Assembly (NCBI GenBank): GCA_951799425.1 | Contig: OX637393.1 | Span: 26,306,744-26,370,743, forward strand | DNA from: Ilex aquifolium | Taxonomy: Eukaryota; Streptophyta; Magnoliopsida; Aquifoliales; Aquifoliaceae | Length of the DNA: 64,000 nucleotides | Direction: 5' to 3' | Part shown: in pieces, positions 1 through 64,000 of the stretch | How positions within the stretch are numbered: the stretch's first letter is position 1 | Layout of the letters: each line of letters opens with the position of its first letter | The notes under the pieces: generated by a model | Databases searched by the model: none | What the model was told of the DNA's origin: nothing | Seen by the model: the letters and a program-made list of their open reading frames with translations, nothing else | Translations under genes and position numbers: made by a program

Positions 1-3000
1 AATACCCAGGGGTAGATTGATGTAGATATTGACCGAGCTACATAGTTGTGTATCATTTTCTGCATTTGGCTCCTGGAACCAGTTTAAGCAAAAATGTGTC
101 AAATTCTCAAATCCCACATTGCCTGATGGTAGATACGTGATCAGTGGAGCTGACCTGCATCCAGAAGAAGAACTTCCTATCATCGGTATGGAACTTCAGA
201 ATGTAAACCCTTCCAGATGCTTGATTAACCTATTCCAAGTAACAATAAAGCAACAATCAGTTACAACTGTCAGAAAGATCTCACTCTACCCAAAAAAAGT
301 TGAACAAGTCCAAACAAAGGAATTTACCCTCTCAAAAATTGCTTCCTCTGGGAAAATAATCTGGTCCTATGCGTACCTCATGTTAAGGGAAAACATGTAA
401 TTTCCAGCCAAAAGAGGACAGATATGGTTAATGTCATGTAGGCAGTCAACCTTAGGGGCTTGAGCTTCTAAGGTCAAGCCATAAAGAGTTTTTGTGGTGT
501 TGGTTACCAAATTCATACCAAAACACAACAATGAACCACAAATTTTAGCAGACATACAAACAAATATAAAAATAATGGCATCATCAAAAGTTCCCCCCAA
601 GATATAAGAACATCTCTCCAAGCAAATACATCAGAAGGCACTCCCACTTAAGTTCCACCACAGGGTTGGATTTGCTGATTAGAGTTGCTTGGGATCAGAA
701 GAGAGCTTAAACAAATTTGTTTGGAAGCACTCAGATACAGAAAACTAAGATAAGAGAAGAAGAAAACTAGGAATCACTCCTAGTTCTTTAGGCATCATCA
801 CCTAGGGTTTTGAATTGCACCTTACAAACCCCCAAGGATATAGTTGCTAAACATTTCTGTGGAATTTATTCTCTCTAATTAATTGAAATATTTTGTAGGC
901 TTCCAACTATTTCCTAATTCTTAAGCAAAATAAAAATAAAAATTGGACTTCAAGATTAGAACCGTAGCACATTCAATGAAACCTATATAGACTAAAACAT
1001 GGACTTTATATTTAGAAACTTAAGGCCCAATCCCAAAATTTGACCCAAAGACGAACCATGAATCGTACTATAATCCATTCCAGCAAATCTGGAAATTACA
1101 ACAATACCCTGACTCTATTAAATATCCAAAAAAATAAAAAACCTGTAACATAAGACCACCAGCAAAAATAAGACTCAACTAGATTCAAATAAAAGTATAT
1201 AAGCTCCCAAATAGGCTCCGCATTATCTAACTTCTAACATCTGTCCAACTAAAGTTTGAGCCTTGGAAGAATCTTTTCCCTGCATTTTATAAACCTTATT
1301 TGCAAGGTTTTGAAGAAATTCAGTCACCCCCTAAGCAGCATAAAGAAGTTGAAAATTGTAATGGTTTTCTTACCATCCATGACCTATTTTCACGTAAGAA
1401 TCCATCAAAGAAGATTATCAAACAGCTTTTATGCTTTGTATTGACTCTCTAAAGTGGACGCAGCTTCGAACATAATGCAGTTTGGGTGTTGTACTTTTAA
1501 GCACAGTCGCAAGACTCGCAACAAAAACAAAATAACCTATTCTGAAGTCCTACGAATAAGCATGATAATCACAAGCAATCCTGATATAGCCTGTCATCTA
1601 AGAAAGCATTTTAAATTGCTAATAAGAGTACCCAAAACAGCCAATCCGCTTGAATTTTATTTTTCCCCTCAAAAAGAGACCCCTTCCTAGCTTACACTTA
1701 TTTTCTTATCACCACGCTCACTCGGTCCTCTAATATACAAGGAGAGATACAGTTAATTTTCCCTTTAAAAGGAATTAATGATGCATCTGCCTTCCACCGA
1801 GTGGAAGAAGTTGTAAAACATCTGAAGATAGGATTATGCCATTTTTTATTTTTTACCAAATAAAGAAAAAAAAAGGACAAAAAATTGTTGGATAAACAAC
1901 GACATAGTTTGTTGTGAAGAATGAGTGGTGATAACTTAATTGCAATCACATCAACAATTTATGGCACCATGTCGCAATCATGGGAAACATCATTAATTAC
2001 TTGTATTGCAGGCTACAGTCTACAGAATGCCGGGATAAGTTTTAAAATATTATACTCAAAAGCCAATCCGACATTCTTGACATGATACATCAATGATCAA
2101 AATAATTCAATGTTACAAATGTAGTGAAAGAAAAAAAATATCAGACCATAAAAGAAATCAGGTTTTTATAATCATCCTGATCCAAAATTACCATTTTGGC
2201 AATGTGAAGTTCAAGGTCTAGTAACACAAAATCACGTTGCACAATCAATGAGTCCCAAAATTACCTCTATAAACAAACAAATAGGCATCTCATATTTATG
2301 TCAATAAATCTCTGATACCTAATTTAACAATGGATAATAGGAATTAGGATACATCTTCGACGACATTATGAATCCGATCAAGCCACTGCAAATGAATTAA
2401 TCCCTCTTGACCCTACCAAAGAAACAAATAATCAGTAATTATATAGAACTACAAACTTCAAAGGCATGAAATTGGATCTGAAACTTTTCTAAACTCTACA
2501 CTGAAACATAATTCAGAATTTCCTGAGAAAATTTATAGGAACAAAACAGAACACTAATGTAAAACAAAAAGAAGAAAAAAAAACTTGATAACTTGCTTTT
2601 TATTCTTCATACCCTTCCTATGCGAACCAATCCTTTACGTGAATCAGGGACGACACATTTTCCCTCCATAGTCATTTTACCCGCGCGAAATTCCAACAAA
2701 GTTTCCTGCCCAATATGTTTGTAAAATAAATTGCATGTATATCTAATCACAATAACTTGGAAAAACAGAAAGCTAGAATAATAGAAAACAACAACTGCTG
2801 CAAAACAAGAAGAACCCAACAGCAAATGAAAGACAAAGCAATAAGACTGTATTTAGGCAACATGGAATCCATGCCTCATAATTGATAACAGGGTCCATGT
2901 AAATTCCTAGGGTCAAACTAAACTTGCTCCAATTCCAAGTCATGGATTCCATGTTCCAAAAAGGGATTTCCTGTTCCCAGAATGCAGTGCAAGTCACTGT

Positions 3001-3388
3001 AGACACTGATACAAGAGGACAAACCTACTATACAATAGCCATTCAAAAAATGTCAATTAAAACTGAATCTAATTTCCCATTTTAAGTTTTTAATGAATGG
3101 TCAACTTTTTTTTTTTTTTTGATAAGAAACAAACATTTACCCTACAATTAACTGGCATGTTCATCTTAATCCTGATTTTAATGAACAATCAACTAAAAAG
3201 AATGTGTTTCTCAGTAATGAACACTCAACAATTGGACTTATATATCTCGAGCTGACAATTAATATACTAAACAAAGCTCTCCAAAAGCAATTAAAAAGGC
3301 AAACAGAATTATACTACCACAGTAAAAGTAAAATTAGCTTATATTATACCTGAATTGCAGGGCTTTCCTCCATTGCAGATGAATCCAT
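1..3388 (-). CDS. RPN13: RPN13/ADRM1-like 26S proteasome ubiquitin receptor, 5' exons (partial)
   Basis: Six coding exons on the minus strand: 3388-3350, 2705-2613, 2412-2353, 366-328, 229-155 and 72-1 (cut by the window edge). Every internal junction is GT-AG and all joins are phase 0, giving 126 residues without a stop. The start reads [13 protein letters not shown]. The following exons carry hallmark pieces of the Pru (pleckstrin-like receptor for ubiquitin) domain: [36 protein letters not shown] and LCSSVN. Family knowledge: RPN13 sits on RPN2 in the proteasome regulatory particle, binds ubiquitin through the Pru domain and recruits the deubiquitinase UCH37 through a C-terminal domain. 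That C-terminal part must lie left of base 1. Exons 1 and 4 have only 39 bases each and intron 3 is about 2 kb, which is why simple ORF scanning misses the gene. The identification rests on remembered family motifs; the splice structure is read directly. Confidence 0.9.
3106..3175 (-). mobile_element. 70-bp 5'-truncated LINE/SINE tail in RPN13 intron 1
   Basis: A poly(T) run followed by GATAAGAAACAAAC (read on minus: ...CTTATC then poly(A)) is flanked by a 19-base direct repeat, 3087-3105 and 3176-3194, with three mismatches. Poly(A) plus a long TSD is the signature of target-primed reverse transcription, and the CTTATC-poly(A) end resembles plant L1-type LINEs. Only about 70 bases were inserted. 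Confidence 0.65.
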
Positions 3389-3510
3389 GAGTCCACTATT
3401 TTATCGCTTTTTCAATACAGAGAACTACAAAAGATGATCACTTTGTATATCAACTAACCAATAAATCTTTGAAAGTTGTGATATTCAAGCATCGAGAACT
3501 GACAACGTGA

Positions 3511-3618
3511 CAAACTTGTTATCAAGATTGGTAGCACCCCCAACCAGGTAAAACCAACATTACGTGGCAAACTTGTTATCAAGATTGGTAGCACCCCCAA
3601 CCAGGTAAAGCCAACATT
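3511..3618. repeat. Two-copy 57-bp tandem duplication upstream of RPN13
   Basis: The segment beginning CAAACTTGTTATCAAGATTG occurs twice with a 57-base period and almost no divergence. It lies 120-230 bases upstream of the RPN13 start codon, in what should be 5' UTR or promoter. Confidence 0.8.
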
Positions 3619-3925
3619 AGGCTATCACATATTTCTAGTAACAATCTCGTTATATCTACTGATATGACTTTAGCCAAATATCATTCACAGATATACATTG
3701 GAGCCTTGATTCTATGTTTGCTGGCTGAGAGAAAAATGCAAGAACAAAAATACACACGCATATTTTGATTCAAACATACTCATACGCACAAAAACAAGCA
3801 ACTAAACAAGATTACTTGACTTAGCTGATTCGACAAGTGCATGAAAAATTCAAACTTGATTCGTTCACAAAAGTGCATGAAAAATTCAAACTTTATTCTT
3901 TCACAAAACTATAAAAACCCTAGCT

Positions 3926-4140
3926 ATTAGGAATGATTTAAACAATTAAAAGACAAGGTAGAAAAACTAAATTAGCTAAAATTAATAAATCGTACTAATA
4001 TTACCTGCCTTTTTGTGTGTTTATATTAAACCATAGCTATTGAGATGGTTTAAACAATTAAAAGACAAATTAGGAAAACACTGCAATAGCTACGATTCAT
4101 GAATCGTACTAATATTACTTGCCTTTTTATGCGTGTTTAT
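3926..4140. repeat. Two-copy ~115-bp tandem duplication
   Basis: The blocks GGTTTAAACAATTAAAAGAC (and the near-identical first copy) and AATCGTACTAATATTAC each occur twice in the same order. This is a diverged tandem duplication in the RPN13 upstream region. A shorter duplication (GCATGAAAAATTCAAACTT) precedes it at about 3838-3900. Confidence 0.7.
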
Positions 4141-4187
4141 ATTGCAAGGAAACACTTGACGTCAAAGTTGAAAGAGTGCTTACTCAG

Positions 4188-4188
4188 C

Positions 4189-4219
<31 letters not shown>

Positions 4220-4285
4220 AAGGGGAGAGAGACACTGACAGACAAAAAAAGACTTGTGAATTTCGGGGAGAGAGAGAGAGAGGTT
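4188..4285. repeat. GA/CT-rich microsatellite
   Basis: GAGAGA runs interrupted by GGGAGAGGG, with a second run at about 4268-4281. On the minus strand this reads as a CT-rich tract 0.8-0.9 kb upstream of the RPN13 start. Such tracts are common in plant 5' leaders and core promoters, so it may mark the RPN13 transcription start region; that role is inference. Confidence 0.7.
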
Positions 4286-4414
4286 ACACTGGTCGGGACT
4301 CGGCATTCTGCTATGGGCCCATTTTATGCCTCTATTCATTATTGTTGGGCCAAAAATAAAATAAGAGTTGCTCGGAAGTTGATACATGAAATTGGACTTA
4401 ATTATTAAAAAATA

Positions 4415-5482
4415 GAAAAAATTTCATCTACACCTCCTCTAAATAGGTCTATCTTAATAACACCCCTTGCCTTTTCTGAAATTTCACTGCACTTCCTTCT
4501 AGTTTATATGTCATCTTCACCTAGATCCCCTACCGTAACCAGCCGTTACTGACCATCAGAAAAGTGTTGATGTCATACCAAATTTTTTATGAAATGCCAA
4601 TTTTACCCTTCTTATTTCCCATGAAACCCTTATTTCACCCCCTTTCTCTCTCTCTCATGCCTCAACAACTCAATCACCTAACTACAAAAACGTGACGATG
4701 AACTCAAGCCACTGGTCCTAGCATGAATAGGTGAAGAATAATATAAAAAATCCACATAAAAAATAAAAAATCTAGTGCTATGAATCGGTGACATCGTATG
4801 CTTAAACATAATACAAGGAAAAAATTCAAAATAATTTTTTTTTTTTTAAAAACCGATAACACCGTACGCTTAAATATAATACAAGAAAAAAATTCAAAAT
4901 AATTTTTTTAGAAAAAAAATTTTAAAAAAAAATCGGTGACATCATACGCTTAAACATAATATAAGGAAAAAATTCAAAATAATTTTTTTTTAAAAATTAA
5001 AAAAAAAACGGTACCACCGTACGCTTAAACATAATACAAGGAAAAAAATTCAAAATAATTTTTTTAGATTTGTTTTTTTTAAAAAAATCGGTGACATCGT
5101 GCGCTTAAACATAATTTTTTTTATCAAAATAATTTTTTTTTTAAAATTTAAAAAAAAATCGATGACACCGTACACTTAAACATAATATAAAGAAAAAAAA
5201 TCGATGGCACAGTACACTTAAACATAATATAAGGAAAAAATTCAAAATAAATTTGTTATATGTGAACTATACATAGGGGATATTTATGTCATTTTCCTTG
5301 TTTGTACCATTGGTGAATATGTAAATCTTTATAAAATTCATGGGTAAAATGGTAAAACATCTATTTCCGTCACGTCTGTTAGCCGACCAACACTGACAGG
5401 GGAGGTCAGTGAAATTTCAGAAAAGGCAGGGGGTGTCGTTGAAGATAGACCTATTTAGAGGGGGTGTAGATGAAATTTTTCC
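4415..5482. mobile_element. Mutator-type MITE / non-autonomous DNA transposon
   Basis: Long terminal inverted repeats: the left end GAAAAAATTTCATCTACACC matches the reverse complement of the right end with one mismatch, and the match continues through AAATAGGTCTATCTT to beyond TTCTGAAATTTCACT, about 70 bases. A perfect 9-base target duplication TAAAAAATA flanks it at 4406-4414 and 5483-5491. The 9-bp TSD and long TIRs are typical of MULE-derived MITEs. No transposase is present. It inserted about 1 kb upstream of RPN13. Confidence 0.85.
4770..5250. repeat. Degenerate 65-82 bp tandem array inside the MITE
   Basis: About seven copies of a unit built from CGGTGACATCGTACGCTTAA, then ACATAATACAAGG, then a poly(A)/poly(T) stretch. 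Copies begin near 4786, 4852, 4934, 5009, 5089, 5159 and 5203. Copy spacing varies because the A/T runs differ in length. Confidence 0.75.
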
Positions 5483-5491
5483 TAAAAAATA

Positions 5492-6323
5492 AGAAAATTT
5501 GAAGGTCGGTCCCACTATATGGATTTATTTGGAGATAAGTCCGTCAAAGAAATTTATTTAGTTTTAAGTCCGTTTTTTTATCAATTTTACTATTGTAACT
5601 CTTCCATGTAGGAATGTTATAAATGACGTTTATGAATACAATAATCAGTCATATACATCTCCTTCATAATCGCCTTCAAATCCAGCTACAATCTTTCAAG
5701 CCACAATGTTTCCTTATTTGAAAAATAAGAAACTGGCATTTACCAAAAATCGTTCATATTCAAATTTCAAACTCATTACATTTCATAACATACAATTTCA
5801 ATTTACTATTTCAGTTTACTTTGGACTCCATCGACAAAATATTAATATTGAATATTAGTATTTAAAAAATAACAATAGTAACATATTCAACAAAGACAAT
5901 AATATGGTCATTAAAAAAGTAGTAACATGCTCACAAAAAAATAGTAAAATGGTAAAAAATTAATAATAATTAGGGATTTAATTCTGTCAAAGTGGGCATT
6001 AACCTTGTAACCAAGATTCAAGAGACCTCATACATTAGTACTAAATTGAAGTGTTTTAGATTTCAATTTTGTTGATTTTTTTGTTGCGCAAGACAATTGA
6101 GTATTCTTTAGTTGTGATACTGTGGGAAAAGTTCATGTTACTATACGTGAATCGAAAAATGGAGTTCAGAATTTCGATGTCTTGATGTTCACAATTGGTG
6201 TTGAGTGTCGTAATTCAACTGTCGATTGTGTGCTACTACTCGTCATTTTATAAATTTTCAATTTGTGGATCGTATTTTCACTAAAATTATTCGAAAGTTG
6301 ATGTTACTGTAAAAAAACTATTG
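5492..6323. other. AT-rich non-coding sequence
   Basis: No coding frame, terminal repeats or RNA gene seen. Short phrases such as GTTACTGT recur here and again at 19050-19290. The two stretches were contiguous before the gypsy element inserted between them. Confidence 0.5.
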
Positions 6324-6328
6324 TCTTG

Positions 6329-7043
6329 TGATGATACCTAAAATAAACCCTAAGCACGAGCTCAGAAAATGAGCCCAGCACGGGAGATCAAGTAAGATAT
6401 GCAGAGCTCATCCACCCATAGTCAGAGCTCATCCACCCATAGCTGGAGCTCTCCCCAAACTAAATGATATGGGAAGCGGTGAGGAGACAGCAAGATGATA
6501 GAGAACACTTTCGAAATAATGGCCAAGCTAGAATCGAGGCATAAAATCCGTAACCAACCAAGATCATCTCCAAAGATTAAGGAGGATCCCACGGTGAAAG
6601 GCAAAGATCTCGGGATGAGGTCCATTAAACCAGCCATATAGAGTTCAGATAACTCTCGGATTGGTGGGAATAAGGGAGAAAGATCCCTTCATTATAGGAA
6701 GAAAAATCGGATTAGAGGTAAGCAAGAGGCTATAAAAACAGGGCAAGCCCCCATTGATAAGGGGGGCAATTGAGCCGAGAGGAACCTGAATCTCCTCCAC
6801 AGTACATTGTAACATACCCAACACCATCAATAAGAAAAGAGGAGCAAGAGTCTCCATTCAAGAGTGGACTAGCCGAGCTCCAAAGCCGGTGAACCACTGT
6901 GATGTCCTTGTCTTCATTTCCCTTTCCTCAAGTTTCCTCGGCATTTATCAACACTTTTTGCACGAGCCTTGTAGCTCAGATACCACACTAGATTTAATGC
7001 ACATCCATACCTTTTGCTCATCTTTCATAAATTAACACCATCA
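6329..7043 (+). repeat. 5' LTR of the Tat element
   Basis: 715 bases, TG...CA ends, same length as the 3' copy. It contains a TATA box at 6731-6738 (GGCTATAAAAACAGGG context), and the AATAAG at about 6829 could serve as polyadenylation signal. GAGCTC/AGCTC words are dense in the first 130 bases. Confidence 0.95.
6731..6738 (+). promoter_or_regulatory. TATA box in the 5' LTR
   Basis: TATAAAAA, conserved as TATAAAAG at about 18732 in the 3' LTR. The expected transcription start is about 30 bases downstream, dividing U3 from R. Confidence 0.7.
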
Positions 7044-7046
7044 GTT

Positions 7047-7064
7047 TGGCGCCGTCTGTGGGAA
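7047..7064 (+). other. Primer binding site
   Basis: TGGCGCCGTCTGTGGGAA lies three bases after the LTR end. The first nine bases would pair with a tRNA 3' end ...ACGGCGCCA, as in tRNA-Asp; the rest does not fit that tRNA. The exact primer is therefore unresolved. Confidence 0.75.
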
Positions 7065-7105
7065 CGACTGTTCCTATTACAAATAAGCTGATCTTTCAGT
7101 GACTG

Positions 7106-8866
7106 ATGGTCTCAACTCGCAACATGAGCAGAAGTCAAATAAATCCACCACGAGTGATAGATCAACATGACGCCGCCGACGACAGACAGCCTGAGAACGT
7201 CCAGGAGACGAACCCTCCCAGGGGAATTCCCCCCACCAACAATGAGTTGGCAGCCCTTCGCCAAGCCAACGAGCGCTTGATACAACAGAATGAGGAGCTC
7301 TTGAAGCTCTTGCACTGCCCACAGGAGGCACAACGGGCCCAAGAAGGCCAGAATAATCCCCCACGCAGGGAGCAGCAACACCTCAACCCCCTTAGAGAAG
7401 CCGACGAAAGGGGGGAAAATAGCCAGACCATGGGGAAAGTCCCTCATCAACCCCTTAGGAACGGCCACAATGAAGAGGTACAAAGTCAGAACGGTGGGGG
7501 CGAGAGGGACGATTTTTTCCCCTACCAGCAGGACAGGAGAGAACAGCACTGGGAGCAACGTTTTAGGGACATCCAGCAAGAGCTCAGCCACATGAAAGAG
7601 GCTGTAAAGAGCAAGGCTCTGGTTACAATGGACGTCCTAGTACAACAGACTGAGTCCTCATTCACCACTGGAGTGCTGCACTTTCCTCTTCCACCAAAGT
7701 TCAGGATGCCTCAGATAGAGGTCTTTGACGGAACGAAAGATCCCGTAGATCATCTCAACACTTACAAGAATTAGATGGAGCTGCATGGATATCAGGATCC
7801 TGTACGTTGCAGAGTTTTTGCCATCACGTTAAAAGGCTCTGCCCTGGCCTGGTTTCACAGGCTCCCACCAGCCTCGATCTCATCCTTTAGAGAGCTCTCC
7901 ATAGCTTTTGTATCTCACTTTATAGGAGCTCGGAAGTACAGAAAGCCGAGCTACCACCTGTTAAATATAAAGCAGAGGCTTGACGAGAATCTGCGATCTT
8001 ATGTACAGAGGTTCAATTCAGAATCTCTGAAAGTAGACGTCCCAGACGAAAAGTTTGACATAACTGCCTTCATAGCTGGATTGGGAGTGCAGTCCAAGGA
8101 CTTGATATTCTCTATATCGAAGAACCCTCAAGCAAGCATGGTCGAGGTGTTAGCCAAGGCAGAAAAGTACATAAACGGTGAAGAAGCACTCTTTTCCAAA
8201 GTGGGGAGTGCATCCTCACGAAAGGAGAAAGACAAAGAAGAGAAGAAAATGGACCGAAGCCCCAGGAAAGAAAAAGGGCGAGAAAGGTCTCCAAGAAGGG
8301 ATAGACATCGCTCCCCCAAGAGAAGAGGAAATGTTAGAGACTGCTTGGGCCCCATGCAGCCTGAGCTGCAACCTAGATACGGACCTCAGCGATTCACCCC
8401 GCTCACCGTCGTTGTATCCCAAGTTCTATATGAGGTCCAAAACGAGAAGTTCCTAAGGTGGCCACCTCGGATGAAGGCGGATCCAACAAAGAGAGACCCC
8501 ACAAAGTATTGTGACTAACATAGAGATCATGGTCACTATACCGATGACTGCATTCAATTAAAGAAGGAGATCGAGTTCTTAATTCAACGAGGACAGTTGC
8601 GTCGTTTTGTGGCCCATGACAACCAGAATCGAGCTCTTCCACCGCCACCACCTCAACAGCAAGCACCTGCACCACATCAGCAGCCTTTAGGTGAGATCAG
8701 AGTGATATCTGGAGGATTCGCGGGAGGTGGAGAATCCAGCTCGGCGAGGAAAGCACACCTCCGACGAATCAGAGCCGAAAAAGCTCTCGAGGTGCATACT
8801 GTATCCAAAACACCACGCTTAGATACAGCTATCACTTTTTCAGATTCTGATTTGGAAGGATGTTAA
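7106..8866 (+). pseudogene. gag: gag of the Tat element (interrupted)
   Basis: The first ATG after the PBS, at 7106, opens a frame that continues without frameshift into protease. The N-terminal 100 residues are polar and rich in Gln/Asn/Pro with a heptad-like stretch (NERLIQQNEELLKLL). The retrotransposon gag domain follows at about 7700-8180 (WFHRLPP, YVQRFNSE). After it come a basic RS/KE-rich segment and a CCHC-like knuckle (KYCD, then HRDHGHYTDDC). In-frame stops interrupt it: TAG at 7772, TAA at 8516 (inside the knuckle) and TAA at 8864. Loss of function is by point mutation, as the frame is otherwise kept. Confidence 0.9.
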
Positions 8867-9736
8867 TACCCCCATGATGATCCATTGGTGGTAAGAGCCG
8901 TAGTAGCTAACAGAACCGTTCATCGAGTTCTGATCGATAACGGGAGCTCGGCAGACATCATTTTTGCGCCTGCATTCGACAAAATGGACATAGGAAAGGA
9001 AAAGCTCGAACCTGTAAGTACTCACTTGCTAGGTTTCTCAGGAGAAAGGGTGCTCCCCCTGGGCTCAATCCAACTTGTGCTCACCCTAGGTGACCCGCCT
9101 TGCCAGACCACCACGACTGTAAAATTCCTAGTGGTTGATGCACCGTCTGCATACAACATCCTGCTTGGAAGACCTTCCCTTAATTCTATGAGGGCAATCC
9201 CATCTGCCTATCACTTGGTCGTCAAATTTCCAACAGAGAATGGAATCGGGGTGGTCCGGGGAGACCAGCGTATAACAAGAGAATGCTACATGGCTTCTGT
9301 AAAGATGAAAGAGGTGGAGAACATCCAATTGGATGAACTCGACATGAGAGATGAGCTGGGAACCAGAACAATCCCGTCGGAGGAGCTAGAACCTGTACAA
9401 CTAGATGAAGAGCCTGAGCACCTTGTTTACGTAGGATCCAAGCTAAGCAGAAAGATTAAGGAACTTCTCATCCAGTTTTTGAGGCAAAACATGGAAGTGT
9501 TTGCCTGGAAACAAGAAGACATGGAAGGCATTGAATCTTCGGTTATCATGCATAAGCTCAGCGTGAATCCAAGTTGCAAACCCATCAAACAAAAGAGGAG
9601 GAGTTTCGCCCCAGAACGTCAAAAAGCCATTAACGAAGATGTCAACAAACTTCTGCATGCCAAAGCCATTAGGGAGGTGGATTACCCAGTGTGGCTAGCT
9701 AATGTTGTCCTCGTAAAGAAGACAAATGGCAAGTGA
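8867..9736 (+). pseudogene. pro: Aspartic protease and start of RT, Tat element
   Basis: Same frame as gag. The protease active-site motif LIDNGSSADIIF lies near 8930-8965 and ends in the flap-like ILLGRPSLN around 9160. A linker leads to the RT N-terminus (NPSCKPIKQKRR, then AIREVDYPVWLANVVLVKK). A TGA at 9734 falls where RTs have a conserved Trp in the KWR motif, so this polyprotein cannot be read through. Confidence 0.88.
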
Positions 9737-10830
9737 CGCCTCTGTATTGACTTCACTGACCTCAATAGAGCCTGCCCCAAGGACAGTTTCCCCTTACCTC
9801 GAATAGACTTGATTGTGGATGCCACCGCTGGTCACGAGCTCCTAAGCTTCATGGACACTTTCTCCAGATATAATCAGATTAGAATGGACCCTAATGACCA
9901 GGATAAGACCTCCTTCATAACCGAGTAGAGAACTTACTGCTACCAGGTTATGCCCTTCGGTTTGAAGAATGTTGAAGCCACTTATCAACGCTTGGTGAAT
10001 AAAATGTTCCAAAAACAGATCGGAATGACCATGGAAGTATACATTGATGATATGTTGGTCAAATCGCTGAAAGCAGAGCTCCATACCAAACATTTGGCGG
10101 AATCTTTCCGGGTCATAAAAGAATACAAAATGAAGCTCAATCCCGCCAAGTGTGCCTTTGGAGTTTCTGGGCTTCATAGTTAATAGCAGAGGAATAGAGA
10201 CGAACCCAGAGAAAGTGAAGGTGGTACTGGATATGCAACCTCCGTCCAATACAAGGGATGTGCAGCGTCTAACAGGAAGAATAGATGCCTTAAGCCGCTT
10301 CGTGTCCAGATCAAGCGACAAGTGTCAGCCTTTCTTTCAAGTGTTAAAGAAGGCTTTCCAGTGGGATACCCAGTGTGATGAAGCGTTCAGAGCACTGAAG
10401 AGTTATTTGAGCTCCCCACCTACTTTGGTGAGCCCGGTGGAAGGTGAGATCCTTACTCTCTATTTAGCTGTGTCAGATTTCTCAACAAGCACAGCACTAG
10501 TAAGGGATCGCGATAGAGCTCAGCAACTAGTATATCTCTGTAGCAGAGCTTTGAGGGGGGAAGATGAGAGATATCCAAAGATGGAGAAGCTCGTTTTAGC
10601 CTTAGTCACGACCGCCAGGAGGCTCAGGCCTTATTTCCAAGCCCACACTATCGAGATCCCAACAGATCAGCCAATGAAGCAAGTATTAAGTAAACCAGAG
10701 ACTTCGGGTAGGCTGGTTAAGTGGGCCATTGAGCTCAGCGAGTTCGATATCAGGTATAAACCGAGAACAACCATCAAAGGGCAAGTGCTGGCTGACTTCA
10801 TTGCAGAATTCACAGCAGGAGCACCCATGG
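9737..10830 (+). pseudogene. pol: Reverse transcriptase and first RNase H, Tat element
   Basis: RT continues in the gag frame: CIDFTDLNRACPKDSFPLP, then MPFGLKN, then the catalytic YIDD at 10040-10051. A TAG at 9926 interrupts it. At about 10165 a short deletion between KCAFG and FLGFIV shifts the frame by +1, and everything downstream is in the new frame. The RNase H region (FQWDTQCDEAFRALK to VKWAIELSEFDI) spans about 10360-10800. These enzymes make and process the cDNA in cytoplasmic particles. Confidence 0.9.
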
Positions 10831-11720
10831 AGGCCATAAAGCTGGTACCTGACCTCCCCACGTGGAAACAATCTGTAGATGGAGCTGCCAACGCCCAGGG
10901 TAGCGGAGCTGGCTTAATCCTGACCTCCCCTGATGAAATAGATGTTGAATATGCATTAAGGTTTGGGTTTAAGACCTCGAACAATGAGGCAGAATATGAG
11001 GCTGTCATAACAGGTTTAAACCTTGCTCACTCGATGGAAGCAGAACAACTGGAGATCTACAGTGACTCTCTGCTCGTGGTGAAGCAGATAGAGGGGTCCT
11101 ACGAGGCCAAGGGCGAGAAAATGATCCTTTACCTCAAAAAGGTACAGGAGTTGATCAGGAAATTCGTGCAGGTCAAGATTATACATATCCCCAGATCAGA
11201 GAACGCTCGAGTAGATGCGCTAGCAAGGTTAGCAACTGCCTCACAGGAGAATTTAGATAGGTTGATACCAGTAGAACAGTTGGCGGAGCCATCAGTAGGA
11301 GTTGATAAGGAGGAATTTTTCCCAGTCATTTCCCCACCTGTTTGGATGGACTCAATCAGAGAGTATCTTCAGAACGGAACTCTGCCGGCAGACCCCAAGG
11401 AGGTTGCAAAGATAAGGGTCAGGTCAGCCAGATTTTCTATTGTACAAGGAAACTTATACAAGCGAGGATTCTCGATGCCTCTCCTCAGATGTGCAGGAGA
11501 TGAGGATGCCGATTACGTTCTTAGAGAGATTCATGAGGGAATTTGCGGTAACCATATCGGAGCTCGGACACTGGCGAGAAAAGCCTTGAGGCAGGGATAT
11601 TACTGGCTCACCATGTTGAAGGATGCCACCGACCTGGTTAAGAAGTGTAAGGTGTGTCAAATACATGCCAACATCTCTCATTGCCCACCAGAATTCCTAA
11701 CCTCGGTGATAAGCTCTTAG
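10831..11720 (+). pseudogene. Second (plant/archaeal-type) RNase H and integrase zinc finger
   Basis: SVDGAAN, NNEAEYEA, IYSDSLLVVKQI and NARVDALARLA supply the D-E-D-D catalytic set of a second RNase H, separate from the one fused to RT. Dual RNase H is diagnostic of the Tat lineage. The HHCC integrase N-domain follows (HEGICGNHIGARTL, then CKVCQIH). The frame is open from 10152 to a TAG at 11718, just before integrase QQWGLDILGP. Confidence 0.9.
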
Positions 11721-12578
11721 CCCTTTCAGCAATGGGGATTGGACATTCTTGGCCCTCTCCCCACCAGCATAGGGCAGTGTAAATTCGCCATAATCGGAGT
11801 GGATTACTTCACTAAATGGGCTGAAATGGAGCCTCTGGCTACAATCACGGAGCAAAAGGTTCAGAATTTCACTTGGAAGTCTATAGTCTGCAGATTTGGG
11901 GTACCTAGAGCAATCGTCTCTGATAATGGGAAACAATTTGACAACCCGAAGTTCAAGAAGTTTTGTGCAGAGCTGGGGATAAAGAATTATTTCTCGGCCC
12001 CAGCTCATCCACAGTCAAATGGACAAGCGGAGGTGACAATCAGAACAGTCAAAGCAGCTTTGAAGACTAAGCTCGAGTCTTTAAAGGGAAAATGGGTTGA
12101 GCATATCCCAGAAGTGTTGTGGGCATACAGAACAACCCCTAGGACAGCCACCCAGGAGACACCGTTTGCTTTGGCATTCGGAACCGAAGCAGTCTCGCCT
12201 GTAGAAATAGGGTTACCATCCCCTAGAACCGAGCTCGCGGAACTAGAGCATAACGATGAATCCCTCCTGTTGAATCTTGACCTCTTAGACGAAAGAAGAG
12301 AGAGGACTTTGCAACGCATTCAGAGCTATCAGAGAAAAATCGCAAGATATTACGACAGGAAGGTAAGGCACAGGAGCTTCAAGGTTGGAGATTTGGTGCT
12401 TAGAAGGCTCTTGTTTGCAAGGAAGGATCCCACACATGGGAAGCTGGGGCCGAACTGGGAAGACCCCTACGTCGTCTCAAAAATAATTAGACCTGGGAAC
12501 TATGAGTTACAAACAGAAGAAGGAAAGATACTACCTCACTCTTGGAATGCAGAGCATCTTAAGAAGTTCTTTCAGTAA
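11721..12578 (+). pseudogene. int: Integrase core and C-terminus, Tat element
   Basis: Same frame as the preceding block. The DDE triad is visible as VDYFTKW (about 11800), SDNGKQF (about 11919) and NGQAE (about 12020). The C-terminal module has GDLVLRR and GKLGPNWEDPYVV and ends at TAA 12576-12578. There is no chromodomain, in keeping with Tat. The frame is intact over 279 residues, but it is isolated behind the 11718 stop. Confidence 0.9.
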
Positions 12579-12727
12579 GTTTTCCTTGTAATAAAGTTAT
12601 TTTCAACAAAAATAAACAAGTTTTTTGATTCATCCTCATACGATTTCCAAAAAAGATAAATGGGACGAGCTCTACAGCTCAGGATAAGCTCTTCAACTTA
12701 TGTATATACAAAAAAGAAATGGGGGGA

Positions 12728-13190
12728 AATGAGCTCCTCAGCTCATAAATAAACGATAAGCTTCTAAGCTTATAACATTCAAGATGAGCTCCTCAGCTCA
12801 TAAATAAACGATAAGCTTCTAAGCTTATAACATTCAAGATGAGCTCCTCAGCTCATAAATAAACGATAAGCTTCTAAGCTTATAAAATTCAAGATGAGCT
12901 CCTCAGTTCATAAATAAACGATAAGCTTCTAAGCTAATAACATTCAAGATGAGCTCCTCAGCTCATAAATAAACGATAAGCTTCTAAGCTTATAACATTC
13001 AAGATGAGCTCCTCAGCTCATAAATAAACGATAAGCTTCTAAGCTTATAAAATTCAAGATGAGCTCCTCAGCTCATAAAGAAAAGACGAGCTTCTAAGCT
13101 CATAGAATCCAGAATGAGCTCCTTAGCTCGTCCGATAAGAGATGAGCTCTTCAGCTCAGGGAAAAGAAAAAAAAAAACTAGTCCCTCAGC
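12728..13190. repeat. 55-bp tandem array inside the Tat element
   Basis: Copies with an exact 55-base period start at 12728 (leading copy), 12783, 12838, 12893, 12948, 13003 and 13058, then degenerate copies to about 13190. Each unit holds two palindromic blocks, GAGCTCCTCAGCTC and AAGCTTCTAAGCTT, joined by ATAAATAAACGAT. Arrays in this position are known in Tat/Ogre elements and can seed satellite DNA. Confidence 0.92.
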
Positions 13191-13335
13191 TCATATATGC
13201 ACATGCACGTTCAAAAAGAAAGATCTGATATTCAAGGATTCATGAATACAAGCATTCAGAAAGATGTAAAAGAGAAATGAAGTTGGGCATTTACATTAAT
13301 CAGAGGAATAAAGGGAATACAAGGAGGTAGAACTT

Positions 13336-14436
13336 CTAATTCTTCTTAAGATGTGACTTCAGCTCGGCTATTTCCTCCTTCAGACGCGCATTTTCCTCCT
13401 TCAGCTCATCCCTTTCTTGTTCAGTCTTATGGAGCGAGCTGAGAAGCCTCTGTCCTGCTGGGGTAAGAAAAACAGTGGCAAAAGAGTCAGGTGAGAAGGA
13501 ACCATCTCTCTTACGCCTCTTTGAAGTTGCGCCGATATCCCCCTCCTCATCAGAATCCTCTTCCTCACCTATGTCCTTCTCGTCAGACTCAGGGGGAGAG
13601 GTCCGAGGGGAATCTGGAGTAAAAGAAAACTCATATTCAGTAGCCTCAGCCCCAAACAGATAAAGTTTCTCACTCGTCATCAACTCCGAAAAACTCCTAG
13701 GCTCTACGAGCAGCAGCTCATCGATATTCATCATCTCTGGCAAATCCAGATCAGGAGGACCTGCACAACAAGAATATAATGAGAATAAATCTTCGCGAAA
13801 AAAGTTAAAGGGATCTCAGCTTGAACATACCAATGCGAGAAAAGCTCTTCCAGGACCGTGGAATCCTAGTAAAAGGGCAGCGCAGCTCGGGAGACCGCCA
13901 AGACTTCCCAGAAGCAAAAAAGAAACACTGAGACCACCCGTCAGGATTGGAGGGAAGGTCCAAAACCAAAAGAGGTAAATCAAAATGCCTCCAACGAAAG
14001 AAACTGAAGCAGGGACATCGTCTTCCTCGATCTCGAAAAAGTAAAGGAACTCGGCAACATAAGTGAATCTACCATTGCCATGCAGGCGCCAAAAGAGGAA
14101 AAAGCTAACCATAGCAGCCCATCCTCGAGGGGAAAGACGAGAAGGGCATAGACCATAATGTGCAAGAACTCGCCCAATAGAAGGATGAATGGGAAGACGA
14201 AGTCCCATGTCCATTGCATCCTCAAAAAAGCAAACTTCCCCTCGAGAAAGGTAATTGCAAGGCTCGTCAAGGGTAGGAACTCGCAGAGGCAAGTCAAGAT
14301 CAGGGAAGAATCGCTTTTTGATGGCTACCAAATCAGAAGGCTCTAATGTTGAAGGAGACAAGTAGCGACAATGCCACTGCCAGTCGATTCTGAAAGAAGT
14401 GCGTTCCTTGAACAGAGAAGAAACGGAGGCAGCCAT
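13336..14436 (-). pseudogene. Antisense gene B: Transposase_28-like (putative gypsy-type) protein
   Basis: Minus strand. Exon 1 is 14436-13831, a 70-bp intron has GTATGT...TTGTGCAG borders (13830-13761), and exon 2 is 13760-13336. Exon 1 has the GLRLPIHPSIGRVLAHYGL and SRLSPRGWAAMVSF signature of the plant 'putative gypsy type transposon' family (PF04195 style). Exon 2 has an acidic SDEEGD region and a C-terminal coiled coil (EENARLKEEIAELKSHL). An indel near 14000 shifts the frame, because the reading that fits the splice junction (WKSFSRIG) is in another frame. Intact length would be about 340 residues. Function is unknown; extra antisense ORFs are known in Tat elements. Confidence 0.7.
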
Positions 14437-15093
14437 TAAGGATTATGGTGAAAACAGAAAGTAACCACAAAGATTCAAGGGGGAACTCATAAATATTTTG
14501 GCAAGAAAGAAATAAACAAAGGAGATATCAGGAGTCTTGAGGAAAATCGTAAGCTTTTAGGAAACCAAGAACCACACGAAAGGCAGAGTCGGCGGTCCTT
14601 TTGGTTTCCTAATTAATAAAGGTAGTTACAATTCTGGAAAATAGTTGAATAAATGCGGGAAGGTGAGTCAGCACAAGGTAACCCCTCCCAATACATTCAG
14701 TGCAAGTGGAAACAAGTCTGACCCTACTTAAAAAGAATATTCCTCATACTTCTTTGAGCTGAGCTCAGCTCGGTTGGCAGCCTGACATCTTCATAGCAAA
14801 TTTTTGAGACCTCCAGTTCAAAGAACCATGCTCACATCAGGTTGATGAATTCCTGGTAAGTTCCTTAGAACCCGGCAGCTCATAAAGTCCTTAATTTTGC
14901 TTTAAGAAGGACTGAAGTACTTCCCAAAGCAAGGGGGGCAAGAGAAGCATAAAATAAAGGAAAACATAACTATATCTCAAAGCCAGAAGTCAAATCGCAA
15001 CACATCACATTTCAAAAACAAACAAAAGTAGGTACATTAAATACAAGTCTACAGTTGCAAAAAGAAAAAAAACTAAATCTCTGAAGGTGGATC
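14437..15093. other. Spacer between the two antisense genes
   Basis: No coding frame found on either strand. It is the natural place for the promoter of gene B and the terminator of gene A (both transcribed leftwards). One AGCTC-rich cluster lies at about 14757-14780, resembling the 55-bp array words. Confidence 0.5.
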
Positions 15094-17667
15094 TTAAAGT
15101 TCAATTGAGGAAGCCTCAGCAGGAGTAGAGCTCGGAAGATCAGCAAGTAAGGACTCAGGGGTCAGAGGAGTAGTAGTCTCAAGGGTGCTAGCCCCAGGAA
15201 CCTCCACCCCGTCACCTGGCAATTCTTGATTAAGGGCCCTGGACACGAGGTCAGTAGAGAAGGAATTGGTACATGGAATAGTCGAAGAAGCAGGTACACT
15301 TTGGTTCAAGGCTTCAGCTGGAGGAACCGAGGTGTCTTCCTCATTATCAGAGTCAGATCCTTCCATTTCTTCCTCAGTAGGGATAGGGAAGTTGAAGTCC
15401 AGATCTGGAAAAGCCTTGATAGCCTTGTGCCTAAAGGCAAGCCACCCAGTAGCCCACAAGGTGGTGGCGTCATCCTTCAGCTCTGCCACCTCGTTGTCCC
15501 TCTGTCTGACCAGGTCATTCTGCACCTCAAGCTCCTTACAGAGCTTGCCATTTGCCTCGTTGAGAGTGAGGTACTCTTGCTTTGCCTGCATAAGGGAATT
15601 TTTGGCGTCAAATGCCTCTTGACTAGCCTTGGTCCAGGCCTCAGTCTTGAGCTCCAGATCCTCCTTGGTTATTCGTAGCTCATCTCAAGCTTTCTATTCC
15701 CCTTCCTCAGCTCTGACCTTGACGGTTAAGGTATGTTTGAGGTCGGAGGCTTGCTTCACTACTTGCTCCTTAAGACCTTGCACCTGAGTCCTGAGGTCCT
15801 CGTTCTCAAGGGACAACTCAGCAACTTTGATCTCATACGCCTTCAGAGCCTTAACAGAGCGCTCATAAGACCGAATCCGGTGCAATAAACCCTTCACATG
15901 GAGGGCCGTCTGAGGACACAAAGGAAGTTCAGCAAGTGACGTGAGATTGAGATATAAGGGTAAGGGTAAGTAAAGATGAAAAAGTGCTAGTACTTACAGC
16001 AGCTACTCCCTGAAGAGCTGAAGCAATGGATTCCTCGAGGGGCACAGAAGCAGCCTTCATGACGTCAGACTCAGAAAAAATAGAAAAAATAGCTCCCGCA
16101 GCGAGATCCATGTTATCGAAGTAAGAATCTTCATCTTCCTCTTCGGGTTTTCTCCCTCTCTCAACAATCTTCCCGGAAGCACTGTATGCGAAAGTGCGGG
16201 GTTGGAGATCGGAGATCAGTCCCAAAGTTCTCTCGACCTCAGAGGAGGAATAGGAAGCCTGACCTCCCACTTGAGCTGGTACCAACTCAGGCTGAGCCTC
16301 TGAGGGGGAAGATGTGGCTGCAATTTGAGGAATGTCAGATGAGGAAGGCAGTGCCTTGGTGGGAGCCAGTTCTTTAGCGGATGAAGAGGGTGAAGACATC
16401 TCCAACCTTGGAATTTTAGCCCGGGTAATAGGCCCGCTCCCAGAGCCGACCTGGGCCTTTCACTTGTCAGATTTACCGCTCTTCATCAACTTCTCAACCT
16501 TAGCCTGGAGCTCTTCAGGAGTAGACTTCATGGTGGAGGGTCCTGGAAGGTCTAGGTTGAATCAGAAAAAAAGAAAGAAAGAGGAGGAGAAAAAAAGCGT
16601 TAGTGATGTTACCTTCCTCAGCACCTACAACGGATATTGGAATAGCTAAGGTCACCGGGGGAGGGCTCAGACCTAACTCCACCAGGTATCGAGGTTCGAT
16701 GAGATCAGCGTATCTCTCTGGCTTAAGTTTTCCCAGTTTCAATAGCACCCTGTTATCTTCAGGGCAGAGCTCAGGTCGAGCACCTAAAAAAAAAAACATG
16801 CAAATAAGAGCAAAATTAGAGGCTCATAAGTTCCAGATCAAAGCTCAGTCAGCTTGAATAAAGACTCACCCAAGTTTTCTGGTCTAGACCAGGCCGTAGG
16901 GATACCAAGAGTGTCTGTTTTATCAGCAGGGTTATACTCCCAGTTGGTACCTCTAACAAAAAAAAAATGATTTTTCCACCCTTTATGAGAAGTTGGGAGG
17001 TCGGTAATAATCTTCCTAGCGGCGTTTCGCTTGGAAATGTACAGAAAGCCCTCAGAAGAGGTTAGCTTGACATTGAAAAGTTCCATGAGCAGAGAAATGC
17101 TAGGGACCCCTAGTTTGTGCTTGTTAAAGATGACTAAAAGGCCTACCATAACGCCATAGAAATTAGGGAAAGCTGGGAAGGGCAGACGTTGAAGTGTTGC
17201 AGAACACCCTTAATAAAGTGGTGCATAGGAAAGCGAAGGCCGTTCTCAAAAGCAGCAAGGAAGAAACAGACCCTCTTATGCACTTGTTCTACGTAATAGA
17301 TAGACTTGTCCGGGCACCAGGGTTCGACTCCAGGAGGAAAACCGTAACAAGCCTTATAAGCTCTCATTAATGCAGGGGCCTCCCTACTGTGGCCCACAAG
17401 CTCGGCATGCCTAAAAGCAGTCCCCAGGTATGAAGATCTATCAGCAACCCTAACTCCACTCACCTTACCCTTACCTTTGTCAGGCTTAGGGGGCGCGGGA
17501 GAAGACGTGGAAGGGGGCTCCTCGGTGCCTACCTCGGCTTCCACAACCTCAACACCAGGAAAATTGTCAATTTCCTTACCTACATCCCCTAAATCGGTGT
17601 CCTCCTCGACGGACCGATCGCCTAGGAGGGAAACAGAGGAATGGGTAGCACCAGAAGATGCAGACAT
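15094..17667 (-). pseudogene. Antisense gene A: Transposase_28-like protein, four exons
   Basis: Minus strand, start ATG at 17667 (MSASSGATHSS). Exons 17667-16870, 16783-16613, 16542-15998 and 15909-15094; introns begin GTGAGT, GTAACA, GTAAGT and end in TTTAG, TCCAG, CTCAG, with consistent phases. Exon 1 carries the signature LRFPMHHFIKGVLQHF, then the conserved KGWKNHFFFV segment, as in the PF04195 plant transposon family. Exon 3 is Ser/Pro/Glu-rich. Exon 4 is a long coiled coil (ELSLENEDLRTQVQGLKEQV). Damage: a 1-base loss near 17165, TGA at 16462-16460, and TAG and TGA at about 15696-15685. Intact length would be about 775 residues. Role in the element is unknown. Confidence 0.75.
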
Positions 17668-18312
17668 GGTTGGGCAAGAAAAAGGGAGATTAAAAGAGCG
17701 GTAGAGGGGATGAATGTTCACTAGACACTCCTTAACGACTCTAAAGTCTGCACAGTAACTCCCGACAGCGAGGATCCGCACGATGGCACCCCAGTCAACA
17801 AAGGAAGGAAGAGGGGATAGACAACGATCACGATTCCAGCAATAAAAGAACCGAAAAGACCAAAAATGCAATAACCACCTCGAACTCGAGGGATCCAGAA
17901 TGAGGAAAGATGCGAAAAGAGGCAGAAAGGGCGTACCTAGTTGGGGAAGAGCAACGAACAACAATCCAGGGCCAAATCAAAAGAGGGAAGCACTGTTAGT
18001 CCTCGAATCGAACACAGGAAAACCGATTTTGAGCAAAAATTAGAAAGCTTTGAGACGGAAAGCCGATAATTCACAAAGGCAAGAAGATCGAAGAACAGAG
18101 AAGAAGCCGAACAGTAGGGAAAGACGATTCTCGGTAGCCGTTAGAACATTTAAAGCTTGAGGGGCGTGGGCTGGAACATGCGCAGGAATCGAGGAAGCCA
18201 TGATTGTTGAAAACTGTCAGAGGACATTTCTCACGTGCACACCAGGGTCAACCACACGCAAATCCAGCTCGGTTTTAAGACAGCTCAGCCCTTGCCCAAG
18301 CTCGCTTGAGGC
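17668..18312. other. Region between antisense gene A and the polypurine tract
   Basis: Would hold the promoter and leader of antisense gene A, read leftwards. The frame open upstream of MSASS (to 17964) has no recognisable domain and I treat it as leader. No clear TATA box was assigned. Confidence 0.4.
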
Positions 18313-18329
18313 AGGGGCTGGGGGGCAAC
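18313..18329 (+). other. Polypurine tract
   Basis: AGGGGCTGGGGGGCAAC directly abuts the 3' LTR start at 18330. It is the plus-strand primer site, and being intact it fixes the LTR border. Confidence 0.8.
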
Positions 18330-19044
18330 TGATGATACCTAAAATAAACCATAAGCACGAGCTCAAAAAATGAGCCCAGCACGGGAGATCAGGTAAGATA
18401 TGCAGAGCTCATCCACCCATAGTCAGAGCTCATCCACCCATAGCTGGAGCTCTCCCCAAACTAAATGATATGGGAAGCGGTGAGGAGACAACAAGATGAT
18501 AGAGAACACTTTCGAAATAATGGCCAAGCTAGAATCGAGGCATAAAATCCGTAACCAACCAAGATCCTCTCCAAAGATTAAGGAGGATCCCACGGTGAAA
18601 GGCAAAGATCTCGGGATGAGGTCCATTAAACCAGCCATATAGAGTTCAGATAACTCTCGGATTGGGGGGAATAAGGGGGAAAGATCCCTTCATTTTAGGA
18701 AGAAAAATCGGATTAGAGGTAAGCAAGAGGCTATAAAAGCAGGGTAAACCCCCATTGATAAGGGGGGCAATTGAGCCGAGAGGAACCTGAATCTCCTCCA
18801 CAGTACATTGTAACATACCCAACACCATCAATAAGAAAAGAGGAGCAAGAGTCTCCATTCAAGAGTGCGCTAGCCGAGCTCCAAAGCCGGTGAACCACTG
18901 TGATGTCCTTGTCTTCATTTCCCTTTCCTCAAGTTTCCTCAGCATTTATCAACACTTTTTGCACGAGCCTTGTAGCTCAGATACCACACTAGATTTAATG
19001 CACATCCATACCTTTTGCTCATCTTTCGTAAATTAACACCATCA
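18330..19044 (+). repeat. 3' LTR of the Tat element
   Basis: 715 bases, TGATGATACC...ACACCATCA, followed by the TSD TCTTG (19045-19049). About 15 mismatches to the 5' LTR and no length difference. Confidence 0.95.
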
Positions 19045-19049
19045 TCTTG

Positions 19050-19848
19050 TATTTTGTAAAATTAGATGTGTTACTGAGCACAAAACTTTGATGTTACTGT
19101 GAATATTAAAGTGTATGTTACATAATATACGTCTCAAGATTTGCAATTGTATGTTTAAATTCACTATAGTAATATTAATGTCAGTATAGTAACATGACTG
19201 TACTCACGACCCTAATTGTAACTTCAATCATATAGTAACATAAATGTTATTAATATTAACACTCGTGTTACTAGACTTTGTTGGCATTATTCAGCCTCCC
19301 TATATTATGCATTATTGTTGTTAACGAAATTTTGTGATCTGATTTTGACTTAATAAACCAATAATTTATTTGTACATTAAGCTTCTCATATATAACTATC
19401 AGAATATATAACTTCCATATAAAACTTCTGTTAATTATCATAATATTTAATAAACGGTTTCCATATATAACTCAATCAAGGGTTTCCATACATACATCAA
19501 TGATCTAACCTACGTGACTTTCCATAACTGGACAAAACTAACACCGTTAGAGATAATTTTTTAGATTTAAAAAATAAGTGGACTTAAGTACCTACATATA
19601 AGTTTAAACATGGATTTACCCCCAAATAAGTTTCCTTCCAGGACTCAAGTCATTATAAGTCCATCTAGAAGGACCCACTCTCAATTTTCACTAAAAAATA
19701 CATAAAAGAATATTTTGTAAAAGAGTCCACTTAACTTGAATACATTTTTATCGTAAATAAATTTTCTAAAAAAAATTTTAAAAACTAACCCCCCACATTT
19801 AATTATCTCCACATTACCCGGTGTATTGGTCTCCCACGCCTCTTCATC

Positions 19849-19924
<76 letters not shown>

Positions 19925-20335
19925 TTCTAATAAAACAAAAACTTAAAATTTAGGAAAATCAAAACTCATAATAAATCCTCTCTATTTTTTTTAGGGATAC
20001 ATTTCAAAATTTTTGTAAACTTTTGAAATTTAACAACTAAAACTAAAGAATTTTGATCACGTATATATGTGTTAATATATATATATGTATGTATGTATAT
20101 ACACACACACACATAGAGTACTACGTAGTCAAACCATGAAGTTTAGTTTCTATTACTTCTACACTGTATTGATCCAGTTTAAAGGGTTTATAAAATTAAA
20201 GTGTATTAATATAATGTATCAAAACAGTATACGAGTAATAGAAATTAGGTTTTAAGAATTACGCAAATTTAAAATGTATCAATACAGTATGTCAATACAG
20301 TGTAGGAGTAATGAAGTCTAGACTTTATAGTGTGA
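19050..20335. other. AT-rich non-coding sequence with microsatellites
   Basis: Continuation of the pre-insertion sequence left of the gypsy element. Contains (TA)n then (GA)n at 19848-19923 and a mixed TATG/CA tract near 20072-20115. No gene seen. Confidence 0.6.
19848..19923. repeat. (TA)n(GA)n compound microsatellite
   Basis: An uninterrupted TA run changes directly into about 29 GA units. Confidence 0.95.
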
Positions 20336-20957
20336 CTTTGTGTAACGCCCCAAAACACACCCTGGACGGCATTACATTCTAAAACATTCATATCATGAGA
20401 GCACTAAAATAATCCATCAATAAATAAGACTTCATCAAGTCATCCATAAAATTTACAGCATTATCCCAAAAGAATAGACCCATTTTGGCCTTTACATCCC
20501 AAAAATCCAATAATGTAGCGCAGCGGAATTACAAAAGAAAACTAGACTTTAAAAGGTTCAAAATGAATATCCTAGTCTAGTACAAAAAGGAAAGGAGGTC
20601 GCTCTACGCGTCCACCTCGGGATCCACACTCCCGTCAAGTGGAGTCTCCCAAGTAGCGGGCTCCTCGACCCTTAAGTCCTCCTCAAGCGGGTAATCTGAA
20701 AATGTTAGCAGTAGGGGGTGAGCACGAAGCTCTGTAGAAAAATTCTCTCAAACCCATACAAGGTTTAGAAAAGCATTTAAAACAGCCGGTCTCATTTCAC
20801 AAATAACATACATAATCTTTGCAATAAAACAATGACATTTTACAACTGATCTCAAGTTTAAGTAGCCATAGTACTAGAAATGAACAATAATAACCAATTC
20901 TAATAAACATTCATTTTCAAAATATAAACCATTTCCCACACATTATATAATATTGTT

Positions 20958-21515
20958 CTCTTTTGGCATGAGCATCCTTATAAGGAACCTCTCACCCTCA
21001 AGGCTTGGTTACTCAAGCATCCTTATAAGGAACCTCTTGAGGAAAATCACATACTGTCCTCTTTTGGCATGAGCATCCTTATAAGGAACCTCTCACCCTC
21101 AAGGCATCACAAACTCAAGCATCCTTATAAGGAACCTCTTGAGGGAAATCACATATTATCCTCTTTTGGCATGAGCATCCTTATAAGGAACCTCTCACCC
21201 TCAAGGCTTCACAAACTCAAGCATCCTTATAAGGAACCTCTTGAGGGAAATCACATACTATCCTCTTTTGGCATGAGCATCCTTATAAGGAACATCTCAC
21301 CCTCAAGACTTCACAAACTCAAGCATCCTTATAAGGAACCTCTTGAGGGAAATCACATACTATCCTCTTTTGGCATGAGCATCCTTATAAGGAACCTCTC
21401 ACCCTCAAGGCATCACAAACTCAAGCATCCTTATAAGGAACCTCTTGAGGGAAATCACATACTATCCTCTTTTGGCATGAGCATCCTTATAAGGAACCTC
21501 TCACCCTCAAGGCAT
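20958..21515. repeat. 102-bp tandem minisatellite inside the solo LTR
   Basis: About 5.5 copies with 100-102 base spacing, each starting CTCTTTTGGCATGAGC. Within each unit the phrase AGCATCCTTATAAGGAACCT occurs twice, once followed by CTCACCCTCAAGG and once by CTTGAGGG. Because the period is a multiple of three, a frame stays open across it; I do not regard that as a gene. Confidence 0.93.
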
Positions 21516-22083
21516 CAAACAACCCCACCAAGCATACCATTCCAATATTTTTCTCAATTTACAATTCTCCATCCAAAATCTCCCAAAATATAACATGTAA
21601 AGTTCCCCAATCAACTAAGAAAAATACATGAGATCACAATAACATCATTTTTATACCCACCACAACAACTACGGTTTTCGAAGTTCATAATGGAGAAAGC
21701 ATTTAAGAAGAAATACATCACTCTCCCAAAAACTAAGGTTTTAAAACTAGAAAAGAGATTTCATAGGTATTAAACCCTAACTTTGTTCAAAACATGTAAT
21801 CTTTGCCAAAAAACCTAAGAGAGGATGATTTCATAGCATATATATACCATTGATAGCCAAAACATACATATATAAATACCCTAGCCTCAATGTAAGAGAG
21901 TGAAAGAAAACCCCTACCTTAAGCTCTTGAAGAAACCTAGGGTTTGAGTCTTGAATCACTTGTGAACCCTTTGTCTTTCCTTGTTTTTCACATTTGATCT
22001 TGTGTTTTTCTCTTCCCCTCTTTCTCTCTAATGTTTTCTAGGGTTTTAAGGTGTGTAATGAAGGCTAAGGGGATGGCAAAAAG

Positions 22084-22091
22084 TATTTATA
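22084..22091 (-). promoter_or_regulatory. TATA box of the solo LTR
   Basis: TATAAATA on the minus strand in CACTATAAATAC context, with an AAACCCTAG/AGAGAGAAAGAG leader downstream. Confidence 0.6.
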
Positions 22092-22139
22092 GTGGGGGAA
22101 AAACCGGCTGTTCGCGAACTAAAATTGTCTGATTTTTAC

Positions 22140-22335
22140 AGTGACTACCGGTAGCTGATTTTGACTACCGGTAGCTCGGGTACATTGGCACTCGACTACC
22201 TGTTGACTACCGGTAGCTCGGGTACACTGGACACTCGACTACCTGTTGACTACCGGTAGCTCGGGCACACTGGACCATTGACTACCGGTTGACTACCGGT
22301 AGTCCGAGTACACTGGGCACTTGACTACAGGTAGT
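22140..22335. repeat. ~43-bp tandem repeats with ACTACCGGTAG palindromes in U3
   Basis: GACTACCGGTAGCTCGGGTA is repeated with spacers such as CACTGGACACTCGACTACC. There are six full CTACCGGTAG palindromes. The array lies just upstream (minus sense) of the TATA box, the position of retroelement enhancers. Confidence 0.85.
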
Positions 22336-22604
22336 TGATCCCAGATTTGCCTACTTCCTTTATTTTTCATTTCTAATCCATTCCAATCTCTTCCAAAACC
22401 ATCCCAAACCTCTCCAACATATATTTCTACCTCAAACCTATTTAGTACAAGTTCTAGGACATAAAATTTCATATTTTCACATACTAAAACTAAATTTCAA
22501 ATATTATTTCCTCGAGTTATACTATATCAACATTTTTTTAAAACAATTATTTACTATATATCTATATACATATATAAAAGAAAAATGCGGGGTGTTACAC
22601 TTTG

Positions 22605-23079
22605 TAGTATTATGTGTGTGTGTGTATATATATTAATGACAAGAGATTTATGTTTAATGACAAAGATAATGATAAAAAAATTTAAAATTCAAAATGACTA
22701 AGATATTCACAATCAATGTTATATGCAACTTTTGTGATAATATAAATCTTCCATTATATTAGGAAATGTTTAATATATTAAAACAAAATCAAAAATCAAT
22801 TTAACTATCAAAAGAAATATGCATGATTTAAGCAAGAACAAAAGAACAAATATGTCAAAGGAAAATCATAAAAGTCAAATTGTGTACTTGGACACAACTA
22901 AATTCTAAAAATAATGACTTAACATTAACTCTTATGTATTTTTTGACCAATAACTCTAATTTCGTATACCTCTTTACAATTTTGCCAAATAATAATTCAG
23001 GATACTTGGCCCAGATTTAAGAATTAAGGATATTACAAGCCCTCAACGTTGGATTGTGAAATTGGGTCACAATTTTTTA
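22605..23079. other. AT-rich non-coding sequence
   Basis: (TG)n/(TA)n tract at about 22612-22635. Nothing else recognisable. Confidence 0.5.
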
Positions 23080-23090
23080 TTTCAAAGTTG

Positions 23091-23569
23091 GGCGAATCTC
23101 ACTTTGTACTCTAAAAAATATTTTAATTTTTAATTTATACCCTAAAATATTAAAAATATTAATTTGTACTCTCAATGTTATGAATTGATAGTAATGTGGA
23201 CCTGACCAAGACTGTCATTTAGTTTTCTGTCATAAATTGAAGCACTTGAGGTGCAAGTGTTTCGGGCATGAGGATGAGGTATGTTCATCGTTGTAAATTT
23301 TTGTTTGCGATCAATTTGACACCATTTTGTATATCGAAAATATAGTATCTTCAATTAAATATATGCAAATCAAATCATGTACAACTCACATAAGACGCCA
23401 ATAGTCTGTGAATTTATATATAAATTCATGTCCGAAGTACTTGTAACTCATCTGTTTCAATTTATGACGAAAAGTTGAATGGCAGTGTGGGCAAGATCCA
23501 CATTGCTACTAATTCAAAATATTGAGGGTACAAATTGAAATTTTTAATATTTACAAAGTGAGATTAGCC
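23091..23569. mobile_element. 479-bp MITE, 10-bp TSD
   Basis: Termini GGCGAATCTCACTTTGTA and (reverse complement of right end) GGCTAATCTCACTTTGTA. A 10-base duplication TTTCAAAGTT flanks it at 23080-23089 and 23570-23579. The TSD size suggests a Mutator-like parent. Inverted homology continues inward (AATTTATGAC/GTCATAAATT). Confidence 0.75.
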
Positions 23570-23984
23570 TTTCAAAGTTTGCTAAAAAAAGTTGAAAAAT
23601 TATATTTGGGTTGGTTATCTAAATGACTTCAAAATTCCAAAAATTATTATATTAAATTAGATTTATCTGAATAGCTAAAGTGCTATCCATCTTAGAATTG
23701 ATTTGGAATTAAGTCACATCAGTTGCATCGTGTGGTGTCCTTTCTTCCTTTCCCTTAAAAGTAAGCTAGGCAACGGGAATTATCTCTCTCCCACTAATCT
23801 TACTTGGAGATCGTTTTTTCACATTAAAAGGGTTAATCATAAATTGCACCCCAAATTTTTTTTCGAATTTTAATTTGTACCTTCAAAGATTAAAAATCTC
23901 AATTTTCACCCTCAAATATATAAATCTGTATCAATGTGCACCCGAAGCTAACAACCGTTAGTTTGTGGTCTAAAAATAAATGAG

Positions 23985-24380
23985 TAAATTACACCTAGAT
24001 CCTCTCAGATTTTTCATTTAATTATTGGATCCTCTCAGGTTTGTGTGTGTGTAACACATAATGTAACCATTAAAAAAATGATGTCATATTAATAAACAAC
24101 TATAATTTTCATATTATCTTTTATTGTGTAGGTCCATTGTACTCTAAAGTTCAAAATCAAACTTACATTTTGAATGCCCAATACAATGAAGGTATTATAT
24201 AATGTTCTTTATATCCAAAGTAATACATCACTTGAACGGAATTATTTGGATGTCAAATTGGGGAACACGTTTAGTCATATTTGGATTCTCAAGGGATGTA
24301 GGTGTAATATTTCAAATGTGAGGAGGTCCAGGTGAGTAAGTGACAAACATGAGAGAGTGTAGGTATAATTTATCCATTTA
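23985..24380. mobile_element. MITE nested inside the outer MITE
   Basis: Imperfect inverted ends: TAAATTACACCTAGATCCTC on the left, and on the right, in reverse complement, TAAATTATACCTACACTCTC. It interrupts the outer MITE between AAAATAAATGAG and ATTTAGTTTTAG. Borders are approximate. Confidence 0.55.
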
Positions 24381-24481
24381 GTTTTAGAAAGCAAACTGGA
24401 CGGCTATTAACTTCAGGTGCACATTGATACAAATTTATATCTTTAAATGTGCAAATTGACATTTTTGATATTTGAGGGTAC

Positions 24482-27247
24482 TGTTAGCAAATTAACTACA
24501 ATAGATTAGAAGGCTTTGATCGTGTATTCACTCTCCTTAAGAAAAATTATGCCCCCACTATGTTGCTGCTGGGTTTGTGGCAAATTCCTCTAAGATTAAC
24601 AAAACCAAATAGAATTTTAGATAGCAAACTCTAAAATTCTCTCAAGAACAGAATAGATAAACGTTTTGTATATATTTATTGAAGGATTTGTACAAGTATT
24701 TATAATATCTTAGAGATGTAAAGAAGAGACACAACTTTTGGGCCAAGAGACATGTAGCAGTTAATTAACTGCTTAATTAATACAAATTATTAATTGTTTA
24801 TAGGCTTCAAGCCCAAGATGCCCCAAGTGCCCATCTTTTGACTTTAAATATTATTTTATTTAAAGCTTAATCAAGGCACATTGATTTGAAATATTTGAAA
24901 TTTCCCTCCAAATCTTCCAACCATCCAAACTTATAAAATTTGGTGTGTTTCTTCTTTTAAACTCTTACACTCCCTTTCAATTTTTCAATGTGGGATATCT
25001 TATATTACTATGACGCCCCAAAATCCGGGGGTCCATTGATTACCTATCAACTCGCGAAATACTCGTGGATACCGAGTAACTCGATATCACACCGTCATGC
25101 CCCATTTACCGGGGTCCTTAATTTTAACGAAATTCGGGCAGAGTCTCCTTTGTACGGGGAGCTCTACCCAAAACACAACCTGTGCAGTATACATTAACAT
25201 GACCCATCCGAGGCCCAATATAACACAATGACCACACAGGGTCCATTTATAAGTAAAACTTGACCGCACCGGGTCCATTTATCAATACTTATATCAAAAC
25301 ATGCAAGATTAGTTTAACAATAGCCCATATAAGTTCTATTACATTTATTCATGAAAACTTTACAAGTCAAAACCATGTTAATCAAAAGGTTTACAAAATC
25401 ATGCACTAAGACCATAGGTCGGCCTCCTTCACCTTTGATGCTCTACATGGGAGCCATCCGCCGGTGCAAACCCCACACCTGAAATTGTTTCCCGTATAGG
25501 GTGAGCCTCGCTCAGTAGAAAATTCCCTACAGAGGCTACTCCCCACCTAGATGCACATGTAATGCTCATATGCAATACTCAATTATCCACAACAATTCTA
25601 ATCATATTTATGCAACTCAGATATGGAATTTCTTATGACATGTCATGCAACGAGGTAAGACTCATTCATGCACTCAATCCGAGCCCTTCCCGGCTCCCCA
25701 ACGCACGCAAGTGCCAATGTGTGAATCCGTCATTTATGTTACACATCAATGACATTTTACAAAACTAGGGTCTTTCTTGGGGTGGGCATTCATGGACTTA
25801 CACCAACGGCACCCAACCGACACGGAATTTCAGGACTTCAACCCACGGTTCCGCGTATACCGACACACTTTATGGCCTTTTACACCAACGGAGTGCGAAT
25901 CCTATCAACGAGTCTTTCACCCGAGGGATATTCTAGCCCTTCTTGCTAACCCCGACCCAATTTATCTCTCATGCAATTATGCGACTCAACGGGATCTTCG
26001 ACCCTTCCTTCCGAGTCCCTTGTCAAATACCAAGAGTGGCATTTGATTAACCATGCACACACACACACCCACACCCATGACTTACACCCATGAATGTGAT
26101 GTCATGACCATGCCCAATATGCAATTGATGCCATATGAGCAATACAAACCATATATCATCATATTCCATGAAAATTTATATCACATGCATATAAATTTCA
26201 TAATTCATTATGCTCGACATATCAGCAACATATTCAAACATGTTATTCCAATGGCATCAAACAACCATTTAAATCAAGCAAGACATTTTATCAAACACCT
26301 TCAAGGCACAACTTATAAATCACATAGAATGCCTCAAATTTCCCTAAGTTACAAGAACAATCACATGTAACTTCAATATATCGAAATCAAGCTAGAAGCT
26401 AGCCTAAGCCATTTCTATTCTCACTCTTCCACTTCCATAACCATAGACATATGTATAGATCATATATATATATGCATACATAACCCAAACATTTCCTAGA
26501 AGCATTCTAGACTAGGAATCAACCCAAGTAGGAAACCCCTACCTTAATCGGAGTGCAGAAAACTCCTATAACACCAAAACAACTCAAGAACTCTTGATTT
26601 CTCAAATCTTCACTTTTGAATCTTCGGTGAAATCTCTTATTTTTGGTACGTACGCGTAGCCCTCGTTGTGGAGATGAACTTTGCCTCTTGGATCGACGGA
26701 TTCCGACCGACGGAACTCCCGGAATCGGAGCGGGAAGGTTGAAGAAATTTTTTTTCTTTCTCTTTGGTCTTGGCCGGCTGCTTACAGCCAAGGAGGAGAT
26801 ATTTCTTTCTCCAAAAAGCTGATTTTAGAGGATATTTATAGGCAAAAATGTGCGGTCCACATCGCACCGCATATTTTCGACTTCCGGGTCCGTTTTTCGT
26901 CCCGAAACGATTCATTATACCTCGGATTAAGTTCAAATTAATTTTATTTGAATTTAACTTAATTTTAAGGAAATTTTATAAAATCCATTATTGGGGACCT
27001 TTAAAATGTCATTCGCCACGTAGTCGCATCGAACGACGTGCAAAAATCCGACTATCTCAAAATTTGACGAAATTTGACAGGGTGACTAGATTCCGCGATA
27101 CGAATCCAACGGCGAACTCCGTTTCCTCATCCGAGGTCTAGAGTATGAGTATTTCAAATAAGCATTAGGATGACAAATGACCATTTTGCCCTTATTCACA
27201 AACATTCAAATTTACCCGGGTTTCACAATTACTAACTATTTCTAACA
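24482..27247 (-). repeat. 3' LTR of the copia element, interrupted
   Basis: LTR pieces 24482-25008 and 27228-27247 surround the solo LTR at 25009-27227. The intact sister LTR at 31852-32408 shows the uninterrupted sequence ATTACTAACTATTTC across the insertion point. Confidence 0.92.
25009..27227 (-). mobile_element. Solo LTR (2.2 kb) inserted in the copia LTR
   Basis: Flanked by ATTAC at 25004-25008 and 27228-27232. The left end TATGACGCCCCAAAATCC aligns with TGTAACGCCCC of the 20341 solo LTR; the right end is CCCGGGTTTCACA. A minus TATA (TATAAATA, 26840-26833) orients it leftwards. With these borders the left terminal dinucleotide is TA instead of TG; extending the TSD to 7 bases (ATTACTA) would give TG instead. 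No internal region remains. Confidence 0.8.
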
Positions 27248-27795
27248 ATCCCTCACTTAGATAGTAATGTAAGTAATCAAAATCAACTAAATTTTATGCA
27301 TATAAAAGGTGTCTTTCGACTTAAACCTGCTATTAGTATAAACATTTCAAAACCTTGTCAAAATCAATGGTTATTTAAATTTATTAAACCTTGATTTTAT
27401 ACAACAAGATTGGAAATTTCATACACATAAACTTACAAGTTTCTCTAAACGTGTTCACCGTGAGCTTTATCACCATATTATGTCCTTGTGCTACCTCCTA
27501 GTTTCATGAACACTTACACAAGTTTTATTTTCAAACTCTTGATAGAAGCGGTATCACTTCTTGTGTTCACATAGGTGAAGAGCTGTTAAAGTTTCAAAAT
27601 TTTGAACTTTCTTGTTCATAAAACTGAACACAAAGTCTTCATTACGAATAATTAATATTCAACCTCCTTTTCCATAAGCACTATATATAAAACCTTGTGC
27701 TTGTTATCAATCACTAATAACTTGTTATTACCACTTAAACCTTTAAAAATTGCTAAGCAACAAGAAACGTAGGGTTTCCATTATTAGTGACAAAT
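27248..27795 (-). other. Copia 3' untranslated region and polypurine tract
   Basis: Between the RNase H stop and the 3' LTR. On the minus strand the sequence ends AAGTGAGGGAT directly against TGTTAGAAATAG, a plausible polypurine tract. No further ORF. Confidence 0.6.
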
Positions 27796-29290
27796 TTAGA
27801 ATAGTTTGAGACCCATTGCACTTGTAGTGCTTTTAATCATATCTCTCGAGAGTCCTTTAGTTAATGGATCAACCAGGTTTTTACCAGACCTGACATAGAC
27901 AACTATGATTATACCATAATAAAGTAGTTGTCTAATATATTCATGTCTTAAAGCAATATGTCTAGATTTACCATTATAAATCTTGCTAAAATCCCTAGAC
28001 ATAGTTTCTTGACTATCACAGTGCAAAGAGACTGCTGGCATCGGTTGTGGCCACAACTTTATATCTAACAATAAATTTCTCAGCCATTCCGCCTCTTTAC
28101 CTGCCGCTGCCAACGCAATAAATTTAGATTCCATTATGGAATGAGTAATACGCGTCTGTTTCTTAGAAGCCCATGATATAGATCCTCCACCTAAAGTGAA
28201 AATCCAACCAGACATTGATTTGTTATCATTGATACTAGTTATCCAACTAGCATCAGTATAGCCTTCTCGTACCGAAGGGAATTTGTTATAAAACAAGGCA
28301 AATGACTTTGTCCTTTTAAGATAACCAAGAACTCTTCCAATAGCCCTCCAATGTTCGGTACTAGGATTACTTGTATATCTTGAAAGTTTGCATACAAAAA
28401 AGGCAATATCAGGTCTAGTGCAATGCATAATATACATCAAACTACCAATTGCACTTGCATAGTCTAATTGACTAACGGATGTACCCGAATTTTTTGCCAA
28501 CTTGTTGGAAACATCAAATGGGGTATTAGGTTCTTAAATTCCCAAGTGGTTAAACTTGGAGAGAATCTTATCAATGTAATTAGATTGGCACAAAGCAAAA
28601 CCCACACTAAGTTTCTTAACTTTAATCCCTAAGATAGTATCGACTTCTCCCAAATCTTTCATTTTAAATTGAGAAGTCAAGTATCTCTTAGTATCATTTA
28701 CTCCTTGCAAATTGGTTCCTATGATTAACATGTCATCAACATAGAGACAAACTATTATACCATAATCTTTAGTAAACTTGGAGTAAACGCATCTATCTGC
28801 TCCATTATGATTAAAACCATGAGATAATATGACACTATCAAATTTCTCATGTCGCTGTTTAGGAGCTTGTTTTAATCCATACAAGGATTTCACCAATTTG
28901 CAAACCTTCTTTTCATTACCTGAAAGTACAAATCCTTCAGGTTGTTCCATATATACTTCCTCATCAAGATCACCATTTAAGAATGTTGTTTTTACATCCA
29001 TTTGATGGATGTATAGATCATATATTGATGCTAAAGCAAACAACACTCTTATTGAAGAAATTCTTGCCACCGGAGCATATATGTCAAAATAATTAACTCC
29101 TTCTTTTTGTCTAAAACTTTTTGCCACTAGTCTTGCTTTGAAGGTTTGTAGATAACCATTAGTATTATATTTTCTCCTAAACACCCATTTACATTTGATT
29201 GGTTTACAACTAGGTGGTAGTCAACCAATACCCATGTTCCATTTGATAGAAGTGAAACCATTTCATCATTTATTGCTTCCTTCCAAAAAC
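27796..29290 (-). pseudogene. pol: Copia reverse transcriptase and RNase H
   Basis: RT shows MDVKTTFLNGDLDEEVYMEQ, then VKSLYGLKQAP, and the catalytic LYVDDMLI near 28730-28755. RNase H follows with YTDASW, SISWASKKQ, MESKFIALAAAGKEAEWL and HIALRHEYIRQL, ending at the stop 27796-27798. A TAA at about 28536 separates RT from the connection/RNase H part, and a frameshift near 29200 separates RT from the upstream polyprotein. Sequence style is that of the Tnt1-94/Tork-like copia group; the lineage is an inference. Confidence 0.9.
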
Positions 29291-30662
29291 TGGAATCTCT
29301 TGATGCCATTGCATCACTATAAGTTTTAGGATCTTCTTCCAAATGCATAACAATGTGTATCTTATTTAAAATCTCATCTCTACTACCTTCAACCAAGAAG
29401 ACTATTGCTTGTGAAGAAATAAAATTAGAATCCAAGTTCTTCTCTTTTCTTACCCTTTGACTTCTCCTAGGTTCACTAGGAGGTTCAACTCGTTTCTGTT
29501 TATTATTTAAAGAAGAACTCTGATCCATATTAATGTCTTGTGTAATTAGAGGTTCAACATTTTCTCTATTCGATTGTTGATTGACATTTGAATTTCCAAG
29601 AAAACTTGTTTTTAAAAATTCAACATCTCTAGACTCTATGATAACATTCGAGTCTATATCCAACAATCTATATGCTTTTGAATTTTCAGCATAACCCACA
29701 AAAACACTCTTAAGAGCTCTAGGTCCTAATTTGGTTCTTTTAGGATCTGGAACTCTATAATAGGCTATACAACCCCATACTCTCAAATAACTTAAGTTTG
29801 ACCTTCTTCCTTTCCATATTTCATATGGAGAAGTTTTTTTTTTCTTTGAGGGTATTCTATTGTGTACATGGCAAGCTGTTAATAGAGCTTCTCCCCATAG
29901 ATTTGTTGGTAGTTTAGCATGCATAAGCATAACATTAATCATATCTACCAATGTTCTATTCTTTCTTTCAACCAAACCATTTTGTTGTAGAGTGTAAGGT
30001 GCACTCGTTTGATGAATCAAACCATTTTCTTCACAAAAAACAGTAAATTCAATTCGAAAATATTCACCATCTCAATTACTTCGTAGGATTTTAATTTTCT
30101 TTTCCAATTGATTTTCAACCAAGATTATATAACTTTTAAACATATCAAATGCTTGGTCTTTAGTTCTCATTAAATAAACATGAGTAAACCTAGAATGATC
30201 ATCAATGAAAGTAATAAAATATCTATTTCCTCCTCTAGTTAAATGACCATTTAATTCACATATATCAGAATGTTCAAGTTCAAGTGTTTCAGTTGTTCTT
30301 TCATTCTTTGGAAAAGGTTTCTTATTCATTTTTGCTTGTATGCATATTTCACATTTTCCAAAATTTTCATTTGTACATGGAATTAAACCATGCCTAGACA
30401 TATACCTAATTGATCCATAATTAACATGTGATAAACGAGCATGCCATAAATTAAAAGGAGACTCAAGAATATAAACAGAAACATCAACTTTATTAATGCT
30501 CAACTTTAACATGCCATCACATGAATACCCTTGTCCAACAAAGACACAATTCTTAGAAAATATAATTTTTTTTGCCTCTAAGACAGCCTTCAAGCCCTTC
30601 TTGCACAACAAACTTGCAGATATCAGATTCTTTCTCACATCAAGAACATGAAATACATTCAT
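29291..30662 (-). pseudogene. int: Copia integrase
   Basis: GAG-pre-integrase zinc motif (LWHARLSHVNYGSIRYM, then CEICIQAKM), core Asp in HSDICEL, second region near GGNRYFITFIDDHSRF, and the downstream ERKNRTLVDM and WGEALLTACHVHNRIP segments. A TGA interrupts at about 30071-30069 before GEYF. The C-terminal linker ending in SRRSQRVRK-like basic sequence leads toward RT. Confidence 0.88.
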
Positions 30663-30677
30663 TAAGATCAGTTTCTT

Positions 30678-31829
30678 TCAAGAGGTAAATTGTAGTTCAA
30701 CAGTCCCTTTTCCATGCACCTTGGCAGTATCATGATTCCCCATCAGAACACTTTCATCCTTCACTGCAACTTCATAGTTCTTGAACAAATTTTTGTCATT
30801 ACAAACATGCACTGTCACACCAGAATCATACCACCAATCTGCAGTCTTGTCAGTTGTTGTCATGTTGCATTATGTAATCATGTTGATTTTAAGTTCAGCA
30901 ACCATAGCTATAATTTCAGAAGGACTTAGAGAACGTTCAACAATATTGGCCTTCTTTTGTCCAGCATTTGCCTCTGTCTTCAATTTCTTATAGAACCTAC
31001 ACTCTTTCTTGAAATGGCCATTCTTGCCACAGAAAAAACATGTATTGTTCTTCTTTTTGTTGGCAGAATTATTACTTGAAGATTAATCATGCTTCCTTTT
31101 ATTTCCAGAAGTATTACCAGTCTTTGTTGATTTATTTGTATTAGACTCAATATTGTTTACTTTAGAACCAGACTCTGAAGTATTTTTATTCTCACGACTG
31201 CGAGTTTCTTCTTCTATTCGGATATGCTTCATGAGTTGGTCTATGGTAAAATCTTCAGAAGTGTGCAACAATTTCTTTCGATAATTGTTCCAAGTAGTAG
31301 GCAATTTTGCAATTACCGCAGCCACTTGAAGTTGTTCAGACACTTCTATTTTAAAATCCTTGAGTCTAGACACTAGGCCAAGCAATTCATCTACTTGTTC
31401 CATGACAAATTTATTATCAAACATTTTAAATTCAAAAAATTTCATACCGAGAAATCTGTTCGTACCTTACTTGACAGATGTATATTTCTTTTTCAGGTTA
31501 CTCCAGATTTCTTGTGGGGATTTGATTGAACAAAACAAATCGTACAATCGATCAGACAGTGAATTCAGAATATAACTTCTGCAGCGAACTTTATCCTCCA
31601 TGCGTTTCTTGCGGGTCGCTATAGTTTCTTTATCTTCTCTGTCAGATGGTTCAGGAATAGTTGGCAGATTTCCACTTTGCAGATACACAATACCCAATTC
31701 AGTAAGCAAGAAAAATAATTTATCCTTCCAGCGTGTGAAGTTCGTTCCTTCAAAACGATCGAACTTGAACACTTCGGGATTGAACTTGAAAACAGAATTC
31801 GAACCAGTAATCGAACCAGTAGCCTCCAT
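30678..31829 (-). pseudogene. gag: Copia gag and protease
   Basis: Start ATG at 31829, only 22 bases from the LTR. The gag core includes FDRFEGTNFTRWKDKL and LPTTWNNYRKKLL. The CCHC knuckle CFFCGKNGHFKKEC is intact near 31000-31040. The protease site WWYDSGVTVHVC lies near 30807-30842 (DSG present). Stops in the same frame: TAA at 31469, TAA at 31085, TAA near 30873 and TGA at 30680. No frameshift occurs in this part. Confidence 0.88.
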
Positions 31830-31851
31830 TATTGTTTAATTTCCTTAAAAT

Positions 31852-32408
31852 TGTTAGCAAATTAACTACAACAGATTAGAAGGCTTTGACCATGTATTCA
31901 CTTTCCTTAAGGAAATTATGCCCTCACTATGTTGCTGCTGGGTTTGTGGCAAATTCCTCTGGGATTAACAAAGTCAAATAGAATTTTAGATAGCAAACTC
32001 TAAAATTCTCCCAAGAACAGAATAGAGAAACGTTTTGTATATATTTATTGAAGGATTTGTACAGGTATTTATAATACCTTAGAGATGTAAAGAAGAGACA
32101 CAACTCTTGGGCCAATAGACATATAGCAGTAATTAACTGCTTAATTAATACAAAATATTAATTGTTTATAGGCTTCAAGCCCCAGATGCCCCAAGTGGCC
32201 AAGTGCCCATCTTTTGATTTTAAATATTATTTTATTTAAAACCTAATCAAGGCACATTGATTTGAAATATTTGAAATATTTGAAATTTCCCTCCAAATCT
32301 TCCCACCATCCAAACTTATAAAATTTGGTGTGTTTCTTCTTTTAAACTCTTACACTCCCTTTCAATTTTCCAATGTGGGATATCTTACATTACTAACTAT
32401 TTCTAACA
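31852..32408 (-). repeat. 5' LTR of the copia element (intact)
   Basis: 557 bases, TGTTAG...TAACA. Minus-strand TATA box TATAAATA at 32073-32066. Small duplications (GGCCAAGT and GAAATATTT) make it slightly longer than the other LTR. Confidence 0.93.
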
Positions 32409-32459
32409 GGTACAAATTGAGATTCGAGACATTTTTTGAGGTGCAATTTGCTATTAACC

Positions 32460-33589
32460 CTAAATAATGCCAAGAATAAGCTGGTTTTTTTTGTGTGTGG
32501 ATAAGTATGAAAACTACCCATTTATTGCTCTTAAAAACGTGATAGAAATGGAAATTTTAGAACGATGGATTGTGAGGCTCAACTTGGTTTTTGAACGATG
32601 GATTTTAGAGTCTCTTGTGAGATTCGTCTATCGTGATTATTCATTCGTAATTGTTTGTGATCATCAAGAAAAACATTGCAACACGTGAAGCACTAAATTT
32701 GGTGTAGGTAAGCTCCAAATCCACTATCATTTCCATAAGTTGTGTTATACTTCCTTTCTTTTGTATTAACGTATTTACACTCTATTTTTCCATGTTGATG
32801 TTGGGATATAACTCTTACTCTTCAATTAAAATCCTCACATATTAAGTAAACCTCTTGGAATTTCCTACATATTGCTAATTTTTTGGTTGAAGTCAAGGCT
32901 TTACTAAATTGATAATATTCGTAGTCCAAAGGGGAAGGGGTTCCTATCATTTAATGAAAGATGCTAGCTTCCTTTCACAAGTAAGTATGCAGAGTTTGAT
33001 GCCAATGATCCTTTGACACAAATACCTATAGCAAGAAGTAGAAATGCGTCAAGGTTTGAAATGAGAATTTATAGATTCAAATCTCCTCCAATACTTTTTT
33101 CTCCAATTCTTTTCTTAGGCATATCATTCACTATTAATGACTAAGAGACTCACTTGTATACATTGGATCCCGCTTGAATGCAAGATAAGTTATCCAACAA
33201 AAAAAATAGAAAAAAACTATATAGAATAAGATCCCACACTGAAAATTTATAAAAATAGAATGTTTTAGTGTAGGACCAAACTTTTTCGTATTGAGACCCA
33301 ATTATTGGTTGCTAGGTTCGTTTGACCATTGTCTTAGCCTACATTATTTTGAGAAATAATTTGATACGACTCAAACACTTCACCACACCATTCTATTTAT
33401 GTAAAAAGATAAAGTTATAATACTGAAAAGTTTTTTTAGTACAACATTGAAAGTTATTACAGAATAAGAGTGATGTTACGACTTATTCTTATTCTGGTAA
33501 GGTTACAGTAACAAGAAATTATTTGAAATTGATCCTAACATTTATAGTTGATCTTTAATAACAAAAAGGGTAGTTTTTCAACTTATAAT
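32460..33589. other. AT-rich non-coding sequence
   Basis: No gene, terminal repeat pair or RNA gene recognised. Confidence 0.5.
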
Positions 33590-33900
33590 CTTGGCTCAGT
33601 TGGTGGGTACAATTTGCTCACAAATTCAAGCCCTTATAGAACACGGCTGGTGCCCATTTCCGTCTTCAGCCCCAAGTGCTTGGCTTTCCCATCGGATATG
33701 AAGTTTCACTCAATGACTGAATCTGGACTCAAAGTCAAGTTGCCTACGTACCTTCGGGGATCAGTCATAATGGAGTTCTTTTCTATTAAGCGCAACACAC
33801 ATTAGGCCTGCGGCGTTTTCGCCAAACGGTCTTTGCCAGTAGTGCCATCCTCCCTATTGGTTGTATGGGCAGGTCGTCCCTCGCTACTGCGTTCTGTTAA
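33590..33900. other. GC-richer relic of unknown origin
   Basis: An island clearly richer in G+C than its AT-rich surroundings with a 300-base lexically complex sequence. On the minus strand GGTACGTAGGCAACTTG resembles the TACGTAGGCA phrase I recall from LTRs of some Tat/Ogre-type elements. It could be an old LTR fragment or an organellar or genic insertion. I could not decide. Confidence 0.35.
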
Positions 33901-35831
33901 GCTATGGATTACAAATTTTATTTACTTGTAAATTCAAGTCGGTATAAAACTCAAAACTATAATGGTTACCAAAAGTTTTTTTTTTTTTTTTGGTCATGAA
34001 GGAACTAAAGATTAATGTTTCTTTTTTTATAAGATGATTAGTATGTTCACATACCAATATAACTATGTAATAAAACAACAATTTTTGTTTACATAAAGTA
34101 CAACAACAACTCAATTCATTTTGATTTGACACATTATGATATGATTTATGTTTTAATTACAATAAATCTATTTTAACCATAATAAATATAAATCCATCCA
34201 CTTACACTTCAACTACAAACTTCTATTTTAACCATATTAAAACAAATAGTGCACTTATTTCACCATGCAATTACACATTTTAGACAATTACACAAGTATC
34301 TAACATGATTAAGAGTAGTCTTATAAGGTTGGCACATACAACGGTGATACACGTCAGCATTGTCACGTGGTATCACCAACCAATAATATGTAAACAAATA
34401 AGAAAATAAACTCCACACAAATTAATAAATATTCCTTTATGTAAGCCAATAACTATCCAAGTGGGGTTTACCTTACCCATTTGATATTTTATTATTGATT
34501 TATGATACCATGTGATAATAATGACGTTGTATCGTAATTCATTGAATATTTACTCCCACCTCCACTTTGTTAAGCTGTTCGGCTACATTCTATTCCTACC
34601 TCTGGATTTCCTTGAGAAAAGCATACGTTTTTTCCTTCCCTTTTTTCTTTTCTTTATCTCTATCTGTTTTTAGGTTGTCTGGCTTAAAATATTTGTCAGA
34701 ACGAGTCATGTTCTGATGGGTCATTCGATGATGGTGGTGGTGACCGCTGATTAGTGAGATGATTGAGACTTCGAGAGAAGAGATGAGAGTTTGCGTGAGA
34801 GACGAGTTTGTCTTCGACAGAGACAATTGAGGAGTTAATTACCAAAATACTGTAATTTATAAATAAAAAAAAACCAAAATAAGGCACTTTTGAACTTATT
34901 CACCAACAAAGTATGACACTTCTAAAAGCGGGTTCAATACCTCCAGTACTCTTTGCCATGAGATGTGATCAGCAAATTTGGGCAAAAATGTCCAATTCGC
35001 CAAAAAAAAATCTAATTTTATAAGACATTAACTACGTTCGGTTCAAATGGTTTATCCAAAAATCATCCGGTTCAACTGGTTTTATCTAGTTTTTATGCAT
35101 GAATGATCTAAACGATATACGGGTCCGGCTTAAGGTCCTGTTTATCGGGTTTTGGGGTAAACCGTCAGGCCATATCGGGTTTTAAAACACTTGTGAGTTT
35201 TAGATGGCAAGGCTTAATAAAAAAAAAAGTATGGGTAAACAACACTGACACACCTTAAATTGGTATAACTGCAAAAATATGCCCCAAGTTAACTGAAATA
35301 TCTATGCACTCTATCGATCAATTTCATATACTACCCTGCTGTAAAAAACATTACCAACTTTTCAAAAAAGTGATTAATGTCATATGATATTTCATGTAGA
35401 ATAGCCATTTTGCCTTGAAAGAAAATTTAATATTTTTTGTATAATGCCCATTTTATCATCGGAGAAAGCTAATTTAATTTATTTTACATCCAAGCACCTA
35501 CTAATTTCTCAATGGAATATGCTCACCTCTCCATCCAATCACCCCCATTTCTTATTCCTCCTTTCAACAGTCACACCACAAACCATCACAACCGCCTACT
35601 ACCACAAAACCATTAACACCACCAACGAAAACAACTATTACACATCTAACATCGGGACTCAACTACGATACCTCCATTTAGTTTTTGGATATGGTACCGA
35701 AAAACAAATGTGGGTCGTTGATGAGCCCGTCAAGTAAGAAGAACAATTGATCAACTTTTACTTTTAATTTTTGAGTTTTTCGATGGTGTAACTAGTGACC
35801 TTGTAAATTAGTGTAACTAGTGTAGTGTACA
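33901..35831. other. AT-rich non-coding sequence
   Basis: No convincing gene. Short frames are compositional. Contains simple poly(T)/poly(A) runs at about 33978 and 35219. Confidence 0.5.
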
Positions 35832-37500
35832 AGATTTGTGGACATATTTACAAGTTTAGAGGAAAATTTATGATTCTTTTTGTACTAATTACCAGAACTA
35901 TGGGTAAGTTTATGATGATCAAGGGTAAACCTATGATAAAAGTCGGTTAGTTAAAAACTTTGTGGATGAATTTACAACACAAATGGGTTAACTGTACAAT
36001 ATTTAAGGAAAAATTTGCAACAAATAAGAGTTTAGTTACGATGATTGTTGATAAGAGTACTAGTTTATTGGGTAGTTTTATTTTTAGGTTGATTGATATT
36101 ACGAATAGAGTGGTCAATATTACGAACTTAAAGGTAAATGTATAACATCTGTAGAATTCACTAAAGTGGCTTTTTACAATGAATGTGGTGAAAGATGTAA
36201 TTCATTGTTTGTACCACCACAATGGTTAGATTTAATACTATTAAGAAAAATATTACGACATTTATGGAATGTTTTACAACATTTGTGAATAAATTACCAG
36301 TATTTGAGATAGATATACCACTGTTGTGAGAAAGCGTACCAGATTTGTGAACATATTTACAAGTTTATAGGAGCTTTACGATTGTTTTGGTACTAATTAC
36401 CACAACCGTGGGTAAGTTTATGATGATCAAGAGTAAACTTACGAGAAAAATGGGTTAAGTTAAAACCTTTGATGATGAATTTACAACACAAATGGGATAA
36501 CGTTATGACATTTAAGGAAAAATTTATAAAAAAAGTTTATTTACAACGATTGTTGATAAGGGTGGGTAATTTTACTTTTAAGTTGGTTAATATTACAAAA
36601 TTAGTGATTAATATTGCGAATTTAAAGGTAAATGTATAACATCGACGAGATTTAGTAAATTGGCTTTTACGACGAAGGCAGTAAAAAAGGTCATTCATTG
36701 CTTGTACCACCACAATGGTTTGATTTAATACTATAAAGGAAAATATTACGACATTTATGAAAAGTTTTACAACATTTGTGAATAAGTTACCACTATTGGA
36801 GGTAGATTTACCTATATTGTGGGTAAGCATATCAGATTTTTAGACATATTTACAAGTTTAGAGGAACATTTACGAATTTTTTGGTACGAATTATCACAAC
36901 TGTGGGTAAGTTTATGATGATCAAGGATAAACTTACGAGAAAAGTGGGTAAAGTTAAAACATTTGAGGCTGAATTTACCACAAAAATGGGATAAGTTTAT
37001 GACATTTAAGGGAAATTTTACTCCAGTTTAAGGTTTAGTTATGACGATTGTGGATAATGTTACTAGTTTCTACAAAAAATTTACTTTTAAGTTGGTTAGT
37101 ATTATGACAACAGTGGTTAATATTACGAACTTAAAGGTAAATGTATAACATCAGTGAGATTCACTAAAATGGTTTTTACAACAAATGTGGTGAAAGGGGA
37201 TATTCATAGCTTATATCATCACAATGGTTAAATTTGATATCATTAAGGAACTAATTACAATATTTTTGGTAAAATTTACAACATTGTTGAATAAGTTACC
37301 ACTTTTTGAGGTAGATTTACCATAGTTGTGGTTGAGATTACCAAATTTGAGGTCATATTTATAAGTTTAGAGGAAAACTAACGACTTGTTTAGTAATTTT
37401 TATGACAACTCTGGTAAGATTACGATCGTTAGGGATAGGTTTACAACAAAAGTGGGTTAGCATAAGATTTTACATTGTAGCGATGAATTATTGTTTACCA
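35832..37500. repeat. Diverged ~500-bp tandem repeat, about 3.5 copies
   Basis: The phrase AGATTTGTGGACATATTTAC (with variants) recurs at 35832, 36340, 36834 and about 37343, spacing 494-509. Each is followed at constant distance by GGTAAGTTTATGATGATCAA and further shared blocks (TTTACAACACAAATGGG, GTTAATATTACGAA). Within each unit TTACGAC/TTACCAC words repeat at short intervals. No coding potential. Confidence 0.85.
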
Positions 37501-38999
37501 GAAATGTTGTGATCGATCTGTTATGAATGTGATCGATCGAAAGAAGTCAATTTTTTTTAAGGGGAACGAAAAATCCAAGTGACGCCATTTAGATAAAAGC
37601 CCATACTAACCAATTAGGTTTTGAAAGCTAGCCAAACCATCTCCCTCCTCCCTCCTCTTAATCCCTTCAGCCATCCTAGAAAAAACCAATGCCCAGTGGA
37701 ATCCCTCAATCCCTCCTCTTTCTTAATCCATTTCCAACATCGATGAGTTTGTCCTCCTCTCAATCCCTCCTCTTTCTGTCACTTTATTTCCCAACATTGG
37801 TGACTCCCTCCTAATCTCAATCATTTTCTTTCTTCTAACATGGGTTTGAGCTCACAAGAATCCCTCTAATTTCTTCCAAAATTGGTTTCTCTTGCTCCAT
37901 TTTCCTCTGTGTAGGCTCTCCCCTATTCCCACCATTTGGAGGTCTTTTTTGGATTGTTGTGATTGACAACGAGAGGAAATAAAGAATAAAGGTTCTGGAA
38001 ATTAATAGTAAAGAGAAAAAGGTTAGTTTTTATATTAATTTGTTTTTTTTATCAGTGTTTGAGCTTTCTTTATTTGCTGTTTCCATTTACTCTGTTTGGG
38101 CTTTCTTTGTTTCATATCTTTGTTTGCTAATCCCAATAATAAATGTTGGTCTTGCTTACTTGGTTGTGGATGAATGTTTTGGCAGATTTGTTCGAGGAAT
38201 CTTTCTGATTGTTGTGGAGAAGTATACGTTTAGCAGAAGGTTATAAGTAGTGAAAATGTTGGATAATAAGTATTCTTACCTATAACGAACAGGTATAGTT
38301 GAGTCTTCTTCTTATTTGTGTCTCCTTATTTATTTGACCTATAGAACATGTGACATTTTTAGGGAAGCATCAAGCCCCTAGAGAATCTACTGCAATATCA
38401 ATTTTGCGATATATCCAATGTAAAATATGATTATATTGTTGAAAAGTAAAAAAAAAAAAATCATGACATTGCAAACTTCACAATGTTTCTTATGCGCAGG
38501 AAGAAAAAGAGATCCCATGAATTAAAGTGTGAATGTGTCAAAGTACAGCGTCAACTCGTCGCATGGATGTTTATCTAGTACGACACATTCTTCTCATGTA
38601 GGGTTAAATTAGTTATGTTTAATGTTGAGATGCATTATTTGATATTGTACAACCGGTGCATTATTTTCTTTCCATTACAATAAGGAACATGTTGAGAGTT
38701 TAAAAGGAAATGATGATAAAAAAAAAAAAAGAGTCACACGCAAGGTTTACATGATTTTAGAAATAGCAAGAGTTTTTTTCATATGGACAATAATAATGAC
38801 TTGCAATCGGCAGTTGTAATTTATTAGGTGATTAAAGATTTGGTCAAGAAATTGAGGAAGATGACTTATAGTGAGAAACAGAAGCAAAAAGAGATGGCTA
38901 GTCATGCCAAGAGTGAATATGATCATGTGAAAGAAAACTCTAGGGTAATGGCACAAAGGGTAAATAAAATATCTATGACTGGTGTGTATGGATTAAATT
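37501..38999. other. Non-coding, possible transposon flank
   Basis: Mostly AT-rich with CTCCCTCC-rich stretches at 37640-37820. A short Lys/Glu-rich frame at 38828-38990 resembles the later KIIKMIRKLSDEQREKQ stretch at about 39070-39135, hinting at a decayed repeated coding unit. Nothing definite. Confidence 0.35.
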
Positions 39000-39153
39000 T
39001 ACTGCACTTGTTCACCTGACAAAGTTGTAAATGTTTTGACGAATTTTCAAGAGGACGCTTGGTACAAGGTATTCGCCTGAGAAAATTATCAAAATGATAA
39101 GAAAATTAAGTGATGAGCAAAGAGAAAAGCAATTAAGAACTAAGTTTTTTTTT

Positions 39154-39184
<31 letters not shown>

Positions 39185-39620
39185 GGCGCTATTAAGCCTC
39201 AGATGTGAGAACTGAAAAGAGGTTTATGTGCCTAGTTGATTGGACGGTTCAATAATGTGTCATAGGACTGAGAACTGAAGGGTTAAACGTGGAAACTAGT
39301 GGACCCACCAAAATAATTTAGGTGATTTGGAATTTAATGTTCAATGGAATGAAGGACATCTCATTAAGACATGTAAATGATAGACTAGATGTACTTAAAG
39401 TGGATTTAGATGAGTTTAGGATATATTTTATGCTATTTGTTATTGGATATCTTCTATAACCAGCAATGAGGACTTCAATCCGCAACATGTTTCTCCACAG
39501 TGTATTCGGCTTGCCTTCTTTAGGAGGGAGAAATTGGGCGAAGTTGGTGTTTGATGGGTATGGAAATACCAATCACGCGAACAAAGAAATGTTAGGGGAT
39601 GCTTACTTGTTCTTTTGGTA
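39000..39620 (+). pseudogene. Decayed coding remnant, DUF1985/Ulp1-transposon-like
   Basis: With frameshifts, pieces read ALLSLRCEN, KRGLCA, LIGRFNNVS, then FVIGYLL, FLHSVF, and SLGGRNWAKLVFDGYGN. This order (core of ~30 residues, then NW.KFVFD) is like the DUF1985-type domain found in Ulp1-bearing Mutator elements and related plant proteins. Many stops and a 42-base homopolymer interrupt it. Weak evidence from pattern memory only. Confidence 0.35.
39145..39186. repeat. T19 followed directly by G23
   Basis: Nineteen T (39145-39163) then twenty-three G (39164-39186) without a single interruption. Confidence 0.98.
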
Positions 39621-39719
39621 ATGCATTGGTTTGCTGTTTAATATATATTTTATGCTCGTTTAATAGTTTAAAATGCAAATTAGCATAACGTTATTTTATT
39701 ATAGATAGTTTATCTTGAG

Positions 39720-41330
39720 TGGGTGGCACTGACTTGATCTTAATCGTACACCAAAGTATAAGTGGTCAAACTGTAATATTACTCGGTGAAATCCGAGGCC
39801 AAATCCACAGGGAGTTATATGTTGTAACTCAAGCAGAAAGGGTGAAATTGTCGCGCGCGTAGTGTGCATTGCAACAACTTGTGATGTGAGCTTAAAACTA
39901 ATAAATAAACACTTAAGATGAATTTCGATTACAACAATTGAAAAAAGCAACTCTTTAGTTCGGGGATCCAGCATGCACTCGATTTCTTGACTATGAAAAT
40001 GTCACCTTACAACAACTAACCCCTATATTACTAGAAAGTTAACCGGTAGTTTGATGTATAAGTTGAACCATATCACAACAACGGTTAAGTTAGCCGGAAG
40101 GTCTATGCACCTTGCAACAACCAATTAACCCCAGTAAACCCGAAGGTGAACCATTCAAAATGTTTATTGTAACTATTTGATTGGTAGTTCTATGATTCAA
40201 CGAAGACGGAGTTCCAATTTGTGCATTGAATCAAAAGCATTGTCTATGGCAAGACTTAACCCGTCTATAACCAATCTCTCGACTATTACATAAATCCCAA
40301 CTACGTGCATCATTGTATCATGCATGAAATACATAATAACATATGGATGAAATGGTATATAACAATAAGTTTAGCTCGGTACTCGTAACCATAAGCATAT
40401 AGTAATACGATACCAAACAATAATGAAAACCATCCATCATTTAAGGGAGGTATAAACATTAAAGTATAGATAAAATATCGGCATTTTCATTACTCAAACA
40501 ATATTACATATGTCTCCACCCTTTACTAAAGAGTATAAAAGGACTACTCATTTTCCATTGCTATAGAAAAGCAAGTAGGGTAAGACAATTCCATTACAAT
40601 ACTACGTGAGTAAAAAATAAAACAGAAATAATCTTTCCCCAATAAATAGTTGAAACACCCTCACTCTTATTACTGACTAGGGCAAAAAAATGAGAGAGGT
40701 TCAACCCTCCAAGTAGAAAGGAAGTAAAAGAAATGTAGATGAAGAAAATTTTCCTCTAGGGATTTGGCTCTCCAAAAGGTAGAAGATGACCCCCTTCAAA
40801 ATGGCTTCAACATGCCTATTTATAGGCTCCAATGAAGGCTTAAGGCGACTGACACCTAAGGTAACCAATAGGAGAGAAGTGTCGCACCAATGGACCGATG
40901 GGAAAAAGACTTCACTTAAGTCGGTTAAGGCCACCGTCCAGAAGTCACCACCATCGTCCGGACAAGCTCATCCATTGGTTTTTGCATGGAAGCCTCCCTT
41001 GTTGACCTTGGCCACCATTGGAATGGTCCTCCTAGCGTCCGGATGTTGCAATGTTTCTGGATTTCTTCTTTGTTTTTCCTTCTTTGTTCTTCTTTGCTTT
41101 TTAGCCCTTCAATTCTAAAAAATTGCATACAAAACCCTACAAACATATTATTCAAACATTAGTCATAATACTAAATCAAACACTTTAAATCAACTAACTC
41201 ACACAATTAACCCTAAACCCTAATTCATTTACGCACTTTCTAGGGTTAATCAGGCACCCCAAGGGGTCTTTATTAAACCACCACCTTGCCAAACCAACTT
41301 TCGCATTGCTGCATGGGGGGATGAGGAATT
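39720..41330. other. Non-coding dispersed-repeat-like block
   Basis: Includes CCGAGGCCAAATCCACAGGG at about 39799, a phrase of the kind found in many plant repeats. A palindromic CCTATTTATAGG at about 40816 contains TATAAATA on the minus strand. It separates two decayed coding remnants (39.0-39.6 and 41.6-42.1 kb), so it may be a later insertion; no matching ends or TSD were identified. Confidence 0.4.
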
Positions 41331-41589
41331 AAGAAAATTTTGATCACGTTAAAGAAGTCAAAATGACTACCAACTAAAGAGGTAGTATGTTATGGTTATT
41401 GAAAAATAACATCTTATTACTAATGTTGATTTTAAGATCATCATGTGTATTTGAATTGTTATTACAAGTTACTTGTTTTATTTTTGATGACTCTATAACA
41501 CGATCCCCCCTGAAATGAAGCCAACTGTTTTGACAACAGAGGGAAAAAACCCTGGTATGCATACACCCATGATTCTCCTATCACCTTGA

Positions 41590-42086
41590 GTGCAATTGTT
41601 TATGGTACACATGATCATTTCTATTTATTTGCAGGCCTGGGAGGTAAGAATGTTAAGGATGGAGAAGGCAATGGTTAGCATAACTGGCATGGTCTGTTCA
41701 ATGGTTAGTATGATGCAGATGTTTATAGGTGGCTATGCACCCAAAGAATTTAATTATGAATTCAAACATAATGCTACTGATGTTAATGACTTTGATAAGG
41801 AACAAAACAATATTGACCTGAATGATAATGTAAACGACGTTTGCCTTAATGAAGTGAATGTGGATTACCGACTTTGGACCCCCATTGTTGCTGTCCGCAC
41901 ACCACCACCAAAACTTGTCAACGAGGCACAACGACAACGGGTTCTAGAGACAATAATGTTGGTGACATGCAAGAGACATCATACTCATGCACCCAAACTT
42001 CGTTCCCACCAATGCAGCTAAGAAGAGATTTTAAAAAGAGGCCAAACAAATATGTCAAGTCACCATACGAACAACCGAAGGTATAA
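41590..42086 (+). pseudogene. Decayed coding-like segment of unknown family
   Basis: An open frame of 143 residues with an acidic Asn/Asp-rich tract (VNDFDKEQNNIDLNDNVNDV) and a low-complexity Met-rich start. The Met-rich helix resembles the minus-strand MEKILDEIGMVMSTLGEKI segment at about 43690-43620. Could be the linker of a transposon-encoded protein. No function assigned. Confidence 0.3.
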
Positions 42087-43284
42087 CAACAAAAATTTCA
42101 TGGCGGTAATAATTTTTTTATGTTTTATGACTTCATTTTTTTTTTTGAATTCCAATACAGAATCATGGGGGGAAGTAGGAGGATGAGAAAGAGGGCAAGG
42201 GGAGGTGAATAATTCGCAGGAAAACACTCAACTAAGGGACGAGCCAATGCATACACAGTTACTATCTAAGGTTAACACATCATATTGAACACCAATACAT
42301 ATAGATGTATAAGTTTTATTTGTCATTGCAAAGGTTTGTGATGACAATAATGATGATGAAAAGAAGGAAGTGATTGATGTGAACAAAGACTTCATAGAAT
42401 TCAGAGAACACACTAAACTTACTTTGTCATAGTGCATCAATTGCTGAAATTCATAAAGTGTGTTTTTTTCTTGTTGCATATATGACAAATTTGAATGCTA
42501 GTTAACACCACTATTATTTAGCCATATTTTAGATTCCAGTTTGTATATCCCACCAGTGTTATGGAGAATGCACATATAGACAAAATTTATCTTGAAGATA
42601 AGCAATTGGTTTTGAATTACATTTTTTACAAGAATCTTGGCATGTGGTATAGACGATTTTGATTGTGTTATGTTAAACCATAGAATCACTACTCACTAAT
42701 GTTAATTTTTTTTTAAACGCATAGAGGTTGTAATTAGATTTGAACACGACCATGTTGAACGACATGCCCTCATAACATTGCTACAAAAGCAATGGTTTCT
42801 AGATTTGGTTAGTTAAGTTGGGAGTTCTTTACCTATCTGTTGGTACTTAAAAAAAAATCATTTGATATTTTACATGCAATGTGATAGGTTGTGGACTTGA
42901 CGCACAATCTTTTATCGAATGAAGATAAGTCTAATCCAACAAGTGGCCTAGACAGGTGGTACCTACACACGTGGTTCTCAATAATGAACGTCTGATTTCA
43001 TTTTTTGTGTTAGTTTTTACCAGAATGTACATAAAATATGTCATTTTATATTGAGTTGACTGCAACAACATGCACTAGTGTGGGTTGTGGCTAACCCTGA
43101 AGAGAAAAAAAGCTTGTTTGTATCAACGTGTGCTTTAAAAGGGAAGTACATTAAAGACTTCACATACTATGACAAGGTAATGTACTCTCAACAACATCAT
43201 CAATATGAGTTACTCAAGGGAACACCACATTTGCCATCTAAAAGTGGAATAAATTTATACGAAATAATTGTAAGTTTTTTTAAA
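42087..43284. other. Non-coding, possibly decayed transposon
   Basis: Short frames such as WVVANPEEKKSLFV at 43078 hint at old coding sequence on the plus strand, but no domain could be assigned. Confidence 0.35.
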
Positions 43285-43689
43285 TTAGCAAGTGATAAAC
43301 AACCAATGAACGCTTACAACTATGGAGCCACCTTCATCTACTTCAATTGGATCACCCAACTCAACCTGCAAGGTTAACATCATAAACAATGAACTCAGTG
43401 CAAAAACTTCATGTGTATGTAAACTAAAAGATGTGTGTATGACAATGACAAGACTACTCACATTCGTAATATGAATTATTAAAAGAATTTTACTATCCTC
43501 CCCCTCTTTTGAGCTCCCTCCATTATTCTCCTCACCCTCTTTTTTTTTCCCTCTTCCTCTTTCTATCCCATTGTCATATATGTTGTTGTTTGTGGCTTCC
43601 CTGTCAGTCCCTATTTTCTCTCCTAATGTGGACATAACCATCCCAATCTCATCCAAAATTTTCTCCATTACGGAAAGCGATGTTGTAAA

Positions 43690-44482
43690 TTTCTCCAAAA
43701 AACATCAAACTTTTTTTCCATTCGTTCCACAACGTTCGTCTCTGAGTCTCTTCCATATCCATCTCCACAAGTGCCACTCTGTCTACTAGATCTCCATAGT
43801 TTGGGATCTTAAGAGTGATAAGCTTCTCCTTGATAACCAACCTCAGACCCTGCTCAAACCTTTTTGCTCTCTTCGATGCAGTAGATACAAATTTAGGGGC
43901 ATACCATGATAGCTCATTGAACCTAGCCTCATATTGAGACACTGTCAGGTTGTTCTATCTTAAGGCCTAGAAATCTACACTTTTCCGGTCCTTCACCGAC
44001 TCAGGGAAGTACTTATCTTGAAATACTTGATCAAATGTCTTCCAAGTCATGGCTTCAACATCCCTTATCTGCTTCACTGACTCCCACCAATGGTCAGTTT
44101 CTCCTTCAAGCAGGTATGTAGCTAAGCCAACCTGAAGATCTGCAGCAATTCCCATACTGTCACGCATCTTGTTGACCCTCCGAATCCATCTATCCGCGTC
44201 CATTGAATTGGAGCTCCCATGGAACATTAGCGGACATTGTCGAAGAAATTCCCTCAACACCGTCATCCTGCAATTCTCATTGCCATCCGTATGTGTCACA
44301 ACCAACAGTTGCATAACTCCGTTTTGGTTGTTGTTTCCATTCTGGTGTTGTACCAGAGTGGTCAGCTCCCAAAGACATTGGTAGATACCATTCATGACAT
44401 CCAGAGGTGGTGGTGGTGGTGGGTTTTCCACGGGATTAACCGTGCATCCATGTCCTTTTCTACAGTTCATTATGCACATCAA
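43690..44482 (-). pseudogene. gag: Truncated chromovirus-like gag
   Basis: Minus strand, start ATG at 44482 (MMCIMNCRKGHGCT), 160 bases past the PBS. Retrotransposon gag features: FHGSSNSMDADRWI, LLEGETDHWWESV, then TWKTFDQVFQDKYFPESVKD, followed in the same frame by VSQYEARFNELSWYAP and FEQGLRLVIKEKL. Two TAG stops lie between these blocks (about 43968-43950). The sequence ends near 43690, where an unrelated low-complexity frame begins, so protease and the rest of pol are missing. Confidence 0.85.
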
Positions 44483-44645
44483 GATACAGTTTAGTTTCCT
44501 AGTAAAGTCATCAATACCTAGTCACACTTAATTCATCAAAATATAATCCCCAAAATATTTAGGCTTACAATTTCTTCCAACTTATACCTATATCCCTTGT
44601 GCATAATCCAAAATCTACAACTCCCATGTAAGACCTAATTCCTAA

Positions 44646-44657
44646 GCTCTAATACCA
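44646..44657 (-). other. Primer binding site of the truncated element
   Basis: Minus strand TGGTATTAGAGC, one base from the initiator-Met tRNA complement TGGTATCAGAGC, three bases after the LTR end at 44661. Confidence 0.8.
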
Positions 44658-44660
44658 CTT

Positions 44661-46400
44661 TGTAACACCCCAAAATCTACCCAGGAAAGCGTTAACTACT
44701 TATGCAACAACCAACCACGAGAGTATCTAAAATAATTCATAAGTGATAAAAATCAAGTCATCCATCAAATAAATAGTAAACCAAATCTTGAATCCAACAT
44801 ATATAAATTATCAGAGTTATAATCAAAATTCAAATAAAATATTTCAACTATCTATTAAAGAAATAGTCCAAAAACATTATTCCAATCAACCACAACTGGC
44901 ACGATTTAAACTGAGAGAATTACTATAGACATTAACTCCCAGATACACATTGTGATCCACTTCAATATCCCAATCCAATTGCTCACCTAAAAGATTATCC
45001 TCCTCAAAGTCAAAATCTAAAATATGGTATATAAAGTAGTATGAGCAATAAGCCTAGTAGAGAAACCCTCTCAAACTCTCTTAAAAGGGGCAAGTCACAA
45101 CTGTAAAATAACATGTATAAAAATTTGACATAAAACAGTGTTAATTAATGATCTCAAGTTTTCGAGAATAAAAATACTAACATTTGAAACCGTAATGAAC
45201 AACTCACTAGGATAGCAATTTCACAAATAATATATCATATATATAGGCTGATTAAACAAGAATTTCCAATATATTTAGCCCACAAAACTCCACATTCTTA
45301 ATATACACCCCACAGGATAAGACACTTCAGGAAGGGTGTATACTGACGCATCAACAGTAATGAATCATTCCTAACATTATGGTATATCAACCCTCAACAT
45401 CGATCCACCGTGAACGAATAGTGGTTTGGTCATCTAAGACACCAACTCCACTACAAGTGATAGGAAACTTTTGAACCCCTCAAGGTGAGAAACACAACTA
45501 AACACTTTGTGATATAAGTCCACATGTAACCCTAATTCATCAATCCCATTAGAAACGATATGTTTTCAAACACAATTCCATGCTTTTTAACCGTACAAAT
45601 TCCCACAATTTTTAACACACGAGTAATTAAAGCAAACCATGCAAGAAATCGTAACATAAAGTATTCAATTTTGGCATTAATCAAAATCTAGAGTTTTTCT
45701 CCAGAACATGCAAATTTTGATATAAAACATGTAATTCTTCCAATAAATGAATAAAATTATCACAAAAAGTGTGAAAACATTATAATTCTATCATATTTAC
45801 TTTTATAAGAATCACAATATACCTATAAATTATCCTAACCCTCAATGGATGAGTTTGAGAAAAATTCTCTACCTTAATATCCGTAAAAAGTGTAATTCTA
45901 TGTGTTTGATGCGATTTTCATGTATTAATCCTTCCCCTTTAATTCCGTTCTTCCTCTTTTACTTGCTCTTACGGGTTCCTAGGATTGTGGGAAGTGAAAA
46001 ACAGGTAAAAGAACATCAAATCTCGACCCTAGAGTATTTATAAGGTGAAAAACAAACCAAACCCTAAAAGTTCAGCTATATTTACCCATTAGAAAGACAA
46101 TGTCCCTTGTTGATAATGACTCTTGGTTGAACAAAATACAAGACACAAGAGATAATATTGTCATATTAAAAAAAGAAAAAAATTAATTTGAACCACGCTT
46201 TAAAAGTTCAGCTAAATTAGACTTACACACCTTAAAAAGTACAAGCCTGAACTTATTTATAAATGAGGTACCAACTTTATAATTTTCAACAATTTTCTCA
46301 AAATTATTCACCGTCACTTACAATAAGAACCTATCAGGCAAGAAATAACAAGTATAAATGATGATCACATTAATGTGATATAATTGAAAGTCGTCCTTAA
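44661..46400 (-). repeat. LTR of the truncated chromovirus-like element
   Basis: The minus-strand 3' end is GGGGTGTTACA at 44661, like the solo LTR at 20341. Minus TATA box TATAAATA at 46042-46035. The U3 start could not be placed and lies between about 46050 and 46450, close to the end of DET1. No second LTR was found, so the element is truncated. Confidence 0.7.
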
Positions 46401-46452
46401 TGCACCAGACTCCTGCCCATGGCAGAATCCAAAACAAGTGCGCTTGAAAGCT

Positions 46453-49400
46453 TTATCTGCGAAAGTGAATATTTACAACAGATGGCTGCATAAATAAAGT
46501 CTGCTGGACGGAGAGTGCGAGGGGTAAAAATGGATGGAAGTGAAACGAAGAGATTTTCTTTGTCCGAGTATCTGTGCTGCCACCTTCTGGTCCTAATGAA
46601 ATTGCCAGGCCACCGTGAACAGCCAGTTAGTTCAAAACTCATAAAGGTCAGTTGAGAGGCAAAAAAGCATCCCAAATGACAAAAATAAAAAATTGGGTAA
46701 ATAAACGAAATTTTTATTGATTTGCAATGAGGTTCTTACACTAAAAAGGGGAACACTAGAAAACCCCTTCAAAAAAAAAACATACAGCCTAAACTGAATG
46801 CTCTATATCCACATCAAAGTAATCCTTGTACATGTTCCCAAAATAACAAGTTGAAGCTCATAAAGAATGGCAAATGGAAATAAAAACAGAAATATGACCA
46901 TAATGATTCAACAGATCTGAAACTCGTCATTCCTACCCTCTTATTGCCAGCTAGAGATATCTAGGCCTCTTACAACACCCAACTAATCCTCCTGGACACA
47001 TGCGGTCCTTTCATTCTAGATTCACTGGATAAATACCGGGTAAAACCCTAGGAGGAGGTTTCCAACTTCCGCTTGCCTACTCACTTTGCCATACCACCAA
47101 GGATCAAAATTTCGTTTCGGTGCATTATTTTGGTCACCTAGAAAATAGAAACGTTTCGACATGTTTCAGAAACGTTTCGACCCGTTTCGAAAACAGAATA
47201 AAAAATAATAAAAATTTAAGAATTATTTTTTCAAAACATTGGTCGAAATATATCAAAAAATCTTGAAATACCTTGAAATATTCCGAAATAATTGTGCAAA
47301 TGTATTGAAATATAACAAAATATTTCGAAACATTATGAAACACCTCGAAATATTAGAATTTCGATTCCATCACTGATTCGTTCCAGTCTCATTGGAAACG
47401 AAAACGTTTCGGATGTTTCGAAACGATATTTTGATCCTTGCATACCACGATAAAAAACTAAAACTACTGGAAGTATCGTCCACTAGCATTCATTTAAAAA
47501 ACTGCAGTGTCCAGCTATGTACCTGGTTTAATCTTGAATTTGAGGACATTCAGTTGCCTTGAAATGAACTTGATGGGATGGTCGGTGGACTGTCTGTGTC
47601 GGTCAGTTGCAGAAATCAGCTGTAATAGCAGGTGGGTTATTAATGTCAAAACCCAAGAGAAGGGTTTCAAATGCCATGAAGGCACAAACAACAGATTAGA
47701 CCCATAAACAACATTTAGCGCAGTATAGAGGGAGAGAGATGTAAAAAGAAGCCAACTAGTCAACTGAAAAAAGTAAATGCAAAACAATAACAAGTGACTG
47801 AAGTTCAAAGGACAAAAATGGAATATAGTAGCAGTTGCAATAAAGGAAAAAATCGTAAATGACAAAAAGCTATACAATGAACACATGGTACAAACAGCAA
47901 GAATGATAACACTGACACAAGTGATGAGACTCTCTAGGAGAGATTTAACAGGGTATCTATTGGATGATACATCCAGACTTTCACAACAAGCTTCCTTCAC
48001 TACAACAAACAAAAGGAAAGAGAATCCCTATGTTATATACAGACAGATAGACAGGCAGACATAAAAACACGCACGTGTATATACAAGCATCTACGTGCGA
48101 GTTATGCAGTCAAAGAAAAAAGGGAAATGCTATTTGGACTTAAAATGTGAACTTAAAATATGTACTTGATAATCACGAATAGGTAGTTGGTCCCAATGAA
48201 TGCTAAGACCTATAGTAAAATCAATGGTTGTGATTGTCAAGTACACTTTTTAAGTCCATGTAACATTGCTCAAGAAAAAATGGCAATGAAGCATTCTTCT
48301 AGACTTCAAAGCATAAAGAATCCGAATGACAGAAATTGTACACGCACACAAGAAACTTTCTGGTGATTCAACTGCTGCCAAAATAGTGACATCAATGTAA
48401 TTTTCAGGAATCCTTAAGTAGCCCAATCTGGGGAGCATGTAACCATACCTCTATTCTAAACTCATACACACATATATTACCAAAGGAAGAAGATGGTAAC
48501 AGAAGGGCACCATTAACGTGCCAGTACAACAAACTAGAAGCTCCTAAACCTTCCTAGTAAGAGAATTAGAACATTATTTGTGATAAACATTAATAATGCA
48601 AAAGAAAGACCAAATCTCAGAATCATACCTTTTCATCAAATCGAAAAAGAGATTGATCAAAATAGGGGGAAGGACTCTGCGACTGGCAACTAAAAGGCAA
48701 AGAGGCCAGCATCTTCTTCACAAACTGCATAACGCAGAAGACCACTATAAAAGGTGTCATGCTATAAAGCTATTCTATTGCATGCCTGAAAAGCCAAAGC
48801 CTCACATAGTCCTATCAACATACTTTCAACAGAAGATATTCTTCAAGACCATACAGTGGGGAAAAGGTAGAAGACTTAAAGAAAACAAATTCGACAATGA
48901 GATATTACCTGGGAAAAGCTGCTGGCTTTGTTTTTATTGCACCTTAGTTGCTCAAGAGCATGAATATTATTTGAGTGAGATGATATAAAGTTCATGTGCA
49001 ATGAATTTTTTGATATTGCATGAAAGTGGTCGCAGAACTGTTCAAACAAGAAGTAAAGCTCATCTGGCGAATTCTACAGGACATCAGGAAGGAATGTCAA
49101 GTGCCTGTCACACAGAACATTCAAGTTCCAATAGCAAACATAAAAAAATAGGATTGAGTGCCAAAAGATACCTGATAAAAAGCAATAATCTCAGTTGTCT
49201 CCATGTTATATACAGCAAAGAATGCAGGATGGTTATCAGCATTTCGTGATACCTGCAGCTTCAAAAACAAGTTTCTAAAACAAAGCACAAAGCTTCCCCC
49301 GGTCTGATAATTTAAAGAGCAAGACTCCAAAATTTAAGAGGATATCAAACACCAGACAATTATAAAGCTGGCCTTTCATTTGGTTTGGGACTTACCCTCG

Positions 49401-52400
49401 AAAGCCTCAGAACAACTACACATTACAACTAGACCAATACACTTTAAGAGCAAGTCTATTAATTTTGAAGGATACATAGACCCACCTCCTTTATTGGTAA
49501 ACAAGATGCAATTGAAGGGTGTGGCAGGTCCAAATAAGCCTCTTGTTTTGCTTTCTAAGATTTGATGGAGCCCATATAATGGTTTATTTGTGATCTATGA
49601 CTACCATCAAAGGAGCTCAGTACAATCTCATTAACAAAGAGAAATTTATCAACTTTGTCCATTGAAAAATCTATGGTTTATGAGTCTTGCATGCAACTTT
49701 CACAACCTTTTTTTTTCCCGACTTCCTGGACCGATAACGTTTCAAGACTCATCTCTGAGACCATTTTTAGGAATTTAAATCAGATTTCTTCAACAAAACA
49801 ATCTCATGATGATAATTGAAACAAAATTAGAGTAGGAAACTTTAAGCAAAAATCAGTTCTTGTGACCGGTAATAAGATAGAATGGCTTCAATCTAAAGAT
49901 AAAAATAGCCAATAATGAGATTAAAAAGAACTCCCAGTATTACTATTACCACAATGGCTGATGGCGCCATATCAGATAGGTTTAAGTTTAAATGAGTAAG
50001 AGGCATTTTCAGAATATGCGGATCGTGGGTAAATCTTTGAGAAATTAACGACAGATTTCTCTGATATAACTAGAGAAGCTCAAGGACACTGACACATATG
50101 TTGCCAACACATGCATATACTCAACTGAACTGAACAACATTTTATGGGGCATATATAGACACTAAATCACAGAAATTTAAGCTGCGGTTACACCATAGTA
50201 TTCCAATTTTTACCAAATTTCAGCCTTAACTCCAATCATTATAGATTTATATTCACCATAGCGGTAGGCAGGGAGCAGGGAGACCTGGAGTAGATGTGTA
50301 TCCCAGATATTTCTTGGAGCTAGTTCTGCTCATCAAAAAAATTAAAAAGGAAGAAAAGAAGGCTCCAAAGTTTAATTTTATCTAATTATCTTAACTGAAA
50401 AATAAATTAAAATGACAACAAACTAAACAGCCAAAAACAAAATCCGATGATGAATAAATAAATAGAAGGGAAAAAAGTAAGATGACAGAACGGCAGGAAT
50501 AAGAACTCACCCCTCCATCAACACTACCAAACTTGATCAGTAGGTGACGACGGTCCAAGAACTGTACCTGTCCAAAATATATTGAATAATTTGTTACACC
50601 ATACTCAATGAGGAAAACAGGTTTTACCAATATGGTAAATCTAGGAGAAAATAAGCTGTGATGCAGCAGGCACAAAGTCAGTAGGGCAGACAACATTGAA
50701 AGTTCGAACCCTACCTTCCAGATAATTAAATCAACATAATCTTGGAAATGGAAGAAAAACTTCTTCTTCAGGCACTGGATTCTCTGATCCAACAAGAAAA
50801 CAGAGCAATTAAAAGGAATTTCTTGAAACCAAATCACCCTTGAATACTAAGAAAGATCAAAATTCACAAAATTTGATCAAAGCATAGCTACTGAGTGTTG
50901 AAAAGCATAGTAATCCACAACTTGTGATTAGGACAAAAATTAACTTTCAGAAAAAAAAGGAAATGAAAGCCACTGCCAAACAATATAGAAAATTACAACT
51001 CATCTATTTCTTGCTGTTAAACACTAATCAACTCCGAAGATAAAGTGAGGCTTGGGATTATTTTGAATTGCTACCTTGCCTTGATTGAATGAGAATAGAT
51101 AAGGCACAAGTGGGATTCGGTGCAGTGATGGCTATACTTCTAGTAACAAACTCTAGGTGAATACAGAGCTTGCTGATACAAGTTAGGACAAGCTCTAAAA
51201 CATGCTAACAGCTCATCTTAACCACAACAGATGAACAAGATAAACATAATCTCAATCAGCTAGCGTCCGTTGAACACCTTTTCTGTGCCATGCTATAGTG
51301 GCCAAAGCCAAGTGACATGTAATGTAACTCAAACCTGCTTTAAAGTTTAAAGTATCATCACTTGCATTCCACTTCATAATAAAAATGAGGTGCTGAGAGA
51401 AGAGGAGGAAGATGGGGGACCTCACTTAGAGGGGATCATGGATAACCAAAGAAAATTACAGGAAAGAATTAGCCATCAATGATGATTAATGATCAATAAA
51501 TTTTTTTGCATGGAATATTCTAGGTCTAGTCGCGTATTAAACCCTAAAATATCTTAATGACACAGGCAGACTACAGCTTCAACTTCTTGATCATGGAAGT
51601 TTCTAAGAAAGCAAGGAAACCATTTTTAGGAGTGAAGGGATGGCATATGGCAAGACGCTTTGATTTACAAGTTAATAGGCTGCTCAAGGCATTTTAGGCA
51701 AGATTGCAACATATGGCCTAGGGAGGGAACCATGGCTTCTTTTTACAACATCACGTCATTTGCTATGAGCCCCTGGGAGTCTGTCGAAAATATTGATAAT
51801 GGCCAAAGGTCTCGAATTCTATTCATTAATAGACGTGGTTTATACTTAGCTACTGGTGGTTAGCGGTCAGAGCCGGACTGTGGTATGAAGCAAGCCATTT
51901 AATGGAAACTTGGGAGCAATACACGAGCATCCAAAGGAGTGTTTGCAAGCCTAGATAACTACTAGTAATCTCCCTTCCGTTTACACTTCAATCAAAGGCC
52001 ATAGAGATGTTGACACCACATAATCCAAGCCACAACACTTGGATGTAGATTGCCCTCCTAGATGTAATACATGATAAATCTGCAGCATTTTTTGGATATT
52101 GAGCAATTAAGCAATCGATGTATTACTTAACAAACAAGGAAATAAGACTATAAGAACAATCGAAGTACTGACCACCTAAAATATTTTTGTGTTGCCATGC
52201 TCCTGAGATTGTGTAGGAGCATGGACTCCTCAGGAACGTCTCCTACAAGTTGAGTATCATACCTCAATGCACAACCTTTCAAGCTTAAGAAAATCACGTT
52301 AATAAGAAAAAAATTGTTAAAGTTGTCCAGAGGTATTGGAGAAAAGGTCTCTATCTATATTTCCTGTCAAAATGGTGTTGGATAACCCAGAAAAAGGGGT

Positions 52401-55400
52401 TAGAAACTCATGAAGGGCAATAAGAGCAGGAGACATCAATCTCATCGTCCAAATCTTATAGAGGCTTCTATTGCCAAAAATTAAAATGACACACATAACA
52501 TAACTCCTATTGTCAAACCGAACTGTTTGCATGAATATTTCTTCATTATTTTAACTTTACAGAGAACTAATAAGTTATTCTTCATCCCTTTTGACATGTC
52601 AATGCTGACACTGACAAATTGATCTCGGCAAGATCCTTAATTTCTGGTACAAGTACCTTTCACGTAAGCATTCAGTCTCTTTTCCACACAGGAAATCAAT
52701 CCAATCATATGGTTGATGCGAGTTAAAAACTAGCTAACTAGTCGGAAAATGGGTGGTGTTTCCATTTGGTGAAAAAATTTCCCTTATTCAATCAACTTTG
52801 GAAAATACTTTCACCAGGGGTATAAGCAGGCCTAAGAAATAGGCATTTAGTCATATCTATGCCCGAGTCTGATTACTAAAGCACTGAAAGTTGTATGCTT
52901 CATCTCCACATGATTTTAAATCCTACAGTTTTGAAAATCTAAATCATTGAAATCATATAATATGCCCATAATTTAGCTCTAATTTAACAAACTGATGGGA
53001 ATCGTGTAGGAATTGGATAGATATTATAGATTAATTATGATAGTTATTTAGATACTTTTAGTATTTATTTTTTAAATAATTTCTTTTACCTTTTAAGGGT
53101 TTAGTAGTCATTTTGATTATTTATTTATTTTAGGGTTTGTGATCTCCTTATATATATAGGATTTGTGAACTCCTATATATATAGGGGATACATATTTGTT
53201 GTAGGAGATTTTTTATTATTATTGATTATTGATATTAAATCTTTCTTCCTCAAATTCTCCTTTTGTTCTCATCTCCTTCTTCTTCTTTTCTTATCTCCTT
53301 CTTCTTCCCTTCTCATCCCTAATTCTTCCTTACTACGATCTACATCAATTTGGTATCAGAGCCCAATTTCGATTCATACAAATCACAAAAAAAAAAAATT
53401 ACTGTTCATCGACGACACTGTTCACTGTTCAGTAAAAAAAAATAAAAAAATTTTGAAGCAGTATTGCCGCGAAGAAGACGATCAGATCAGGAAGGGTCTT
53501 GTTTGGGAACAATAGCTTCACGTGGGGAAGAAGATGTACTGCCAGAAATTCTAAAATTGCATAAACATCCCCAGTAAAACCAGAAACTTACAGAATCACC
53601 CCCATAAGTTACAACAAATTGCAAAAATATCATCTAGAAGCTCCAGAATTGCAGAAACATCCCCAACAGATCCAAAAAATTGCAGAATCACTCCCAAAAA
53701 TTCCAAAAAATTACAGAAGTATCACTCCAAAAGTTTCAAAAATTAAAGAATAATCCTCAAAAAATTTCAGAATTTTCTCTTGATTATGGTATGCATACTC
53801 CCATAGAATTTGAGACTAATATTTTTATTCATTTGGAAATTAGAGAATTTGCAAAGGGTCCAAAACACATTTTCTTCTATGTAAACTTTCTTGAAATTAT
53901 CAATTGCATTCTTGAATTTGTTCTTATACCATTCTCATCTCTCAAGAGTCGCTCATGAGTTCCTCTAATGCACATGTTTCAAGAGTCTCTCGTCGAGGTC
54001 ATCATCATAGGAAGTGTAGGGATGTTTACATGGAGTCAACCCATATGACCAAACCAGTCAAAGATCCTTCTATATTTAGTGGGACTTTAGATCCTTTTGA
54101 ATTCTTAGATTGGTTAGCTAATTTAGAAGAATATTTTGATTGGCATGTCGGATTCCCATTGCGTCCGGTTTGCTAAATTAATGTTGGAGGGTTCCGCCAA
54201 GCAGTATTAGCAAACAATCCAAAGAAGCTTAGACCCCTTTGGAGAATCACTTATTACTTGGGTTGAAATGAGATATAAATTGAAAGAGAAGTATTTGTCT
54301 ACTTCCTACATGGATCAAGTTTATGACCAATGGCTCAATCTTAGACAACATTCTTCTAGTGTCTCTGATTACTTTGTCCAGTTCGATTATCTCATGTACT
54401 TGTGTGACATTGTTGAAGAACCTTGGACAATTGATCAGTTTATTCTTGGATTGAGACAAAAAATTAGTAGGGAGGTCAAGCAATATACTTTTAATACGTT
54501 AGTTGCAGCCTATCAATATGCTCTAAAGGTTAAGAGGTTTCATAAGAAATCCAACTATAGCTTGATGGGTTCTCTATCACAGTCTGCTAAACAGCGTGAA
54601 ATGATACTTTCCAATTTTAATTCCACCACATATGAGCATCATGATTACTTGAACGATGTCCATGTTGTTTCTGCATGCTTTCCTAATCTGAATGTAGCAA
54701 AAGATTTAGATATGCTAGTATCAGATAAAAAGAAAAATGTTACTCATATTAACTTCCAACTCCCTCATTCAATTTCATCAGATCAGAGTCCTCCTCCTTT
54801 GTACCCACAATAGTTCACATCAAAAGAAAGTGTATGTGAGTCTTTACTTCTGTCAATTCTTGAACCATCATTGGTCTTGAAAATTGTGGAAAAATCTGTT
54901 GAGTCTACATCTATGCAAGATATTAAGCCAATCGAGTCATTTATTGTAGAATCTACTAGTGACTATTCCGTGTCTACTTGTCCAAGTCATCATGACTTTG
55001 TTACGGATTTTTTTCAATCTAAGATTGTTGACTTTATTCCTCTACCTATTGCCAATCTAAGATTGTTGAAGTCTTGTCCCACTGAATGCTTGTTGTTCAA
55101 GTCTGATGGGAATTATTTTTTTATTCTTGAATTTGGATCTAATGCTTATTTGCTTAATTTTTTATTGAATGTTAGTATTAGTCCAGATTTTTATTTGGAG
55201 GACATACTACTTAATCGAGGTACTCCAAAACCTCCTATTTTGTTATCTAGTGTTTCTACAGGTGGAATTGCTTCTTCTTCAACACAAGCTCCAGTTCTTA
55301 TCTTTCCACTTCCATCACATATGTCGGGCCAAATAGATGATGTGCTACGGGGACCAGATTTACATTACTACAGATGGAGATTCTTGCATTTATTCTGGTC

Positions 55401-58400
55401 GATGAAAAAATGTTGATGGTTCTTTCATTCTAGATGAGGCGTTCTATCATCTTCATGCTGCTTTCTTAGGGTACTTCTGTTTTGAAGACTCTCCGAATGA
55501 GAGTTTTTTTTCAACCGGAGGAGAATGATGGGGATCGTGTAGGAATTGGATAGATATTATACATTAATTATGATAGTTATTTAGATACTTTTAGTATTTA
55601 TCTTTTAAGTAATCTCTTTTACCTTTTAAGGGTTTAGTTGTTATTTTGATTATTTATTTATTTTAGGGTTTGTGATCTCCTTATATATATAGGATTTGTG
55701 AACTCCTATATATATAGGAGATTCCTATATATATAGGAGATACATATTTGTTGTAGGAGACTTTTGATTATTATTATTGATATTGAATCCTTCTTGCTCA
55801 AATTCTCTCTCTATTCTCATCCCCTTCTTCCCTTCTCATCCTTAATTCTTCTAATACGATCTACATCAATTTGATATCAGAACTAATACGATCTACATCA
55901 ATTTGGTATCAGAGATAATACTAACATTCAATGAAAAATTAAGCAAATAAGCATTAGATCCAAATTCAAGAATATAAAAACAATTTCCATCAGACTTGAA
56001 CAACAAGCATTCAGTGGGACAAGACTTCAACAATCTTAGATTGGCAATAGGCTGAGGAATATAGTCAAAAATCTTAGATTGGAAAAAATATGTAACAAAG
56101 TCATGATGACTTGGACAAGTAGACACAGAATAGTCACTAGTAGATTCTACAATAAATGACTCGATTAGCTTAATATCTTGCATAGGTGTAGACTCAACAA
56201 ATTTTTCCACAATTTCCAATACCAATGATGGTTCAAGAATTGACAGAAACAAAGACTCACAAACACTTTCTTTTGATATGAACTCTTGTGGGTACAAAGG
56301 AGGAGGACTCTGATCTGATGAAATTGAATGAGGGAGTTGGAAGTCAATATGAGTAACATTTTTCTTTTTATCCGATACTAGCATATCTAAATCCTTTGCT
56401 ACATTCGGATTAGGAAAGCATGCAGAAACAACATGGATATCGTTCAAGTAATCATGATACTCATATGTGGTGGAATTAAAATTGGAAGGTATCCTTTCAC
56501 GCTGTTTAGCAGACTGTGATAGAGAACCCATCAAGCTATAGTTGGATTTCTTATGAAACCTCTAAACCTTTAGAGCATATTGATAGGCTGCAACTCACGT
56601 ATTAAAAGTATATCGTTTGACCTCCCTACTAATTTTTTGTCTCAATCCAAGAATAAACTGATCAATTGTCCAAGGTTCTTCAACAATGTCACACAAGTAC
56701 ATGAGATAATCGAACTGGACAAAGTAATCAGAGACACTAGAAGAATGTTGTCTAAGATTGAGCCATTGGTCATAAACTTTATCCATGTAGGAAGTAGACA
56801 AATACTTCTCTTTCAATTTATAACTCATTTCAACCCAAGTAATAAATGATTCTCCAAAAGGGTCTAAGCTTCTTTGGATTGTTTGTCAATACTTCTTGGC
56901 GGAACCCTCCAACATTAATTTAGCAAACCGGACACAATGGGAATCCGACATGCCATGCCAATCAAAATATTCTTCTAAATTAGCTAACCAATCCAAGAAT
57001 TCAAAAGGATCTAAAGTCCCACTAAATATAGAAGGATCTTTGACTCGTTTGGTCATATGGGTTGACTCCATGTAAACATCCCTACACTTCCTATGATGAT
57101 GACCTCGACGAGAGACTCTTGAAACATGTGCATTAGAGGAACTCATGAGTGACTCTTGAGAGATGAGAATGGTATAAGAACAAATTCTTGATAATTTCAA
57201 GAAAGTTTAAATAGAAGAAAATGTGTTTTGGACCCTTTACATATTCTCTAATTTCCCAATGAATAAAAATATTAGTCTCAAAATCTATGGGAGTATGCAT
57301 ACCATAATCAAGAGAAAATTCTGAAATTTTTTGGGGATGATTTTGTAATTTCTGAAATTTTTGGAGTGATACTTCTGTAATTTTCTGGATCTGTTGGGGA
57401 TGTTTCTGCAATTCTGGAACTTCTGGATGGTATTTCTGCAATTTGTTATGGGGGTGATTCTGTAAGTTTCTGGTTTTACTGGAGATGTTTCTGCAATTTT
57501 AGAATTTCTTGCAGTAGATCTTCTTCCCCACGTGAAGCTATTGTTCCCAAACAAAACCCTTCCTGATCTGATCGTCTTCTTCGCAGCAATATTGCTTAAA
57601 TTTTATTTTTTTTACTGGTTCTATTGGAACGAAACCAGAACAGCGACGAACATTGGAGGCCAAAAACATTGCGCACAATGAACAGGTTTTTTTTTTCCTG
57701 CTGCACAGCCCTTTGATTTCTGTTTTTTTTTTTTAACTGGACAGCGCGATGAACTGTACCCCCGATGTACAGTGCCGGTGAACAATACTCCTGTGAACAG
57801 TGCCGATGAACAGTGTTGATGTATTTTTTTTTTTTTTTTGTAAGAATCGAAATTGGGCTCTGATACCAAATTGATGTAGATCATATTAGCTCTGATACCA
57901 AATTGATGTAGATCGTAGTAAGGAAGAATTAGGGATGAGAAGGGAAGAAGAAGGAAATGAGAAAAGAAGAAGATGGGGATGAGAACAGAGGGAGAATTTG
58001 AAGAAGAAGGATTTAATATCAATAATCAATAATAATCAAAAGTCTCCTACAACAAATATGTATCCCCTATATATATACAAGAGATCACAAATCCTATATA
58101 TATAAGGAGATCACAAACCCTAAAAAGGTAAAAGAAATTATTTAAAAGATAAATATTAAAAGTATTTAAATAACTATCATAATTAATCTATAATATCTAT
58201 CTAATTCCTACACGATTCCCATCACATACTAAACAACGGTAGTCCGTATAATTACAGATGAGTTGTATATATACAAATCTATAAATAACCTGTTTTCCAT
58301 GAACTCGAAGCTAAGTGGTAGGACTGATTGCTGTGGAAAAATGTGATTTGATTACAAGCAACACTATATCATATCTAGAAATGGATTGAACTTATCAATT

Positions 58401-59166
58401 AGAATTTGGATCACAATGCCAATTGACCAAGAAATTTCAAGCCATACAACTATATTTAATTATTTTACACTAGCTTAATATTGCAGACAAAACAAGCTGA
58501 AAAAAAGTTCTCAAGAAACCATACAAAGAGGAGGTAAAGAAGCCAGACAGACAACAGATTCTGAAGCTTTACACTGACATCCATTCACGTTAACATGCAA
58601 AGCTAAAATGAGAAAGATGATATCCATGGAGCAACTGAAAATGAAGCAGACATAACTGATAAGTAGAAACTAAGCCTTAAAATTGCCTGCAATCAGTTTA
58701 AAAGAAAGCTAGCTACAGAAACTTGTTTACAGAAGTCAGCAGATCATCCAAAACCTGTGATACAAGTAAGAAACTACAATAAACCTCTAATTATCCCAAA
58801 CAGCATAGATGACATGTGAAGATCCAAATTTTAAACCTTATGTGAAGACAACATGTCTTTTTTCTGGTAGAATATTTTGCCATAGAAGAATGGGTTATGT
58901 GAACTACATAAACAATGAGGTCATAATAAATGAAGAAAAAAATATTTCTGAGACTCTGAAAGTAACATGAACATAATATTCACATGACCAACCGGGGTTT
59001 GATCAGTTTCTTCATTCCATATCCCTCGATATATGAATGAAAGCAAGCGCTGTTTTATACCACTCAGGAATGAATTGAATGGAATAGGCGAGTTATGATG
59101 CTGACCGTTCCCAACATGATCCAGGGGCACCTGATGCAGCTTACTCTGGTCAGGAATCGACAAATA
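46453..59166 (-). CDS. DET1: DET1 (De-etiolated 1), C-terminal eight exons (partial)
   Basis: Minus-strand exons 59166-58993, 50783-50715, 50567-50511, 49252-49172, 49073-48909, 48724-48629, 47619-47523 and 46592-46453 (TAA 46455-46453). All GT-AG; phases 0 except phase 1 at the last junction; 292 residues with no stop. Recognised pieces: FLSGIKQRLLSFIYRGIWNE, CLKKKFFFHFQDYVDLIIWK, LLIKFGSVDGG, NADNHPAFFAVYNMETTEII, SPDELYFLFEQFCDHFHA, SATDRHRQSTDHPIKFISR and QPSVVNIHFRR at the C-terminus. Known role: nuclear repressor of light responses that works with COP10 and DDB1 on CUL4 ubiquitin ligases. Plant DET1 is about 540 residues, so roughly the N-terminal 250 are encoded beyond 64000. The first intron seen here, 8.2 kb, holds a palindromic retroelement; exons are undamaged. 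Confidence 0.96.
47098..47440. mobile_element. hAT-type MITE in the last DET1 intron
   Basis: Ends CAAGGATCAAAAT and ATTTTGATCCTTG, with an exact 8-base duplication CATACCAC at 47090-47097 and 47441-47448. The 8-bp TSD and CA...TG-type TIR are hAT hallmarks. The interior is rich in GAAACGTTTCGA palindromes; 343 bases, no ORF. Confidence 0.9.
48120..48262. mobile_element. Small foldback/MITE in a DET1 intron
   Basis: Left ATTTGGACTTAAAATGTG...TACTTGATAATCA matches, in reverse complement, ACATGGACTTAAAAAGTGTACTTGACAATCA on the right (split here only for reading). About 140 bases overall. TSD not identified. Confidence 0.6.
52993..53347 (+). repeat. Left LTR of the palindromic element
   Basis: Begins TGATGGGAATCGTGTAGG and ends ATCTACATCA. 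TATATATA at about 53174-53183 is the likely TATA region, followed by a CT-rich R/U5. Three bases later comes TGGTATCAGAGC (53351-53362), a perfect initiator-Met PBS. Confidence 0.9.
53351..53362 (+). other. Primer binding site (initiator Met tRNA)
   Basis: TGGTATCAGAGC, perfect 12-base match to the usual plant LTR-element PBS. Confidence 0.88.
53545..53790. repeat. Degenerate ~28-bp repeats in the leader of copy A
   Basis: Units of the form CCAGAAATTGCAGAAACATC with variation recur about eight times between the PBS and gag. The mirror set lies in copy B at about 57290-57510. Confidence 0.75.
53955..55522 (+). pseudogene. gag: gag-like gene, copy A
   Basis: Starts MSSSNAHVSRVSRRGHHHR, with DPSIFSGTLDPFEFLDWLAN. 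The retrotransposon gag domain follows (MRYKLKEKYLSTSYMDQVYD, SDYFVQFDYLMYLC, FILGLRQKI). The C-terminal half is of unknown type (SDYSVSTCPSHHDFVTDFF, SCPTECLLFKSDGN). Damage: a 5-base loss relative to copy B (one GGCAT of two) near 54145 shifts the frame, TAG at 54208, TAG at 54811, and later stops near 55410. No enzymatic domain occurs before the polypurine-like ACCGGAGGAGAA at 55514. Confidence 0.8.
55526..55900 (+). repeat. Central LTR of the palindromic element
   Basis: TGATGGGGATCGTGTAGG...ATCTACATCA (end 55868), then a tandem copy of the LTR-end/PBS unit (AATACGATCTACATCA plus PBS-like sequence) to 55900. Preceded by a purine tract, so it is the regular 3' LTR of copy A. Confidence 0.85.
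55915..57146 (-). pseudogene. gag: gag-like gene, copy B (inverted, truncated)
   Basis: Minus strand, start at 57146 with the same MSSSNAHVSRVSRRGHHHR. It keeps both GGCAT units and therefore the frame past YFDWHGMSDSH. Stops: TGA at 56888-56886 (homologous codon to the TAG of copy A) and a TGA near 56597. It runs to the LNFSLNVSII region and then stops abruptly at the PBS junction 55914/55915. The last 345 internal bases of copy A (55181-55525) and a 3' LTR of its own are missing. Confidence 0.8.
57904..58224 (-). repeat. Right (inverted) LTR of the palindromic element
   Basis: Minus strand TGATGGGAATCG from 58224 to ATCTACATCA at 57904, followed by a doubled LTR-end/PBS unit (CTCTGATACCAAATTGATGT twice at about 57859 and 57890). 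The same doubling occurs at the central LTR but not at the left LTR. Confidence 0.85.
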
Positions 59167-59306
59167 CTGCAATCAATAGTCAATTTGTAAGTCCAGCGAC
59201 TCATACTTATACAGGAGATAAGTGTACAAGTTAAACAGATGAGCTGACAAAAGTATACATAGTCATTAGAGCCATTGATTTTGTGCTTTTATGTAGAAGG
59301 CTCAAT

Positions 59307-60300
59307 TTTTTTTGATAATCGATGAAAGTTTAGTAAAATAGAGAAGAAATACAAAAAAGAAGATACCATGAAGGACCAGACATCCTACCAAGGATCAATA
59401 CATATAAATGAAAAAAGTACATCAAACGGAGAAAATGAAAAGGGAGAAAAAAGAAATATCACACCAATCCCAAACAAAGGCAGCACTAGGGGACATAATG
59501 ATCTCGAATCCGAAATAATGTAAAAAAAGGAAAACCATCAACCTTGGTCACCCATGCTGACAAGGATGCCAAAAAATGCACTCTATCCCATAAGGAATCA
59601 TCACCATCATTTTCGCCATCAAAAACTCTAACGTTGCACTCCGCTCATACTACCCAGGTGCTGGCAAGAATAGCACATCTCCAGAGAATGGTAGATTTTA
59701 TATCCCTTCCTAAGCCTCTCAGATGTTGCACAAATATAGATACACAACACTTAGGAATTACCCAACTCATATCTATCAGCCTAAAAGGTTTCCACCAGAG
59801 TCCCAACGATAAGAACAGTGTAAGAGCAACTGATCAATACTTTACCCAATACTACGACACATAACACACCATTGAGGTGATAAAGAAGCACAAGTCTCCT
59901 TTTTCTTAAAAAAACTCATTGGTATGAATCGAACCATGAGCAAAATTCCGCTCCCTAGACTAGTACCATGTAGTTAGGCAGGCACAATCTATCCGTAGTT
60001 ACCATGTGCACATTTGGATCTTACTGGGCACCCTTGCCTTCCAAACCATTATAGCAGGATTGAAAACTAAACCGGTGGGAATACTAATAAGAGACTCAAA
60101 GAACGATTTACCAGAGACCAATCCAAGACGATCCACAGTTCACATTCTTCTATCAACAGACATCGGATTAGAAGAGAAATTATTTATCAAAGAAAGTAGA
60201 GAGATTTTTATCTAAGTAGCTCATTTGCTGAGCATGGATGTGAACTGGTGCAGGAGAGAGAGTGCGAAAGCAATCGAGTTTGCCAAAAAAAGGGACTAGA
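59307..60300 (-). mobile_element. 5'-truncated LINE, C-terminal zf-RVT region
   Basis: The minus-strand sequence ends ATTATCAAAAAAAA at 59307. Upstream, through several frameshifts, it reads RRMWTVDRLGLVSGKSFFES, MVWKARVPSKIQMCTW, QWCVMC, IDQLLLHCSYRWDS, ILWRCAILASTWVV and DDSLWDRVHFLASLSAW. This is the zinc-binding RVT-associated C-terminus of plant L1-type LINEs, ending in a poly(A) tail. It lies upstream of the first DET1 exon in this window. Confidence 0.8.
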
Positions 60301-61000
60301 GCACCTTGAGAGCATCAATCTAAAAAAGAAAAACAAACATTTTCAAATACCACATTTTAATGTATATGTTACATAATTTTCTGTGTTCATAAATACAATC
60401 TCTTAGTTCAAGCTGCATAAAATTTTATTGATAGCCTTCCATATTATAAGGGTCAAGGCAGCAGCGGCTAACTCTATAATATAACATCAGTATGTCAGGT
60501 GTAAGTGTTTCCAGCTACATGCATGCTAACAATCACCTAGATTTTAGTGCAAGATATAATCAGGTAGTTTGCTGCATCTCTTATAAGCTAAAAGCTCCAT
60601 TTGAAATGGTGACAAGCTATCAGTCGCCAAAAGTGAAGAAAAAATCTGCTGATTTGACATGGTGAACCTGCATATTTGAGCAATGAAGAACATGGATTTG
60701 TTGCACCTGGTGACCTCTTCATCTCCCAAATGTTACCTCTTGCCCTATGGCAATGTCACCTGTTGATCTTGACAGAAATGAGAGATGCCTGAATAAATTT
60801 GTGAACAAGGAGAGAAAGGTGTGAAGATGGAGATAAAGAATGAACATAAGGTTTCCTGGTGGAGTTTGATGAAAACCTCATAGTGCAATTCATGCTACTG
60901 GGAGAAGCCGACAGGAGAGCTTCCATGTGTGGTGGATGTCAATTGCATGTGCTTGCTTAGGGACTCAAAGAGGGAAGCTGTAAATGTGGAAAATGGGGCC
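60301..61000. other. Non-coding sequence
   Basis: A 61-residue minus-strand frame near 60544-60729 has no recognised domain. I found no DET1 exon here; presumably it is DET1 intron. Confidence 0.4.
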
Positions 61001-62280
61001 TTTCTAAAGAAAGTCTAGAAGTGATTCTTACTTTGTGCGATTAGAGACGATTAGAAATTATAGAGGACATTTTCTGAGGGTGTCTAACAGAGACACCTTG
61101 GATTATGGGAAATGAAATTTCACAGAAAGAGAAGCTTGTTTGATTCGTGCAGATGGCAATGGCAAAACTGATAAATATAATTTTAAATTGGTGCTCTTTC
61201 AGGCTGATAAGGAAAATCCTACTCAGTGCAACTGTTGATATGGTTGACCAAATTTGCAAATTTGAAGTGATTTTCAGAAAGCTGGTTTATCGTGAGGTTA
61301 CGGAAGTGGGCTCCCGAGACAAATTCAATTAGGCTTGTCATTCCATTTATGGAAGGGAGAAGTGTTTTAGAAAATTGGTGATTTTTGTGTAGGAGTTTAA
61401 AAATGTTGATGGAAGAACTTTGGAAACCGTAAAATAGCTTGAGGCAAGGCTTACGGTCGCTGGTCAATTTCAGGCTTCATTCCAATGACGTTGGAAGCTG
61501 ATTTTCAAGATAGGGTTAAGGTGTTGTCAAGGCTAGGTCGTCTCAATGAACAGGAGGCAAGAGAGCAAAACTTATAGGTGGCACCAATGTTTTGTGCCTT
61601 TGCCCAGAGGTTGAAGACAATAGGGAAGGTAGGAATGAGTTGCATGGCAACAATGTGAAGAAGGTAGTGCAGGTTATTATAAGACCCGAGATGCTGGTGT
61701 TGAGTGTGTGTCAAATATTAAAGACCCAAGATGCTGCCCAACAACGACGTATTGTTGGGCAGGTTCTTATTTCCAGATTTGAGGCACCACTTGGACCTAG
61801 GAGCATAGATCGTTTTAAATGGAGGGCTGTAATGGGAAGGCTAATGACCTGATTCCTTTTAAAAATATGACTTGGCTTCTGATAAGAAAAGTTCTTTTGT
61901 CAAATGGGTCTCGGGATTTTTGTATTAATTGAAGAAGGCAACATTCGATGATGCAAACAATTGTTTGCAAGACAGGGAATTCAGACCAAAGTAACCAGGA
62001 ATTTTGCTGATTTAGAAAGATGCTACGTCACACCAACTGAGATGAAGTGGGTTAGGTCAGGAGAGTGTCAGAATGTAGCGCCTGAGATCACTGATGAGAG
62101 CAGAGAGTTAATGAAAGCTAAGTCAAGTTTTCCACAATGGGAATCTAATAAGATCGATGATGGAATATTTGAAATTAGTGGAGCTCAATCATGACCCGAA
62201 GACAATATTGGGTCTGAGGGTGATGAAGGTGATTCTAATGTTCAAAGGAGGAGTCAAGCAAGAATTATAATTTCTTTTCT
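61000..62280 (+). pseudogene. Decayed coding-like sequence, possibly LINE ORF1
   Basis: Several adjoining plus-strand fragments (EFKNVDGRTLET, LEARLTVAGQFQASFQ, RSIDRFKWRAVMGRLMT, TDESRELMKAKSSFPQW) run for over 1 kb with frame changes and stops. The style suggests a decayed retroelement ORF such as a LINE first ORF, but no domain could be confirmed. Confidence 0.3.
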
Positions 62281-64000
62281 AAAATGACAAACCATCTGAA
62301 TAATGATAAGTTGAAAAAGATCTTTTGTCTTCTAAATTGGTTCCAAGAGAATGTGAAGTGTGTCCATTACTTTCAATCAACTAAATCATCTCATCTCCAA
62401 ACTCATTCTAAGGGCGGGAAAGCCAAGCAACCACACACATGCTATGTTGAGCCACACTTGCATAGTTCTACGAAAGCAGTCTCATCAACAGAAACTGAAA
62501 AGATTTGTAAACCACAACTTTAAAGATGATGCAGCAAACTTCTAGCAAGAATCAACACCTTTTAATGAATTTCTAGCAATAAGATAACAAGGAAGAACAT
62601 TATAATCAAAGAAGTAACAAGAATATATGAATTTCTAGCACAAAGAGACCAAATTCTGATTTTCTGGAACAAAAATAAGAAAAAACTGCTACAAAAACTA
62701 GGTATTTATACTAGGGTTAAAATAGCCCTAGCATCCTAGCCCTTGATCACTTCAATAACTCGAATGAAACATAAAATACTAAAGAAAATAAAAAGATAAC
62801 TAAAAAATCTGCTAACTATAGCTAAGCCTATTAGCGGGTTTGCTTTTTCTTGAAAAACCTATGGGATGCTCCGGCATCAACCCCTCCGAAATGGAAGAAA
62901 CTCAACTCTGGCAAAAAAAGTCTTACAACTTCACCATGAACATCTGTATCAATACCTTTTCAATTCCTCATCGACAACCAATATCCTTTTCACGAGCTAG
63001 TTTGCCCAACCACTTCACCAAGGATGCCTATAATGATTGTCTCACCTAGATTTCACTTCTTTGACATCCAATACATCTTCAACAATATCTGGTTGTGCCT
63101 TTTGAAGTTGTTTACTTGAGCCTCAGTTGAAAACATAGTTAATAAACCCGACTCGAAGACTTCAACCCACCAAAAGGACCTGGTCATGGGTTAATGGTCC
63201 AACCATTGGTTTACGCGGTTGAACCGGTCATATCATTAAACATAGGAAATAATTGTAATAATAGTAATAATCATGCTAAAAACATGTAAAAAGGTACAAA
63301 AAAAAAATGGAAATTTACCAATGTCTTTGAATGGAACCCAAAGAGAGCTCAATCATAGTATCACAGAATGTCCAATTTACTCGACAATTCAAACTAACAA
63401 TTACAAGCAGTTTAAAAAAAAAAGAGTTAACACCTTAAATTATACCTCTTTTTGGCTCTTCAGGAAACAGCTCTTTGACGGCAGCGACATCCTAGAGTGG
63501 CCCAGAGCTAGGTCCTCTTGAATCCCACGATATGTGTAAGTCTCAGCACCCCCATTAAGATTCTGCCCCCCCAAAACCAAATCACAATAGTCTTAATAAA
63601 CAACTACCAACATAGATCTAGCCAAGGAGAACGATCCTAATGTTTGAAAACAAAAACAAAGCTGACTTAAGTAAAATTGTATTGGAAGGACACAAGTTCC
63701 CGAGAAAAAGGAATGGTTTAAAACGAGAGAATGATATGGTTTTGAGCTAGACAGTTAGGCAAGAGAGACGACACATATCACCTGTGTGGAGAATGGATGG
63801 CAGAAGATTGAGATGGTTAAAGTTGAACAAAGCTTGAACATAATAGAGATCATGGAACAGCGTGAAAGAGAGAAAGCTTTTGGGGATAAAAAAGATTTGG
63901 TTTTCATATGACATATTTGACCCATCCAGGTTCCAAAAACCACCCGGTTCACACGGGTTTTAATTAAAATCCGCTCGAGTTATAGGTATTTTATCGAGTT
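62281..64000. other. Non-coding, old LTR-like fragments
   Basis: GGTATTTATACTAGGG at about 62701 gives a minus-strand TATA like those of the nearby LTRs, and GGGATGCTCCGGCATCAACC at about 62862 resembles plant retroelement sequence. No borders found. No DET1 exon seen up to 64000. Confidence 0.35.

Follow-up and report, generated by a model that had tools for sequence, protein, structure and literature searches.

A tail-to-tail dimer of a gag-bearing LTR retroelement with U3 termini at both outer borders in Ilex aquifolium

Positions 52993-58224 of a 64,000-nt stretch of the Ilex aquifolium genome (OX637393.1), the whole of which is called the window here, hold two copies of a 2.6-kb gag-bearing LTR element, joined tail to tail as a dimer. 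An insertion of such elements is normally assumed to have a U3 end on one side and a U5 end on the other; in place of these outer ends of a canonical LTR insertion, U3 is found on both borders of the dimer, and the evidence supports one integration event, by way of two U3 ends, as the best reading of the locus.

Anatomy of the dimer

Along the dimer, LTR1, gag, the polypurine tract (PPT) and LTR2, the U5 tip of which is missing, lead to the motif TAATAC, beyond which lies an inverted second copy without its 3' end. The features of the locus, including the neighbouring host open reading frames (ORFs) and the primer-binding sites (PBS), are as follows.

50394-50846, reverse strand: host ORF left of the dimer, with DET1 exon matches (Pfam Det1 profile 174-200)
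52988-52992, forward strand: CAAAC, left copy of the putative 5-bp target-site duplication
52993-53347, forward strand: LTR1, the 5' LTR of copy A, with the U3 terminus TGATGGGAATCG as outer border and CTACATCA as its other end
53351-53362, forward strand: primer-binding site TGGTATCAGAGC
53363-55511, forward strand: interior of copy A, with a leader that is highly variable among copies, and gag
55512-55525, forward strand: polypurine-tract-like CAACCGGAGGAGAA, abutting LTR2
55526-55921, forward strand: LTR2 of copy A, carrying U5-tip/PBS units in tandem, of which two are complete and the third is cut after ATAATAC
55916-55921, no strand: tail-to-tail junction, where the inverted interior of copy B and the third U5 unit overlap by 6 nt, TAATAC
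55916-57857, reverse strand: interior of copy B, 3'-truncated, without about 345 nt, the PPT and the 3' LTR
57858-57903, reverse strand: two tandem PBS/U5-tip units of copy B
57904-58224, reverse strand: LTR3, the 5' LTR of copy B, its U3 terminus forming the outer right border
58225-58229, forward strand: CATAC, right copy of the putative target-site duplication
58924-59172, reverse strand: host ORF right of the dimer, with a DET1 exon match (Pfam Det1 profile 137-175)

The first-pass annotation had described a near-palindromic element with the same U3 terminus at both outer borders, and the arms, borders and flanks lie where it placed them, which confirms the anatomy and borders as real. Its two copies facing each other stand as an inverted pair, with the arrangement corrected to tail to tail and copy B recognised as truncated. 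Complementarity between the inverted arms is 96% over one stretch of 1040 nt and 99% over another of 234 nt, and 36 bp of LTR1 and LTR2 are missing from LTR3. TG..CA LTR ends, PBS (presumably of the initiator-Met tRNA type) and PPT are all in place, and the 14 letters of the PPT-like tract stand unchanged ahead of 15 of the 47 other family LTRs, with near variants ahead of others.

The ORF at 54211-54810 in copy A matches Pfam Retrotrans_gag (E 2.2e-10), and the two element ORFs scanned with profiles gave no pol match. We place the element provisionally with the gag-only non-autonomous LTR elements (TR-GAG/LARD-like), which it resembles in its 2.6-kb length, TG..CA LTR ends, tRNA-Met-type PBS, PPT, gag domain and 5-bp duplications; the dimer, not an ordinary copy, is an anomalous product of this putatively gag-only family. 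Over 1267 gag sites the two arms show 45 differences, which an assembly fold-back would not be expected to leave. Just 3' of the PBS, the leaders of A and B, read by eye, carry different family alleles, so that B did not arise by simple copying of A. Gag trees were not decisive, the grouping of A with B being the best yet not significant.

A junction at the PBS end itself was considered and dropped, as the 3' LTRs of the family have U5-tip/PBS units in tandem, with the next unit starting with (C/A)TAATAC or a close variant. The third such unit of LTR2 stops about 11 bp before the U5 end of other 3' LTRs. Among the 40 matches listed for a 131-bp junction query, the ones scored out of 375 candidates, the dimer locus alone covers its full length, and the remaining 39, copy A among them, start at query base 49 or 57, on the interior side.

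Flanks and host locus

The outer flanks CAAAC and CATAC, which had been proposed to resemble one 5-bp target-site duplication with a single mismatch, indeed agree at 4 of 5 positions, a level that random pairs of 5-mers from the window reach or exceed in 2.1% of 200,000 draws. Ten canonical family copies have flanks identical at 5/5 positions in seven cases, 4/5 in two and 0/5 in one (C12, retained in the tally; the palindrome C13, L065, was left out). One mismatch at the dimer thus fits the family, since two of these ten copies also show 4/5.

The DET1 exon matches on the two sides of the dimer lie on the same strand and are consecutive in profile order, and the dimer is apparently within an intron of DET1, as judged from sequence. 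The flanking stretches of 688 bp and 701 bp have one genome match each. Since the exon matches are in order on both sides and the flanks match once each, a distant inversion junction is disfavoured.

Relationships among the three LTRs

The LTRs of a normal cDNA are identical. Once the 9 most diverged of 50 LTRs had been removed for trees and rare-state counts, LTR1 and LTR3 had four rare states in common, with none shared by LTR1 and LTR2 or by LTR2 and LTR3. For comparison, ten same-element LTR pairs share 0-4 such states, and at least four occur in 3 of 803 unrelated pairs. A two-site haplotype of the outer LTRs, searched for in 800 Mb, is found exactly at LTR1 and LTR3 only, and with one mismatch at two places. 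The outer LTRs are grouped in the tree (support 85.5/91), and the AU test rejects an exclusive clade of LTR1 and LTR2 (p 0.021) and does not reject either a clade of LTR2 and LTR3 or one of all three. Of the four states common to LTR1 and LTR3, three are G-to-A changes that occur in 2-3 of the 38 other LTRs apiece, and some of them could therefore be convergent. The divergence between LTR1 and LTR3 (K 0.050) exceeds that of ten ordinary pairs (0.021-0.036).

Other U3-U3 inserts and joined copies in the genome

The proposed search of the genome for further inverted U3-U3 units succeeded for small inserts of 87, 94 and 99 bp and not for large ones, interior pieces on opposite strands being present in only two windows among 60 family loci (L031 and L050), both on the dimer locus. 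U3 termini were counted at 290 places (159 + 131), and the look for large inverted dimers covered the first of these, about 100, that were listed. The 94-bp U3-to-U3 insert is flanked by a perfect 5-bp duplication (ATATG/ATATG), and the 87-bp insert by GATTG/GATTA, with a single GATTR at all seven paralogous empty sites examined. The 99-bp insert (C19) is without a duplication, its flanks agreeing at 2/5, and the fourth such palindrome, C13, is truncated at its left end inside an LTR. In all three of the 87-, 94- and 99-bp palindromes the shorter arm stops at U3 nucleotide 36-37; in the 87- and 94-bp palindromes, the only difference between the two arms over the first 33 nt is at position 8, a site that is variable in the family. 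Gapped genome searches with exact U3 tips gave two loci at a spacing of 33-93 bases and none at 94-154 bases; in a single small control, an exact pattern for U5-U5 of about the same size gave no match, against these two U3-U3 loci. The existence of such smaller inserts, one of them with paralogous empty sites, shows that U3-U3 DNA integrates. It is a tentative suggestion, and one that we would hold with considerable doubt, that U3-U3 DNA might be a recurrent, integration-competent by-product of the family, forming a retroelement-born MITE-like class for which integrase needs only U3 ends.

Joined copies of other kinds are also found. C18:15807228-15813240 is a head-to-tail dimer with an LTR-ATTTAA-LTR junction and ATGAG at both flanks, and C2:48652126-48655226 reads LTR-interior-LTR-AA-LTR with CTAAC at both flanks; from these perfect 5-bp duplications it follows that joined cDNAs of the family integrate. 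The junction-side 3' LTR of the C18 dimer, which may derive from another template, is more distant, yet has 2-3 rare states in common with each of the other three LTRs there. The opposite-strand U3 termini at C6:12353486/12355715 proved to be two LTRs with interiors pointing apart and not a dimer with U3 outer ends.

Origin of the dimer

The dimer probably arose from two cDNAs joined end to end and then integrated once through the remaining U3 ends. A non-autonomous gag-bearing LTR retroelement would have made at least two cDNAs, A and B; the U5 end of cDNA A would have been trimmed by about 11 bp and joined to B, where the latter's 3' end was incomplete, by way of a 6-nt microhomology, and the product would have been a linear tail-to-tail DNA with U3 termini at both free ends. 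Integrase supplied in trans could then have inserted this DNA once into the DET1 intron, with a 5-bp target duplication. We infer that the joining preceded integration, that it was end joining and not template switching, that A and B were synthesised together and that the integrase came from another element. Against this reading stand the mismatch in the flanks, the divergence of LTR1 from LTR3 beyond that of ordinary pairs, the possible convergence of their shared states, the clades left standing by the AU test, the non-significant gag grouping and the 2/5 flanks of the C19 insert. The first-pass annotation had argued for a one-event integration of an aberrant cDNA through two U3 ends; the single event is upheld by the flanks, the outer-LTR haplotype, the AU rejection and the DET1 exon order, which together disfavour two independent insertions or an inversion, while a reverse-transcription origin of the cDNA is less favoured than end joining.

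Such an origin is possible though rather unlikely. The PPT-started plus strand would switch at TAATAC to the plus-sense strand of a sister cDNA and copy to its 5' U3 end, so that both ends of the finished duplex would be U3 by construction, and one integration through two U3 ends would still follow. This copy-back would explain the exact U3 terminus at the B border, the existence of the 87-99-bp palindromes and the outcome of the small U5-U5 control, and would account without extra steps for LTR1 and LTR3 being alike and LTR2 not. In the end-joining model, the failure of LTR2 to pair with LTR1 calls for plus-strand transfer between molecules or for gene conversion at a later stage, and gene conversion between the arms could be the source of the LTR1/LTR3 likeness. 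However, the different leader alleles exclude a copy-back of A onto itself and require a sister strand, the 87- and 94-bp arms differing at position 8 suit two source molecules, and end joining in the family is suggested by the LTR-LTR junctions of the C18 and C2 copies. Two independent opposite insertions, followed by a microhomology-mediated deletion that took out the spacer together with the right-hand duplication of A and the 3' portion of B, would suit the 6-nt junction overlap and the many family copies. They would nevertheless be improbable, as the outer flanks, expected to be unrelated, match at 4/5, the predicted LTR1-LTR2 pairing is rejected with no rare states shared, and the same LTR haplotype, exact nowhere else, would have landed twice within a few kb. 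Inverted repeats are known sites of inversions and assembly fold-backs; still, a genomic inversion between two elements is opposed by the DET1 order and the once-matching flanks, and an artefact by the differences between the gag arms, leaving either highly improbable. An inversion within a head-to-tail three-LTR element is ruled out by the anatomy, as LTR3 would lie inside, U5 side first.

Comparison with known systems

Unintegrated retroviral DNA forms two-LTR junctions, that is, cDNA joined end to end. The C18 copy resembles such a junction that became integrated; in the dimer, unlike these junctions, a U5 side meets an interior in tail-to-tail orientation. In Triticeae, rice and maize, template-switching complex LTR retrotransposons are composites that formed ahead of integration, entered in one event and are flanked by a 5-bp duplication (Sabot and Schulman, 2007; PMC1950507), and the dimer shares with them three LTRs, one of them internal, and outer LTRs that are alike, with flanks here at 4/5. 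Their model has the copies head to tail, both cores complete and the outer ends of the usual kind; the dimer is tail to tail, with one core truncated and U3 at both outer ends. Retroviral integrase is described as inserting two separate viral DNA end molecules in concert (PMC4422553), in an in vitro system with oligonucleotide donors, whereas the dimer is genomic and a long composite. A full-text literature search, mostly outside subscription journals, found no published precedent for inverted U3-U3 insertions.

Implications

U3-U3 inserts with target duplications, standing beside head-to-tail copies, are a natural record of the joined or copied-back cDNAs that integrase accepts, and searches for facing U3 termini offer a way to count such events. 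Moreover, the 5-kb inverted repeat in the putative DET1 intron is a candidate source of hairpin RNA, which may silence the family or affect the gene.

Anatomy of the inverted dimer

In the 800-Mb source assembly, where the window spans C3:26306744-26370743, two copies of one element are arranged tail to tail at window 52993-58224. The first-pass annotation had described an inverted pair of this kind, and its main features are as follows:

52993-53347, plus strand: LTR1 of copy A, followed by PBS, leader and gag
55512-55525, plus strand: PPT-like tract CAACCGGAGGAGAA of copy A
from 55526, plus strand: LTR2 of copy A, after the PPT-like tract
from LTR3 to 55916, minus strand: PBS units and interior of copy B
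57904-58224, minus strand: LTR3 of copy B

A U3 terminus stands at each outer border, with no U5 end, and there is no complete second LTR pair, both as first described; copy B is without about 345 nt of interior, its own PPT and its own 3' LTR. Family LTRs end in one to four tandem units (U5 tip plus PBS), whose number is sometimes unequal between the 5' and 3' LTRs of one element. LTR2 has two such units and is broken off in a third, about 11 bp before that unit's end, and at the A/B junction TAATAC is common to this third unit and the interior of B. Among 40 matches listed for a 131-bp junction query, only the dimer locus covers it fully; the other 39, copy A included, start at query base 49 or 57. 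Opposite-strand interior pieces were found only at the two loci on the dimer, among 60 family loci examined.

Target site and the probable DET1 intron

The dimer is flanked by CAAAC on the left and CATAC on the right. They fit the proposed 5-bp TSD with one mismatch: identity of at least 4/5 arises in 2.1% of random 5-mer pair draws from the window, and among ten canonical copies for which both LTRs were available the flanks were identical in seven, differed by one mismatch in two and had nothing in common in one. Each adjoining stretch, 688 bp on the left side and 701 bp on the right, has a single match in the genome. Pfam Det1 matches outline the gene:

47518-59172, minus strand: DET1 gene

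The ORF right of the dimer matches Det1 profile 137-175 (E 1e-5; 25.2 bits, cut-off 25), the left one 174-200 (E 1.4e-8) and ORF 47518-48027 matches 336-369. The matches on its two sides share the minus strand and follow profile order, which most likely places the dimer within a single DET1 intron, about 8 kb long by the profile-match ends, and makes a distant inversion an unlikely origin. Most of this intron is the dimer, which forms a long inverted repeat there.

Relationships of the LTRs and arms

Aligning the three LTRs, as had been suggested, pairs LTR1 with LTR3 (SH-aLRT 85.5, UFBoot 91; 41 LTRs, 9 of 50 having been dropped). These two have four rare states in common, while LTR2 has none with either; ten same-element LTR pairs have 0 to 4, and four or more occur in 3 of 803 unrelated pairs. 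Three of the four are G-to-A changes, each also carried by 2 or 3 of the other 38 LTRs, from all of which the fourth is absent. A pattern with two of the rare states matches LTR1 and LTR3 alone exactly in the genome, two further matches having one mismatch. The AU test rejected an exclusive LTR1+LTR2 clade (p 0.021), and neither an LTR2+LTR3 clade nor one of all three LTRs. From the tree, rare states, haplotype pattern and AU test, it looks as if a single reverse transcription made both outer LTRs, and as if LTR2 stems from another template; we infer a common strong-stop DNA as the source of both 5' LTRs.

LTR1 and LTR3 differ by a K of 0.050 and the two gag copies by 0.0365; ten ordinary LTR pairs range over 0.021-0.036. 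Counts of private changes (LTR1 7, LTR2 8, LTR3 6; gag A 19, B 23) suggest similar ages. Gag A and B fall together in the best tree, without significance. Compared by eye, the leaders differ directly after the PBS, and B is therefore not a plain copy of A; among the matches listed, the A leader resembles C3:24931193 and that of B C16:9683598 and C7:20040168.

Joined cDNAs and other U3-to-U3 inserts

The same family holds other joined elements:

C18:15807228-15813240 (L043/L056/L075): head-to-tail dimer, both of whose elements carry gag and an LTR pair
C2:48652126-48655226 (L027/L034/L074): element with an extra LTR beyond its 3' LTR

The C18 junction reads 3' LTR-ATTTAA-5' LTR with ATGAG at both outer sides, and the C2 junction CATCA-AA-TGATGG with CTAAC at both. 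Judged by the sequence that separates LTR from PBS and by that at the PPT end, the intervening bases look like unprocessed cDNA ends. The junction-side 3' LTR of the C18 dimer differs by 6.9-7.3% from the other three, which differ by 3.2-3.9%, and has 2-3 rare states in common with each; it may be from another template or a gene-converted copy, and LTR2 of the window dimer may likewise be from another template. At C16:7202730-7203330 (L030) two LTR copies abut directly.

The genome search proposed for further U3-U3-bordered inserts yielded four, all short; two were close-spaced facing pairs among the U3 termini listed, and a DNA search added two:

C5:30691067-30691153 (L061): 87 bp, flanks GATTG/GATTA, 4/5
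C18:11166807-11166900 (L062): 94 bp, flanks ATATG/ATATG, 5/5
C19:21587972-21588070 (L064): 99 bp, flanks match 2/5
C13:26886013-26886104 (L065): truncated inside an LTR

The 87-, 94- and 99-bp palindromes agree in the point at which their shorter arms stop. A repeat with at least 39 further matches, whose text suggests that it may be hAT-like, harbours the C5 insert; all seven other copies examined have an empty site reading TAATGATTRTTTTG, with one GATTR, which proves a 5-bp duplication around this insert. With the window dimer counted and the truncated C13 insert left out, flanks agree at 4/5 or better in three of four inserts, and at least three of four random pairs do so in 6 of 100,000 draws. 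As a small control, U5-U5 palindromes of comparable size were sought by pattern, with no match in the genome. In the C13 case, the inverted U3 segment lies within the U3 start of the LTR, which itself opens with a hairpin.

Mechanism of formation

Three-LTR complexes with duplications and like outer LTRs have been explained by a head-to-tail template-switch model (Sabot and Schulman, PMC1950507), and PMC4422553 describes retroviral integrase inserting two separate end molecules together in vitro. No inverted U3-U3 precedent came up in the literature searched, though one may exist outside it. The flanks, the DET1 order and the likeness of LTR1 and LTR3 support the original proposal of a single event, and the dimer very probably arose by one integration through two U3 ends. 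Two routes have this in common. The main rival to end joining, copy-back by reverse transcriptase onto a sister plus strand, accounts for the identity of the outer LTRs and for the mini palindromes about as well; we favour end joining of two cDNAs. No integrase was present in the two element ORFs scanned. By end joining, two cDNAs would have been united tail to tail, and the joined DNA, with a U3 end free on either side, would then have integrated by means of an integrase acting in trans on these two ends.
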